NCBI GenBank assembly: GCA_006384855.1
Contig: VCJN01000990.1
Span: forward strand, 62,001-126,000
Reading direction: 5' to 3'
DNA length: 64,000 bases
DNA from: Tetraselmis striata
Lineage: Eukaryota; Chlorophyta; Chlorodendrophyceae; Chlorodendrales; Chlorodendraceae
Positions 1 to 64,000 of the stretch are shown here, piece by piece. A program made the position numbers and the translations under genes. The number at the start of each line of letters is the position of its first letter. The first letter of the stretch is position 1. The notes under the pieces are model-generated. The model ran no database searches. It was given only the letters and a program-made list of their open reading frames with translations, and was not told where the DNA came from.

Positions 1-1960
1 GGTGCAGGGTGGGGGGGGGGGGGGGGGCACCGCGTGGGCCTCTCAGCTCCTCGGGGCGAGGCGCCGCAAGCGTGACGGCAGCCACGCCCCAACGCGGTTT
101 ATCGGACAGCCGCCTGCGAGCAGACAAGAGGGTAGGGCGGCTGAGACCCGGGCACCCCAGCATGCGGGGTAGCCGGCATGCCTCCATGCCGCCCCGGTGC
201 ACCGGCCATCAGTATGCAAAGAGTGGTCGCGGGACAGGGGGGAGGGGGGGGGGGGGGGGGGTACTTCATTGGGGGCTCCGCCGCCCAGCCGTGCAGATTC
301 CTCAGCCGCTTGCGCGTGCGGAACAGCAGCCGGTCTGTGCCTACCTGGTTCAGGTCGTCGATCTGCGCAGGCACAGGTACGCAGGACGGCACACCAAGGG
401 GTGGGGCAAATAAGGCAGAGGGGGGAGGAAGGAAGGGGGGGGGGGGGGGGGGGGGCATTAGAACGGAGCTCCATATAGCCGCGGAGGTCGCATTTGTCTT
501 GTCGCGCGATTGCCGTATGTAACACAGCACAAGCGGACCTACCTGGAGCCCCTCTGGCGAGACGACGCCCCCGCTGCCGCCGACAGTCATGACGGGGATG
601 CGGTTGCGGCAGCAGAAGTTGATGATCGCTGCCTGCGCACCGCCGCCACCGAGGGGCAGGGGGGGGGGGGGGGGCTAGAATGAGCCCCGCAGCAGCGGGG
701 GACGATACGCATGAAGTGTGCGCTCTTTGTGCCTCACATGATGGCGCCGCTTCCGTCACTTGCTCCTCCTATGCAGCCTTTGCATGTGGCCAGATGAGCA
801 GTAGCGGCTGATGTCGAATCAATCCCCCCTCCCTCCCCTTGCTACCTCCTCAACCCCACCGCCCGCCCGACCTCCACGTCGCGACCCGGCGCACCTTCTC
901 CACATCGCGGTCCACCGCGTCAAGCACGTAGTCGTAGGCAGGGACCCCCGGCGGCGCCAGAATGCCGGCCGCGTTGTCCTCGCCCAGGAAGTCGTCCACG
1001 CATGTCACACTGCACAGCGGGTTGATGTCCGCTATCCGCCGCGCCATCGCGTGCCCTGCAGGAGGCGAGTCCGGTGTCAGCGAGGGGGCGATTGAGGGGA
1101 AGATGGGGGAATATGGGGAAGATGGGGAGGGGATGAAGGGGGGTGAGGGAGGGCGGGAGGTCAACCAGGGCTGCCATGCGGTCCTTGCCACCGAGGTCAT
1201 TTAGGGGGGCCCACCGCACCTTTCAGCTGCCCGACTGTGGAGTCCAGCGCGTGCACCTGCCGGTTCACGTTGCTCACGCACACCTGCCGCGTCATGAGCG
1301 CAGAGGTGGAGTCACGGGTGCGGTCATGCCGGCCGCAATCACGGCGCACGTGCAACGTTGCCATAGACGCGGTGACAGGAACACTGCGAATAAGAACCTG
1401 CTCTGCCTGCCAGATGTCAAGTGCAGAGGAAAGTATAGCGGAACTACAGCGAATGTGCTTACCGGTTGCATGCAAGACCAATTTGAGGTTAGTCATAGGT
1501 AGGGTTCTTATGGGTGCATGGGCACCCGTACAAACATGTAGACACGCCCCGCCTTCATGCCATGTCAAGGCGATGGTGGCGACATTGGCGTGAAATGAAT
1601 GAGCTATCAGACGCGGATCCGTGTGGGCGGCGCAGCAAAGCGGGGGGGGGGGGGGGGGGGGGGGGGGGCACCTCATCAAGGTCCACCAGCGTTATGTGGC
1701 CCACGCCCGAGCGCGCCAGCGCCTCCGCCGCCCAGCTGCCCACGCCGCCGATTGCCGACGACGCACACCCTCGCCGCCTGCAGGCGCTCGAGCCCCGCGG
1801 CGCCCAGGGCCTTCTCCACGCCGCCCAGCCGCCCCCGCTGGATCTGCTGCTCGCTTGCCAGCGCCGCCTCTGCTGGCGGAACCCCTCCAGCCCTGCAGAT
1901 GGACCACCGTAGCGCACCTTTCCGCCCGACGGGGGCTGCCTGAGGGGCTGGCCGGCAGCA
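1..1960 (-). CDS. TcdA-like tRNA threonylcarbamoyladenosine dehydratase (E1/ThiF fold), partial, with frameshift
   Basis: ThiF/E1-fold enzyme that in bacteria and yeast (TcdA/Tcd1-2) uses ATP to cyclise t6A37 of ANN-decoding tRNAs. Minus-strand exons with consistent phases: ~1893-1672, 1283-1220, 1055-895, 632-543, 362-265, then off the window. Order of motifs: AAGLERLQAARVCVVG, then GGVGSWAAEALARSGVGHIT and LVDLDE (nucleotide loop and acidic strand), VCVSNVNRQVHALDSTVGQ (the adenylation Asn/Arg/Gln region), ARRIADINP, DYVLDAVD, NRIPVMTVGGSGG, RTRKRLRNLHG. The order and spacing match TcdA rather than Uba1 or ubiquitin E1. One extra base at 1751-1753 breaks the frame exactly in the GxGGxGS loop, so this copy is either a pseudogene or carries an assembly error; all other exons are clean. 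The 5' start is not resolved. It lies head to head with the sulfotransferase-like gene. Two donors (1671, 264) run straight into poly-C. Confidence 0.85.
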
Positions 1961-3267
1961 CGTCATGGCCCGCAAGGTCCAGGAACCTGGATTGCGCCGC
2001 TTACCAGCTTCGCGCACTGGCCGGAAAGCGAGAAGCGCTATGTTAAAAGAGGCGGCAGTAGGGACACAGACATGCTGCCTGCCCGACTGTTTTTTTCCTA
2101 TCAAAAGAAATGACGCCAAACAAATAACTTACTCAGATCCCCCCCCCCACACACACACACACACCACCCCCCTTCCGCTGTGCAAAGCTGCTCACGCAGG
2201 CTCAATGCATCAGCAGCAATACCTGGCGGTTGACGGCGGGTCGCTCGCAGTGCGACCAGATGCGGTGGCGCTGCCGGGGCGTATCGGCCGAGCGGACAAA
2301 CTGCACTGGTGGTAGTGCGGACCGCTGTAGCCGCCATACAGGCTTCGCTTGCGGCGCCAGGAGCGGTCGCGCCCGGGTTTCCCGCTGGACGGCACGAAGC
2401 GTGCAGAGAGCTCCCACACGGTGGAAGTCGAGAGGTGTGGGAAATGCGGCGGTGGGCGAGTCGAGCGACTGTACCCATAGAATCGGCGATGTATTTGCAA
2501 CCTGCCAGCTTGGGTGCGGTTCGTCGTGTGGATGTCGCGACTTACAGGGGTTATATAACGGAATTATCACGGTCTGGGAACGAAATCTGGCGAAGGAAAG
2601 ACACAGAGCGGTGCGGGAGACGGTGGCCGATGGTGAGCTATCGGCCTATCGCCCGGTCGATGGCGTCACTGGAATTCAATAATTTTGCGGTAGAGACGAC
2701 GAGCTTCGGGCCAGTTGCTACCTATATTGTACTGCTGGTAATAATTTGACTGCACTGCCTGTGGTGTTACAATCATGAATTGCAAAAATGCCAGCAGCAC
2801 CTTTAGCAGTCGCTAACAAATCCACTACCCGTATACCTGTACCGCTGAAATTTTATACAATAGTCGCTATGCGGCGGTTACAGGTACGGGAGATCAACAC
2901 AAGCCGCTTACAAGCGGCCTGCTAAAAAAAAAAAAAGGCGACCTGCAACCCGCGCGAGGCGGGACGGACAACTGATGCGCGCCTGGCTGATAGAGTCCGG
3001 CCCGCGGCTGAGGTTAGACCGTACTGGTAGTGTAGACAGCTCTGCAGTGGCGGCCTGCCCAGTACAGGTAGGCTGGGGCGAGGCACGGTCGGGTTAGTCG
3101 CTACTGGAACAAGTGACGGGTAGGGAACGATCAACTCGGGCGATGGTGTATGACTGGCACATCGCAGAGCTTATGATGCGTCGCACCTGCAGCAGCATAA
3201 ACCACCAGGCAGAGCGCCCCCCTGCTGGGTAGCCGCAAGTCCCTCGAGTAGCTAGTATATAGTCGCT
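1961..3267. other. Intergenic between divergent genes
   Basis: No supportable coding region. It holds a short CA microsatellite (2151-2164), an A12 run near 2924-2935, an imperfect inverted repeat (about 2826-2848 with 2871-2891, GTACAGGTAC-type) and four copies of the octamer AGTCGCTA (near 2806, 2864, 3094 and 3260). It should contain the promoters of both flanking genes, but no diagnostic promoter motif is recognisable. Confidence 0.5.
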
Positions 3268-5144
3268 ATGGCGCGGACGCCACAGGCCACTGCGCGGGGA
3301 CCTCCCCGCCGCCCGGCACTGCTGTGGCTGCTCCTGCTGGCCGCCCATAGCCGGCATGCCGCTGCGCATGCGTTAGGCTCAGGCATGCCAGTCGAGGGTG
3401 GCGCCGTATCGGCAACCCAGAGCAGCGCCTTTCTGGACCCGGCCAGCAGAGGCCCTTACCCGCCGTTGCTGTACATGGCGGGCGGCTGCCAGGGGTCGTT
3501 GGCCGTGGGGTCGATGGCGCGTGAACTGGCTGCGGCGCATGGCTTCGACGTGATAAGAACGGGCGGTGTGGAGAACTTCCGGTCCGTCTGCTCTTCCCCC
3601 TCCCGCCCCACACACGCACACGGGCACGTCGCGCAGCTCTGTGTATAAATACGCAATGCGGGTTTACGCTTTGGTCGATTGGTGCCTGTCCTCCCGTCCA
3701 TTCCCGCGGTGCAGTGCGAAGGTGAACCCATACATGCGCGAAAGCCAAACACGAAGCGGCCGCAGACATACTGACCAAGAAGACAGGGAGAATCGTCATC
3801 TGGGAAGGTCAGTGTGCCCCCCCCCCCCTCTGTGTACCACATTGGCAACCATGCTGCCCTTGCTCTTGCGACTTCCAGCTGCGTGTGCGCCTGCGCAACA
3901 CGCCACTTGCGAATCTGAATGATACTGCCGGCTGGCCTGGGTTGCATGGGTAGCAGTTCCAAGGCCAACCCACACATGCGCACAATCCACGCCGCGGACC
4001 ACCACATCACCCTACCAGAGGCAGTGGAGCGGCAAATCCAGGAGGCTCAAGCGGGGGGCCAGCTCCATCTCTGGAAGCTGGGCTGGAATGGGATGGAGCA
4101 GTATGCCGGGCTGCCAGAGGTGCTACACCAGTACGGCGCGCGGATGGTGCTGCTGTGGCGCTCCAACGGTAGGCGTTGGAGCCCCCCACCCCCACGGACC
4201 CTCCTCCCCCACCTATTTACCTACACTTTGCCCACTGTCTGTGCCTGATGTTGCAACTCTCGTAATATTCTGCATCCGCCAATCGCCCGACATCTCCCGT
4301 GGCATCTGATGGCGACGTACAAATGGTAATTGGGGACTCGCGCGCCGCGACTACCGTTGCCATGCTCCGAGCCGATAACTATCGTGAGCTAATAACTATT
4401 GTGAGCGTGTGGGCCTCTTAGGGTGGGGCCATGCTGCGAGGTCCCATACCCACAAGGATAGCTGTGTACGAGTAGCATACAACGCGCATTAGCTAACGTT
4501 ATCTACCACACCTAATATCAGATAGCCCAACAGCCCAACCTGAAAGATCTGCGCTTCGACCGACCAACAGTGGCGGCCGCAGGCGCAGCTGCGCGAGGAG
4601 CTGAAGGCCTGTGCCTGTGTGTGCCCCAGTCCTCGATGCCCTTGTGTGCGTGGTGCGGGATTGCATGAGCGGGCCGGAACAACGGACGGGCTACCCAGTG
4701 GACGCCAGCGGGAGGCGCACGCGGCTCTGCTTTGGCCGCCGGAAATCCGGGGCGGTCACGCTGGCCAGACTGAATGTGGAGGCGCTCCTCCCGGAGCTTG
4801 AGAGGCGGCTTGGGATGTTGGAGGAGGTTACCGCCAAGGCGCAAGCACTGGGCTTTAACGGCACACAAGTGTTCGCGTCAGAGGACCTGCTCGCGCTTGG
4901 GACAGGCAAGGCGCAGGTGCAGCGCAGCCTGGCAGCCTGGTCAGGCTTTCTCACCGCCCTTGGCGTCCGGCCCAATGCCACAACTATCCTGGAGGCTTGG
5001 GAGAACAGCTGCGAGAAGAGCAAGTGCCGGATTGGTGCGCACCCCGTGAAGCCACACAGAGAGATTATTGACAACTATGAGGAGGTGAAGCAGGCCATTC
5101 TAGCGTCCAACAACGCGGCCGTGCGGCAGTTGCTTCGGGAATGA
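3268..5144 (+). CDS. Sulfotransferase-like secretory/Golgi protein
   Basis: Four-exon model. Exon 1, 3268-3581, starts with a basic N-terminus and a hydrophobic stretch (ALLWLLLLAAHS) that looks like a signal peptide or signal anchor, followed by YPPLLYMAGGCQGSLAVGSM, where a PAPS-binding P-loop would sit. Exon 2 (~3745-3806) reads EAAADILTKKTGRIVIWEG, but its junctions are uncertain. Exon 3 (~3919-4168) ends ARMVLLWRSN; exon 4 (4630-5144) continues VLDALVCVVRDCM. That join is phase-correct and resembles the 3'-phosphate-binding RxNxxDxxVS region of PAPS sulfotransferases. The C-terminus (HPVKPHREIIDNYEEVKQA) also resembles the tail of NodH-like sulfotransferases. The family call is by motif only; the P-loop is not canonical. 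Poly-C follows the exon 2 donor. Confidence 0.5.
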
Positions 5145-6687
5145 GCATAATAGGCGTGGCATCCAATTCAATGAATTGTTTTTCGAAGTTTTGTCATATA
5201 TCCATTGAAAATACGCAGACCACGGGCGGACGAGTTAGAGCATGCGATTTGCCGCCTCAGCCGCCATGGCAAGTGTCACACGCTCCGCGCGATGTTGATG
5301 ACCAGAGCTTGGGTGCGGGGCTTCCTGTCATGAAGATGCAAGGACGTTTACTGTGATAAGGGATGGAGCGGATGTATGCAAGACACGTCTGAAGTACCGT
5401 ACTATGACGTTGAAAGTGGCTGTTCATTTGCACCATGTGTCCGGTTAAAAACTGCGATACGTGCCAATATGGCGATCAGTGGTGATAAGTGCCGTATCTA
5501 ACTATCTTATTTGCAGCGATGTGGATATTGGCATACAGTAGTATTGCACGCAAAGACTGCGGGTATTATGTGTATAAGTAACATACCTACCACAGTTTGT
5601 GCATTTCGGACAATGCAAGCTACAGTATTAGCTAAACATGCAGCTCGGTGCTGCGTTGTGTAGGGATACGCCGAAATCAACCAATCAATCAGCAGAATGA
5701 TATGGATCTGATATTTTTGTTATACCATCCACTGCTGATATTTCGAAATAGATAAGCGTGCTGTTATCTAAACATTTCTATGTTACTGGTCGTCGTCCAG
5801 TAATCAAGGCCGATATGCTGCATATGACTATACTTTTGTTTTTGCTGATGAAACTTTAATGCCGTCCTAATATAGTGATACCTGGGGTATCACAATATAT
5901 GTTTGAATTAACGAGTCGCAGGTATCGGCGGGCGTGTAGTGACTGAGGTTGTATTGAGGTTGTATTGACATTGTTGCCGTTACGCTGCGGTGCGCAAGAA
6001 GCGCAGGATGTGCGGTTCATGTGGTATATGATCATATGTAAACATCGTCGATGAAATGAACAGCATCATGTGTTCAAACAAATGTTAGGTTGGTCACCTG
6101 ATGCACGGTTGCCATGTAAAGCAATATTGCCTCACAAAACCTTGTTTTGGGGGGGGGGCAAGACGTCGCCACTTCGATTAGTGTGTGGCTTGCTCCCCGC
6201 GTGTGAATAACTCATTAACCTTCAAGGCTGGTTCAAAATTCAAATGGATTTAGAATGACCTTGTGTGTTCTGGGAATACTAGGATATAATTTGTAAACAT
6301 GCTGTGCGCTATGGTTTACGGATTTATAATTGGATTTGGCTATGTAATTTGAAACATCATTGCCATTTCTAGTGAAAAGTCAGATTTCAATATGTGGTCA
6401 AAGGTACCGTGCAACAAAACAAAACATGATAATAAAAGCAATGTAAGGGGAATATTGAGATTCTAAATTTTCATGTTTGTTATGCAGCACAAAACATAAT
6501 GTGGTGGCATGACTAATATGCAGATGCTCCGAAACCAATTTTGGTGACACATTAATACACAGGTATTCATTCATGGGCGGCTCCCCATTGCAAGATAGAC
6601 GCGGCGGCCGCCCAGGGTGAGTGTCTACATGCACACATGAGGCCGCAAGCGGTATCGGCTTAGCCACCTCCCGGATCCTCATCACTT
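5145..6687. other. AT-rich intergenic region
   Basis: About 1.5 kb with lower GC than the flanks and no ORF with coding character. A G9 run lies near 6150. No RNA gene or mobile-element end was recognised. It probably includes the 3' untranslated region of the sulfotransferase-like gene. Confidence 0.5.
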
Positions 6688-6920
6688 TCACAGACTGGAA
6701 CTATAATCACTCTCCTCCGAATCCTCCTCGGAGGGGGATTCAACACCCTCCTCGTCAACGTCCTCATCTCCATCCTCATCTCCATCCTCGTCTCCATCCT
6801 CGTCTCCGTCCTCGTCTCCATCCTCATCTCCATCCTCATTCCTCATCTCTACCTCATCTTCATCCCCATCTTCATCCTCGTCGCTACCAGAATTATCAGC
6901 GGCATCAGCATCCTCATCAC

Positions 6921-6954
<34 letters not shown>

Positions 6955-7179
6955 GCCAACTGGAATGTCGACGTCCTCAGTGGCCTTGGCCTCGCCCTCC
7001 TCAAAGGCATCGTCATCAGCCTGTCCGGTAGCAAATTTCATGCCCACCTGTGCCAGCGAACCCAGCTCTTGCACCAGAGGCTCCTCCGAAAGGTTTTCCC
7101 CCACCTCCTCAGCATCACCGCTAGCTTTCCTCGGAAAAGATCCGAGTTTGCGATCCCCCAGCACGCCGGCTTCATCCAC
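6688..7179 (-). CDS. Acidic low-complexity ORF with (DGDE)n repeat
   Basis: A 163-codon minus-strand ORF starting MDEAGVLGDRK. The first 80 residues are of mixed composition. A run of eleven Asp follows, then a long Asp/Glu/Gly tract built of a 12-bp DNA repeat coding DGDE, ending SEESDYSSSL. The Asp run is an (ATC)n microsatellite on the + strand (about 6919-6954). Acidic tails of this kind occur in histone chaperones and nucleolar proteins, but there is no domain to assign. It may be a terminal exon of a larger gene or a non-coding repeat with a chance frame; nothing flanking it was recognised. Confidence 0.3.
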
Positions 7180-8639
7180 GCTCAGAGCCAGTCTTAGATC
7201 CTCACAATGGTGCCTTCGTGCTGGGTGTCGTCTTTCTCCACCAAGATGACGGAGTCGGGGGTTTGAATGCGAGTGTTGGGGCCCATTGCCAGATCTTGCA
7301 TTCTGACGATGGAAGCAAGCTGCACGAAATCACAGGCAAAAAGTTAGCAACCAGCCACACTACTTTGATCAGGGCAAATAAGAATTTGTATGGACGTGTA
7401 AACGCAGTGGAATTGAAATTGAAATTGAAATTGAAACTGATTACAACATGCTAACATGCTGCTCTCCACCGCCCCGACTGAGTTGTTCTTAGGGCTTGCC
7501 ATCTATAACCATTGTAGGAAACACATGTAATCATTTCTTAGAGTAATTGCTGCTCAGGCTTCCGGCCACCCTCTTTCGTTTCCAAACCCCGCCTCCTTCC
7601 ATCACGTTATCAGTATTCGTGTTTTATGCGTGTGTGTGTGTATGTGCGTGCGTGTGTGTGTGTGTGCGTGCGTGTGTGCGTGTGTGTGTATCCGGAAATT
7701 TTCGGAGCATAACTACGGGTGGTCGCCAGTACGAGCGACTATCGCTAATTGACATTACGGGGAATACGAATACATTATTCGCCCCACCCTCGAAAGGTAT
7801 TAATGTACATCAATAATGCACCGGCACCGCGCAATTTTCGTTCGTCGTGCTGCGTCTTGGCTCCACCTCCTACCATCGCTGAAATATCCCGCAGGTCGCG
7901 GCGCTAATCGCCCCACCGCGCCGGTTGTGGCGGTCGTCCGCCGGCCTCGGCCGCGGTCCGCCGATGCCGCCTCCATCGGGCCCGCCTGTGCTCTTGCGGT
8001 AGGATCCCCAAGGGGGAGTGGAGGTGAAAAGCCCCCCCCCCCCCCCCCCCCGTCCGGGTGTCGTCGCTCCGTGCTCGGCAGGCCGGTATTGCCCGCGCCC
8101 GCACGCCGCTTGTCTCTGCAGCGCGTCTCGTCGCAGTAGCCGCTCGTTCATGGCCAGACCGAGCTGGATGGCCGCTAGTTGACACCTCCCGTTGCATGGC
8201 TGCGACTCCCTCAGGCCCTCCTGCTCCAATCTCTTTAGCCCTGAGTCGTTGCCATTCTGCCCGGCCTCTCCTAATAATGTCATGATAATCATAACCGCCA
8301 GCCTAGCAGTATAGTGTAGCTTTATCACATGTATATTAAAGATCACATTTTGCCCATCCCTACTTCACGACAGTAGCCCACGGCATCATCCACCTCCCAA
8401 TACCGCCCCGGCCTCGTCCGTCCCCACTCCGCCGCGCCAGCTCTCGAGATATGAGTTCGCGCGAGAGCGCGCTGCCGTTATATTCTGACATTGTAGTGGT
8501 GTAATATTGATTGCGCTGCGACGATATTCTCAATTATGATGAGGCGGGCGGGTGCCAGCTAAAACTGTCTCGCAATGACGGCACGCAACCCATGTACTAA
8601 CATTGAAATGATGCGTTCAATGTTGCACTGCTCCTATCA
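7180..8639. other. Intergenic with simple repeats
   Basis: No gene supported. Contains a (GAAATT)n hexamer run (about 7411-7438), a long GT/GC-rich alternating purine-pyrimidine tract (7627-7690) that could adopt Z-DNA, and a C18 run near 8034-8051. ORFs here owe their length to GC content. Confidence 0.45.
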
Positions 8640-9990
8640 TGCTACTAGTAGACGCCCTTGACGTCCATTACAACAATATCGTCGACGTCGACATCGACAT
8701 CGACATTGACTGAGCAAGCCCACCACCGATACGTACGGCAGACCGTGGTCTCGGAGCCACAACAGCCACCGTCGCTTGTTGTGTCGGCGCGTGTGCTCTG
8801 GACGGCGGCGCATATGGCGAGCCGGGTTGGGGTTGGGGAGGGGGGGGGGGGGGGGCAAGCTGACCCTCGCACGGCATGCCAACTGTATTAGATTGTGTCA
8901 CTCCTAGTCGCACTGGACTAGTCGCACTCTCCATCTGGACTAGTCGACATCGCCAGGCCCGCTCCCGGCGTGCAGTGGGTTCGGAGCAGGCATCCACCGT
9001 CGTTTACCGAGTCGACGCATACTCTCGACGGCAGCGCATAGAGCGGGCCGAGCGCAAGCTTGACCTTGCGCGGCATGCACCTCGACTATACATATTGTGA
9101 AACTCCTAGCACACTAGCCGCACTCATCCGCTCCGACGATTGCCGACGCCATGCACTCATGTGCCGCTAGGCCCGCGCTGCCGCCGTACGACGGACAATG
9201 GTTTCGGAGCCGACAGCCACCGTCCTTTGCCGAGGCGGCGTAGTCTTGTATTCTATCTATATTGCTCTCGACGGCAGCGCATATAGCGTGCTGGTGCAAG
9301 CTTGACGTATATAGCACGCCATACATGCCATACATGGATGGATTGTGACACTCGTAGCAAGGTAGCTGCACTCGACATCGGTTATTCCACTTCGTCCAAT
9401 GTCGACATTGCCGAGCCCGCCACCGACGCACACGACGGACTGTGGTTTCGGATCCGACAGCCGCACCGTCGTTTGCCGAGTCGGCAAATGCTCGTGGACG
9501 GCAGCACATATAACGGGCGGAGTGCAAGCTAGAACTCGCACGGCATGCATTCCATCATTTTAGATTTTGACACTCCTTGCACGCTAGCCGCGCTTGAAAT
9601 CCACTCCGACGGTTGTAGACGTCGACGACATCGCCATGCCCATTGTCGACGCATAGTGGTTTCGGAGCCGACAACTACTCTCCGATGTCGCAACAAAGTT
9701 GCGCAAACAAGCTCCGGCCGTGTTGCGTTTGCGGCTGTGGCACCAAGATGCATTCCAATATTCGGCCACCGATACCTTCGGGTGTCGTTGGTCAAAATCA
9801 TATGTGTCGGTATAAGCCATCTAAGTATCCATATGATGCCTTTGAAGGGGAAGGGATGTGCAAACAGGGGGGGGGGGGGGGGGGGGGGGTCCCAACTAAC
9901 ACCGTGGCGTCGTCTGAGACTCTGAGCAGCACCGCCAATCGCGTCCGATGCCGACGCCATCCCCAAGTTGAAGCACGGTTGCCTCAGTTA
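8640..9990. repeat. Diverged tandem array, ~230-bp unit, about five copies
   Basis: A landmark related to GTGGTTTCGGAGCCGACAGC recurs near 8743, 8976, 9198, 9439 and 9656, a spacing of 217-241 bp. In most units it is followed by CACCGTCGTTTGCCGAG, then CTCGACGGCAGCGCATA, then CAAGCTTGACC and CACGGCATGC, then ATTGTGACACTCCTAGC and GCCGCACTC. Order and orientation are constant, so this is a head-to-tail array, well diverged. Poly-G insertions interrupt two units (about 8840 and 9868). No protein frame is conserved between units. Confidence 0.8.
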
Positions 9991-12730
9991 GGACGACACA
10001 CGCCAGCAAGTTCATCACCCATGCTGAAATAAGCCCAAAGATCGCCTTTGTCACATATTTGACTCGGTCCGATGGTCCCGAGGTAGTGTATGAGCCCATG
10101 TATGCCCGGTCGTAGTGGTTGGTTTGTTAGGCGTGTGTGGACATTGTACGTTTTATACACACCAGGGCGTCCGCTCACGTCTAGCAAGCGAAACCACGTA
10201 CATTAGTATTGCATCCGCCGTATATATTGACTGCTGACAAATGTGGAAATAATCGAAATATCATGCTTAATACCCTATATCAGAATCACGCCAATATTTT
10301 CCGATATTTTCAGTTTAATTTTGTGTTGATGGCAATGTATGATTCTATGAAGTTCCGTAGATATAGATAGCGGTTGCAACTGCGAGTGATACGTTATTGG
10401 CAATTCTTACCGTCGCCGCTATAATTATGCGGGCATGTAGAGGACTGATCACTTAACAGTAATCCTCATGCATCAGCAGGACTTCGAGTTATTCAAGACC
10501 GAGCGATCAAGACGACAATCGATGCTGGCGGCGAATGCTTCGGATCCGCCACGCGCGATAGTCGAAATGATCCGCCACGCGCGATAGTCGTAATAATCGT
10601 TGTATAATCCTTGGATCGGATGACATAAATAACGACCAGGACGGCGAGGCCGCCCGCTTAGACTTATATCATTATTTTTGTCTTAGGTAGCGCCATAAAT
10701 GGGGAGAAAGGGGGGGGGGGGGGGGGAGGGGAGGGGGGCCTTCCTTGTTTTCGGAAAAGATTTCTTTTCCGGTATATACTGCTTAAACAGTTATTGTTTT
10801 TAACCACTGCCGTGCACTGACGCCGGCAGTCGCTACTAAATGTCACTATGATTTATGATTTAATATATGTATTTACATGTACGTAATGACACATGTGCAG
10901 TCCATGTATTTACGTCAATGTGTATACATATGTATACATACTAGTACATCTTTATATTTACTCTATGCATATCCTGCCGTGTATATGATACTGTACCTAG
11001 CTGGCCCGCGCCAATAAAAAACCTTGCAGCAAAGTATCTAGCGCCGCGTTATTGCTGGGATGTACGCGGCACGCCAATGAAGCCACCGCTGCCGCACCTA
11101 TCGGACGTCCGCGATTGCGGAACCTGATCCTCTAATAACTCATCGCGGGGTCGCAACTTACACATTTGCGCCCCACCCGCCCACTACACAGCATAGGGTC
11201 CCAACATGCCGCAAGTTAGACTACTCTGCCGCGCCATGTGCATCACCATATGGGTGGACGACAACAAACATGTCATGAAATGCACGCGGGTCAAGTATGG
11301 CACCGACAAGTGGGCGGACGGCCGCACGACGTTCATGAAGATTCTTCTTGCTCACATGATTGTGTGGATACCATGCCGTCACGCCCGGCAGGTCGGGCGT
11401 GGTTTCCAAAGATCTTCAGGCAGAATGGCGCACCGTGCTGCTGCATGCACGTGTGCACGGGCTGTGCCGGGCAAGAAAACAAGCCTCTCGCGCGCTCCAT
11501 GAATTAGATGGCCAAGGAGAGAGCTGAGGTCGCTGCAAGTGATGCACAACGTGAGGACTTGAGCACCTCGCACCTGCAGGCAAGGGCAACGCACATGTTC
11601 CTTGCAGCAGCCACAGAGCCGCAACAACTACAAGCACAACACTAGCTGTGCACGACATGCAAACAACATCGTAACAACCGGAGGCAGCAGCAACACCGGG
11701 CGTGAAAATCAGCCCGTTGTCAGGCGCTCCGTCCAACGATTTATATTTGCAGCAGTGCTGATGTGATTACATATATTTTCGGCAGTCAACAATCAATAAC
11801 ATCTATACATGGTAGGGCGTGATGCCGGGAAGGTGACAGAGGGGCGTTGCAAGTATGCAACCACACACAAACTGTAATAATGTCGGCTATTATTTATGTA
11901 TCCTACTCCAAATGTTGCCATAATTATGCATTATGCCTGCTCGTCATTGTTGTCCTAATGCATGTGCTATTATTGGTACTTGGTGTTGTTGCTGGGCTGC
12001 CAACGTTGTTGCTGCTACTACTCATGGCCTCATTGCGTGTCACATGCCTGCAAATGATTAACCAGTTTTCATAGTACTTTCACAGTACATCAGCGTTGGT
12101 AAGGAGATTATAATAACAAAGCGGCGGGGGGGGGGGGGGGGGTACCCAGCAAAACAACATTGCATAAAATCCGAGTCGCTAATATAAGGATTGATACCAC
12201 AAATATAAGGATCATGTTAATAATACCACAAATAATTCCACAAATATACGGATTAATGCCACAAATATAAGGATTAATACCGCGAATATAAGGATTACTA
12301 CCACAGCTATTCTCCCTTAATAATAAATCAACGTGCGATCATCGTCGGGAAGTCTCTGAGTAAGGATTAGCGACTATATTTATAATTACGTGAGCTAGCA
12401 GCATAAGGCGATATCAGAAATCACCAAAGAAAAGGGCAATCAGAAAGGTCCTCTACAGCGACTATATTTTAAGTCCACGCCGCGTATTGCTGATGGTGCA
12501 GGGCGCCAGACGACGGGGCCTCCGCCTTCATCCCCCCCATTCCCGATAAACTGTCATGATATCGGCACAGCGCATCCTACCAGCACGCTACGGGTACGCG
12601 GATAGCGACGACCTGTACGGCGGGAGTCGCTAGTAGTAGGATAGCGGCTTGGCGCACGACAGCTTAGAATCGGCGGAGCCAAGGGAGCGCCGAGCTCTGG
12701 CGGACAGCAATTCAGGCGATCTTCTGCAAT
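9991..12730. other. AT-rich intergenic region with short direct repeats
   Basis: No gene can be supported. A 19-bp direct repeat, GATCCGCCACGCGCGATAG, occurs twice in tandem (about 10541-10590). A degenerate ~21-bp tandem repeat with core CACAAATATAAGGATTA fills 12178-12300. Poly-G runs lie near 10710 and 12126. A short ORF at 11847-12074 would be strongly hydrophobic but has no coding support. Several AGTCGCTA/TAGCGACT octamers are present (10830, 12173, 12369, 12625). Confidence 0.45.
12178..12300 (+). repeat. Short AT-rich tandem repeat (CACAAATATAAGGATTA core)
   Basis: Five to six imperfect copies of a unit close to ACCACAAATATAAGGATTA in head-to-tail order, with variants CGCGAATATAAGG and CAAATATACGG. 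It sits about 430 bp upstream of the zinc-finger gene start. Confidence 0.7.
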
Positions 12731-14602
12731 ATGGCACGGGCAGCGGTGCTTATACTGCTATGGGCTGCGGTGGCGGCGGGGTGCGATAGACGCGAGAGTA
12801 GGCTCGCCCGGCAAGTGCTGCACGAGGTTCGGCTGTCCCCCCCCCCCCCCCCCCCCCCCTCGCCCCCGCGTGACAGGAGATAACGATCGGTTCTGGCTGC
12901 GCTCAGAGACGTATGCATCGTCACCCGACTCCTCCATGGGCTTGGCTGTACGTATGGCCATACAGCGCCATCACCCGCAGCCTGAGGCAGCCTGACCCCC
13001 TGTACTGCCCCCCTCCCCAACTCCCCATCCTTGTCAATCCCTGCAGCATGTCACGCCACACCTAACAGCTGCGGGGATGGAGCTGCCGATAGCGTGCCGC
13101 CTGCACCCGAAGCACGACATGTACGCGAAGCATGCAGCACACTCCGACCTCCCGCTGCACTTGCTTGCCAACCTCTCCTTAGCATCCCGCAGGCTGTCAG
13201 GGGTTGCAGGGGCGTGGTCATTACGGGGCCTCGGTCAGCGCTGAGACCCCCCCGCTGCGTCACCGCTGCGCACATACTCGCGCCCCCACAGGTATAGGGA
13301 CCAGGAGGAGCACAAAAAGCAGCTGCGAGTAGGCAACTGGAGGTGCGATTACTGCGGCAAGGTGCGAAGACCGACCAACTGCGGGTGGGACATGGCTCTC
13401 CCATGCGAGTGATGTGCTTAGTTGCGCCTCGCGCCGATGTGTGTAGCTCTTCAAGGCGGAGGAGTACCTGGACAAGCACATGGACAACCGCCACAGCAAC
13501 ATGACTCAGGTGCGGGCCTCGAGGACATGCTGCGTTTTCCCCGCTGCACACCCACCAGCGATGGGCTGAGCTGCTGCCCTCTGAGGCGGCAGGGGACGGT
13601 GTGCTTGGCGGAGTATGTGGACTTGCTGCACGGGCACGACTTTCATGACGGGCTCCGCAGCTTGCGGCACCAGTCCGTTCACAACTGCACTGTATCGGTG
13701 ATGGACAAGCGAGCCATGCACTGCCAGGCAAATCCCCCCCCCCCCCCCCCCTCCCCGCCTCCTGCGCCCAGTGGCAGGTGCCTATGCATTTGGTGAAGCG
13801 CTGGGGCCCTGAGAAGACTGCGCGTTATTAATGTGTGCCTCAGAACATGTTCAGCAAGTGCTTTCCGCTAGAGCTGGGCGACGGTGCAGCGCGCCTGCAA
13901 GGCAAGTGGCTACAGGGCTCTCTTTTCTTGTTACTGCCTGGATGAGCTTGGCATTCAGCAAGCCATGCGGGGCGGCTGCGAGTGAGCGGGTATTCTGGCT
14001 GACTGCCACGTCTTGCGCACAGATTACTTTGTGACCAACCTATGCGGAGCGCACACCTGCGATTTGAGGCGACGCCGCGCATTACTGAAGTCAATTGTGC
14101 AGAAGGTGGGGGCATTGGCTTGTGCTGCTGGGGGGGGGGGGGGGCTGTGTGTGTGCGTGTGGTGGCAGATGGCGGGGCGGGGGGGGGGGGGGGGGGGGGG
14201 GCTCTCGACCCGCGGAACCTGATAGATGCCCCGGCCGGCGTTCAGGACCGCACCGGCGCAGGCTGGGGCTGGACCCTGCTCAGCGGGGCACTGCTGCTAT
14301 GCACCGTGCTTATCTACATCTTCCTACTGCTCATGAAACAAGCGCAAGGGCAAGTGATCCTTTACCCGGCAGCCCCTTCCACCCCTCCCACCATCGCATT
14401 ACTTTCCAGGGCCTGCCACCGCTGCCTGCTTGTGATTGCCCTGGGGACTGACGCCGTTTCTGGAATGGTTCCCAGGGCGTTCTCCAACACCGCCGACCTG
14501 CAGCGTCGCCCAGGACGCCCGAGGCACCGCCAGCTGGGGACGCTGCAGGGCGCGACTCGAATTCTGCGGACCTTCAGCGGCGGCAAGATGAAGAATTTTT
14601 GA
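12731..14602 (+). CDS. C2H2 zinc-finger protein with signal peptide and C-terminal membrane anchor
   Basis: Nine-exon model, 293 residues: 12731-12826, 13047-13216, 13292-13361, 13447-13509, 13593-13727, 13844-13901, 14023-14105, 14246-14353, 14504-14602. The start gives a clear signal peptide (MARAAVLILLWAAVAAG). Exons 3-4 join to WRCDYCGKLFKAEEYLDKHM, a single C2H2 finger (C107, C110, H123, H128). Further conserved-looking blocks are VCLAEYVDLLHGHDFHD and DYFVTNLCGAHTC, which contain more Cys/His. A transmembrane helix (ALLLCTVLIYIFLLLM) and a short basic tail end the protein. I recall plant and algal single-finger proteins of this layout, of unknown function. Exon 2's end and exon 5's end are the least certain. 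Exon 6, and probably exon 5, use GC donors. Signal peptide plus anchor suggests an endomembrane protein, not a transcription factor. Confidence 0.78.
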
Positions 14603-16464
14603 GCATGTTGACCCTGGTGCTGAGTAGGCTAGACCTGCCTGCTTCCTGGCGACGCACCGTGTGGCGTATAATGAATAAAACAGCTGACCATTTAGACACC
14701 TTGACGATAGGGCGACTGAAGCACCAAGGATGGAATGCTGTCTTTTCGGCCTCATCTCCACTGTTCCGCATATGCGTCGGCCTGCCGTGGATTCATATGC
14801 AACACATCTACACCAGTTGCACTTGAAGGACTTGCCTCTCTATTCTACGGAAATATGAGCACGCGCGGCTGGGTGAAGTCGCCATTAATACTTCAATGGA
14901 GAAAGGTGCAGGTCCCAAGCTGCGACGCTGTTCTGGCTAGTGGTATACATAGTCTTCGCAACCACACAGGCGCCTCTCGCATGCAAATAAGCCGCATCCC
15001 TGGCCAGCTGAACCACTGCCCCTTCTTGTTATTAGAAAATGTAAGTCAGCACATAGTGGAAGTGCACACGTTTATATGTTCACGAAAGCTTACCACAATC
15101 CGCTGGAACTGCTGCCTATCATGTGCGCGTGTAATGTGGCGGTAATGCAATGTCCCGGGGGCGAAAAAAAAATGTAATGTAAACACTGCGCACGTGACAA
15201 GGTCTGAACGGGTTTAGGGTTTTCAAACTGTACACGAACAAGGGCATGGACTGGGAGGGTCGCTCATGCGGCGGGTAAATGATTGGAACTCATGTGCGAA
15301 TATCGTAAATTTAGTAGAACGCCGGATGGAAACAGACAGGGCACACGTTTCCGGGAGACACAATTCGCAATTATCATTATCTCATTCTGCAGCGGCTATT
15401 GTGGGATCAGTGGCTGTGCCGTGCTGCACAGTGCTAGGTACCAATGCTGCTGCGACGATTAGTCGCTGTATGCCTGTATAGAAAATGGCTTATCGCTGGA
15501 CTATGAAAAGAAAGGTTCTTCCCGTCCACTTGGCTGTACATCTGCGGTTGGCTTTCGAGCTCAATTGTGACCGTTGCAAACTGCGTGTACACTAGTAAGG
15601 TAGTACCTAAGATTGCTTGTACATCACGTAACTGCCTGCAAATACCGGCTACCATAGGCCTATGTACGTAGGTGAGTGCTGTTGAGTACATGTGTTGTCA
15701 GAAGCGACATCACAGCAGGCACGACACATATATTTCATATTTATATTTTATATATTATATCTGTACGTATGCATACACATATATCATATTTGTATAAGAA
15801 TCACATACCGGTAGATATATACAAATCCAAAAATAACCCACTGCTCACCAGCTCGTCCCGCCAGGGGATAGTCCTGGCGTAGATAAGTAGATAGTCTAGA
15901 TAGTTTGCTTCGCACGAGGTGGTAGTGTTGTACTAGGTCGACGTCACTCGTGGAACGAAACGACTGTTCTGCCACTTTTTCTGCCCAGAAGAACTAGCGA
16001 CTACCTCCCAGTCGCTGCGTAAGGACGTAAGGACCTTTTATGTCAATACGTGTTTTGTTACAACTCTGGTTATTGGTCGTTAATATACACCCGGCTCATC
16101 ACGGCGGTTCCGCAGAACTACGTATGTACGTAAACTACGTAAAATTCGCCCCGGGTCATCGACCGAAGCCGCCCCAGCACTACTTGACCTCGTGCGCCAA
16201 CTGCAGTCGTAGGTTTGGCATAGCCATAAACCCGTTGCCTCATTCGAATAACCGCGGATCGGAGGGCTAACGCATTAGCCGGGTAAACCCGGGACACGGC
16301 CCCGGACGAGATTGCCCTAAACTAACAGAGCCGGGAATCGATCCGGGGACCCGAGTAGACGACCACCGCTCAACCGAGCGGACAGACAACGAGGCCCGAG
16401 CATATACCATCCGGGCCAGCCCAAGGCCGGCAGTACGGGAATGGAGAGGAATAACGGTATATAT
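14603..16464. other. 3' region of zinc-finger gene and intergenic
   Basis: TGTAA poly(A)-type signals occur near 15050, 15130 and 15174, any of which could end the zinc-finger transcript. The remainder is AT-rich without coding signal. AGTCGCTG/TAGCGACT-like motifs lie near 15460 and 15994. A possible tRNA-like fragment at 16320-16395 is weak. Confidence 0.4.
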
Positions 16465-19079
16465 GTTCTAAACTTGTTTATTTATGGGGCGGTTTCCTCC
16501 TTTCCCGCGCCTAACCGCTTTTCGGTTACCGTGCTGCTCAGTGGTGCGGGATACTAGGCACATGTCGTTGCGCCTTTTTTTGGTGCAACACAAGCGAGTA
16601 GACATAAAAGCAGCCATAACAGCTGAGCATGCCATATCTTGCAGTTTCGCTGCGCTACACGCAACGATAAAGCTGTCTCGCAACTTGTGGCGGGCAAGGT
16701 CACCCCAGGTTGTTCAAGACCACACTCGGCTCACCACTTGTGTGTGAAATTCTCATCCGTACGTCCGCGCGTTACGATGTGAGGTGGAAAAGAACCCGTC
16801 GTTGAGCCGACGCTCGAATCGCTACAAGCAGACGTGAAGGCACAGTCTACATTGCTGCGCGAGCTTGCAACAACGCTGGCTCAGTTGACGGCTCGTGACC
16901 ATGTTGTTGTTGGTGGAGACGGAGCACATGGGTCCGGTTTCGGGCAGCGCATCGCGGGACAACCGACATGCAGCGGGGGAGCCGCAATGCGCCCCGACTT
17001 GCTAGAGCTAGCCCAGAGCGGCCGTGTCGGAGCAAAATCCGTGAGTGACGAGGACGACCACCTCGCGGTGTCAGAGCTACTGCGGCGAGCAAAGTCTGGT
17101 TACGAGGCCGTTCGACCGGTCAGCCGAGTGCCTGGGCTCTTTTCCCTGAGTACCGACATGACGAACGAGTACCTCAAGAAGGATGACCGGCGTCTGCCGG
17201 CCTAGGAGGAGTATCTTTGGATGTCATGATTCGGGGCCCGCATGGGCGCTCTCTTCGTAGCTTTCGACGAGCTGCTACCCTACGTCCCTGCTGCTAATCA
17301 AGACTTCACCCTATACCTCGCGCGTGCTCGGAATCACGCCGAGGCCATCGACAAGGCGTTTCGCTTTCGTCTAGCTATCATGCGGAGGCTTAGCGAGGTC
17401 AAGCGTGTGCTCGGTGACCAAGGCGTTCTGGACGTAGTGCGAGCCCAGCGCTGCCGAACAATTGGGCTCTGAGATTTTCGGGGACCTGGTGAAGGACTAC
17501 GAGCGCCGCGTCTACGAGGCGACGGTTGCCAGCAGCGCAAAAGTTACCGCCAATGCTCGGGTGGCGGCGGCGCCTGCATGACGCGGGCGTGGACGTGGGC
17601 GTGGCGGCGGTCGTCGCGGGCGTGGCCGCGAAGGTGAGCACGAGTGACGGTGTGGGGCGCCTTTCGTCGGAGTTGCTGGCGGATTGCGAGGCCACCTTTC
17701 GGCGACCGCTGCACGGCGAACCGTAACATCTCACCGACGGGATGAGCGCCGTGTGTCCGGACCGGACCCCCCCCCCCCCCCCCCCCCCTTAAAGACTTCA
17801 TTTAGGCCTTCCTCGATGCGGCGCTTCTTAAAGCTACAGCCGAGTGCGGCTCAACCATCCGCACACATGCGCATGGCGACTCAACAAACCGCCTCCCGTA
17901 CCATCTCATAGCTGCGTCAGTCGGTTGTCACCATGCGTGTTACAACTGGTTCGCAACGACCAAACTTCGGGCGTGTACGTTACGCGCGTGACAAGCGCTA
18001 CTAGCGCGAAGGGCATGCGGGGCGGCCCTCCTAACTGAACCTCGCCCCGCAAATAAACCCGTACTTGCGTTGTTGCAAACCCGTCAAGCAACTACCGGCC
18101 AACCGCCGAAAACCTAACCACTGCCGCCGAGTACTTTGCTAACGTGAACCGTCCCTATGTTACTCTGTCGGCCAAGCGCCGCACTTACGTAATTGACGAG
18201 TCCGAAGCTGTCGCCCCTTGGGTTACTTCACTCCGGTCTCGGCTACATGACGCGTTTGGCTCAGACGAGTTATATTGGGGCAGCGGACTCTCGACCTACT
18301 CGTCTCCCTCTCCCTCACCGCTCAGACACCCAAGAGCTACCCCGGCAGATTGTCTCAATTCGCGGAGTTTTGCCGGGACTCCGAGAACATCAGCCCGCTG
18401 GAGGCGACCACTGCTATTGGCGTATGGTACGTTGCTTGGATTGCGGGCGAGCGGGGGCACAATGGGACGAAATCGTTGCAGCCCTACATGTCCGCAATCA
18501 ACAGTCATGTTCTTTGAGCTACACAACCTCGACCCGATCGCCAAGGACAGCCTGCACCTTGCTGCGGCTCGTCGTGGCATGCTGCTAAGGCAACGCCGCC
18601 CGAAGGCAGCTGCCCCTTTGCGAGTCCCTATGCCTGCTGATGTCGCTTACATCTTCGTCGTCGAGCAAGCAGAGTTGATTGTGTGCTCCCATTCTACAGT
18701 ACCAGTACAACTTCCGAGCCCTCGTGGCCTCGGTTGTCAACTGAATGTTCGTTGCCAGAGGACTTACTGGCGTTTCCTGCCGAGTGCGGGACGTGCATGT
18801 CGACGATTACTACATTACCCTGCAGGTGTACCGCGAGAAAGGCCGCGCTGGTCGACGCGGTCCCGACGACCTGCGCGTACTACTCCTTCCAGTGTCGGAG
18901 CATCCCCGCATTGCGCGTCTCCTGCACCACTTCATCGACCACATACAATCTGCCCCCTAGCTCATGTTGTTGCTTTGGTCGAAACAACTTCTGGGCGGTC
19001 ACCCCGAGCGAGCAGTCCAAGTGTTGGACCGCCGCTACAATGTCGGACTGGCTCTCTACGGCCGTTCGGCTTGTCGGTG

Positions 19080-19122
<43 letters not shown>

Positions 19123-19897
19123 CACTTCATGGAGCTCACACAGCCTTCGCAAGGGGGAAGCATCTGCCGCTAACGCCATCGGAATTCCACTGTCCCACAT
19201 TCGCTACCAAGGCGGCTGGGGCACTAACTCCGACGTAGTATCGCATCGCAGTATCGCGCGATTCGTAGCGACGTATGCTGCGGCGATGGGGTATAAACTA
19301 AGGACTCCTGCTTGATGTATGTTGTACAGTATTGAGCCCGGCGGCTCGTCGCGTTGCTCGCACATCAACCTACTACATCGACCCCAACGTCCTTCTATTC
19401 ATCGTCTGGCGCGTGGTTCTTCTTCGGTCACATCGCGCCCCTCCGCCACTTATTCCAAGTCCAACAAGACTCCACAGCGGTGGCTGTCTCGGTGCCCCCT
19501 TCATGATCTGGCGCTACCCCTTCTCCGTCAATCAACCGTCAATCAACCGCTCTCTATGTTCGCTCAACCCTGGCAAAACCAGACTCAACTTTGAAATGTT
19601 CTAAACTTGTTTATGGGGTTTCCTCCTTTCCCTAACCGCTTTTCGGCTACCGTGCTGCTCAGTGGTACGGGATACTAGGCACCTTTCGTTGCGCCCTTTT
19701 TGGGTGCAGCTCGAGTAGAAGCACCCATAACAGCTGAGCCTGCCATCTTCCAGTGTCGCTGCGCTACACGCAGCGCCCCCCTGACTCCATAATATATTCC
19801 CTCCAGCACGCTTTCACTTTACCTTCCTGCCGATTTCGGCTCTTTTTGTAAAAAGACTGCGCGATATTTTCGGCAAAACTATACTCAGCTTTGAAAC
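16465..19897 (+). mobile_element. Degenerate tyrosine-recombinase element with split direct repeats (copy 2)
   Basis: A diverged relative of the element at 32025-35208, with the same order: A1 (16465-16667), body, B1 (19571-19597), A2 (19598-19777), B2 (19871-19897, diverged). B1 is identical to the 27-bp B repeat of the intact copy. The body carries the Gag-like frame in pieces (16834-17205, 17242-17472) and YR fragments including AQTPKSYPGRLSQFAEFCRD, SHSLRKGEASAANAIG and HIRYQGGWGTNSDVV. It is broken by frameshifts, stops (e.g. near 17203 and 17461), two poly-C expansions (17767-17788 and 19083-19120) and an insertion of about 120 bp at ~19238-19360 between the GGW motif and the catalytic Tyr region. 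Confidence 0.85.
16834..19540 (+). pseudogene. Gag-like and tyrosine recombinase pseudogenes
   Basis: Coding remnants of YR copy 2. They align almost colinearly with the Gag-like ORF and the YR ORF of the intact copy, but shift frame repeatedly. The HSLRKG box and GGW motif survive in one frame (18683-19315), whereas the segment carrying the catalytic tyrosine (YYIDPNVLL) is displaced downstream by an insertion and lies in another frame. No functional product is expected. Confidence 0.85.
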
Positions 19898-21084
19898 CAC
19901 TACATCTGAGGAAGTTCGTTGCGAGCCGGGCGCATTCATCCGTGTCGTAGTCGAACCATGCAATATAGCGCTATATATCCGTGTGTAAGAAAGAGATAAT
20001 CGTTTTCCTTCCGGACTGCGATGCTGGATAAGGCGGCGCTCGACGAGTAGGGGGGTGGCGTCAGACGTGGCATAGCCAGGGACGCCGAATCTCATCGAAA
20101 TGTCCAGACTCCAATCTCTCGGCATAGGGTCGTCCGAATCAGAATGAATTTGGACGATACCGGATACTGGTACAGTACCTGGACAATGCCTGGGCATACT
20201 CTAAACTACACAGGTATTCACTCGCTGTTCTCATTTTACTAGAAAATGTCCAACTACTGAAATATGGACAACATGTACAAGTTGGCTCAACTTCCTGGAC
20301 ACAGCTGTGACTGGCTGGCGGCTCGCTTCCGCCCAGCCTGGATGCGGAGCGGCGCCACACGTCCGGCCCACTCACCGCTGGCGTGGCCCTTTCCACCGCT
20401 ACAGCTCTCGTATCTCCAGGCGCCTGTTCCCCTACAGGTGCGGCTTTGATGGTTTTGCACCCATGTGACCGGACTGTGTGGATGCACTTGGAGCACACGT
20501 CTCAGCTAGGCGGGGGAGGCAGGCTGTGCGGCTGCCATCGCGCGCTCATAGTGTCAGCCAGGCCGCGAGCAAGGCGGCGGCCGCCGCCGCCTCCGCTCCG
20601 TGGGGCTGCTCTCGCCGGCGCATTGGCACGAGCCGCCTCTCTGCCTCAATATTTCTCCCCCGTAACTCAGTATTGAGGATCAGGTCCATCTATTTATCGT
20701 CAGGGAAGCCACCGCCGGACCGGAGGGGCGGCCGTCGCCTTCCCTGCGGGGGCTTCTGCCCCGTCGCATTGGCCCTATCGGATGTACGCTAGTAATGTAC
20801 TGGGCATTGGCCGCGTGGGATAACCCCCCCCCCCCCCCCCCCCCCCCCCTCGGCCCCTCTTTGACAACGACGGGAGAACTGCCTTTTCGCTGCCCCCTCC
20901 CCTGGACATAGCACAACACATCTAGATGCTACATAATGGAAGCTGATAACCCAAGCGCACGAGGCGGAAGCGCGGCGGCGTGTGCGCGCTGCTTTGCCCG
21001 GACGGCACTGACGCCTTTTGCCGCACATCGGGTTGTGCTCCAGGTCGACAGCTCCTTCCTCGCTCGCTCCTGTCAGTCGCTGCG
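19898..21084. other. Intergenic upstream of plastid S1 gene
   Basis: No gene supported. Contains a C26 run (about 20824-20849) some 240 bp before the PRPS1 start. The PRPS1 promoter and 5' untranslated region should lie in the last few hundred bases. Confidence 0.4.
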
Positions 21085-22961
21085 ATGGCTGCCGTCTCCG
21101 TGAGCAGCGTTTGCACTCGGGCGCAGGTCCAGGCCCGCGCCCCCGGCCCATCTGTGGTACGCCGCGCCGCCGCGGCGCCCGTGCCGGCCTCCTCCCAGGC
21201 TTCGCGCTCGGTGCGCCGCCTGCCTGTGCTCGCCGCCGCCCTGGCGGAGGACACCTCCGTGGCCAGCAGCATGGATGACGACATGGACTCCGCCGGTATG
21301 TACGCGGAGTTCGCTGAGATGCTGGAGCAGTACGATCACAGCTTCAAGCGTGGGGACCTCGTCACCGGCACCGTCTTCCGCGTCGATGCCCGTGGCGCGT
21401 ACGTTGACATTGGTGCCAAGGGCGCGGGCTATGTCCCTTCCAACGAGTGCTCCATGAACACGAACGTCAAGGTGCGTATGTACCTGCCTGCAGGATCATG
21501 GGCAGGACGTAACGCAGGGGTGGTGAAAGGGGCCTGAACAAGATTGGGGCAGGGCGGAAGATGCGGGAAATCTGCGCGAGATGGCGTTTTTTCTTGGGGG
21601 GGGGGGGGGGGGGGGGGTGGGGGGGGGTCAATCGGCAGTTAGTATTCTGACCCCAGCCGAGTTCTACTCTCCTTTTTTCTCACAATAAGTCTGCGCCCTC
21701 TCCTTGCACTGTCAGGCCAACGAGGTGCTGACCGTGGAGACCCAGCGCGAGTTCCTCATTACCAAGGACAACGCCAAGGATGGCGAGATTGGCCTGTCTC
21801 TCAGGCAGCTTGAGGTAATGGCCCTGGTGTGGCTGCCATGTCAGCAGAGGAAATGGTTGGTAACTCGACAATGGTACAGGGGTTTTGACGCTTCGCCCTG
21901 TGGCTGACGAGCTCATTGGGCGGTGCTGCAGTACTCTGTGGCTTGGCAGCGCGTGCGTCAGCTCCAGGAGGAGGATGTGACCGTGATGGGCAAGGTGCTG
22001 AGCCTGAACAGGGGCGGCCTGCTGGTCGATGTGGAGCACATCAAGGGCTTTGTTCCCACCAGCCAGCTCGGCTACGTAAGCCGCTCCCTTCCTCTGTGGC
22101 TTGACACCTCCCTCACCGCAAAGCGCATCCAATGCTCAGCCTTTAGCATCCCAACTGTTTCATAGCTAGTTTGACACGTGCCCTGTGTCACCCTGTGATG
22201 GCAGCGCGTGAACGCCGAGAACTCCATGGGCATGGAGATCCCTCTCAAGTTCCTGGAGGTTGACGAGGAGCGCCAGCGTCTGGTGTTCTCCAACCGCAAG
22301 GCCGTCACTGAGATCCCCACCATGGACTTCAAGGTCGGTGCAGCTTTGAAGCGCTCGCAGCAGTACCATGGCGCGTGGCATGCACACTGACCCCCGCCCA
22401 TGTGCATCTTGGCAGGTTGGCGATGTTGTGGAGGGTATCGTGGAGTCTATCCGGCCTTTCGGCGCCTTCATCAACCTGGGTGAGACCAACGGCCTGCTGC
22501 ACATCAGCCAGATCAGCCACGAGCGCGTCAATGCCGTGGAGAACGTCCTCACCCCCGGCGATCGCCTGAAGGTATGCTGCCCCCCCCTCCGCTATCCTTT
22601 CTTCTTAAAACCCAACCCCACCAGTAGTTTTCGCAGTCCCATGTGCAGAAATGCGGCTGCTTTTTGCCTCATTTGCTGGCTTCATAACCACTTTAGGGCA
22701 TGGCATAACTTATCTAATGTACCTGCTGCTGTGCTGCGCGTGCAGGTGATGATCCTGAGCAAGGACCGCGAAAAGGGCCGCGTCGCTCTGTCCACCCGGA
22801 AGCTGGAGCCTACCCCCGGTGACATGCTCCGCGACCCCGCGCTCGTCTTCGCCAAGGCCGACGAGATGGCCGCCACCTTCCGGGAACGCGTGGCGGAGGC
22901 CGAAGCCGCTGCTCGCGAGGAGGAGGAGCGCATGACCGCGGGCGTTGCTGCGGAGGAGTAA
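21085..22961 (+). CDS. PRPS1: Plastid 30S ribosomal protein S1
   Basis: Six exons, all phase 0: 21085-21471, 21716-21814, 21932-22075, 22205-22333, 22416-22571, 22746-22961, giving 376 residues. The N-terminal ~55 residues are Ala/Ser/Arg-rich with few acids, typical of a chloroplast transit peptide. Three S1 (OB-fold) RNA-binding domains follow: ~88-150 ([20 protein letters not shown]), ~174-235 ([19 protein letters not shown]) and ~254-320 ([33 protein letters not shown]). The third is the most canonical. The tail is acidic and Ala/Glu-rich. Plastid S1 proteins have three rather than six S1 domains, which fits. The role is binding plastid mRNA leaders on the 30S subunit during initiation. 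The start is the first ATG giving a transit peptide. A TGTAA signal lies 234 bp past the stop. Confidence 0.95.
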
Positions 22962-23194
22962 GCAAGACGGACTGATCGCTTTTAAGAGTGCGCAGTTGCA
23001 GCTATACAGAGCCGGAGGCTAGCCGGCTTGGTGCAGTGCAGGCGGCTGGTGTTTGAGGTCTATATATGACGACCACTGGGGCGGGTTTCAGCGGATTAAG
23101 GGAACTGGGGCAGGGCGACAGCGCTGCAGTATGACCACCATTGGGTTGCACCTTCTTCACGTTTTGAAGGCGCTTCCTGTGAAAAGGCAACGAA

Positions 23195-23199
23195 TGTAA
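23195..23199 (+). terminator. Poly(A) signal TGTAA for PRPS1
   Basis: TGTAA, the common chlorophyte polyadenylation signal, lies 234 bp downstream of the PRPS1 stop. Assigned by position and motif only. Confidence 0.5.
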
Positions 23200-24693
23200 A
23201 TCAGATGTCGCCAGGGCATTTGCTTATCATGCAGGAATGCGCGTGTGGCTGAAGCTCTCAGGGAGGGCAGGGCGTTTTTTGCGGACATGCAAAGAATGCA
23301 ACACCAACTGCGGTTTTGACCCGTTTGGCCTCGCTGCACAGTGACATTATTGGTCTCGGCATCATTGCAACGTTGGCAAATGTCCCTTCATGTGCTCTTA
23401 GCAGCACTGCGTTCATATGTCATCCGCATCCTGCAGACGGATTGTGGAATTTGCGCAAATAGTACTGCAAATATTTGCCTTTGCGGGCTGGCGCCTGGAA
23501 GTGGTGGTGGCAGATATTGCTTCTCTGGTTCTGCTCCAATGATCCCTGAATAATCTCTGCTTCTTTGAAGCTCACCGCGGCCCGGTATGAAATGCACTTA
23601 TGCCAGCAGCAGTCACATTGGAGTAATTCTGGTATTGTTTCGTGTATCCTGGTGGGAACCTACCGGCCGCTCGTGCTAATAGACCAGGCTTTCGCGGTGC
23701 GGGTAGTGACCACGGCAGGAAGTTTGTCATGAGCTATTTGTAAGTAGTTTTAAAATAAAGGCGGAGCTTAAGTCAGCGGGATTAAGGGGATTAAGAGGAT
23801 TAAGGGGATTTATGCGGAAGCGACTTAAGCAGTATTTACGGATGACGACTGGAATTCAGCATGTCTTCAGCATGAATTCCGTCGGAAGCGCCGGCCAGAT
23901 CGCCCAGACAAGCCCGGACAGGCGGTCATCATGCAATTGGTGACGTGGCCCAGCTGGAATTCCGCCGGAAGTATGATGACAGAAACTGAGTTAGGGTCCA
24001 GGTAGGGTCATTATATTTTTGAGATGGTTTTCTGCCGGAACTTCCGCCGGAAATTTCGAAACCTTTAAAAGCTATATAATCCTCAAGGATTTATATTGTC
24101 GGATGAACTTCTGGTAAATGAAGTTCAGTACCCGTACGGTACGGGTATTGCAGTGATATGTGGTGTGTGCCGCGCAGTGTGCACGCCCTGGCCTGTTTCG
24201 TCTTCATCCGCTGGAAGTTCGTGTGGTGACGGTACGAGTACGGTACCTGGGTACTGGGGTGTGCAGTGTACAGGCCCTATCTACTGTTTCTTCCGCACAC
24301 CCCCAGCGCACACCACCACCGCCCTGGTTTACTTCTGCTACAGGTACACTACAGGGGTCAAGAAAAACTACACGGTAAACGGGTCCGAATGCCAGGCAAG
24401 CAGCATATCGGGGTGTTTCTAATAGATTTCGTGATTCTAACGTATATTTTCAGAGCCACGGCAACAGTATCGCCGTCGCCGTCGCCACAGCTCGCACGAC
24501 GATGACGCTTCGTTTCCGAGCAGTTGTCTCCCAAGCAGCCTCCGTTCAAACAACGCCTCTCGCGCGCCCCTGCACTCGCTGTCTCAATGCTAACCCACTC
24601 CAGAAACATAACCACACAGCGCCACCGCTTCCAGCGTAACCTCTCCAAGTTCCAGCTTCGTTACCGCCGTGCGCAGCTCCTCGGAATTTTGCA
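23200..24693. other. Intergenic with TTCCGCCGGAA palindromes
   Basis: No gene supported. Palindromic TTCCGNCGGAA-type motifs recur near 23876, 23956 and 24047, and a GGATTAAGG-type short tandem near 23780-23810. GTACGGTACGGG-like motifs lie near 24130 and 24236. These could be regulatory or repeat remnants. Confidence 0.4.
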
Positions 24694-24775
24694 ATGACTT
24701 CTCTTCAGGGCAAGTTCGGGGATGGGGACGTCGACAAGTTCGTGCGTTTCCCGAACTCGCCCCTAGTTTGCTTCG

Positions 24776-24820
<45 letters not shown>

Positions 24821-25743
24821 ACACACGCACTTCTAGCGAGCCAGGCCATTTCTCGGGGGTCATTATTTATGGCTCCATTAAATTGCCACACCAAAGTTCT
24901 AGCCCGAATAGCCCTTACCCACTCTGGTGATCGGGGAACGCATGCGGTGTCTGCGAGTCTGCAACGTGCAGGGGCGGCGGTCTTGGCGGGCGTATATTTC
25001 CCTCGGCCGGCTGAACACCCGACGTCGTGTTTGTCCATGTTGCTGCCACAGAAGCAGTTTCAGCAGGCGGCTAACCCCAATGATAAGCAGCAGCAGGCGC
25101 TGCTAGAGGAGATGCGCAAGCACGTCGAGAAGGTGCGCCCCGTCGAGCCAAGCCCCCCGTGCCGGCTGGTCTTCCGCGCGCTGCGGGATTTACTGGCCAG
25201 TTTCGCGCGCTGCCGCATTTCGCATTACGCGCGAAACGCATTCGTCACCTCCGTGCCGTGTGTTTCGTGCAGCTTTCCGAGCTTCGGAAGAACGAGGACC
25301 CTAGGCTGTCCTTTTCCACTCCGGAATTCAAGAAGGCACAGCGCACGTTCACCGACAACTTCAAGGTTTTTCCTCCCCCACAACTCCGTGTTTCCTCGCT
25401 GCCACTTTATGAGCACACCGCCTGTCAATGACAATTGGGTATCCATACAGCCTAACACTGGGATGCATGCGTGCTCAAACTTCCAACAGAAAAACTTTGG
25501 CCGCCCTGTTGAGTGGGCCATGGTGAAGGAGCATGATTGGTCCATGCCCGTGCTTCGTAAGATTCCCCCGGTAGGTCCATCAGGCATCCATTCCCCCAAT
25601 CTCCGCCTCACCTCATCTTCCACCATTTCAGTGGCTTGTCATCAACATGTTTCGCTAACTTTCTTTTCGAAATGCAGCAAACGGTTGATGGCGAGCCCTG
25701 GCCTACTGACAAGGATGGCAAACCCATCATTGAAGGCAAGTGA
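24694..25743 (+). CDS. Small soluble protein, 122 residues, family not recognised
   Basis: Five phase-0 exons: 24694-24741, 25052-25132, 25273-25365, 25490-25570, 25678-25743. The product is charged, Lys/Glu/Gln-rich, with likely helix in KQFQQAANPNDKQQQALLEE and LSELRKNEDPRLSFS, then a more ordered C-terminal part with RPVEWAMVKEHDWSMPVLRK. It has no signal peptide and no membrane segment. All junctions are GT-AG, and consistent phase across five short exons supports a real gene even without a homologue in mind. Intron 1 contains C31 followed by a CA microsatellite (24777-24827). TGTAA lies 111 bp past the stop. A small accessory subunit of an organellar complex is possible, but this is a guess. 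Confidence 0.65.
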
Positions 25744-25853
25744 GAGCTCAAGTGAAAGGCTCCGTGGGCAGATTCTGCAGTTGGCGACTCCCAAGAACCC
25801 CATCGGCGCGAATTCCGAATTAGCCCAAACCCCAATGCTAGACACCGCCCCGC

Positions 25854-25858
25854 TGTAA
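25854..25858 (+). terminator. Poly(A) signal TGTAA
   Basis: TGTAA 111 bp after the stop of the small 122-residue protein gene; motif and position only. Confidence 0.45.
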
Positions 25859-27252
25859 TGATGTCATCGAATTGCAGCAACATGTTTGCCGACATTTCAA
25901 ACATCAGTGTTAACACTGGCAGACATGCCCATAGAACCAGCATGTGTGTAGTTTGGTGCCCATCGGGAGACAGTCGGCATTTCCGGCAGAGTATGGCAAG
26001 ACCAAGAGATTGCAAACATAAGCAGTCTATGTTTGCTTAATCGTGTCACATCGCTACCGCATTTTGGTTATTGTGTTCTCGTATTGCTGCGGCAGTAAAG
26101 GGTACAACTGCCTTGGCAGGGGACCGCAGGGGGATGAACCTGTAGCAGTGCAAGCAGCTGGGCTCGGGCCACGCATGCCACCAGTCTTGCCCGGCGATCT
26201 CAACATCGACAGCCCTTATTTGCATGCCCCTCTCCTCACCACATACTGGCCGCTACAAGCTGTGTCTTACAGTTAATGCATTATCAAGCATTCTTTGGTA
26301 TTCTCTGCATGTGAATATACTTTCGCCAGTGGCCAGTGCTACTGATTCGCCCTGTCAAATACGAAGCAGGCTTTCAGCTTCGTGCGTCAAGCCTTGCAGA
26401 GTCCAGAGCCCAGACCAGCCCGGGGGGTGGTTGTCAACACCCTGATCAGGAAGGCTTGTTTAACAGTGACGTACATATCTTTCACCTCCATTGTCACCTC
26501 ATTCAGCCATATACGGACTGCAGCGCCCCAGCCTCCTCCACTGCTGACAAGTACAGTACATGACAACGCATTGCATACTGAGCTGCAAGAATTGAAATTG
26601 AATTGCGACGCGCTGACTCGCTGCTCTCTGCCGCCCAAGCTGTGCTGCTCTTTGGGACTTGAGCTGCTGCATGTCACCATCTGGTAGTCTGGTGAAGGGG
26701 CGTCATTTTCTGCAGGCCGTCGCCGTGATTGCGGCAGTACATCACAGCACCAGTAGCTGCAGGCCAGGACGGGTGCAAGCGGTATCTCGCCACTGGAAGC
26801 TGGGGGAATTTCGAACATAGCCTGATTAAGTAGTCCACAAGGCGCATTGCACCTGGGACTCCCTGCTGATAGGACGAGGTAGCAGCCCGCCAGTGCGCGC
26901 CAGGCGCGCCTGGGCTGCCGGGCGGCGCGCGTTCGCCAGCAAGAGCACCGAGGGACCTTGCCGGGATCCTTGCACGGACAGCTCGTCCATATCCCGTGGT
27001 GGCCTTGGGTTGTGACCTCGGGACACGTGACATGCACCAGGTTAGGCTATGCCTGCTGAGCTATCTTCTCAGCGGCAGTAGCCGCGTCAGGCAGTGTGCC
27101 TACCGTGAATGCAATTAACCCTTACGAGGTTCGCTTACGGTGTGCATAACTTTTGCAAAGCCCAGGGCTTTATTTAAACTTCGATTCGAGCAAAACAGGC
27201 ACACGCACTTCTCTCGTCCTACTTTTTCGACATCTTTCTTGATCCGAATTGT
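25859..27252. other. Intergenic, no gene seen
   Basis: Between the small-protein gene and the GINGER-like transposon. Open frames on both strands show no domain, no consistent splice-linked frame and no codon signal. Nothing else recognised. Confidence 0.4.
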
Positions 27253-27257
27253 ATAAC

Positions 27258-27500
27258 ATATGTTAAGATCCATGTGGACATGCGGTCCATGTGCACATGG
27301 AGCGGTCCATGTGGACATGGAGCCTCCATTGACCCATGTCCACATGGCCCCGTACCATGTACACATGGAGCAATCCGGGTCATATCCGTGTGGACATAGG
27401 CCGTCTGTCGGCCCATGTCCACATGGGTCGACCCATGTTAGCACGGAACGTCTGTCGCGTCCCATGTTCAAATGGGCCGCGCTGGGCAAGCCCATCTGCA
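27258..27500 (+). repeat. Left terminal inverted repeat plus palindrome array
   Basis: The first 113 bp match the right end in inverse orientation. About ten copies of the 14-bp palindrome CCATGTNNACATGG (some degenerate) lie near 27270, 27288, 27308, 27334, 27356, 27390, 27415, 27433, 27461 and 27489. Only the outer four to five belong to the inverted repeat proper; the rest continue the array inward. Confidence 0.9.
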
Positions 27501-27805
27501 CATGGCCACGACGCACGGTGGCGGGTAAGGCGCTGTTCGGGCAGGCGCCGGATCGCGGTTACGATCCGGCCTTTGTACGGGCAGGTGCTGGTTGGCGCTG
27601 CGGCGTCCGCCATTCTGCGGACGAGCGCCGTGCCGGCGCGGGAGCTGCGATCGGGCGACAGGTACAGTCGCTATTAAAACCCCCTGCGGACAGGCCGTGC
27701 TCACTCGTCCCCACCGTATTGCACTCAATCGCAGCTGCGCAATTCCCCTCTCCGGGACCGCCTCTGCCCGGCTCTGCCCGGCTCTGCCCGGCTCCGGTCG
27801 ATACT

Positions 27806-30800
27806 ATGGCCTTAGGCAACACTGATGCTACCGCAGGCGCTGCCGCACCGGAGGATGGGCCGGCCGAAGATCAACCGGAGGTTGAGGCACCATCGGTGGT
27901 GCAGGCGCATCGCGACGTCCTCAACAAGAGACTTCGTGAGTATGTGGGGCAACGTCGAGACAACCAGACGTTGCGGACAGAGGCAGAGTACAATGAAGCC
28001 ATGCAAACCCTCCGTACCTTCGACCAAACGACGAGAGAGGTGGGGCCTTGTTCGCAGGTTGCCCCCCGATATGGGCCACAGACCTCGCGGGTAGGCGGGT
28101 TCGCGTGTTCTCACTGTACAGTCTGACGTTTAGCCGACCCGATCGCGCACCAGCCCGCTCATCCTCTACATAGTACAGTTCCCGACAGTCGACTCTTTTG
28201 CCTCGTTGTTTGCGCCTGCAGCTCCGCTGCTGGCGCCGATTCTACGGTACGGCATGCAACTGGGCGGGCACTTGCAGCCGCCGCCTGTACTGCCGCGCCG
28301 AGCCGAAATAAACTGGCGCCGCGCCTCTGCCATGTACTGAGGTGCAAAGGGCTCTTGTTGTATTGTCAAGCAGGAATGATCGCGGGCCTGGGCTACAAAG
28401 CGCCGCCCGCGGAGACTCCGATATGCTCATCCAAAAGGGGGACATAAATGTCCCTCTGGAGCAGGTGAAGCTCTCCAGTCTCGCCGGGATGGTCTTCGAA
28501 CACATCAGGGATTTGCACCTCAAAGAGGTGCACGCCAAGGTGTACCTCCCTGAGCCCTTCCATTGTCCCGCTCTGCTTGCTGCCACTGCATGTTGGCTAC
28601 GTACACACCACTAAGTTTACCCTCCCCCCATCACACCGTGCAGCTCAAGAAGCTTCACAAAATGATTCTGGGAAGGTACTGCAACATCCCCAGGCGTGTC
28701 GTCAAACTTTCCTGCGAAACATGCGTCACCTGCGCCAAGCACAGAACTACTAAGGCTAAGGCCGGTCACCGGCCGATATTGTCCAAGGGCATGTTCGGGA
28801 CCCGTGGCCAGATCGATCTCATCGACTACCAATCATCATAATACAAGGGCTACCGCTTCCTGCTCACCTACATCGATCACGGCATCAAGTTTTGCTTCTG
28901 CACTCCGATCCCCAACAAGGAGGTTTGTATGCCACAGTAGCGGGCGAGTTTGATATTTGCGCGCCTATCCAACCCCGTTGCTTCCGCCTTCCCCCTTTCT
29001 TATTTAATCTATGTATCTTATCACCCCGCCCCATCCCTGCAGAAGGATACCGTAGCAGGGAAACTGTTTCTACTCTTCTTTCTCCTTGGGCCGCCTGCCA
29101 TCCTTCAAGCTGATAATGGTAGAGAGTTCTCCGTGTTGCCGACACGCAACCGAGCAAGATAATCGGTCTCTCGGAGGAGGAAGCGAAGGAGGTTTGTGGG
29201 CCGTTGTGTAATGAATAGCATGATGCTCAACCTGCATACAAGTGCAAGTCTAAGGTATGTGCGTGTTGTGATTGCAGGTGATTCAAAGCACCAAGAAGCT
29301 CTTGCCTGCCTGCGAAATGGGAACAGGGAGAGCTTCACATAGCCCCAGCAACGGCGGCATTGAAAGATTCAACTGCACCATTGAGGAGTACATCGCACAT
29401 TGGTGTGATGAAAACAAGTTCCCCAATTGCCCTTTGACGAAAAGGAGCAGCAGGCAGAGGAGCAGGCGCGACAAGAGCAGCAGCCACAAGAGCAGGAAAA
29501 CATGGATGTCTTCAGAATGCCAGCGCCTCTTCCAGCTGGTGAATGCCCGCAAAGCCGTTGCAGTATTGTTGGCCTGCCATGCTGCGCATGTACTGCGCCA
29601 TAGCATAAAGTGCTGAGCAATGATTATATTAATGTGATTATAATCAACTCTTTAACTAATATAACAATCGATAGTAGTATTATCACTACTCTTATTAACG
29701 TATGTCAATATCATATATGTTGGGTTTTATATATGATTACTGCTGCTGCTATTGGGTTATGTATATTGGGTTATGATGTTGTACATACTGTTATATGATA
29801 ATGCCCTCTAGCCAAGGCCATACCTTTGATTGTAATGTCTCTCTCTCTCTCTCCAAATAATACTTTTTTTGTTTTCTATGTGTGTTTGCTGTATTATGTA
29901 TTTATTCTGAATACTATAATTATGTAGCAGTGCTAGCTCGTATTCCACAGCATATATATCATGAACACAGAAGCGCTAACTTGTATTTCCCTGCTCCCCG
30001 CTCCTCCGTGTACACGAAAAAGATCTGCCCATCACGTCCAGGATTAGCGTGAACGCGCAGCTCGATGAGCAGCTGCTTACTCGCAACGAGGACCAGCAGA
30101 CACTACGCGCCTACGTCCCAGACCCCAACTTGCCATGGGACCCGGACACATATTGCGCCCCATGCAAGGCTTGGTGCGATGGTGGGCATTGCAAGATTGG
30201 GATGCTTATCCCCACAGCCGGCCTTGTCAAGGGTCATCAGTGTGCGTGCGGCAAGCCCTTCTACCATGTCATATCCACAGGTAACCTGTTGTTGCTGTCA
30301 ATCTTGTCAGCATGCCCGTTATTTATGGCATGGGTGTGACTGTGTCACTCATGTGTCTTGCACGCAGGTGGAACGGATGGTGGCCACTGCAGCAACGATT
30401 GCATGGCTGCTGGGACAGTGGATGTGGTGCCTCGCTCTGAAACGACAAGCGCAGCCACCGTTGCAGCTGCCTGGTCCCGTGAGTCAGTGGGCCGTAAGAG
30501 GCAAAGGTCGCCCGAGGAGCCACCAGTGCTTCCGGCTGCAGCGGCAGAGGCTACTCCACAAGTCCTCGTGCAAGCACGCGCGGCCGTTGGCGATTGTAGT
30601 CCAGTATCTCCCTCCCAGCTGGCGAACGGTCCCGGGCGGCGCGCAATCAGGGTTCAGTGCGGTGCTGCACAGGCCAAGCAGGCTAGGGTGATGCGTGCCC
30701 GGGTCGCTGCCAAGGCCGGCCCAGCTCCAGTGGTGGGTGATGTGGTCAGAGTGCCGTTGGCAAAGGAGGACCTTGGCAAGGTGGACCCTAGATTCTTGAC

Positions 30801-31324
30801 ATGCGTGGTGAGTGAGGTGAGTTATGTTATGCTCCTCTTGTTGTATACTGATGCCAGTTGCAAGCAATGCTTGATGTGTCCTAGTGATGACGCGCACATC
30901 TTCTTTCAAATGCCCTCCCCAATCCCCTGTTTTGCAGGTCACAGAATGCAAGTCTTACAGAGTGGCTGTGGACGCAGGCGTTATCAAGACCACATATGGG
31001 CAGCAAGATATGGATCAGCTGCGCAACATTGCACCCGCGCGGGTGGGCTTGGCGGGTGTGGTGGAGAAGTGGAGCGACCAAGCATGATGAAAGAAGATCT
31101 CCCTCAGAGAAGGTGTAAGATCTGTGTCACCATTTGGGGGCCGAGGAATGATCAAATGCACATGTAAAGGGCCGCATGCCACCAATGTGTGCAGTTGCCG
31201 CAGAGCTGGTAGGATATGCAACTCTAGGTGTCACCCTGATAACAACTGCTGTCGGAACATTGAGGACCATGGTGCTGGCACTTGCGCTCAGGGAGCTGCC
31301 ACCCCAGTCCGTGTAATGAACTAA
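27806..31324 (+). pseudogene. GINGER/KRBA2-type integrase-like transposase with stop and frameshift
   Basis: Likely exons: 27806-28039; ~28373-28539; 28644-28929; 29043-~29191; 29278-~29430; ~30049-30283; ~30368-30815; ~30938-31080; ~31110-31324. An HTH/zinc-type region precedes the core (CETCVTC with C-x2-C). The DDE core is recognisable: D in GQIDLIDYQSS, D in ILQADNGREFS, E in SPSNGGIERFN. Downstream are a KRBA2-like region (GDVVRVPLAKEDLGKVDPRF) and a C-terminal CXC-type cysteine domain (CTCKG, CSCRRAGRICNSRCH). A TAA at 28839-28841 interrupts the core between the first Asp and the next strand. The frame also shifts between NGREFS and the segment KIIGLSEEEAKE, so this copy is probably inactive. 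AT-rich sequence (29610-30040) separates the integrase from the C-terminal exons. Confidence 0.8.
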
Positions 31325-31489
31325 ATTCTAGAATAAAATTAAATTAAATCGAAGTCTCGCTTTAATTTCACTCTAATTTAAAAGTTAATGGAATCTGCTA
31401 CTTAATTTGAACTTCATTGAAATCGAATTAATTTTGCCTTAAAATGCGGACAGAAACTTACCTTATCACACATGGGCTGCATAGCGTGG

Positions 31490-31740
31490 ATCCATGTGTA
31501 AATGGTCCAAGTACCGCGCTCCATGCGCACATGGGCCTGTCCGTGTGTACATGGTCGTTTGTCGAGGGCAGTCCATGTGTACATGGGTCAGCGAACGACC
31601 CGTGTTCACATGGACCGTTTCCGGTAAACTCCATGTGTACATGGTACGGGCCATGTGGACATGGGTCAATGGAGGCTCCATGTTCACATGGACCGCTCCA
31701 TGTACACATGGCCCGCATGTCCACATGGATCTTAACATAT
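31490..31740 (-). repeat. Right terminal inverted repeat plus palindrome array
   Basis: The outer 112 bp (31629-31740) are the inverse of the left end. About ten CCATGTNNACATGG palindromes or variants lie near 31491, 31522, 31540, 31572, 31600, 31631, 31650, 31678, 31698 and 31716, mirroring the left end. Confidence 0.9.
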
Positions 31741-32024
31741 ATAACCTAATTTTAGGGTTTTACATACCTACTGTTAATAAACCTACCAAGCCCTATGATT
31801 TGGTTCGATACCATTCGGATTCTGGGAGATTTTTGAAAAGTAGGACGGGCGTACATTTGCAACTGTTGGAGTGGTCGACGTTTAAACTACGTCCCCGGCC
31901 TCCGGCCTCGGTATGCTGTAAGTAATATGACAATAAGTTTGTCGCCGCAACGGTACCGTCTCGGTATTGCATGGCGAGCAGCTCAGTGGCCAGTACTCGG
32001 GGTACCGGTGTTGTAACCCAGTAT

Positions 32025-32208
32025 GATCTAAACTAGTTTATGGGGTTTCCATCCTTGACCTAACGCTTTTCAGCTACAAGTGCTGCGCAGTGGTACGGGA
32101 ACTAGTAACTGTTGTTGCGCCCTTGTTGGGTGCAGCACGAGTAGACATAAAAGCAGCCAGAACAGCTGAGCCTGCCATCTTCCAGTTTTCGCTGCGTTCC
32201 ACGTAGCG
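32025..32208 (+). repeat. Split direct repeat A1
   Basis: 184 bp starting GATCTAAACTAGTTTATGGG, 183/184 identical to A2 at 34905-35088. Confidence 0.95.
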
Positions 32209-32321
32209 ATGTAAAAACTGTCTCGTAACCCGTTGCGAGCAAGGTCACCCCAGGTTGTTCAAGACCACACCCGGCTCGCCATCCGAGTGTGATATTCTCG
32301 TCCGTACGTCCGTGCGTTACT

Positions 32322-33308
32322 ATGTCAGATGGAGAAGAACCCGTCGCTGAGCCGACGTTGCAGTCGCTGAACGCAGATATGAGGGCCCAGTCTTCATTAC
32401 TGCGAGAGCTGGCTACAGCTGTGGCACAATTGACGGCTCGTGATCGCGTTGTTGATGGAGAAGGGGCACATGGCTCCGGCTCAGGGCAGCGCTTCGCGAG
32501 ACAGCCGACAGGCAGCGGGGGAGCCGCAGAGCGCCCCGACTTGCTAGAGCTAGCCCAGAGCGGCCGTGTCGGAGCAAAATCCGTGAGTGCCGAGGATGAT
32601 TACCTCGCGGTGCCAGAGCTATTGCAGAGAGCAGAGTCTGGTTACGAGGCCGTTCGACCGGTCAGCCGAGTGCCTGGACTTTTCCCTCTGAGCACCGACC
32701 TAACGAACGAGTACCTCAAGCAGGATGACCGGCGTCTGCCGGCCCAGGAGGAGTACTTGTGGATGTCGTGTTTCGGGGCCCACATGGCCGCCCTTTTCGT
32801 GGCGCTCGACGAGCTGCTACCTTACGTCCCCGCCACTAACCAGGACTTCACCCCCTACCTCGCGAGAGCCCGGAACCACGCCGAGGCCATCGACAAGGCG
32901 TTTCGGTTTCGTCTGGCCTTCCTACGGAAGCTCAATGAGATCAAGCGTGTGCATGGTGACCAAGGTGTTCTGGATGTGCTGCGGGCCCAGCATTTTCAGC
33001 CTGCTTCGGAGCATCTGGGTTCCGCGATCTTTGGGGACCTCATGCGAGACTACGAGCGTCGTGTCTTCGAGGCGACCGTCGCCAGCAGCGCCAAGGCGAC
33101 CGCTACTTCTCGAGTGGCGGCTGCAGCTGCAGGTCGCGGGCGTGGGCGAGGACGTGGTCGCGGGTGTGGGGCGCCGTTCGTCGGAGCTGCAGGAGCCTTG
33201 CGAGGCCACCTTTCGGTGACCGCCGCAAGACGCACCCTTGCAGCTCAACGGCGGGATGAGCGCCCTGTGTCAGGACCTGACCCCCCCCACCTTACAGACT
33301 TCATTTAG
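32322..33308 (+). CDS. Gag-like protein of YR element
   Basis: ORF of 328 residues from the first ATG (MSDGEEPVAEPTLQSLNADM). It has an acidic N-terminus, a likely short coiled coil (RAQSSLLRELATAVAQLTAR), a central helical region (LWMSCFGAHMAALFVALDEL and onward) and a Gly/Arg-rich RGRGRGRGRG segment near the end, consistent with nucleic-acid binding. There is no CCHC knuckle. The Gag-like role is inferred from position and composition only. It overlaps the YR frame, which lies +1 relative to it, over 33238-33308, and the overlap contains a C8 run (33281-33288). The decayed copy at 16.8-17.5 kb encodes the same protein in pieces. Confidence 0.75.
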   Translation: MSDGEEPVAEPTLQSLNADMRAQSSLLRELATAVAQLTARDRVVDGEGAHGSGSGQRFARQPTGSGGAAERPDLLELAQSGRVGAKSVSAEDDYLAVPELLQRAESGYEAVRPVSRVPGLFPLSTDLTNEYLKQDDRRLPAQEEYLWMSCFGAHMAALFVALDELLPYVPATNQDFTPYLARARNHAEAIDKAFRFRLAFLRKLNEIKRVHGDQGVLDVLRAQHFQPASEHLGSAIFGDLMRDYERRVFEATVASSAKATATSRVAAAAAGRGRGRGRGRGCGAPFVGAAGALRGHLSVTAARRTLAAQRRDERPVSGPDPPHLTDFI

Positions 33309-34824
33309 ACCTTCCTCGGTGCGGCGCTTCTTACAGCTACAGCCGAGTGCGGCTCAACCATCCGCACACCTGCACATGGCGGCTCAACCATCCGCCTTTC
33401 TTACAACCCCATCTCTGCGTTCGTCGGTTGTTACACTACGAGTTACAACCGGTTCGCAACGACCAAGTTTCGCGCGTGTACGTTACGCACGGGACAGGCG
33501 CTATGAGCGCGAAGGGCGCGCGGGGCGGCCCGCCTACCTGAACCTAGCCCCGCAAACCCGTACTGAAGCTACTGCAAACCCGTCCAGCAACTACCGGCCA
33601 ACCGCCGGGAACCTAACCGCTGCTGCCGAGTACTTTGCGAACAGTAGCCGTGCCGGTGGCACTCTGTCAGTAAAACGACGCACTTACGTAATCGACGAGC
33701 CCGCAGCTGTCGCTCCGTGGGCTGCGTCACTGCGATCCCGACTACAGGACGCGTTCGGCTCAGACGAGCTAGGCCAGCGGACGCTCGACTTGCTCTCCAG
33801 CTCCCTCAGCGCTCAGACCCTCAAGAGCTACGCCGGCAGGTTGGCTCAGTTCGCTGAGTTCTGCCACGACTCCGAGAACATCAGCCCGCTAGAGGCGACT
33901 ACTGCTACTGTTGTTCGGTACGTTGCCTGGATCGGGGAGCGAGGGCATATCGCAGCTAAGTCGCTACAGCCCTATCTGTCGGCCATCAACACCTTCTTCG
34001 AGCTGCACAACCTCGTCCCGATCGCCAAGGACAGCCTACACCTCACTTCGGCAAGACGTGGGTTAATGTTACGTCAGCGTCGACTGGACGCTGCCCCTTT
34101 GCGTGTCCCTCTGCCTGCGGATGTAGCTTACCGCTTCGTCTCAAAGGCCGAGCTAATTGTGTCTGCTCCTTACCCAGAGTCCCACCTCGACTACCGAGCC
34201 CTCTTGGCCTCGGTTGTCAACTTCCTGTTCTTTGCCAGGGGCCTTACTGGCGTCTCCTGTCGAGTGCAAGATGTGCATGTCGACACCTACAACATCACCT
34301 TGCAGATCTACCGCGAGAAGGGTCGCGCCGGCCGGCGGGGACCTGACGACCTGCGCGTACTTCTCCTTCCAGTGTCCGAGCACCCTCGAGTGGCACGTCT
34401 CTTGCGCTACTTCATCGACAACGTCCAGTCTGTCCCCCTGGTTACTGTTGGCTTCGCTACCTCCAACTTTGGGGCTGTCAATGTGGCTGAGCAGTCGAAA
34501 CCTTGGACTGCTACTACGATGTCAGACTGGTTGTCTACAGCAGTCAACCTAGTCAACGCTGCCCCCCCTGCTGGCACTTCCTGGACTTCACACAGTCTAC
34601 GCAAGGGCGCAGCTTCTGCAGCAAACGCCATTGGAGCGCCACTGTCCCACATCCGCTACCAGGGCGGTTGGGCCACTAACTCTGATGTCGTTCTGGACTA
34701 CATCGACCCCAACGTTCTTCCTTCTCCTGGCGCGTGGTTCTTCTTTGGACACATCGCCCCCCTCCGCCACTTCCAAATCCAACAGGACTCCGCAGCGGTG
34801 GCCTTCCCAGTGCCTCCTTCATGA
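33256..34824 (+). CDS. Tyrosine recombinase/integrase of YR element
   Basis: The open frame runs from 33238; the first ATG is 33256 (522 residues), or it may be expressed by +1 frameshifting from the Gag-like ORF. An N-terminal SAM-like/core-binding domain (SAQTLKSYAGRLAQFAEFCH) is followed by the catalytic domain. Candidate catalytic residues are Arg I in FFARGLTGVSCRVQD, the hairpin Lys in YREKGRAGRRG, HxxR in SHSLRKGAASAAN, Trp in YQGGWATNSD and nucleophile Tyr in VLDYIDP, ten residues after the Trp, the usual spacing. The frame is intact and likely active. The type is closer to DIRS/Crypton-like YRs than to bacterial XerC/D. It would cut and rejoin element ends via a 3'-phosphotyrosine. 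Confidence 0.88.
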   Translation: MSALCQDLTPPTLQTSFRPSSVRRFLQLQPSAAQPSAHLHMAAQPSAFLTTPSLRSSVVTLRVTTGSQRPSFARVRYARDRRYEREGRAGRPAYLNLAPQTRTEATANPSSNYRPTAGNLTAAAEYFANSSRAGGTLSVKRRTYVIDEPAAVAPWAASLRSRLQDAFGSDELGQRTLDLLSSSLSAQTLKSYAGRLAQFAEFCHDSENISPLEATTATVVRYVAWIGERGHIAAKSLQPYLSAINTFFELHNLVPIAKDSLHLTSARRGLMLRQRRLDAAPLRVPLPADVAYRFVSKAELIVSAPYPESHLDYRALLASVVNFLFFARGLTGVSCRVQDVHVDTYNITLQIYREKGRAGRRGPDDLRVLLLPVSEHPRVARLLRYFIDNVQSVPLVTVGFATSNFGAVNVAEQSKPWTATTMSDWLSTAVNLVNAAPPAGTSWTSHSLRKGAASAANAIGAPLSHIRYQGGWATNSDVVLDYIDPNVLPSPGAWFFFGHIAPLRHFQIQQDSAAVAFPVPPS

Positions 34825-34877
34825 CTTGGCGCTACCCCTTCTCCGTCAATCCACCGCTCTCTCCGTTCGCTCAAGAC

Positions 34878-34904
34878 TGGCAAAACCAGACTCAACTTTG
34901 AAAT
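34878..34904 (+). repeat. Split direct repeat B1
   Basis: 27 bp with core CAAAACCAGACTCAACTTTG, identical to B2 at 35182-35208 and directly abutting A2. Confidence 0.9.
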
Positions 34905-35088
34905 GATCTAAACTAGTTTATGGGGTTTCCATCCTTGACCTAACGCTTTTCAGCTACAAGTGCTGCGCAGTGGTACGGGAACTAGTAACTGTTGTTGCGC
35001 CCTTGTTGGGTGCAGCACGAGTAGACATAAAAGCAGCCAGAACAGCTGAGCCTGCCATCTTCCAGTTTTCGCTGCGTTCCACGCAGCG
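34905..35088 (+). repeat. Split direct repeat A2
   Basis: 184 bp, 183/184 identical to A1; the single difference is near the inner end. Confidence 0.95.
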
Positions 35089-35181
35089 CCCCCCCTGACT
35101 CCGTTTTCCCTCCACGCTTTTCGCTAAACCTTCCTGCCAATTTCGGCTCTTGACCGTGTAAAACAGCCTGCGCGACCTTTT

Positions 35182-35208
35182 TGGCAAAACCAGACTCAAC
35201 TTTGAAAT
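35182..35208 (+). repeat. Split direct repeat B2 (element 3' end)
   Basis: Identical to B1 over 27 bp; defines the right end of the element. Confidence 0.9.
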
Positions 35209-35251
35209 ACGGAGAATCGATGAAAATCAAGAAGCATCGAGGATTAAAAGT

Positions 35252-35256
35252 TTACA
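35252..35256 (-). terminator. Poly(A) signal TGTAA (minus) for K+ channel
   Basis: TTACA on the + strand, i.e. TGTAA in the sense of the channel gene, 54 bp past its stop and 44 bp from the YR element's right end. The insertion therefore landed just beyond the transcription unit. Confidence 0.5.
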
Positions 35257-35309
35257 AGTTCTTACTCCAACCGCCGGCGTGATTGGCCTTGCAGCTTGGC
35301 CCGTCTGGA

Positions 35310-38300
35310 TCAGGATGCCCCCTCGTCGGATGTCAGCAGCGCTGCCTGGGCATCCTCGTCTGGCGCTCCCGGAAGACTAAAATTGGACTCCGCGATATCA
35401 TCACCTGCATTGGGGTGGGGCGGCCCAGATCAAAAAAGCGAAATGCTTTTTCGGGACCCTTTTTCGGGCCGGGGGGGGGGGGGGGGGGGTGGGTGGGGGG
35501 GGGCTGCATGCCTCACCTGTTGGCCGAGCTTCCTGGTCCCCACAGACTAGTGTCTCAAGCTGTTCTGGCGTCTTTCTCCCTTTCGCTGTGTCATGTAAGG
35601 GTTGGAAAGGCTGATGGGGATGGCTTGCGCGGGATGTTGCATTCAGTGACTCCACAAAAGAACTGTCACCAGTCTTGGCAGCAACGTTCTTGGCTTCATC
35701 CATGGGTGTCAAGCCAGCACGGTCGCTGGGGGTAGCAGAGAGAGAGGGGGGGAGGGTGGGGGGGGTCAGTTTATTTCACCCTTGCCATGTTACCCTCCAC
35801 TCTTTGCGCGCCGGCGGCGTTGCGCCCGCGCATGTAATCAAAACCTCCAGTATATCCTCATAAACCACAGTGCCACATATAAAGGATACCCCATGACGGC
35901 TGCGGGGCGAGGAGCCGAAACCGTTCATGGCGTGGGTGACCATGAATGAGTGGGACACCTGAGGTGCAGGTTGGCCCCAAACCAAATGAGTAGCTGCGCC
36001 ATAGTGAGCAAGCGCTCAGCACAAGCTATGTGGAGCGGTGTGCGGGTGTCATAGTCCTGGGCGTTAGGGTCGGCTCCGTTCTCCAAGTACAGCTCCAGGT
36101 GCTCCAGCTGTCTCCTGCGGGGAGAGTGCGCCGTGGAGGGCAAAGACAGAGCCAGAGGAATCAACACCAGTGAAATGTCGCCCACACAATGGTCAGGAGA
36201 AAGCGGGGGCGGGGGGGGGGGGGGGGGGGGCGCTATGGTGGCACTTACTCCATCACCAGCCGGCATAGCAGGGTGCTGCTACCTGTCGAGTCGAGCCTGG
36301 CGCCATAGGCTCTGAGCGCCCTGGCGGCCGCTGGCATTTTATGCTTGACGGCATCCTGCAGCGGGGTGCTACCCAAGTTGTCTTTCACATTGACGTCGGC
36401 ACGCTCTACCTCCACGAGATGCTGTACCATCGCTGTTTGGCCTGCCGAGCCGGCCAGGTGGATTGGCCGCTTGCCCTCGTAGTCGCCCCTGGCCATAGCG
36501 TGCCACAGCCAGAACCGCCGCGTCAGCACCTATACATCCAGGCGGGTTTCAGATCAATCGTGGCTGCAGTGAAGGACTGATGGCATCTCGGCGTACAGCT
36601 TACTCGTTGATGTCATGCCCGGGATCAGATTCCAACAGAGACTTGAGAGCAGGTATGTCGCCTGCGGCAGCCTTTGCGCATAGCTTGCTGACCATATCAG
36701 TCTTGAGGGATAGAATGTGCGAGTTCACCTGTGCAGTGCAGAGGCGGTTCAGCACAGGGGCATGGCGGGTGAGCTCTCTCGAGGGGGGTATGGGGCAAGT
36801 TCCTCAAGCCGAAAAGGTGTGTGCTTCGCAGGGAGAGGGGGCCGAGCGCACGGTCGCTATGACTGTCTCATGGTAGCGCCTGTCTTTCTCATTGACAGGA
36901 GCTATCTTTTGCAACTTGCCAATGAGGTTGATGCACGCCCGGCGATAGTCGGGCATGTGCTGCAAGCACACTGCTTTGAACTCGGCATGCGGCACCACCA
37001 ACAGCCTGCACAGGCTCGTGGTTGACACGTCGTATTTCTGAAGGTGGCGCAGAGAATGGCAGGCATTACGTTAGGACTGGCGAGTCGAAACGCACCAGCT
37101 GACAGATGCCTGGCACATCCAAAAGGGGGCAGATGCATGCATGCGGACGGAACGTTACCTGGGGCACTGTGGCCAAGATCCCCTTGTCCCCGAACGAGCA
37201 CCCCTGGTTTATCGCCCTGACCACGTTGCCCTCACGGTCCCGAATCACCAGCGAGCCGGAGATCACAATGTGCCAGTTGTAGGAACGCTCTCCCGCGCTT
37301 GTAACCACCGTGTTGGCCTGGAAGAAGCTCATGGTGGCGGTATGGCAGATGGAGTTGATGAAGTCTTCTGAGCAGCCCTGCCAGATGAGAATACACTTTT
37401 CAAATCTGTCACAGTACGACAATGATAGAATTCGCCACAGACTAATACGCTGTTCCGATTCCATACACGATATCAGAATCTGCCATGGGGATGGCTTGAA
37501 ACACAGCTGCAGCCAAAAGTTCAGACATTCGCATGACGTGGCGCACCTTCAGAAGGACTGCGCGCCTGATGCTCCTCCGATACAAGTGGATCAGGATGCG
37601 GTTGCGGATGTAAGCAGGGCAATGCACCAGGGCGCGGTCCGTTTGGCTCGCCAGGTCCTGGTTGGTCTCCAGGTGCTGGATTGCCAGATGCTTCAGCTCG
37701 TCCGGGACATTCTGTACACAGGGGGGCGCCCGTGTCAGCCAGACCGGCCTCACCCACGCGCGCCCCTGCATGATAATGCGTGCATGGCGCAAAATCTGAG
37801 CGCCGAGCGCACATGCCAAATGAGAACTTGTGCAGACTTGCCTTTGTTTGCATGTACTCCATGACTTCATCCACTATGGCCCGGTACCGCAGTACATCGT
37901 TGTCTGCTTTGGTGGTCAGCATCGTGAGGTTGGCGATAACGTACGCTCCCATGCCCATGTTGATGATCTACCAGACGGGGGTGAGGGGCAGGAGTTAGAT
38001 AATGCATCACATGGGCATAGCTAATGATGTCATGATGCGGTGGACGTGGAGGGCGCAACCTACCATCACAAGCAGAGTGAATGTTTGCTCAGCCTCATTC
38101 ACGGGATGGATGTCTCCGTAGCCTACGGTCGTGAAGGTAGTGACTGCCCAGTACAGGGAGACCAGGTATTGCCGCCATGGTTGCTGCATAATCGCCAAAG
38201 TGGGGAGATGGCCTCCTCAGATGCACACGCGTACAAGGCCTCCTATTATATCAAGCGCTCCTGGACCCCCCCCCCCCCCTCCTCCCCCGGTCCCGCACAC

Positions 38301-38507
38301 GCATGAGCAGCGGCGCAGGGTTCTCAGCAATGAGGGTGTGCGTACCCCAGCCATGTTGTCAATGATACCAAACTCATGCACCCAGCCGTGTGGGGCCTGC
38401 ACCGCTCCAACGAACCAAAACAAACAGGCCTCGGTGTGCATGATCACTGCCGCCATTGTGAGCAGCTTCCCGAGGATCACCATATCGTAGTTCATGGATA
38501 TCTGCAC

Positions 38508-38542
<35 letters not shown>

Positions 38543-40111
38543 GAACCAACAATGTTTTAGAGCGCATATGGCATGACAAAGTTCTCTGGCAGCTGGCTGC
38601 TCCCCAGGAAGCAACAAGGGGCTGGCGGGCAGGGCGGAAGTGCTCCCACCTTCTTTTCAAGCTTTGCCTGCAACATGAACAGCCGGCGGACTCGCAGGAC
38701 CCGTGTGAAGGCCGCAAGCGAGGCATACGGGCTTCCGGGGTAGGCAAGGTCGCATACCCTGGCAAAGTGTGCGTGCGTGCGTTTGGGGAGGGGGATAAGG
38801 GGGTCACAAATCCTGAGAGAACACATACATATATACGCTCACACACCTAAAATTAAGGCTACAGCCAGCTACTCAACTGGGGCCAGGTGATTCCCTTAAG
38901 CCACGCTGAGGCCTGAGTGCTAGGTGCGTCTAACCACACCATGCAATACACACGCACGCGCGCACACGCGCGCACATTACACTGCATGTCCATATCAGGG
39001 TCACGAGTCGCAGTCGCAGTCTGAGACACACCTGTCAAATGGGACCGCCGCGGAGAGATCAATCCAGAAATGGAAGCTCAAGTAGCGCAAGGCGATCTCC
39101 TTGCGGTTGGTCACCATTTGGCCATGAACGGACACGGGAGTGCAGAACGAGAGAAGAACGTCCGCCAAGAAGAAGAAATCTACTGCCCACACCATCGCAT
39201 TCATGACAGCTGGTCGGCTGTCATAGTAGGCGACGGAGAAGGGAACCTGCGCGGGATTGAGAGCCGAGAATTACGACTCGGAGTTATACGTTTGACAAAT
39301 GGAATAATTTGCAGATGTAGGCAATATAAAACAACATCGGGCTGTGGCTGGCGGCTCTCGCATCGATTCACCTGAAACAGGTTCCAGTAGGTTAGGAGGA
39401 CGCTCAGCTGCCACCAGAGCCAGACATACTTATTGTTCGGGTTGAACAGCATAGCATTTCCCTGAAGCCACAGTCCCCGTGCCTGTTGCTCGACTCTTCC
39501 CTCTGCGGCCAACTCGCCCTTCTCGTCTTCCTCGCCGCCCACTAGGCTTCTCTCGACCGCCCCGTCGGCAGGTTCTCGTCCACCTCGGGACACTTGCTTG
39601 CTGAAGCTTGTTATGTAGTGCTAGATATGATACAGCCGTAATGGTGTGGCCGGCAGCATGGGGCACACGAGTCGGGTTCAGTAGGTGCATTAGACCACCC
39701 AGCCACCCATGAGTGATTTCCTTAGATTGCGCGACTAGGTTCATTAAGGGGCGACGAGGGGCCTCTATTACTGCCAGCGTTACAAAGCGGCGAACAGCGA
39801 AGCTGGCACAAAGATCACCGCCACTTCCCAAGACTGCGGATACGACTGATGGCAAGGGGGCAAGGAAGGGGTTATCGACTCACGCTGGTAATGCGGGAAA
39901 CCCGGCTGAGGGTTTTGTAGGCCCGCGCTGCTAGGGGCGGTGGCAGGCTGACATTGTCGTCCGTCGACTCGTTCCGCTCAAGGCGAAATATGAAGGACGA
40001 GACGCGGCTCCGCGGTCTCGCACCGACCAGGGCACGTTTCGCAGGCACGGATGTGCTACCCGAATCGTTCGTGACCAGCGATGTAAGCACCAGACTATTC
40101 TCGGAATCCAT
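35310..40111 (-). CDS. Voltage/cyclic-nucleotide-type K+ channel with ankyrin repeats (AKT/HCN-like)
   Basis: Fifteen exons with consistent phases: 40111-39884, 39596-39372, 39246-39032, 38758-38650, 38501-38346, 38183-38064, 37967-37842, 37711-37547, 37377-37159, 37037-36852, 36728-36604, 36488-36249, 36114-35959, 35725-35517, 35404-35310; about 857 residues. S1-S3 (YVWLWWQLSVLLTYWNLFQ; AMVWAVDFFFLADVLLSFC), a weakly basic S4 (FTRVLRVRRLF), S5, a pore with TTVGYGD (K+ filter, ~329-335) and S6 (MGAYVIANLTML) are followed by a C-linker, a cNMP-binding domain (~449-560; INQGCSFGDKGILATVPQ) and ankyrin repeats (~590-770; EGDYEGKRPIHLA, DTRTPLHIACAE, DRAGLTPMDEA). Plant AKT1 has the same layout and a similar length. 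Its role is K+ transport at the plasma or flagellar membrane. The start, exon 2 acceptor and exon 10 end are uncertain. Exon 7 uses a GC donor. Confidence 0.92.
38508..38541 (+). repeat. (CAT)n microsatellite abutting a splice acceptor
   Basis: An uninterrupted CAT/ATC trinucleotide run ending a few bases upstream (in gene sense) of the K+ channel exon 5 acceptor, in the position of the polypyrimidine tract. In gene sense it is (ATG)n, so it gives no pyrimidine run. Confidence 0.85.
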
Positions 40112-41042
40112 CCTAACAACATGCGCGGGCCAGGAGGGACGCTGAGGACTTCGTGCTATGGCGTGCGCTGCGAAGGCTGGCGGGGCCACGGAGTTGTCCT
40201 CTTGCTGAGCACTTAGGATGATGGATACGACGACGTGTGATACGAGTACGATCCACGGGTAGTAGCGCGTAGATCTACTGGTGCTCGCATTACTGAGGAT
40301 GAACGTACCCCGATGTAATATACCCGTACTCGTTATACGAGTAGCGGCGGCGCGCAATAGTACATAATATGTGTAACAGTACAGCAGTCGCTCTAGTCGA
40401 TATTATCATCGTCATCTGCTTCCGGTCGTACGGCGGATACCCGTAGCGACTGTCGTGTACCCGTGCACCCCGCCGCCGCCGCCGAAGCCTCAGAATTTTT
40501 GGCAAGTTGCAACACTCCGGGGGTACAGGTACCTGTAGATGGCAGTGCAAAAATCGATTCCGAATGCATTACGAGAAAAGCACGTACTGACGGATATTTT
40601 ATTTACCACTTTGCTTATTGCAAAGTAATTGAATTTCAAAACAACTAAAGGGTTTCTGTCGGATACACGTTGATAACGCGTTGTCGAAATATTCGCCCGC
40701 AGCCGCAGATAATCGTATGGGTATGGATATGGTATGGTATGGGTATGAATCTGAGGCTGCGTCGCGCGTATTCGGTAACATCGTATTTTTGTTACATATG
40801 AGTTAGCTGCTGCAAAAGGCGATCAGGAAACCACCCGAAAAGGCAATAGGAAACGTCCACTACAGCAATTGATGCGCGGTGGAAGCAGCACCAGAAGAGG
40901 GTGCGGAATGAGCACGGGCAGACGCATCAGACTTGGCCTTCGTCTCACATTCGTCTCATATTCGCACGTAGCCGCCGTCCATCCGTTTACTTCCAATTTC
41001 TACGGACGGAGATCTGCGCACGACCTTGCGAGGCGTGGATAT
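40112..41042. other. Intergenic upstream of K+ channel
   Basis: No gene supported. Contains GTACAGGTACC-type motifs near 40527 and TAGCGACT near 40445, a GGTATG-rich stretch (40718-40750), and presumably the channel promoter. Confidence 0.4.
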
Positions 41043-42011
41043 GATCTAACTAAACGTGTGTATGGGGTTTCCCAACAAGTTAACTTTCCTAGTGCAACCC
41101 GTACGGTCTGTTGCTAGTGGTTTTAACCGGTTAGGCTACCTAGAAAAAATGGGTTTCATTACGGGCTGCCCCACCATTGCCCGCGAGCCCTACCCTCCCG
41201 GCCGGGGAGCTACGTATCATAACCACAAGCAGCAGGTCTGCCATCTTCCAGCTCGCTGTCTTCGGCATAGGCTTGTGCGCGTACTTGTTCGCGCGAGGGT
41301 CGCAGAGACTAATAAAACAAGTCCGCACCGAGGTTCGGTCCCTTTCTCCAGTAGTGAGTTGTCGTGCCGCGCACATGCGTTACATCATCAATAAGCGATA
41401 GAGCCCCTCGGTAGTGTGATTTCCCCTACTCGTGCGCCCGAAATAAGTACTATGCGCATGCGCCTCGATCGAAGTTCCTAACCGCTCGGCGCAAGACTCC
41501 TTCTACAACTCAAGACATCTTCGCCTTCGTTTGGCCGGCACGCCTGCCGACTGCTCACGCTCGAAGTCGTAAACGAACCGCGTGTAAACTGATAAAAACC
41601 AGACTCGATTGCATGTTGAAATGATCTAAACGTGTTTATGGGGTTTCCCAGCAATTTAACTGAGTGTCCTAGCTAGAGTCCTAGCTTAGGGCGACCCGTG
41701 CGGTGTGTTGGTGGTTTTAACCGGCTAGCTTTCCGGTACCATCGGGGTTTAGTATGGGTTGCCCCAACATCGTCCGCGAGCCCTGCGCTCCCGGCCGGGG
41801 AGGTACTTAGGACAACCAGCAGCAGCTGGCCTGCCATCTTCCAGCTCGCTGCCTTCGGCAGCGCCCTCCCGTTTCCGCCTCCGCCCTGCGGGCTCCTCCT
41901 CAGATTTCCCCCCCTTCGTTGAACCTTCGTGGCCAAAAAAATGGCGCCTTTCCGTGTAAAATAGCCTCCGTACCCTTTTTCACAAAACCTGACTCGATTG
42001 CATGTTAGAAT
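41043..42011 (+). mobile_element. Internally deleted YR-type element with split direct repeats (third copy)
   Basis: A1-like repeat (41043-~41270: GATCTAACTAAACGTG..GTATGGGGTTTCCC to CTGCCATCTTCCAGCTCGCTG), a short non-coding body, a B1-like segment (about 41593-41621, AAAACCAGACTCGATTGCAT), A2 (41622-~41862, GATCTAAACGTGTTTATGGG) and B2 (about 41977-42011, AAAACCTGACTCGATTGCAT). It shares the GATCTAAAC..TTATGGGGTTTCC start and the CTGCCATCTTCCAG block with the intact element but belongs to another subfamily. It has no coding capacity and must be mobilised in trans. Confidence 0.75.
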
Positions 42012-42212
42012 CATCAAATCTGCGGATGGCCACGCGAGACGCAGACGCAGACGCAAACGCAAACGATGTTGTGTACTTTGCACGCTCAATATTTCAAAAC
42101 GGGGCGTCACGGCAAGGCGGCCCGCTCGCTTGCCGTGCCCAACACCGCCGGTCATCGCGCAGATGCCTCGTTCAAACTTTTGAAATAACATCGAGCAGCC
42201 CGACCCGCAGTC

Positions 42213-42246
<34 letters not shown>

Positions 42247-45060
42247 CGGCCCGTGGCAGTCCCCGCCGCAGCCGAGGGCGGCTGATCCGTGGCGCAATCG
42301 GCGCGAACTCGCTCGTCAAAGAAGATCGCGACCGAGAGGATGGGCCTCGCCGAGGACAATAGTCAAAGTACCATTGCGTCCTCTCACGCTTCCGACGCGA
42401 GGCTGCCATGCCAGGTTCGTCGCCGTAGCGCGGTGCCGCCCTCCGGCGCGAGCGATGGCGGCGGTTGGGTTGGTTTGATTACATGATGGCGTTGGCGGCC
42501 CGTCATGCGCCTCTTCATCACCAACGTAACGGGCGCCACTCCCGCCGTCATGGCGGTCACAGCGGCGGCTCCACCATCACTCGCGAGCTTAGAGAACACG
42601 GCCATGGTAGGGCGGACGGGTCTTTATTAGCTCATGGGGAGACGTGTGGGACGTGCATGGATGATGTTGGCGGGCAAATGCTTGCCGCCGGCTTCGAGCG
42701 GCTGGGAAGTGTGAAACGGCGCCAATGCGACGCCTCTTGAAGGTACTGACGATACCATTACGAGTAACGGCTGTGCGGCTGCGGCCGAATATGACAACAG
42801 CAAGATGCGTCCCGGGTCGCGCGCAACCGCATATCGCCCGAATGTGCGGATTCTGTACGGGCAGCCCGTATGAGTACATGTTTGAAAATCTGCGCGGCCA
42901 TGCGCGAAAACGAAAACTAGCCTTACACCGTTTTATTTATCATATTCGCACGTATTTGATGTAGTAGACCTCCAATTTCTACGGATCGAGATCTGCGCAC
43001 GGCCTCGCGAGGTGCAAATATCATGAAACCTGCGGATATCCTCGCGAGCTGCACGCGCAGACACGGACGATATGTTCTGTACTTTGCGCAATGTGTATTT
43101 CAAAACGGCGGGGCGTCACCGCAAGGCTCGCCCACGGTGCCCATCACCGCCGGCCATCGCGCAGATGCCTCGTCCAAACTTTTGAAATAGCAGCGAGCAA
43201 TCCGACCCGCAGTCAACACCCCCCTCCCCCCCCCGCAGCCGAGGGCGGCTGGCGATCCGTGGCGCAGTATCGGCGCGTCGAACTCGCTCGTTAAAGAGGA
43301 TCGCGCCCGAGACGGTAGATAGGCCCCGCCGAGGACATCGAAGCACCGCCGCCTCATTTTGCGCTTGCAGCCGTAGGCTGCCATGCCAGGCTCGTCGCCA
43401 TAGCGAGGAGCCGCCCTCCGGCGCGAGCCATGGCAGCGGTTGGTTTGGCCGCGCTCAAGCTCAACGTTGATCTCATGGCGCTGGTGGGCGCCCCCTTGCG
43501 CCTCTTCATCACTAACGCAACGGCAGCCAATCCCGCCGTCACTAGCCTCCCGGACCGTCTTGTAATTATACCGCAAAGGCACGTAGTAATCGCGATTTTT
43601 CCGGGGAATGGGCGTGTAATCACTGTATCTACCGTGTAATCGCCACTTTTTGCCAGGCTCGGTAGTTGCAATGACGTATATATCCGACTCGCCCGCGTTC
43701 CACAATGTGCTACTAGTAGCATGTTGTGACATCCCCATAGTACATTGGACCCACATCGCGCCTCACGCGGCTACCCATAATCGTTGGGACTTTTGCCACA
43801 CTGTACTTTAACGCCTCACAAGCTCCGTGATGAGGCGACGGTCAACGGTACGGTAGATCTCAAGCCGGCTAAATTGCGCGGACAATTTACCATACATCGC
43901 ATCGGCGCCGGAGCGCCAGTGACTGCGCCCCCAACCCCAAGCTCAACGTTGATCTCATGATGGCGCTGGCGGGCCCTCATACGCCTTTTCATCACCAACG
44001 CAACGGCCGCCACTCCCGCCGTCATGTCGGTAATCATAGCGGTGGCTCCAACATCACTCGTGAGCTTCGAGAAGATGGCCATGTATGGTAGGGCGCTGGA
44101 CGGGCCTTAGCCCATGGGGAGACGTGTGGGACGTGCATGGATCAGGTTGGCGGGCAGATGCTTGCCGGCTTCGGGCAGTTGGGAAGTGTGAAATGGCGCC
44201 AATGCGACGCCTCTTGAAAGTACTGACGATACTAGTACGAGTAACGGATGTGCGGCTGCGGCCGCATATGATAACAATATATGCGGTTCCCCTACCCACC
44301 CGCTGCATGGGTGGACCCGGCGACCGTCCTTGGCCCTCTGAATCGCGAGCCTTATTCCCTCCGCTTCCATCCCCGGCTGGGGAATGATGGGGGCGGGGCT
44401 CGTGCACTGGTGGGGCCTTGGTAGCCTTGGCCCCGCCCGCCCGTGCTGCCATATTGCCACGGAGGAGCAGTGCGAGCTGGACACCGGCGTCTTATGTCGT
44501 TGCTGGTCCGGCGAGCTTTTCGTTCGTTGTTCGTTGAGCCCCCTATATTTTCCTGTTATGTCGGCGCCTCCACCTCACATTCGGCCTAGTGCCACTATTG
44601 GAGTGGCTTAGGATGTTGTGATGGAGAGGGAGTTCTACGTTCAATCGATGGAAGGGGACGCGACAGAGCCGGCGCCGGCGGATTTGGCGCTGATACGATG
44701 GGCCAACGTCAATTACCCGCCCTTGGCGCCCGGTTCTAGGTTCAACCCCTCCATTTCCGCTCCTTGTTGCGAGACCGCTTCGAAGCGCCTTTTCTGTCGG
44801 CGCCTCCACCTCGCATTCGGCCCAGTGCCGCTATTGGAGTGGGCGGCGGCCCGGGATTACAATGTACTGCTAGGGAGAGCGCCCCTACTACGTAAGCGGC
44901 GGCTGGCGGGCGGCAATGCCTGGTCACTCGGTGGCTGTCATGGCGATTCCCGCCTCTGCTGGTGGCCTGTAGCTGGATTTCCTTCTGGATTTCCTTCTGG
45001 ATTTCTTGAATGTTGCAACTAGCGCATGTAATCACACTCAAAACAGTATGCGTCCCGGGT
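42003..45060 (+). repeat. Cluster of diverged dispersed-repeat copies
   Basis: Several segments recur. 42003-42415 matches 43024-43395 (shared GCGCAGATGCCTCGT, CAAACTTTTGAAATA, GACCCGCAGTCAAC, GCAGCCGAGGGCGGCTG). 42484-42797 matches 43960-44271 over about 310 bp (shared GGGGAGACGTGTGGGACGTG, GCCAATGCGACGCCTCTTGA). 43458-43555 matches part of the same unit. A ~48-bp direct repeat (GTCGGCGCCTCCACCTC...) occurs at 44560 and 44799. A TGCGTCCCGGGTCGCGCGCA block occurs at 42805 and 45050. No conserved ORF emerges; these look like copies of a non-autonomous element, some nested or truncated. Confidence 0.7.
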
Positions 45061-45442
45061 CGCGCGCAGCCGCAGCCCGCCGCCTTAGACCGCCTGAATG
45101 TGCGGACGAATCCGTACGGGCAGCCCGTACGTAGACATATATCGGATAATCTGCGGCTGGTGCGCGCACGCTGCGCAAGAATTCTACGAAAACTAGCCTA
45201 AATAAAACTGGCTGCGCGAGAGCGGGCGGGAACATGTAGAACCCTCGACATAGAATGCTTGGCTCGAGTAAGCCAGCAAGCCCTATCAAAAACACGCAAC
45301 CATAGCATCGTTCATACCTCCGCTGCTGTTCATGCCTGCGCTCACCTCCTGTCTGCGGCCCGCATACGCTGGCCAAGCAGAACCGACACACCTGACGCCG
45401 TGCTGTGCCGTGCGCGGCCCCTAGCCAGCGCAGCCGGCCGAC
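45061..45442. other. Intergenic upstream of ciliary gene
   Basis: Short GC-rich region expected to hold the promoter of the SHIPPO-repeat gene; no recognisable element beyond that. Confidence 0.35.
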
Positions 45443-47496
45443 ATGGCGCCCCCGAGCGACGGCATGCCGCGATACACGGGCAAGCCGAGCGGCCGATCGA
45501 TGTTCGGGCACCAGGCCGACGGCCGCAAGCAGACGTTCCCAGCGTACAGTGTACCGGTGGGAACTAGGGACACCCGGGAGAAGGTGTTTCTGACGCCCGA
45601 ACACGTGAAGGTCCGTCCCCCCCCCCTCCTGAGTGAGCGCCTACACTAATGGCCTCGGAGACTCCCACAGCCATCCAGACCTAATTTGTCTCGCTGCTCC
45701 AGAATAAAGCAGTCCAGCTGCTTGAAAGCATGTTTGATGCTGTAGATTACTATACTATTGCACTGCAGTTCAGATATCGGGAGATGGGACAGAAGAAGTG
45801 AAGGGGGGAACTCTAACGTTGCTGGAGGGAGCGCTCGGATATTACATGCGCCATGATTATTGGCGTTTCGATGACTGCAACGTTCGCCCCCCACGCAGAC
45901 AGATAAGCTCTGCACCACGGGGCCAGGCCCGATCTACCAGACCCCCATCGCCATCGGGAAGCAGGTGTCGTCCAGGAACCAGACGCTGCCCTCCTACTCG
46001 CTGCCCAGGGATGCGCGCATGCAGGTGCGGCCAGGCCCAGCTGCGCCAAAGCTACAACTAGCATCCGCTATCTACCGCCGTGCCCCGTATGATGCTCATG
46101 TGTCCCTGTGTGCGTGTGCCATAGACAAAGCCGCACTTTGCTCCTGGCCCGGGGAACTACGAAATGACGTCATCGCTTGGCAAGCAGACGCTGCACACCA
46201 AGCGATCCTGCTCGCAAACCATCATGGGCAAGAGCACCTTCCAGCAGATGGTAGGCCACCCAGATTGCCAAGCGGCTGTCTATCGAAAGAATATCTGCAG
46301 CTGCTGCTCCTGCATGACATGAGGGCCCCTGCTGACCTGTTGACGCGCCCCTGTCGGCGATTCTAGGAGAAGCAGTTTCAGTCGCCTGGGCACATGACCA
46401 TGGATCTGCTGCGCCACTCGGCCCCTGTCGGCGCGTACGATATTGGATCAACCCTGGGAAAGCAGGCAAGCAGTAGGAACCAGAGCGTAAGCCCCCCCCC
46501 TTTCTCCCCATGGACATGTGAGTCGTATCTTTCCCTTCACTCGCTCGATTCAGCCCAACGCGCCCCCTCCTGCACGGGCTCATGCCCCATGCATGAAGCT
46601 TCTGTACGATCGTTAGCTGAGCCTGTGGCATTGTCCCGGTGCAGCTGCCATCCTACTCATTTGGGGCCTCCAAGACTTCAAGGTTCAGGTACCATGCCGA
46701 GACGCTGCCGGCTGCTGCCTAGTACAGTTGAAATGCACCAAACGCCCGTCCATGTGCCCACAACTGGCTCCCTCACGGCCGTTCACCCGCCGCAGGTCGA
46801 AACAGGAGGAATTCGCATCGCAAATGCCAGGACCGGGGTCGCACTCTACCTACTACTCGGTGCGCCTCCGTGGCCCGACTTGTCAATAAAGTGGCACGAC
46901 CCCGTGCCTATAGGGAGACCATGCGCGCTGACGGGCGATGGCTTTGCGCGGCTGTCCAGATGGGGAAGCAAGCCAAGTCGCAGTTTGCGACGGCTCCAAA
47001 GTCTTCGTTTGGCTCATCCACACGTGACATCGAGGGCAAGCGGTTCCTGACCGCCGGCCACAACTCTGTGCGCCTGGGCCGCGCCGGAGAGCCCGCAGGA
47101 TACGTGCGTACCTTTATTTCATCCAGCTTACATAGTGTCAACATCATGTACCCTACGTCCTATCTCATGGCGCTGATGATGTGTGGCCCCGTTCGCATTC
47201 CTCCCTTCCCCCGTTGCATGTGCTCTTGCGCGATGCAGGACCCCAAAATGCACGCCTCGATAGGCAAGCAGGTCAGCAGCATGCGCCGCACCGGCGCCTC
47301 GTCCGGGTGAGTGGACCTAATACCCCACCACCCTAAACCCCATGCGGTTTGCCGAGCGGCTGCTGACGGCTACGCAGGGATGCGGAACGCCAGCCGTACG
47401 GCTCAAATGATGGTGTTGCTCTCCAGGTTTGGGACCGCAAAGAAGATGCACACCCGCGTGGAGTACACGCCTGGGCCTGGCGCATACGACAACTAG
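45443..47496 (+). CDS. SHIPPO (STPG, PG-rich) repeat flagella-associated protein
   Basis: Nine exons with consistent phases: 45443-45610, 45899-46024, 46125-46250, 46367-46486, 46645-46688, 46796-46859, 46960-47103, 47239-47306, 47427-47496; 309 residues. The repeats are of the sperm-tail PG-rich type: TTGPGPIYQTP, FAPGPGNYEMTSSLGKQ, SAPVGAYDIGSTLGKQ, MPGPGSHSTYYS and a C-terminal YTPGPGAYDN. They alternate with conserved QTLPSYSLPRDAR / LPSYSFGASK and S(M/S)GKQ motifs. Proteins of this family line doublet microtubules and other ciliary structures, so the organism should have flagella. The start is the first ATG. Poly-C follows donors at 45611 and 46487. No signal peptide or membrane segment. 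Confidence 0.9.
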
Positions 47497-49020
47497 CGAC
47501 ATGATCCCCCGCAGTTGCCAGGCAGATGCCGCAACCCGCGCGCGCTGTGCAAGCGCGCACAAGGCTTCCCCTGTTGTGCGGTCTGCCCCTTCATGCGGCC
47601 CGGCTCGTGGGGTTGTGACAATAAGTAGACGTGGGGCAGCGGCAAAAGCGTCCAGCCAGGATGTCGATGCTGTGGAGATGCTGCCTGCAGCTCGCTTGAC
47701 CATCCAGCAATAATGGCGGCGTTGGGCACCGAAGCAGTGAACTGCTCGGCAGGTGGCAATCCCTATTTAATCCCGATCACACTAGCTCCAGGAGATATGA
47801 CGGGCCTGCTTGCCCCCGTGGGTGGGTGGGTGGGTGGGTGGGTGCTACTGCAGGCATATGCTCAATCAGTCCCCGGGTCTGCCGTCACGAGGGAGGGAAC
47901 CCCCGCCTCCATGTCGAGGCCTGGCCGATCCTGTCTCGTGCGCCCGGTAGCCATGCATTCATCATCGTCGGTGGTTTTCAAATAGAGCGCGCAGCTGCGA
48001 TAGCCAATGACAGCAGGCAGAGGGAGCGGTTTCGTCGCGTTGATTCCCTCCTCGACGTGGTGCCTTTTTCCCGAGCGGGCGTGCTATGCGAACATGCGCA
48101 CAGGGCAGGGAGTAACTGCCGTCTCAATTGACGAGCCAGGGCAACTGTGAAAATACTGATGTCACGCTTAATCATCGGGGTGACACATATGTACACCGGT
48201 GATGGGTTTTGTTACACAAGGTATAGTTGGACAAAGGCAAAGTACTACTACAACTGGTGGGGCGGCAGGCAGGGGGGGGGGGGCATACGTATCACCAGTC
48301 CTGGCCCCGAGCGTATAGCAGCCTGGTACTGTACAACTCATCGATTCTAAATACTGCTTGTTTATCTTTGATGATTTTGAAACCCCGCTTGCAAGTGAGA
48401 GCGATTGAAATGATACATACTTCAATTTAAATTTCATACAGACGGATGTGTACAGGAGGTGCAATCTATGCTACACGGTATTCTAAAATAAAAACCATCC
48501 CGGCCGCCGGTGTCCCGTACCATCAGTAGGGTATATATAGTATATATCAGCAGGGTACAGGTACCGGTACCGTACACCGGTGCCTGCTTGTAGGGCCACG
48601 CCGCTGATGCCCTTTGCTCGCATCGTTCTGAATTATGGAATTTAGAAAGGCGAGCATGTTTTTTGTTTTTTTCGCCCCCGAGACAGGACGGCGAGCATGG
48701 TGTTGGGGTCGTGATTATATTTGTACTGCCGTCGATCTAGTTTGGTCCCCTTGCATCGCACGGCTCAACAGTGCCGACGTGTTCGCCGCGCGGAGGGCGC
48801 GAAGTACCCGCGAAGACTGTAGTGCCCACCCCTGCGCGCGCCGCCGGGCGCGGGCGCCGGCGTTCAGTCCGAGTGGCGGCGGCGCGGGCGGAGGCCGTCC
48901 GTGCCAGACCCTGACGCCTGGCTCATACACCCCGGCGACCAGCGAGCTAGCCAGCCAGGATCCGGACGATCCCTTCGCAGCCGCGGCAGTTTCCGGGCAG
49001 ACCCGGAGTTGCGGTTCAAG
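47497..49020. other. Intergenic between ciliary gene and eIF2-alpha
   Basis: No gene supported. A (GGGT)n run (47819-47844) could form a G-quadruplex. A GTACAGGTACCGGTACC motif cluster lies at 48555-48582, after TATATAG repeats (about 48530-48550). The last ~350 bp are GC-rich and read open into the eIF2-alpha start, probably as 5' untranslated region. Confidence 0.4.
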
Positions 49021-51478
49021 ATGTCGCGCAACGATGTGCGCTTCTACGAGCAGAAGTTCCCGGAGGTGGACGACGTGGTGATGGTGCAGGTGAAGAGCAT
49101 TGCGGAGATGGGCGCGTACGTCAGCCTGCTGGAGTACAACGGCATCGAGGGCATGATCTTGCTGTCCGAGCTCAGTCGGCGCCGCATTCGCTCCATCACG
49201 AAGCTCATCAAGGTGCGGCAGAGAGGAGGGAGGGAGGGTGGCAGCGCTGGTGCCGAGCGGGACTCTGAAGGGGGGGGGGGGGGGGGCGCTGAATAAGGCA
49301 GCACCGGCGCGGCGGGGCGATCTGGCGGGCGAGGACATACCGGAGCCCGTCGAGGGGGGGGACATACCGGAGCCCGCGCCTACAACGCGAGAAACGGCGG
49401 GGGCTCGGGGTGGCACCTGGCGCTGGCGCGGAGGCAGGAGGGTGTGGGGGAGGGGGGGGGGGGGGGGGGGGGGGATCCAGGAGGGAGGGGGGTGTCGCAC
49501 TCTGTCTGCACCCTGTCTGCACCCTGTCTGCTGCCGCAGCTCCAGCCAGTTCCCGCGCCTGCTCCCCGCCACTGCTTTCCTCCGCTGTATCCACTTCGTC
49601 CCTACCTCCACAATGACTACCTGCAGCCCCGCCCCGCCTCCCCGCAAGGCCATGGCACCTCCCCCCCGCCCCCCCCCCCCCCCCCCCCCCCGCGTTCTCT
49701 CCCGTTTTCGCCCCCCCTCCCTCTGTTTGCCTCATTTTACCCCTCAAATCCTCCTGCAGCGGCGCGATGCCCCCCACACCGCAGCACCATGCCTCCCACA
49801 CCACTACTTATACCCACTCTCAGCCCTCACTTCACACCCTGCCGCCATCTATATGCATTCATTCCTGAGCATATTGCAGAGCGTCGTCTGCCGGGCTGCC
49901 TTACGTGACTAGCCAACCTCCCCCCCCCCCCCCCCCCCCCTTCACACCCCTACCTACCCGTCTGTGCACATACACAAACAACAAACCCCTCTGCCTCTGC
50001 GCAACCGGCGCACGAATCTCCCCTCTCTGTCCTCACTCCTCGCAACTAGCCCGGCCTTCTGCGGACGCAATATGTGCGCCCCTCTCGCCCGGAGAATGGG
50101 GGGAGGAGGTGTGTGTGTGTGTGTGTGTGTTTGGGGGGGGGGGGGGGGGGGGTTTGTCTGTGTCTCTGTGTGTGTTTGGTTGGCCGGGGGGGGGGGGGGG
50201 GGGTGGACTGCTGTTCCGGGCCGCAATGGGCAGCAGCGTTTGAGTTGCTTTGGGAAGGTGTGTGCGCGCGCGGATGAGGTGTGCAGCGCTGTGGGAATGA
50301 CAAGGCTCCCCCCCTCGGCAGCCCACGCGCGCTGTGTCGGGGCTGCAGTCTGAGACACTGGGCAGCGTGGTCCACCTTGGGCTACGGCACCCAGATGCTC
50401 CTCCGCCTATTCCGGCGCAGTGACAGGTGCAAATGTGTGTATGTAATTGCGCACACCCCTGTGCGTGTGTGATGGTGTGCTTGGGTGTGCATATCACAGA
50501 CGCGTGTGCCCGCCCACGCGGGCTTTCAGGAGAGATGTCTCTGTCGATAGAAGAAAAGACAGGGAGGCGGGGGCTTTAGACATTGGCAGCGAGGGTGGGC
50601 TGATGCGGTGGTGTTCTGTCTGTGTCACGCATGCCTTGCGCGGCTGACCGGCTGCCGTGCGTGCGTGCTCGCCCCGCCAGGTGGGGCGCCAGGAGCCGGT
50701 GATGGTGCTGCGCGTGGACAAGGAGAAGGGGTACATCGACCTGTCCAAGCGGCGCGTGAGCCCGGAGGACCTGAAGGCCTGCGACGAGAAGTTCAACAAG
50801 AGCAAGATGGTGCACTCCATCGTGCGCCACACGGCGGAGACGACGGGCACCAACCTGGAGGAGCTGCAGGAGAAGGTCACCTGGCCGCTGTACAAGCAGT
50901 ACGGCCACGCGTTTGAGGCGTTCAAGCAGGTGTGCGCGGACCCGGGCGCCGTGTTCGGCAGCCTCACCAACGCGGACGGCAGCGCCATCGACGTGCTGAC
51001 GCCGGAGGTGGTGGACTCGCTGGTGAAGAACATCCGGCGCCGCATGACGCCGCAGCCGCTCAAGATCCGCGCCGACGTGGAGATGACGTGCTTCAACTAC
51101 GACGGCGTGCTGCACATCCAGAAGGCCATGCGCGACGCGGAGGCGGTCGGCAGCGAGGAGTGCCCCGTGAAGATGAAGCTCGTGGCGCCGCCGCTGTACG
51201 TGCTGACCACGCAGACGCTGGACAAGGACGCGGGCGTGGCGGTGCTGGTGAAGGCGTGCGAGACCTGCCAGGCCAGCATCGAGGGCGCCAAGGGGCGGCT
51301 GATCATCAAGGAGGCCGCGCGCGCGGTGAGCGACCGCGACGACCGCCTGCTCACGGAGCAGCTCGAGCAGCTGGAGGCCGCCAACCGCGAGGTCGGCGGC
51401 GACGACGACAGCGACGCGGAGGAGGACGAGGGCATGGGCAGCGCCGGGGTGGAGGGCGCCGGCCTCACCGACGTGTAG
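49021..51478 (+). CDS. EIF2A: Translation initiation factor eIF2 subunit alpha
   Basis: Two exons, 49021-49212 and 50681-51478, joined in phase 0 to 329 residues. The N-terminal S1 domain is highly conserved ([40 protein letters not shown]) and keeps the regulatory serine in [12 protein letters not shown] (Ser52 counting Met, i.e. classical Ser51), so control by GCN2-type kinases is expected. A helical domain ([20 protein letters not shown]) and the C-terminal alpha/beta domain ([38 protein letters not shown]) follow, then an acidic tail ([13 protein letters not shown]). It is the alpha subunit of the GTP-Met-tRNAi ternary complex. The intron (1468 bp) falls inside the S1 domain and is packed with poly-G, poly-C and TG runs. 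TGTAA lies 172 bp past the stop. Confidence 0.97.
49213..50680 (+). other. eIF2-alpha intron 1, homopolymer-rich
   Basis: This intron holds at least six long homopolymer runs: G near 49269 and 49457, C near 49667 and 49919, G near 50133 and 50186. It also holds a (TG)n stretch (50109-50131) and a 12-bp tandem CTGTCTGCACCC (49501-49530). There is no internal exon with protein-like sequence; open frames arise from the repeats. Confidence 0.8.
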
Positions 51479-51649
51479 GCCTCCCCCCGCCCTACCCCCC
51501 GCCAAGAGCCGCACAGCCCCGCCCCACCCCCCACTGGGGGCCACCCCGGCGTGTGTCCTAGCTAGAGCCAGGAGGACACCGGCACCACACTGCCTGCTAG
51601 TTTGCCCCCCCCCTTTCCCCTGTTCCCCGCTTAAAATCCTTTGCCGCGA

Positions 51650-51654
51650 TGTAA
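51650..51654 (+). terminator. Poly(A) signal TGTAA for eIF2-alpha
   Basis: TGTAA 172 bp downstream of the eIF2-alpha stop. Confidence 0.5.
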
Positions 51655-52765
51655 CTCCCGAATCGGCGCGCTCCACGTGCTGCCCTTCTGGAGCGGTGAC
51701 ACGCCGAGCCCGCCCCACAGCCGTTACCACGCGGAAGACGGCGCCCGCCCGACCGGCGGCCACCATCCTCGTGCCAACGCGGCCGGCCGCCGGCATCCGC
51801 CACGCACTCCAACCAACGTGGAGGGCGAAGTGAACCCTGCTGACATGAACGAAATCACCAAGATGACACCAGCGTGCCACATTTCCCGTATCAATGTTAG
51901 GGTTGCTGGGAAGGTTCCGAAGCCGCGTCTTGCCCCCCCCCCCTAGGTAGTCATCCGGCTCGTCCGGTCAGTACCATACCTAGAACCCTGGGGCAAAGTG
52001 GTCCGACCCCGTATTCGGTGCTGACTGCTTCTTTTTTTCTTCTGGTGGCTTGGATAGTATTGCACGGGTGTTTCGCTTCAGTCGCTAACTAATTGTTGAT
52101 GACAGGCCGGGGGCCCTTATTCAGCGAGGCCCGGGCCTCAGAGCCGGGCGCGTTTAACCAGCATACCATACCATGTCAATATAATACGCTGTCAATGAAC
52201 CTGTAGCATGTACACCATGCCACAAAAGTGTGCATGCTTTTTTATGGGTGTGATTTCTCCCCGGGCGCTTCGAGTCGCCGGTAACCCCATGCAAAACCTA
52301 TGCCGCCGTTGCGGGGAGGACTCATTGCGGGGAGACTCGTGAAAGGGGCGTGCGCAGGGCGTGCTAGGGTCCATGCGGCGGCGTGCGGAGCACCTGTCAT
52401 GCGGCAATGTCAATGGTGTAACATGTGTCGGACGACGGCGGGGCTGTGGCCGGCTTGAGCGCACGGCACGCCGGCATTTGAAGGTAAACAGCCGTGTTTT
52501 GTTTCTCCCATGGTCGTCGAGATACATGCGCTAGAGACCTACCCCAGAAGCGAGAGGCACCAAGTACTGTTCCAGGGTACATGTCCAGGGTATAGATAGG
52601 GTTCAGGGGGTGGCGGGGGGAAAGGAGGGGAAAGGGAAGGGGGTTCAGCCGCAAACTACACGCAACAGGCGGAATGGTCACGTGAAAAAGTTTTCCCACC
52701 CTCCTGGTGCCGCGCGAACCTACCGCTAGATGGCGTGTGGCTGTCGCTGCAGGCAGGGGCAGTGA
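51655..52765. other. Intergenic between convergent genes
   Basis: Lies between the 3' ends of eIF2-alpha (plus) and TGD4 (minus). No gene supported. One AGTCGCTA octamer near 52078. Confidence 0.4.
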
Positions 52766-52770
52766 TTACA
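52766..52770 (-). terminator. Poly(A) signal TGTAA (minus) for TGD4
   Basis: TTACA on the + strand, TGTAA in gene sense, 137 bp past the TGD4 stop. Confidence 0.45.
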
Positions 52771-52906
52771 CGGGCGCCGGGAAACACGTGACGCGCATTC
52801 GGCCACGACTCCAGCAGGGGAACCACCAGTACACGGCGGGCCATCCACTGCGGCGCGGTGTCGGTCAGCGCGGCAGCATCGCATGTCGCTCCGGGGTGTT
52901 GCGGCC

Positions 52907-53145
52907 TCAAAACATGCGCATCTCCATCATGCCCTCCTTCCGGCTCGGCGAGTACCACGCCGCCAGGCGAGCCGCCCCGCGCAGGCCCGGGACCATCACG
53001 TCCGCGCCGTAGACAGCCTAGACGCGACCATGAGTCGATGCAGACGGGGGCGGGCGGGCGGGCGGGCGGTGGGGGGGCGGTGGGGGAGGGGGAAGTCGGC
53101 AATGACAAGTCAGCTCCCCCCCCCCTCCCCCCCCCCCGCCCCCCC

Positions 53146-53194
<49 letters not shown>

Positions 53195-56100
53195 CTGTGC
53201 GCCAAACCAGGCATCTGCGTTGACCCAAAGTTATATGTGCAGCTGCGGATGGGGGTAGGGTTTATCCAGGGCGGGTGGCCGGGGCGCGCACCGTCATGTC
53301 GACCCGCTTCCCGGCCTCGTCCGCAGCCGGGGAGAACTGCAGGTCGGCTCTCGCCCGCAGCGGCCCAATCACCTGGGCGGGCGGCACACGGAGAACCACA
53401 ACTCAGCTTTGGGGCTTAGGGCGAAAAGGTAGCAACGCCGTAATATGCCAGAGGGGGGGAGGGGGTCGAGGATGGGGCAGCAGGGGCACTAGCTAAGAGC
53501 ATCATGTCCTCCTCGGCGGCGGCGGGTGTAGCCCACACTCACTGAGGCGCACCCAACATGGCGCGCGCGGCGCTCTCTACGACGTTCTCAGCTGCCCGCG
53601 TTTGACCCCCGAGAATCACGACCGGCAAAGACATGAGTAATGGCACCGCCGCATGTCAATAACGGATGTTGTTTCTATTGTTTGGCGCGGACACCAACTA
53701 CAGCTAGGCGTTGGGTGATTCCGTCAGCACCGTCTCTCACTACGGGTGAGGACCAGGTTGGTCAGGACTCAGTGGGATGTGGGGTGGTTGTGTCCTGACA
53801 TAGCTACCTATGACATAAGCGACGTCTTGCCATCAATGGCGCCAGGGCGCGGAACACATACGCACCTGCTGCGCCACGCTGCACGTCAGGCTGCGCTGCA
53901 GCCCCTCCCCGCGCGGCCCGGCAGCGAGCGGCAGGATGCCGGGGGCTGGCGCCCCGGGTGTCTCGCTGCTTGGCTCCTCCCGGCCGGCAGCCAGCGCCCT
54001 GGGGGATGGGCAGGAGGGTTCCCCGGAAGGGAAAGCGGGGGGGGGGGGGTGGGGGGTGGGGGGGCATCCCGTGAGAGCCGCGTCAGTCATACTGCTGGAG
54101 CCGCGATCATAGAGATTCAGAAGCGAGTGCCTCCAAGCAAAAATGCAACTGCGGCCACCGCAATAAGGGAAGAGCCGGATCATGATGTGTACCGACTATG
54201 CCCCGGTTTCATCATGGTTACAACCTCCCCCATTTGACATTGGACCGCACAAGAGCGGGGCCGTCACTGCCACACACGTGTGACAACAAGTCTGCGGGCA
54301 AGTGTCCGTGTGCTGTGGTGTCCAGTACACCTAGCCACACATCTTAGCACCGGCTCAAACCAGCTCAAACCAGCCAGTAACGGAGGATGGAAGAGGGGGG
54401 GGGGGGGGGGGCACCCGGGATTGAGGCCCAGGTCCAGCCTGGCGCCCAGCTCGGTGTGGTCCAGCAGCGCGCGCGTGAAGCGGCCGGCGCGGCCGTAGAG
54501 GCTGGCGCTGAAGAAGGGCTGCACCGCGGTCCGCTCTGTCGGGCGGCCGAGGGGCATGCACGCGGCGACGCCCAGGGAGGACGCCGCCTGCGGCGCCCCG
54601 GGGTGACACAGAGACATCAGCGGCGACACATGCAGAGCTCGGCGGCCCCCTGCCCCGATTCACGCCATCTTTATGATTCAGGATGCGGCACGGGGCATGG
54701 GCGGCCGGGCAGCGCACCTTGATGCGCGCCCCGGACACAAAGGCGGAGAAGGGCGCCGCCTTCCGGGCAGGCGTTTCCGGCTCGGGCGCCGGCGTGCCGT
54801 CGCGGTTCACGCCGTACACGCGCTCCAGCATGCTGCCCGTCTGCACCGGGGCGGCCTTGTCGCGCTTCTGCTGACGTAAGGAGGAGGGCGGGGAGTGACA
54901 GCCCGGAAGGGGGCGGGCGGGCAGCGGGGGGGGGGGGGGGGGGGGGATATTGTTTTGGCACACTTAGTTATCATTTTGTTGGCACACTTGGTTTATCATT
55001 TCTTCCGTGACCAGGATAAATAAATGATATACACACACATATAAAGATAAAGGCCGCATAAGGGCCTCGTAGGCACAGTCTAACTGCGCTATATGTCCTC
55101 CACTACCAAAACACCGCACACGCAGCATGAGGCCGCCGCCAGTGGCCCACGGCACGGCCTGGGTCAGTCTGGGTCTGGGTCGGCCTGGGCCTTCCACGGC
55201 ACGGCATCAGTGCGCTGCCAGCAAAGGGCATCAGTTGTAGTCCCTAGGTTTGCTTTCTTGTGTAGGAGCTTCACCTTGCCACCTTACCTTTCCCCCCTCC
55301 TCCCTGGGGTAGTCTCCACGTACCCGCTGAAGACATGAACCCTCCCCCCCCCCCCCCCATAATAAAGAATCCCCATCCGCCGCAGTTGTCGTCCCTCGTT
55401 CCGACCCCGGTTGCACGCCGCGGCATAGAGTTGGGGACGGATTTGAGAGAGCGGGAAATTATTGGACGAGTATAGGAACGTCGATGCAATATTCCACTGA
55501 CTACCAGGCGGCAGCGCACTCAGTGTTCTGGGCCCCTCATTATTAAGACCTGTTCATGCTGCAATGTTATACTGTACCTCTGGGGGAGTTCCACTCGACT
55601 TTCCAGCGCTCGCTGGCTGCAGGGCGGCGCGCGCCATTACGCCAGTGTGTGCACCCGGAGGACGGGTGTCGCCGGAGCCGTAGGGAAGGGCGCTGGTGAC
55701 GAGACTTTTGGGGTTTATCTGATGGGCGTATGAAGTTGCCACCGATTCCGGTATTACGCCGCAATAATGTGGACATGACGCGTCCGGTGGGGCAATGTCT
55801 TCTCACCCCGTAGCAGCACTACGGGTGCCGACCCGAACGTAAGAACATTTTCTAAGGAGCGCGCTATGGGTTCTTTTAGTCGGGCTGGCACCGGAGTCAT
55901 TAGCCCAGGATGCGCGGCAGGATAGGGCAACGATGGTGGGGGAAGGGGGGGGGGTGGGGGGGGGAGGCGGGGGGGGGCAACATACCCTGCGGCCTAGCCG
56001 CCAAGAGCCGCGCACGTCCCAGGCCGCCGCCGCCCTCGCGTCCACCTTCGCGTCTTCTCCGGCCGACACCTGGAACCACACAGCGGCGGGGCGTCTCACG

Positions 56101-57411
56101 CGTCTCGGTGGCGGCCGGAGCTCTCCGCCACCAGGGACAGGCACACAGACACAGACACGCAGACATATGTAATGGGAGTACGGCTGACGGCGCGCGTACT
56201 CTGTGACACAAGCCTTAATTCAAGTGGGTGCAGTATGCAAAGCAAGCTATGGGTACGGACGCGGTAATAAGAGCGCAGCGAATCAGAACCTGCCCTGCCA
56301 GCCGGCGATCAAATGTCGATATGTTCTATGCTCTTCGCATGATTATACTACTATTACTACTACTATTTTTCTCATTATCAGTTTTCTTATTTCTTCTTAT
56401 CATTATCATTATAATCTCATTACTATCATCTCATAGGTTGCTGGCAGGCCTAGTATGAGGCTCAACATAACAAGGGTGGTTGGGTACCCTTGTGTACGAT
56501 AGCTTCGTCTCTGCTTGACCTCTGCCAGCTTGGACGGGTTCTTATGCGCAGTGTTCTTATGGATAATGCGCCGGCGCCCGTGGCTCCGGGCTGACAGGTT
56601 GCGCACCTGCTGCCGGATGAGGCCGGCGTGGTAGTGCAGCGAGTGGCCCCGCACGCGGTACTGCGGCTGCGAGCCGGCCTCCACGCTGAAGAGCGAGGCC
56701 ACCCGCTGCAGCGGCGACCCCGCCCAGCCGGCAAAGTCGTTGTTGAAGGCGGCCAGCGCGTCCAGGCGGTGCCCGGCGCCGTGGAGGCGCAGCCCCGCGC
56801 GCAGGGTGGGGTCCTCTGCCGGCGGCTGCCCCTCTGCCGCGGGGGCCTTGCTGGCGGGGACGCGCGGGAGGGCGTGCAGGGAGGGGGCAGTGGCCACCAC
56901 GGTGACGGACGCGCGCCTGCGTGCGCAACGGGGGACCGACCCGGGCAGGAGACGGGGGGAGGGGGGGCAATGCGTCAAAGGGCCGCGCCAGGGTAGTCCA
57001 CATAGTCCTGATCAGGGTGGTGCCAAGAGTACCGTCACTCCCTAACCGGGTTTGCGGGTTGCAGAAACCAACGACTAATTTGCGCCACCGGGCCGGAGGT
57101 TGTGCCATGCTGTGCCGTGCTACTTTGTGGTGCGATCTGACCGAGTTCCTGATAAATGTACGGGTATCCACCCACCCGTAGTAAGAACCCTGGTTATCAC
57201 GAGCCGCAAAGCGGGCTTGCAGGCAACCTATCAGAACACTCGCTACAGTTCCGCTATAGCTTTGTCTATTTTTGATCCCTGGCAGGCAGGGCGGGACCTT
57301 AAGCGGAGTGTTCCCATTGCCACGTGCGCACCCATAGTCAAAAGGGGGCACAGACAGTTGCGAATCCGAGGCGAGGTGGCGGCTGACCCGGAGTGTGTTT
57401 GTCATGCCAAC

Positions 57412-57449
<38 letters not shown>

Positions 57450-58909
57450 GCACACACACGTTGCGCTCTTGGTGGGCGAGGGGCAGCCTCGCACAGCATG
57501 ACTGAGCCAGCAAGCGCACTGTGGAGGGCCGGGCCGATGGCGAGGGCCTCACACATGATGCACACCCCACAACGATCTTGGCATGGCACAACACATCTCC
57601 GCATTGGCCGGCGCAAATGTACACGTGCAGCGCACAGAAGAAGCGCCTCATCCACCTCTGTTCTCCACATACGCCGCTTTGATTTCGGTGCACTGCTCTG
57701 CCAAAACACGAGTAACGTGCGCTGCTTTGTGCGGGGTGGGCGCTTGCCTGAGGGGCTGCCAGCGCAGCTGGCCGCAGAGGGCAAAGTTGTCGAGCTTGGC
57801 GAGGCGGCCGAGGGAGCTGGCGGAGGCGCCGGTGGCGCGCCACCCGCTGACCGCCTGCTGCGCCCGCCAGCGCCCCGACACCGTCGCCCACCAGGACCGC
57901 ATGCCCACCTGCACAGCATCGCGCATGGTCACGAGCGCCGCTCAGCACGGCGCGCCAAAGCACAGCTGCTATGCACTTTGCAGATGCCGAGACGGGAACT
58001 GAGGGGGAGCATGGTGCTGGGGCAGCAGGGCCACTCACTGAGCCCAGCACGCGGTCCAGCACCAGTCCGCCGTCGCTACCCACGATGCTCGGCATGCACG
58101 GAATCTGGTGACAAGGGGCACCGGCGAGTCGGATGCTATCAGCCGATGGGGAGGGGAGTAGCGATGCGCTGATATGCTCATGTGTCGAGCTCAATCCATG
58201 CCATGCCAAGCCATGCCATGCCGTACTCATGCCTCCTCCCCTCCCTGCCCTGATGCACCAGCGCATGGCTCAGCTGGGCAGCCTTGTAAAGTGATAATTG
58301 CCTAGCCACGATATCTCCCTACTCCAACCACCCAGTAGCAAGGTTCAGTGGCGGCGATCTGGTGCGGGCTGAGGAGGGAAAGGGGATGTGGGGGGGGGAG
58401 GGCATCGGTTCTCCCCTTGCTCCGATCCAGTGATAACCGATGGGTAATATTCCGCCTCCCCTCATCCCCCCCCCCCCCCCACCACACCCCCCCAACCCCT
58501 TGGGGCTCTCCTCGATCCCAACTCCAGGGTTTAGGGTCCTATATAGCAAAAGCAGGTGCGTCCAATGGCGAATATTGCTGAGTTGCTCCACCCTCGCCAC
58601 CCCGCCAGCTACTCGGCGGAATGAAATAATGTTGCCGGGCGGGGACGTTGGGCCCCGGGGCAATTGAGGGTGGGGCAATTGGGGGGGGAGGGGGGGGGGG
58701 GGGGGGGGGGGCACCATCAGGTTCTGCATCACCACCAGCTGCTGCGCCCGAATCAGCCCGCTCGATGCCACGAGTGTCGCTGGGCGCGGCTGCCAGCCCG
58801 GCAAGCTTCGCTCCAGGCCGTCGAGAGCACGCGCGCTGCCGGTCTCCTGACCGCCAACGGCGGCGGCCGCGAGCGGGGCGGTGAAGCCGTCGAAGTCGCG
58901 CGGGCTCAT
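52907..58909 (-). CDS. TGD4: TGD4-like plastid outer-envelope lipid-transfer beta-barrel
   Basis: Ten exons, all phases consistent: 58909-58715, 58104-58039, 57908-57748, 56916-56607, 56069-55986, 54870-54718, 54587-54415, 53998-53866, 53372-53292, 53017-52907; 488 residues, close to the roughly 480 of plant TGD4. The family is recognised by an ordered set of motifs: LIRAQQLVVMQNLM (start), IPCMPSIVGSDGGLVLDRVL, SWWATVSGRW, QPFFSASLYGRAGRFTRALL and DHTELGARLDLGL (barrel strands), VIGPLRARADLQFS, and the C-terminal ARLAAWYSPSRKEGMMEMRM, which resembles the conserved plant TGD4 end. In plants TGD4 binds phosphatidic acid and feeds the TGD1/2/3 ABC importer, bringing ER lipid into the plastid. 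Middle exons are the most divergent. Exon 3 uses a GC donor (57747). The intron between exons 5 and 6 is 1.1 kb. Poly-C immediately follows three donors. Confidence 0.85.
57417..57447 (+). repeat. (GT)n microsatellite in TGD4 intron
   Basis: About fifteen GT units, followed by CACACAC, in the intron between exons 3 and 4 of TGD4. A similar (CA)n run lies at 53149-53192 in the intron between exons 9 and 10. Confidence 0.9.
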
Positions 58910-59993
58910 GGCGGCGGGCGCTGATTGGGAGGGTACCGGGCTCCGTTACCCCGTGAGGAGGGGGGGGGGGGGGGGGGGATGTGGCAAGCCGCGGCGTGGC
59001 AATGCAGACGCTGCGCTTGCCGGTGGTGATATGCGTGGCCATACATATTATCAGTGTCAGGAACAGCATGGCGGCATCACAGCGTGATGCCGGGCGCAGC
59101 ATTCTTGCCTGGGCGGTGTCGTCCCCGTTAGCTGACGCGCTGATATCGCGCTGGTTGACAGCGCAGCGATGATTCGTGCGGAAAACAAAATAAAAAAAGC
59201 TTGCGTGCGTTTCAATATGATGATTAATATAGGTAATCCTTACGACCCGTTTTAGGGTTTGTGGCTACGATATGGAGATACAAATATGTAAGGATGACTC
59301 CGCCGGTCGCGCTACTAGCCATTACTCCTGCTGAGCTAGTGCTTTTATACTAATGTGAGCTAAATAATATTGCTAAATCTTTACATATCATTTTTTAATT
59401 TCGCGGACATATCTCTTTATTCTGCGTCCAATTAGGGGGCCGGATTCACGGATATTGCCGGCTCCGCTGGGCGCGCCGGCGGCCCGACGCCGCGCGGGCG
59501 GCCGTCGCTTGCGCGCAGTCGTTGAGGCGTCCTTGACGGCCATCCGTCGTCAGCATCAAACACTGACCGCCACGCCGCCGCTACTTAGCGGGATTTAGAC
59601 CAACCGTGGCCTGAGTCATCGCGATCAAGGCTGCTACCGCTTGGTAGCCGTGGCCGGGCCGGAGCCCTACCGACACGCTTTGCCCAGGGCGCGGCTCACA
59701 GTAGCCGTTGCTGACGCCGGGGGGCGGAAAAGCAAATAGGCCCGCGGCCCCGGGCGGTCTCTTGCCTCAGCAGCGTCGCGGACTCGCACGCCGGTCTGCG
59801 GCCACTTGGGCCCTCCGCGTGGTCGTCTGAGCAGGCCGCTGCGCCATATAAACTTCGGCAAGCCTGACGGGGGCCGCGGCCCCCCCCCTCCCCCCCCCCC
59901 CACTTTCTTCCCCTTCCCTCGGTGCCCGACCGCCAGCTTTCCCATTACATAATCTGACGAACGGCGGGAAAAAAGTGACCCGATCAATCTGCG
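58910..59993. other. Divergent intergenic region between TGD4 and the TIR-WD40 gene
   Basis: Head-to-head gene starts 1.08 kb apart. Contains a G18 run (58961-58978), an AT-rich core (59180-59440) and a GC-rich part before the TIR gene. No promoter motif can be named with confidence. Confidence 0.4.
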
Positions 59994-62900
59994 ATGGGCG
60001 CGCACAAAGTCCACGTGATGCCCGATGAAGCCGGGGGTGACGACATTCCAGAGAGTACGGAAGGCGAGACCGGGAGCCAATCGAGCAAGCTGCAGACGGA
60101 GCTTCTGGCGTCAGCGCGGCCGAGCCACTGGACGCGGTGGCCCGAGTTGAGGGAGGGTGAGCGGGCGCAGCGCGTGCGTAACCGCGCCGCCGGCCGGCTG
60201 GTCGCCGACGAGCTGTACGTGTCGCACTGCTGGACCGACGCTGCCACCGGCGATGACGTCAAGCGCCGAGCTATCTGCGAACTAAGCCGCGGTCGGACGG
60301 TGAGTACCGGGCAAGCGCCTCCCACGCTCACCATCCCTGCGCGCATCGAAAGAAGTCCAACTCAGATAGTGACATGTACAGGTACCGCCCAGGTGCCCGT
60401 ACTTTTCACATAGAATTCCATATACTATAAATAAAATAGCCAGCAGATAATGAGCAGAATAATAAGTCGTTGAATATCGGGGGCAGGAAACAGAGGCCTG
60501 GTTTCGCTGCTTGTGCGTCGTTGGGCGTAGTCGCTTCGGCGCAGTGAACGCCTCGTGTCGGCAACATATGCCGTGGCCAGGCACGTAGTGAATGCCCCCC
60601 GGCTGACATTTAGCCGCGCCGGTGTCTCGTCGCAGACCGGCGGCCGAGGCTACACGTACTTCGCCGACTTCCTGGATTGCGGCGCCGAGGGGCGCCCGAG
60701 CCCGTGGGGCGCCAGCAATGCCGCCGCCCTTACGGGCGCCTCCAAGTTTGTCGCCTTTGTGAGCGCGGAGTATCTCACCACCTTCTCGTGCCTGCAGGTT
60801 CGCCCTCACTGGCCGGTGCTCTCCCTCTCTCTCCCTCTCTCTCCCTCTGTATATATATATATATTTGTTTATATAGGTATATTTATATTTATCAGCGTCA
60901 GCATGTGTAAAACGCGCGCACACATACACGCACACGCACATACATACAAAGCAATGCACTACGACCTGAGGGCTTTCTCTGCACCATTGACCCCGAATGT
61001 CGTTACAGCATGGTGTGATGCTAGCGCATGGACTGCCATGAAATAATGCCAACCACACCCATAGCTCCCCCCAACAATAAAGCACCTCCACAGACTCTCT
61101 CTCTCGTCTGATATTCTTTCCTCCTTCATCCCACCATTCCTCCATCGATGATACCGTATGATTCCTCCATAGATGATACTGTATGATGAATGATTTCTGG
61201 CCGCATGTTGACTATGGCGGGTAGGAGGTGGCGCACGCACTCGCGGCCGGGAAAGCGATCGTTCCTGTGGTGCTGGACGCAGCCGCCTGGGACACGCTGC
61301 ACGCGGGGAGGCCCGCCGCGGAGGCCGCCTGGGCGAGGGGCCCGTCCCTCGCGCAGTTTGCCGGCTCGCCGCTGCTGGGGGGCTCCGCCGGCGGCGATGG
61401 CGATAGCGATGGGGGGGAGGAGGGGGGCTGGGAGCGCGATCGCGGCGCCTACGAGCACGCGGACGAGGCGCTGGGCGTCCCGGCGGTGCTGCGGCTGTAT
61501 GCGGCGCTGGCGGCGGCGGCGCCCGTGGCGGCGCGCCCGGTGGACGTCGCCGGCCGCGGTGAGGAAGCGGTGCTGCGGACCGTCTTTTCTGCGGTGGAAG
61601 CCGGCATGGCCAACGAGGTGCGCCCCCAGCGCCGCGGTCCTCCGACCCCCAGCGCATCTGACTGCCCTGCTTGAGGAGAGGGTTCTGTCAGAATGCAACG
61701 CGAACATATCATGCAATCTCCGAGTCCGCCACTTCGGGACCCACTGAAACGGCACTGTTTGCATGATGCCCGCGCTTTATTACAGTGAAGGTTTGCCATG
61801 CTGCCCCCGCTGCAGACGCTCCTGGCCACCTCGGCGTGCGCCGCACGCAGCTGGGCCGCAGCAGGGCGGGCAAAGTGGGCCCTGCTGAGCTCAGACGAGG
61901 CGGGGGCGTGGCGGCTGCTGCTCGCGGCCCTGGACGGCTCCGCGGGCGGCGCGGCATCGCCCGCCACGGGCAAGCCGTCGCCGCTGGCGCGCGAGCACGT
62001 CGCCGCCAGCTCCGCCCGCGCCCGCCGGCAGCGCCTGCTGACCACTGCCGCGCTGGCGGCCGCCCTGGGGGCAATGCTGCTTGCGCTGCTGCTGGCGCCA
62101 ACTGCGGTGGCGCTGCGCTCGCGGCGGTCCGCTGCGGTAGCGGAATCCGCTGCCGCGTCGGAGCTGTCGGCGGTGCAGCGTGCCTACGCCATTGAGCGCG
62201 AGCGCGCGGATGCGCTGGCGGAGGCCGCTGAGCGGACGGAGAGACTCGCCGCGGCAGCCGAGGCGGCGGCTGCCGCCGCGGAGGCAGAGGCGACAGCCCG
62301 CCGGCGTGAAGCGGTGCTGGGCTTGCTGTACAGCGCCTCGCCGGCGTCCGGCGCGCAGTTACGCGGGCTCTTGGCGGCGGCGGACCTGGCGGCAGGCAGC
62401 GGCCCCGTAGCAGAGGGGCGCCTGCGTGCGGCGCTGCCGGCGGCGCTTGACGCGCTGGCGGGCAACCTGGCCGCGGGCAACTGGGCACGGGAGGCGGCGG
62501 CGGAGCTTGCACCGCCATCTGTCCGCATCAACGGCCTTGCGTTCCGATCGGATGCGCGCCTGCTGGCCGCCGCCTGTGACGACGCTGCGGTACGTTGCTC
62601 CCCCGCCTAGCATCTCCCCTCTCGTCCACCCGGGTTCTCTTAATCACTTCACCAGGTTATCGCCCTCTTGCCGGCAGCGCACTTTACAGCATCACGGCTC
62701 ATTGTATGTAGCTCGTGTGGATGTTCCATGCGCAGGTTGACATGAATGGCACCAAGCTGATCAGATGCACTGAATGATGCCATTTCGCACACAGCTGCTA
62801 TTACGTATACACGTATTAAATCATGCAGCGGTTGTTTGTTTCGCTGACAGTGTTTCTTTGCTACAGCTTACAGTGTGGCAAAAACCTCTGGCGATGGTGA

Positions 62901-64000
62901 GCACGGCATGATAAACAACCGAGCGCATGCCCATGATAAGCAGCGTAGTGTACAGATTGCTGAGAATTGCCTATGCAGCTATTCTGCAGCGGTGTATTGC
63001 AGTTTGCATGATATATGGATGTCGTCAAGTACTGGTATATCACGCATTATTTGTCTACGAAGGAATCTTTTTGGCGATGGTGCATATTGGCTCAAATTGT
63101 ATAATGCTCCACGGAATGTTGTCAGCAATGTGCCGAGAATCCCGTAATAATCAACATTGCAATATTGCGATGTTGATGATGCAAGTATCACGGCGCCCAT
63201 AGAACGAAGGGCTAGGTAAGCAACATGTATATATATACATATATGTGTAGACATCGACAAATATGTATAAATCTATATCTATTCCTAAACATATATACAT
63301 CAAAGCCTCGTCGCATTGGTATGAATAAGCTGATACCAAGGCATCGCCGCAGCGATATGCTGTACGAGCCGACATGATGCTAATTATTTGTGTTATGATT
63401 TTGCCGCGTGGCAGGTGCGGCTGTGGCAGCGGGCGGCGGGCGAGGGCGGCTCGTCCGCTACATGGGAGCCGCTGCCCGGCGCGCCAGCGCTATCGATGGC
63501 CGCCGGGAGCGGCGCCGTCACGGCCGTGGCCCTGTCGAATGACGGAAGCTTGCTGGCGGCTGCCTCACGCTCTGGCCCCACATATATATACGACGTCGGA
63601 GTGCCGGGATCAGGCTCGCCTGCGCCCACGCTTTGGGATAGCCAGCCGGCACCAACGGGCCCGGCGCAGTGGGTGACTTGCCTGGCCTTCTCGCCCGACG
63701 ACACCACCCTCGCGCTCGGTGGCTCGGGCGGCGATGTGACTCTGCTGCCGATGGGCGCCGGCAACAGCTCGACGACGGGCGCGCCCCGCCTGGATGGGCA
63801 CCCTGGCGGGGTGTCCGCCCTGGCTTGGTCCCCGGCCACCGGCAGCTTCCGCCGCCTCGCTGTCAGCTCGGCCTCGGCAGCAGCCGTCCGTGTGTGGTTG
63901 TTCGCCGGCGGCCTGGAACCCTCGTCTACCGAGCTCGACTTTTCCGAGGGCGATGTCGGCCTCTCCTTGGACGGAGAGAATGCTGCCGGCGTCCTGGTGA
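59994..64000 (+). CDS. TIR-transmembrane-coiled-coil-WD40 protein, 3' partial
   Basis: Exons, all phase 0: 59994-60299, 60636-60797, 61225-61617, 61816-62589, 63415 to the window end. About 740 residues are visible. Residues 73-180 form a TIR domain: strand A DELYVSHCWTD, then TYFADFLDCG, TGASKFVAFVSAEYLTTF, then CLQEVAHALAAGKAIVPVVL. The Glu at 157 aligns with the catalytic Glu of NADase TIRs (SARM1 has the same E-x5-L-x-x-GK pattern). A transmembrane helix lies at ~361-387 (LAAALGAMLLALLLAPTAVA), then an Ala/Glu/Arg coiled coil (~393-450), then WD40 blades from ~522 (INGLAFRSDARLLAAACDDA, VTAVALSNDGSLLAAAS, VTCLAFSPDDTTLALGG, VSALAWSPATG). TIR plus TM plus WD40 is a layout known from cyanobacteria and other bacteria; in eukaryotes it is unusual. 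The gene is intron-containing, hence resident. The likely role is signal sensing with NAD+ cleavage; the ligand is unknown. Confidence 0.85.

Follow-up and report, generated by a model that had tools for sequence, protein, structure and literature searches.

A spliced TIR-membrane-WD40 gene of the green alga Tetraselmis striata belongs to a large family with apparent homologues in the Chloroflexota

The genome of Tetraselmis striata contains a gene whose predicted product, a protein of 1254 residues, joins an N-terminal TIR domain through a linker and one membrane helix to a WD40 region. The gene is genuine and spliced, and it belongs to a large family in Tetraselmis. Judged by profile comparison, this family is homologous to TIR-linker-TM-WD40 proteins of Chloroflexota over the TIR, the linker and the membrane helix, and it probably descends from a bacterial gene that later acquired introns and expanded among the algae of this lineage. 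The glutamate found at the catalytic place of TIR NADases is retained.

Results

Gene model

The gene lies on the forward strand at the end of the window, the stretch of 64,000 nucleotides that was analysed (contig VCJN01000990.1, positions 62,001 to 126,000); its parts and other features of the window are given in Table 1. Five exons are separated by four GT-AG introns, each of phase 0, and the start codon is preceded by an in-frame TGA at 59976. Exon 5 crosses the window edge and remains open until a TGA ending at 65544 in window numbering (contig position 127544), and the protein length given above includes this part as read from the contig. GC content is 74% in the coding sequence (GC3 83%) and 45-61% in the four introns, in keeping with the spliced eukaryotic gene that an earlier note on this DNA had proposed from the letters. 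An exon of eIF2-alpha lies 8.5 kb upstream, so the contig fits a host chromosome. No second copy of the gene was found in the T. striata assembly.

Table 1. Positions of the gene's parts and of other features, in window numbering
Feature	Position	Strand	Description
Exon 1	59994..60299	+	Residues 1-102: start, N-terminal region, first TIR strand and helix; GT donor, phase 0
TIR start, inside exon 1	60210	+	Residue 73; family-profile range 73-181
Exon 2	60636..60797	+	Residues 103-156: TIR middle; last residues ...SCLQ
Exon 3	61225..61617	+	Residues 157-287: TIR end, insert, linker start (linker from residue 260)
Glu157 codon	61225..61227	+	First codon of exon 3, as the earlier note had placed it; aligns at the catalytic-glutamate position of TIR NADases
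Exon 4	61816..62589	+	Residues 288-545: linker, membrane helix, presumed coiled coil, WD40 start
Membrane helix	62035..62097	+	Residues 361-381; hydropathy scans
Exon 5, part in window	63415..64000	+	WD40 repeats; continues beyond the window
eIF2-alpha exon	50648-51475	+	PF07541, 9.4e-32
Open frame, probably a mobile element	33220-34821	+	Tyrosine-recombinase N-terminal domain (Phage_int_SAM_1, 6.6e-8)
S1 RNA-binding domain	22350-22958	+	PF00575, 3.7e-13

Domains

The predicted order of parts is TIR (73-181), linker (260-360), membrane helix (361-381) and WD40 from about residue 525. The Pfam check that had been suggested for both end domains came out in part: the WD40 C-terminus is clear in the full protein (5.6e-32), whereas TIR_2 stayed below its cut-off of 28 bits (23.2, 26.8 and 22.1 bits). 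The proposed N-terminal TIR is instead recognised by family profiles. Residues 73-181 score 92.4 bits with a profile built from the TIRs of eight other eukaryotic members, the tested gene excluded (best of 1000 shuffles, 3.1 bits), and 15.3 bits with a profile of six bacterial TIRs; the predicted alternation of strands and helices is that of a TIR fold, and the TIR motifs S, D, W, C and E are retained. In the hydropathy scan residues 361-381 stand out as the one prominent membrane helix, as claimed earlier, with a weaker stretch at 241-259 (1.64 vs 2.27). A coiled coil is presumed to follow the membrane helix, and the model of a paralogue has one long helix at this place (residues 346-437). 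The linker scores 26.7 bits with a profile of the other algal family linkers and, taken by itself, fails to match that of the bacterial linkers (-1.6 bits), so it is tied to the bacterial linkers through its paralogues.

PADLOC gave nothing for residues 1-508 or for a paralogue piece, NCBIfam nothing for this protein, and three linker pieces matched no Pfam family above its cut-off. A homologue search with residues 60-500 returned nothing among the 8000 candidates sharing most words, which were those scored, and we think that alanine-rich stretches swamped the candidates; the TIR region alone gave nothing at E 1. Against the PDB, the gene's TIR piece alone matched no TIR, its two weak matches being centrins. 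WD40 entries made up most of the 50 matches listed by Foldseek for the paralogue model, and none of the 50 was a TIR. For the TIR of a paralogue, the best fold matches were the plant TIRs RUN1, RPV1 and RPP1; the fold matches also include an NAD-bound RUN1 structure with E100 mutated. Furthermore, a profile of the family plus bacteria matched 41 PDB sequences at E <= 0.01, which are TIR or SEFIR by name. The first of these is the CRISPR-associated TIR Cat1 (2.8e-10), and the TIRs of MyD88 and Toll-like receptors match at 7.5e-6 and weaker, better than SARM1.

The Tetraselmis family

A query with the TIR and linker of the paralogue on C1973 gave 70 exon matches at E <= 0.01 on 35 T. striata contigs, none of them in the gene described here. 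The C1973 paralogue itself is 100% identical, over the part that matched, to a database protein named jgi/Tetstr1, a name that we read as T. striata, a species of the Chlorodendrophyceae (Chlorophyta). With a T. chuii query, 69 matches at 0.001 were obtained in the same genome, including exon 2 of this gene (1.4e-6, 39% identity), and family matches lie on 36 contigs. Among 19 compared loci, five pairs are 96-99% identical over 2.2-3.7 kb; these are haplotypes or recent duplicates, so distinct genes are fewer than contigs. In one paralogue a single open exon reaches from the end of the TIR across linker and membrane helix into the beginning of the WD40 part. Relatives elsewhere include a T. 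chuii protein of 1200 aa (P0002) and a T. astigmatica MMETSP entry (P0005), excluded from the TIR counts, in which the TIR is out of frame around the glutamate. Environmental sequences add P0007, a eukaryote-like protein, and fragments. In the viral contigs 30 stretches fitted a pattern, none being confirmed as a family relative.

The member on contig C613 (L001) encodes TIR, linker and membrane helix in one open frame with no introns, and those on C668, C155 and C1363 (L045-L047, L034) are degenerate, with stops or a lost splice acceptor; from these, the family's gene content seems to turn over. Four near-identical linker pairs differ by 2-5 nucleotides each with dN < dS, and of five TIR pairs, all but L046/L047 being compared, dN is 0 in two and below dS in one; in both sets the changes are too few to lean on. 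A dN above dS in L027/L028 (0.14 vs 0.11) is ascribed to an artefact of splice alignment in L027 and was disregarded.

T. striata also holds a second, distinct TIR family (L002-L008 and L013-L015, on contigs C2592, C40, C1400, C765, C828, C645, C2490, C200 and C1704), whose TIR lies in one open frame and carries an HDW motif following its first strand. Twelve NACHT matches were seen in the same genome (contigs C116, C2068, C2552, C2711 and others), eight of them in open frames of 1374-1489 aa. A search for EDS1 and STALD domains gave no match, and the control genomes were likewise without one, so that this negative does not speak for their absence.

Relationship to Chloroflexota proteins

A bacterial protein of 744 aa (P0010) consists of TIR, linker, membrane helix and WD40, and a scan of species genomes with it found five loci titled Anaerolineae, Anaerolineaceae or Anaerolineales. 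Two match over the whole length (L036, L037), two from the TIR through the membrane helix (L038, L039) and one over TIR and linker only (L040). These proteins align with the algal TIR, linker and membrane helix in identical order, which bears out the bacterial look that had been ascribed to the layout; the gene described here has, as predicted, the same bacterial-type order. Compared profile against profile over TIR, linker and helix, 14 eukaryotic and five bacterial rows match at 99.4% (3e-21). The TIR alone gives 97.6% (10 vs 5 rows, four partial or damaged TIRs being dropped) and the linker alone 97.3%, and none of 100 shuffles came near the real TIR or linker match. The algal profile matches all three home genomes and 17 of the 151 genomes in a sample of the phylum, where TIR and linker, the parts covered there, often adjoin in one frame. 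P0010 also touches the NCBIfam model of Thoeris ThcB4 (27.3 bits, against a cut-off of 220). A single-sequence model of a bacterial TIR-linker piece had a mean pLDDT of 47 and was not used.

A tree was built from 26 rows, ten of them eukaryotic and the rest all Chloroflexota, drawn by midpoint with no outgroup; eight candidates were left out, namely four partial eukaryotic rows and, from the 19 bacterial loci, two repeats of used rows plus L066 and L073. All ten eukaryotic rows fall on one side of a 100/100 branch. The gene described here falls among those of Tetraselmis, where its branch is long (1.61), and its composition is odd. The deepest eukaryotic branch, as midpoint-drawn, is the intronless gene on C613, which would fit intron gain after transfer, given a tree that samples only Chloroflexota and has no outgroup. 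A bacterial acquisition is plausible.

Glu157

Through the family profile, Glu157 is aligned to the corresponding glutamate in Cat1, an NAD+-degrading TIR. When nine eukaryotic TIRs are compared with six bacterial ones, its column is among the eight that never vary, and the glutamate is kept in 31 of 34 T. striata family TIRs, a count drawn from 32 contigs in which near-identical pairs enter twice and matches on C801, C757, C2037 and C2168 were left out. The losses are in the pair C668 and C155, where an in-frame TAG stands just before its position, and in C1363, where the splice acceptor is gone and the linker contains stops. In 27 of the 31 a phase-0 intron ends immediately before the glutamate codon; these boundaries come from an aligner guided by a family reference and a few may be off, while that before Glu157 follows from the sequence itself.

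The earlier note placed Glu157 where SARM1-type NADases have their catalytic glutamate and considered enzymatic activity plausible. The position holds, and what it implies is weakened, since over 70% of TIR domains have a glutamate at this place and none of 31 family TIRs has the tryptophan that SARM1 carries four residues earlier (N in 28, S in two including this gene, K in one). By this comparison the residue would not be specific to enzymes. One survey describes that tryptophan as ligand-binding and the glutamate as frequent even where a TIR has no known enzymatic activity, some Toll-like receptors among them (PMC7075850).

Discussion

The data fit best with a single-pass membrane protein of probably bacterial origin whose TIR signals upon clustering, a reading that we put somewhat above even, with NAD+ cleavage as the likelier output. 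The flank of the membrane helix on the TIR side is more positive in six of seven eukaryotic and three of three bacterial rows, which suggests that the TIR is cytosolic and the WD40 part lies across the membrane. Sequons lend no support to an outside WD40 part (28 seen vs 24.6 expected). Binding of a ligand or partner to the WD40 part would cluster the protein, and the clustered TIRs would then signal, probably through cleavage of NAD+ or a related nucleotide by Glu157, with a stress or anti-invader response as the result. We propose this sequence of events on the grounds of the layout and by comparison with other TIR systems.

The closest likeness is to the Chloroflexota (Anaerolineae) proteins P0010, L036 and L037, which have the same order of parts and keep the glutamate, and whose genomes contain several related frames each. 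Unlike the algal gene, the bacterial frames that were read have no introns, and the bacterial TIRs lack the long insert between strands D and E. The TIRs of RUN1, RPV1 and RPP1 sit in NB-ARC-LRR proteins, from which the algal linker, membrane helix and WD40 part differ; NB-ARC is absent among the best 25 of 28 Pfam matches of the full protein, which by these matches is not a TIR-NB-ARC-LRR receptor. Cat1 has another layout and a cyclic-nucleotide trigger, and it possesses the tryptophan that the algal family lacks. Animal Toll-like receptors, whose TIRs match the family profile, also place a membrane helix between TIR and repeat domain, in the reverse order and with leucine-rich repeats instead of WD40, so the order of the algal protein is not theirs.

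A serious alternative, possible yet clearly less probable in our judgement, is that the TIR is a non-enzymatic assembly domain recruiting other signalling proteins, with or without TIRs, in the manner of MyD88 and Toll-like receptors, with Glu157 kept for folding or contacts. It is opposed by the rank of Cat1 among the profile's PDB matches, by the best fold matches, which are plant TIRs known as NADases, and by the invariance of the glutamate across algal and bacterial TIRs. It gains from the matches of MyD88 and Toll-like receptor TIRs, which outscore SARM1, from the missing tryptophan, from the second TIR family of the same genome as a possible partner, and from a survey in which the glutamate does not necessarily track activity and is frequent in non-enzyme TIRs (PMC7075850). 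The frequency of the glutamate, the lack of the tryptophan and the profile ranking are also counted against the clustering-triggered enzyme, as are the uninformative sequons, the long branch, the odd composition and the bacterial linker score of this gene.

It is improbable that the gene is a diverged or decaying copy whose present function, if any, is unlike that of its relatives. The long branch, the composition, the lack of a second copy and the occurrence of degenerate members would agree with this, but the five exons are intact, with no stop, canonical splice sites and a strong GC3 signal, and the TIR motifs are kept. An artefact, either contamination or TIR and WD40 exons from separate genes (which the earlier note had named as fatal to its reading), is very unlikely, for although introns separate TIR from WD40 exons here, they are spliceosomal, the eIF2-alpha exon is a neighbour, one paralogue runs from TIR to WD40 in one exon, and relatives, one of them the MMETSP entry, carry the layout in one protein.

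Beyond the enzyme-by-clustering reading, an immune role of the family is a guess, prompted by its expansion, its degenerate copies and its kinship with bacterial proteins. It is a tentative and rather unlikely proposal that Tetraselmis has an expanded set of membrane receptors with sensing WD40 parts outside and enzymatic TIRs in the cytosol, acquired whole from Chloroflexota-like bacteria and since furnished with introns, with an antiviral function for example. An antiviral test is feasible, as a T. striata virus has been published (PMC4517135).

Green-algal TIR proteins are little described. One survey counts 16 chlorophytan TIR domains (PMC7075850), and a plant study sets its algal TIRs aside for long branches and mentions red algal TIR-NBARC-WD40 proteins, another kind of layout (PMC9806590). 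No paper on an algal TIR-membrane-WD40 protein was found in the open PMC literature, the scope of that search. Here, a single alga has a family with matches on 36 contigs and a layout that is also bacterial. The family points to a TIR-to-membrane linker common to bacteria and algae. Were the wider proposal true, the family would now serve a single-celled alga as its set of receptors, directed for example at viruses that infect it. If active, it would be an example, open to testing, of a bacterial receptor-effector layout retained as a whole and amplified by a single-celled eukaryote.
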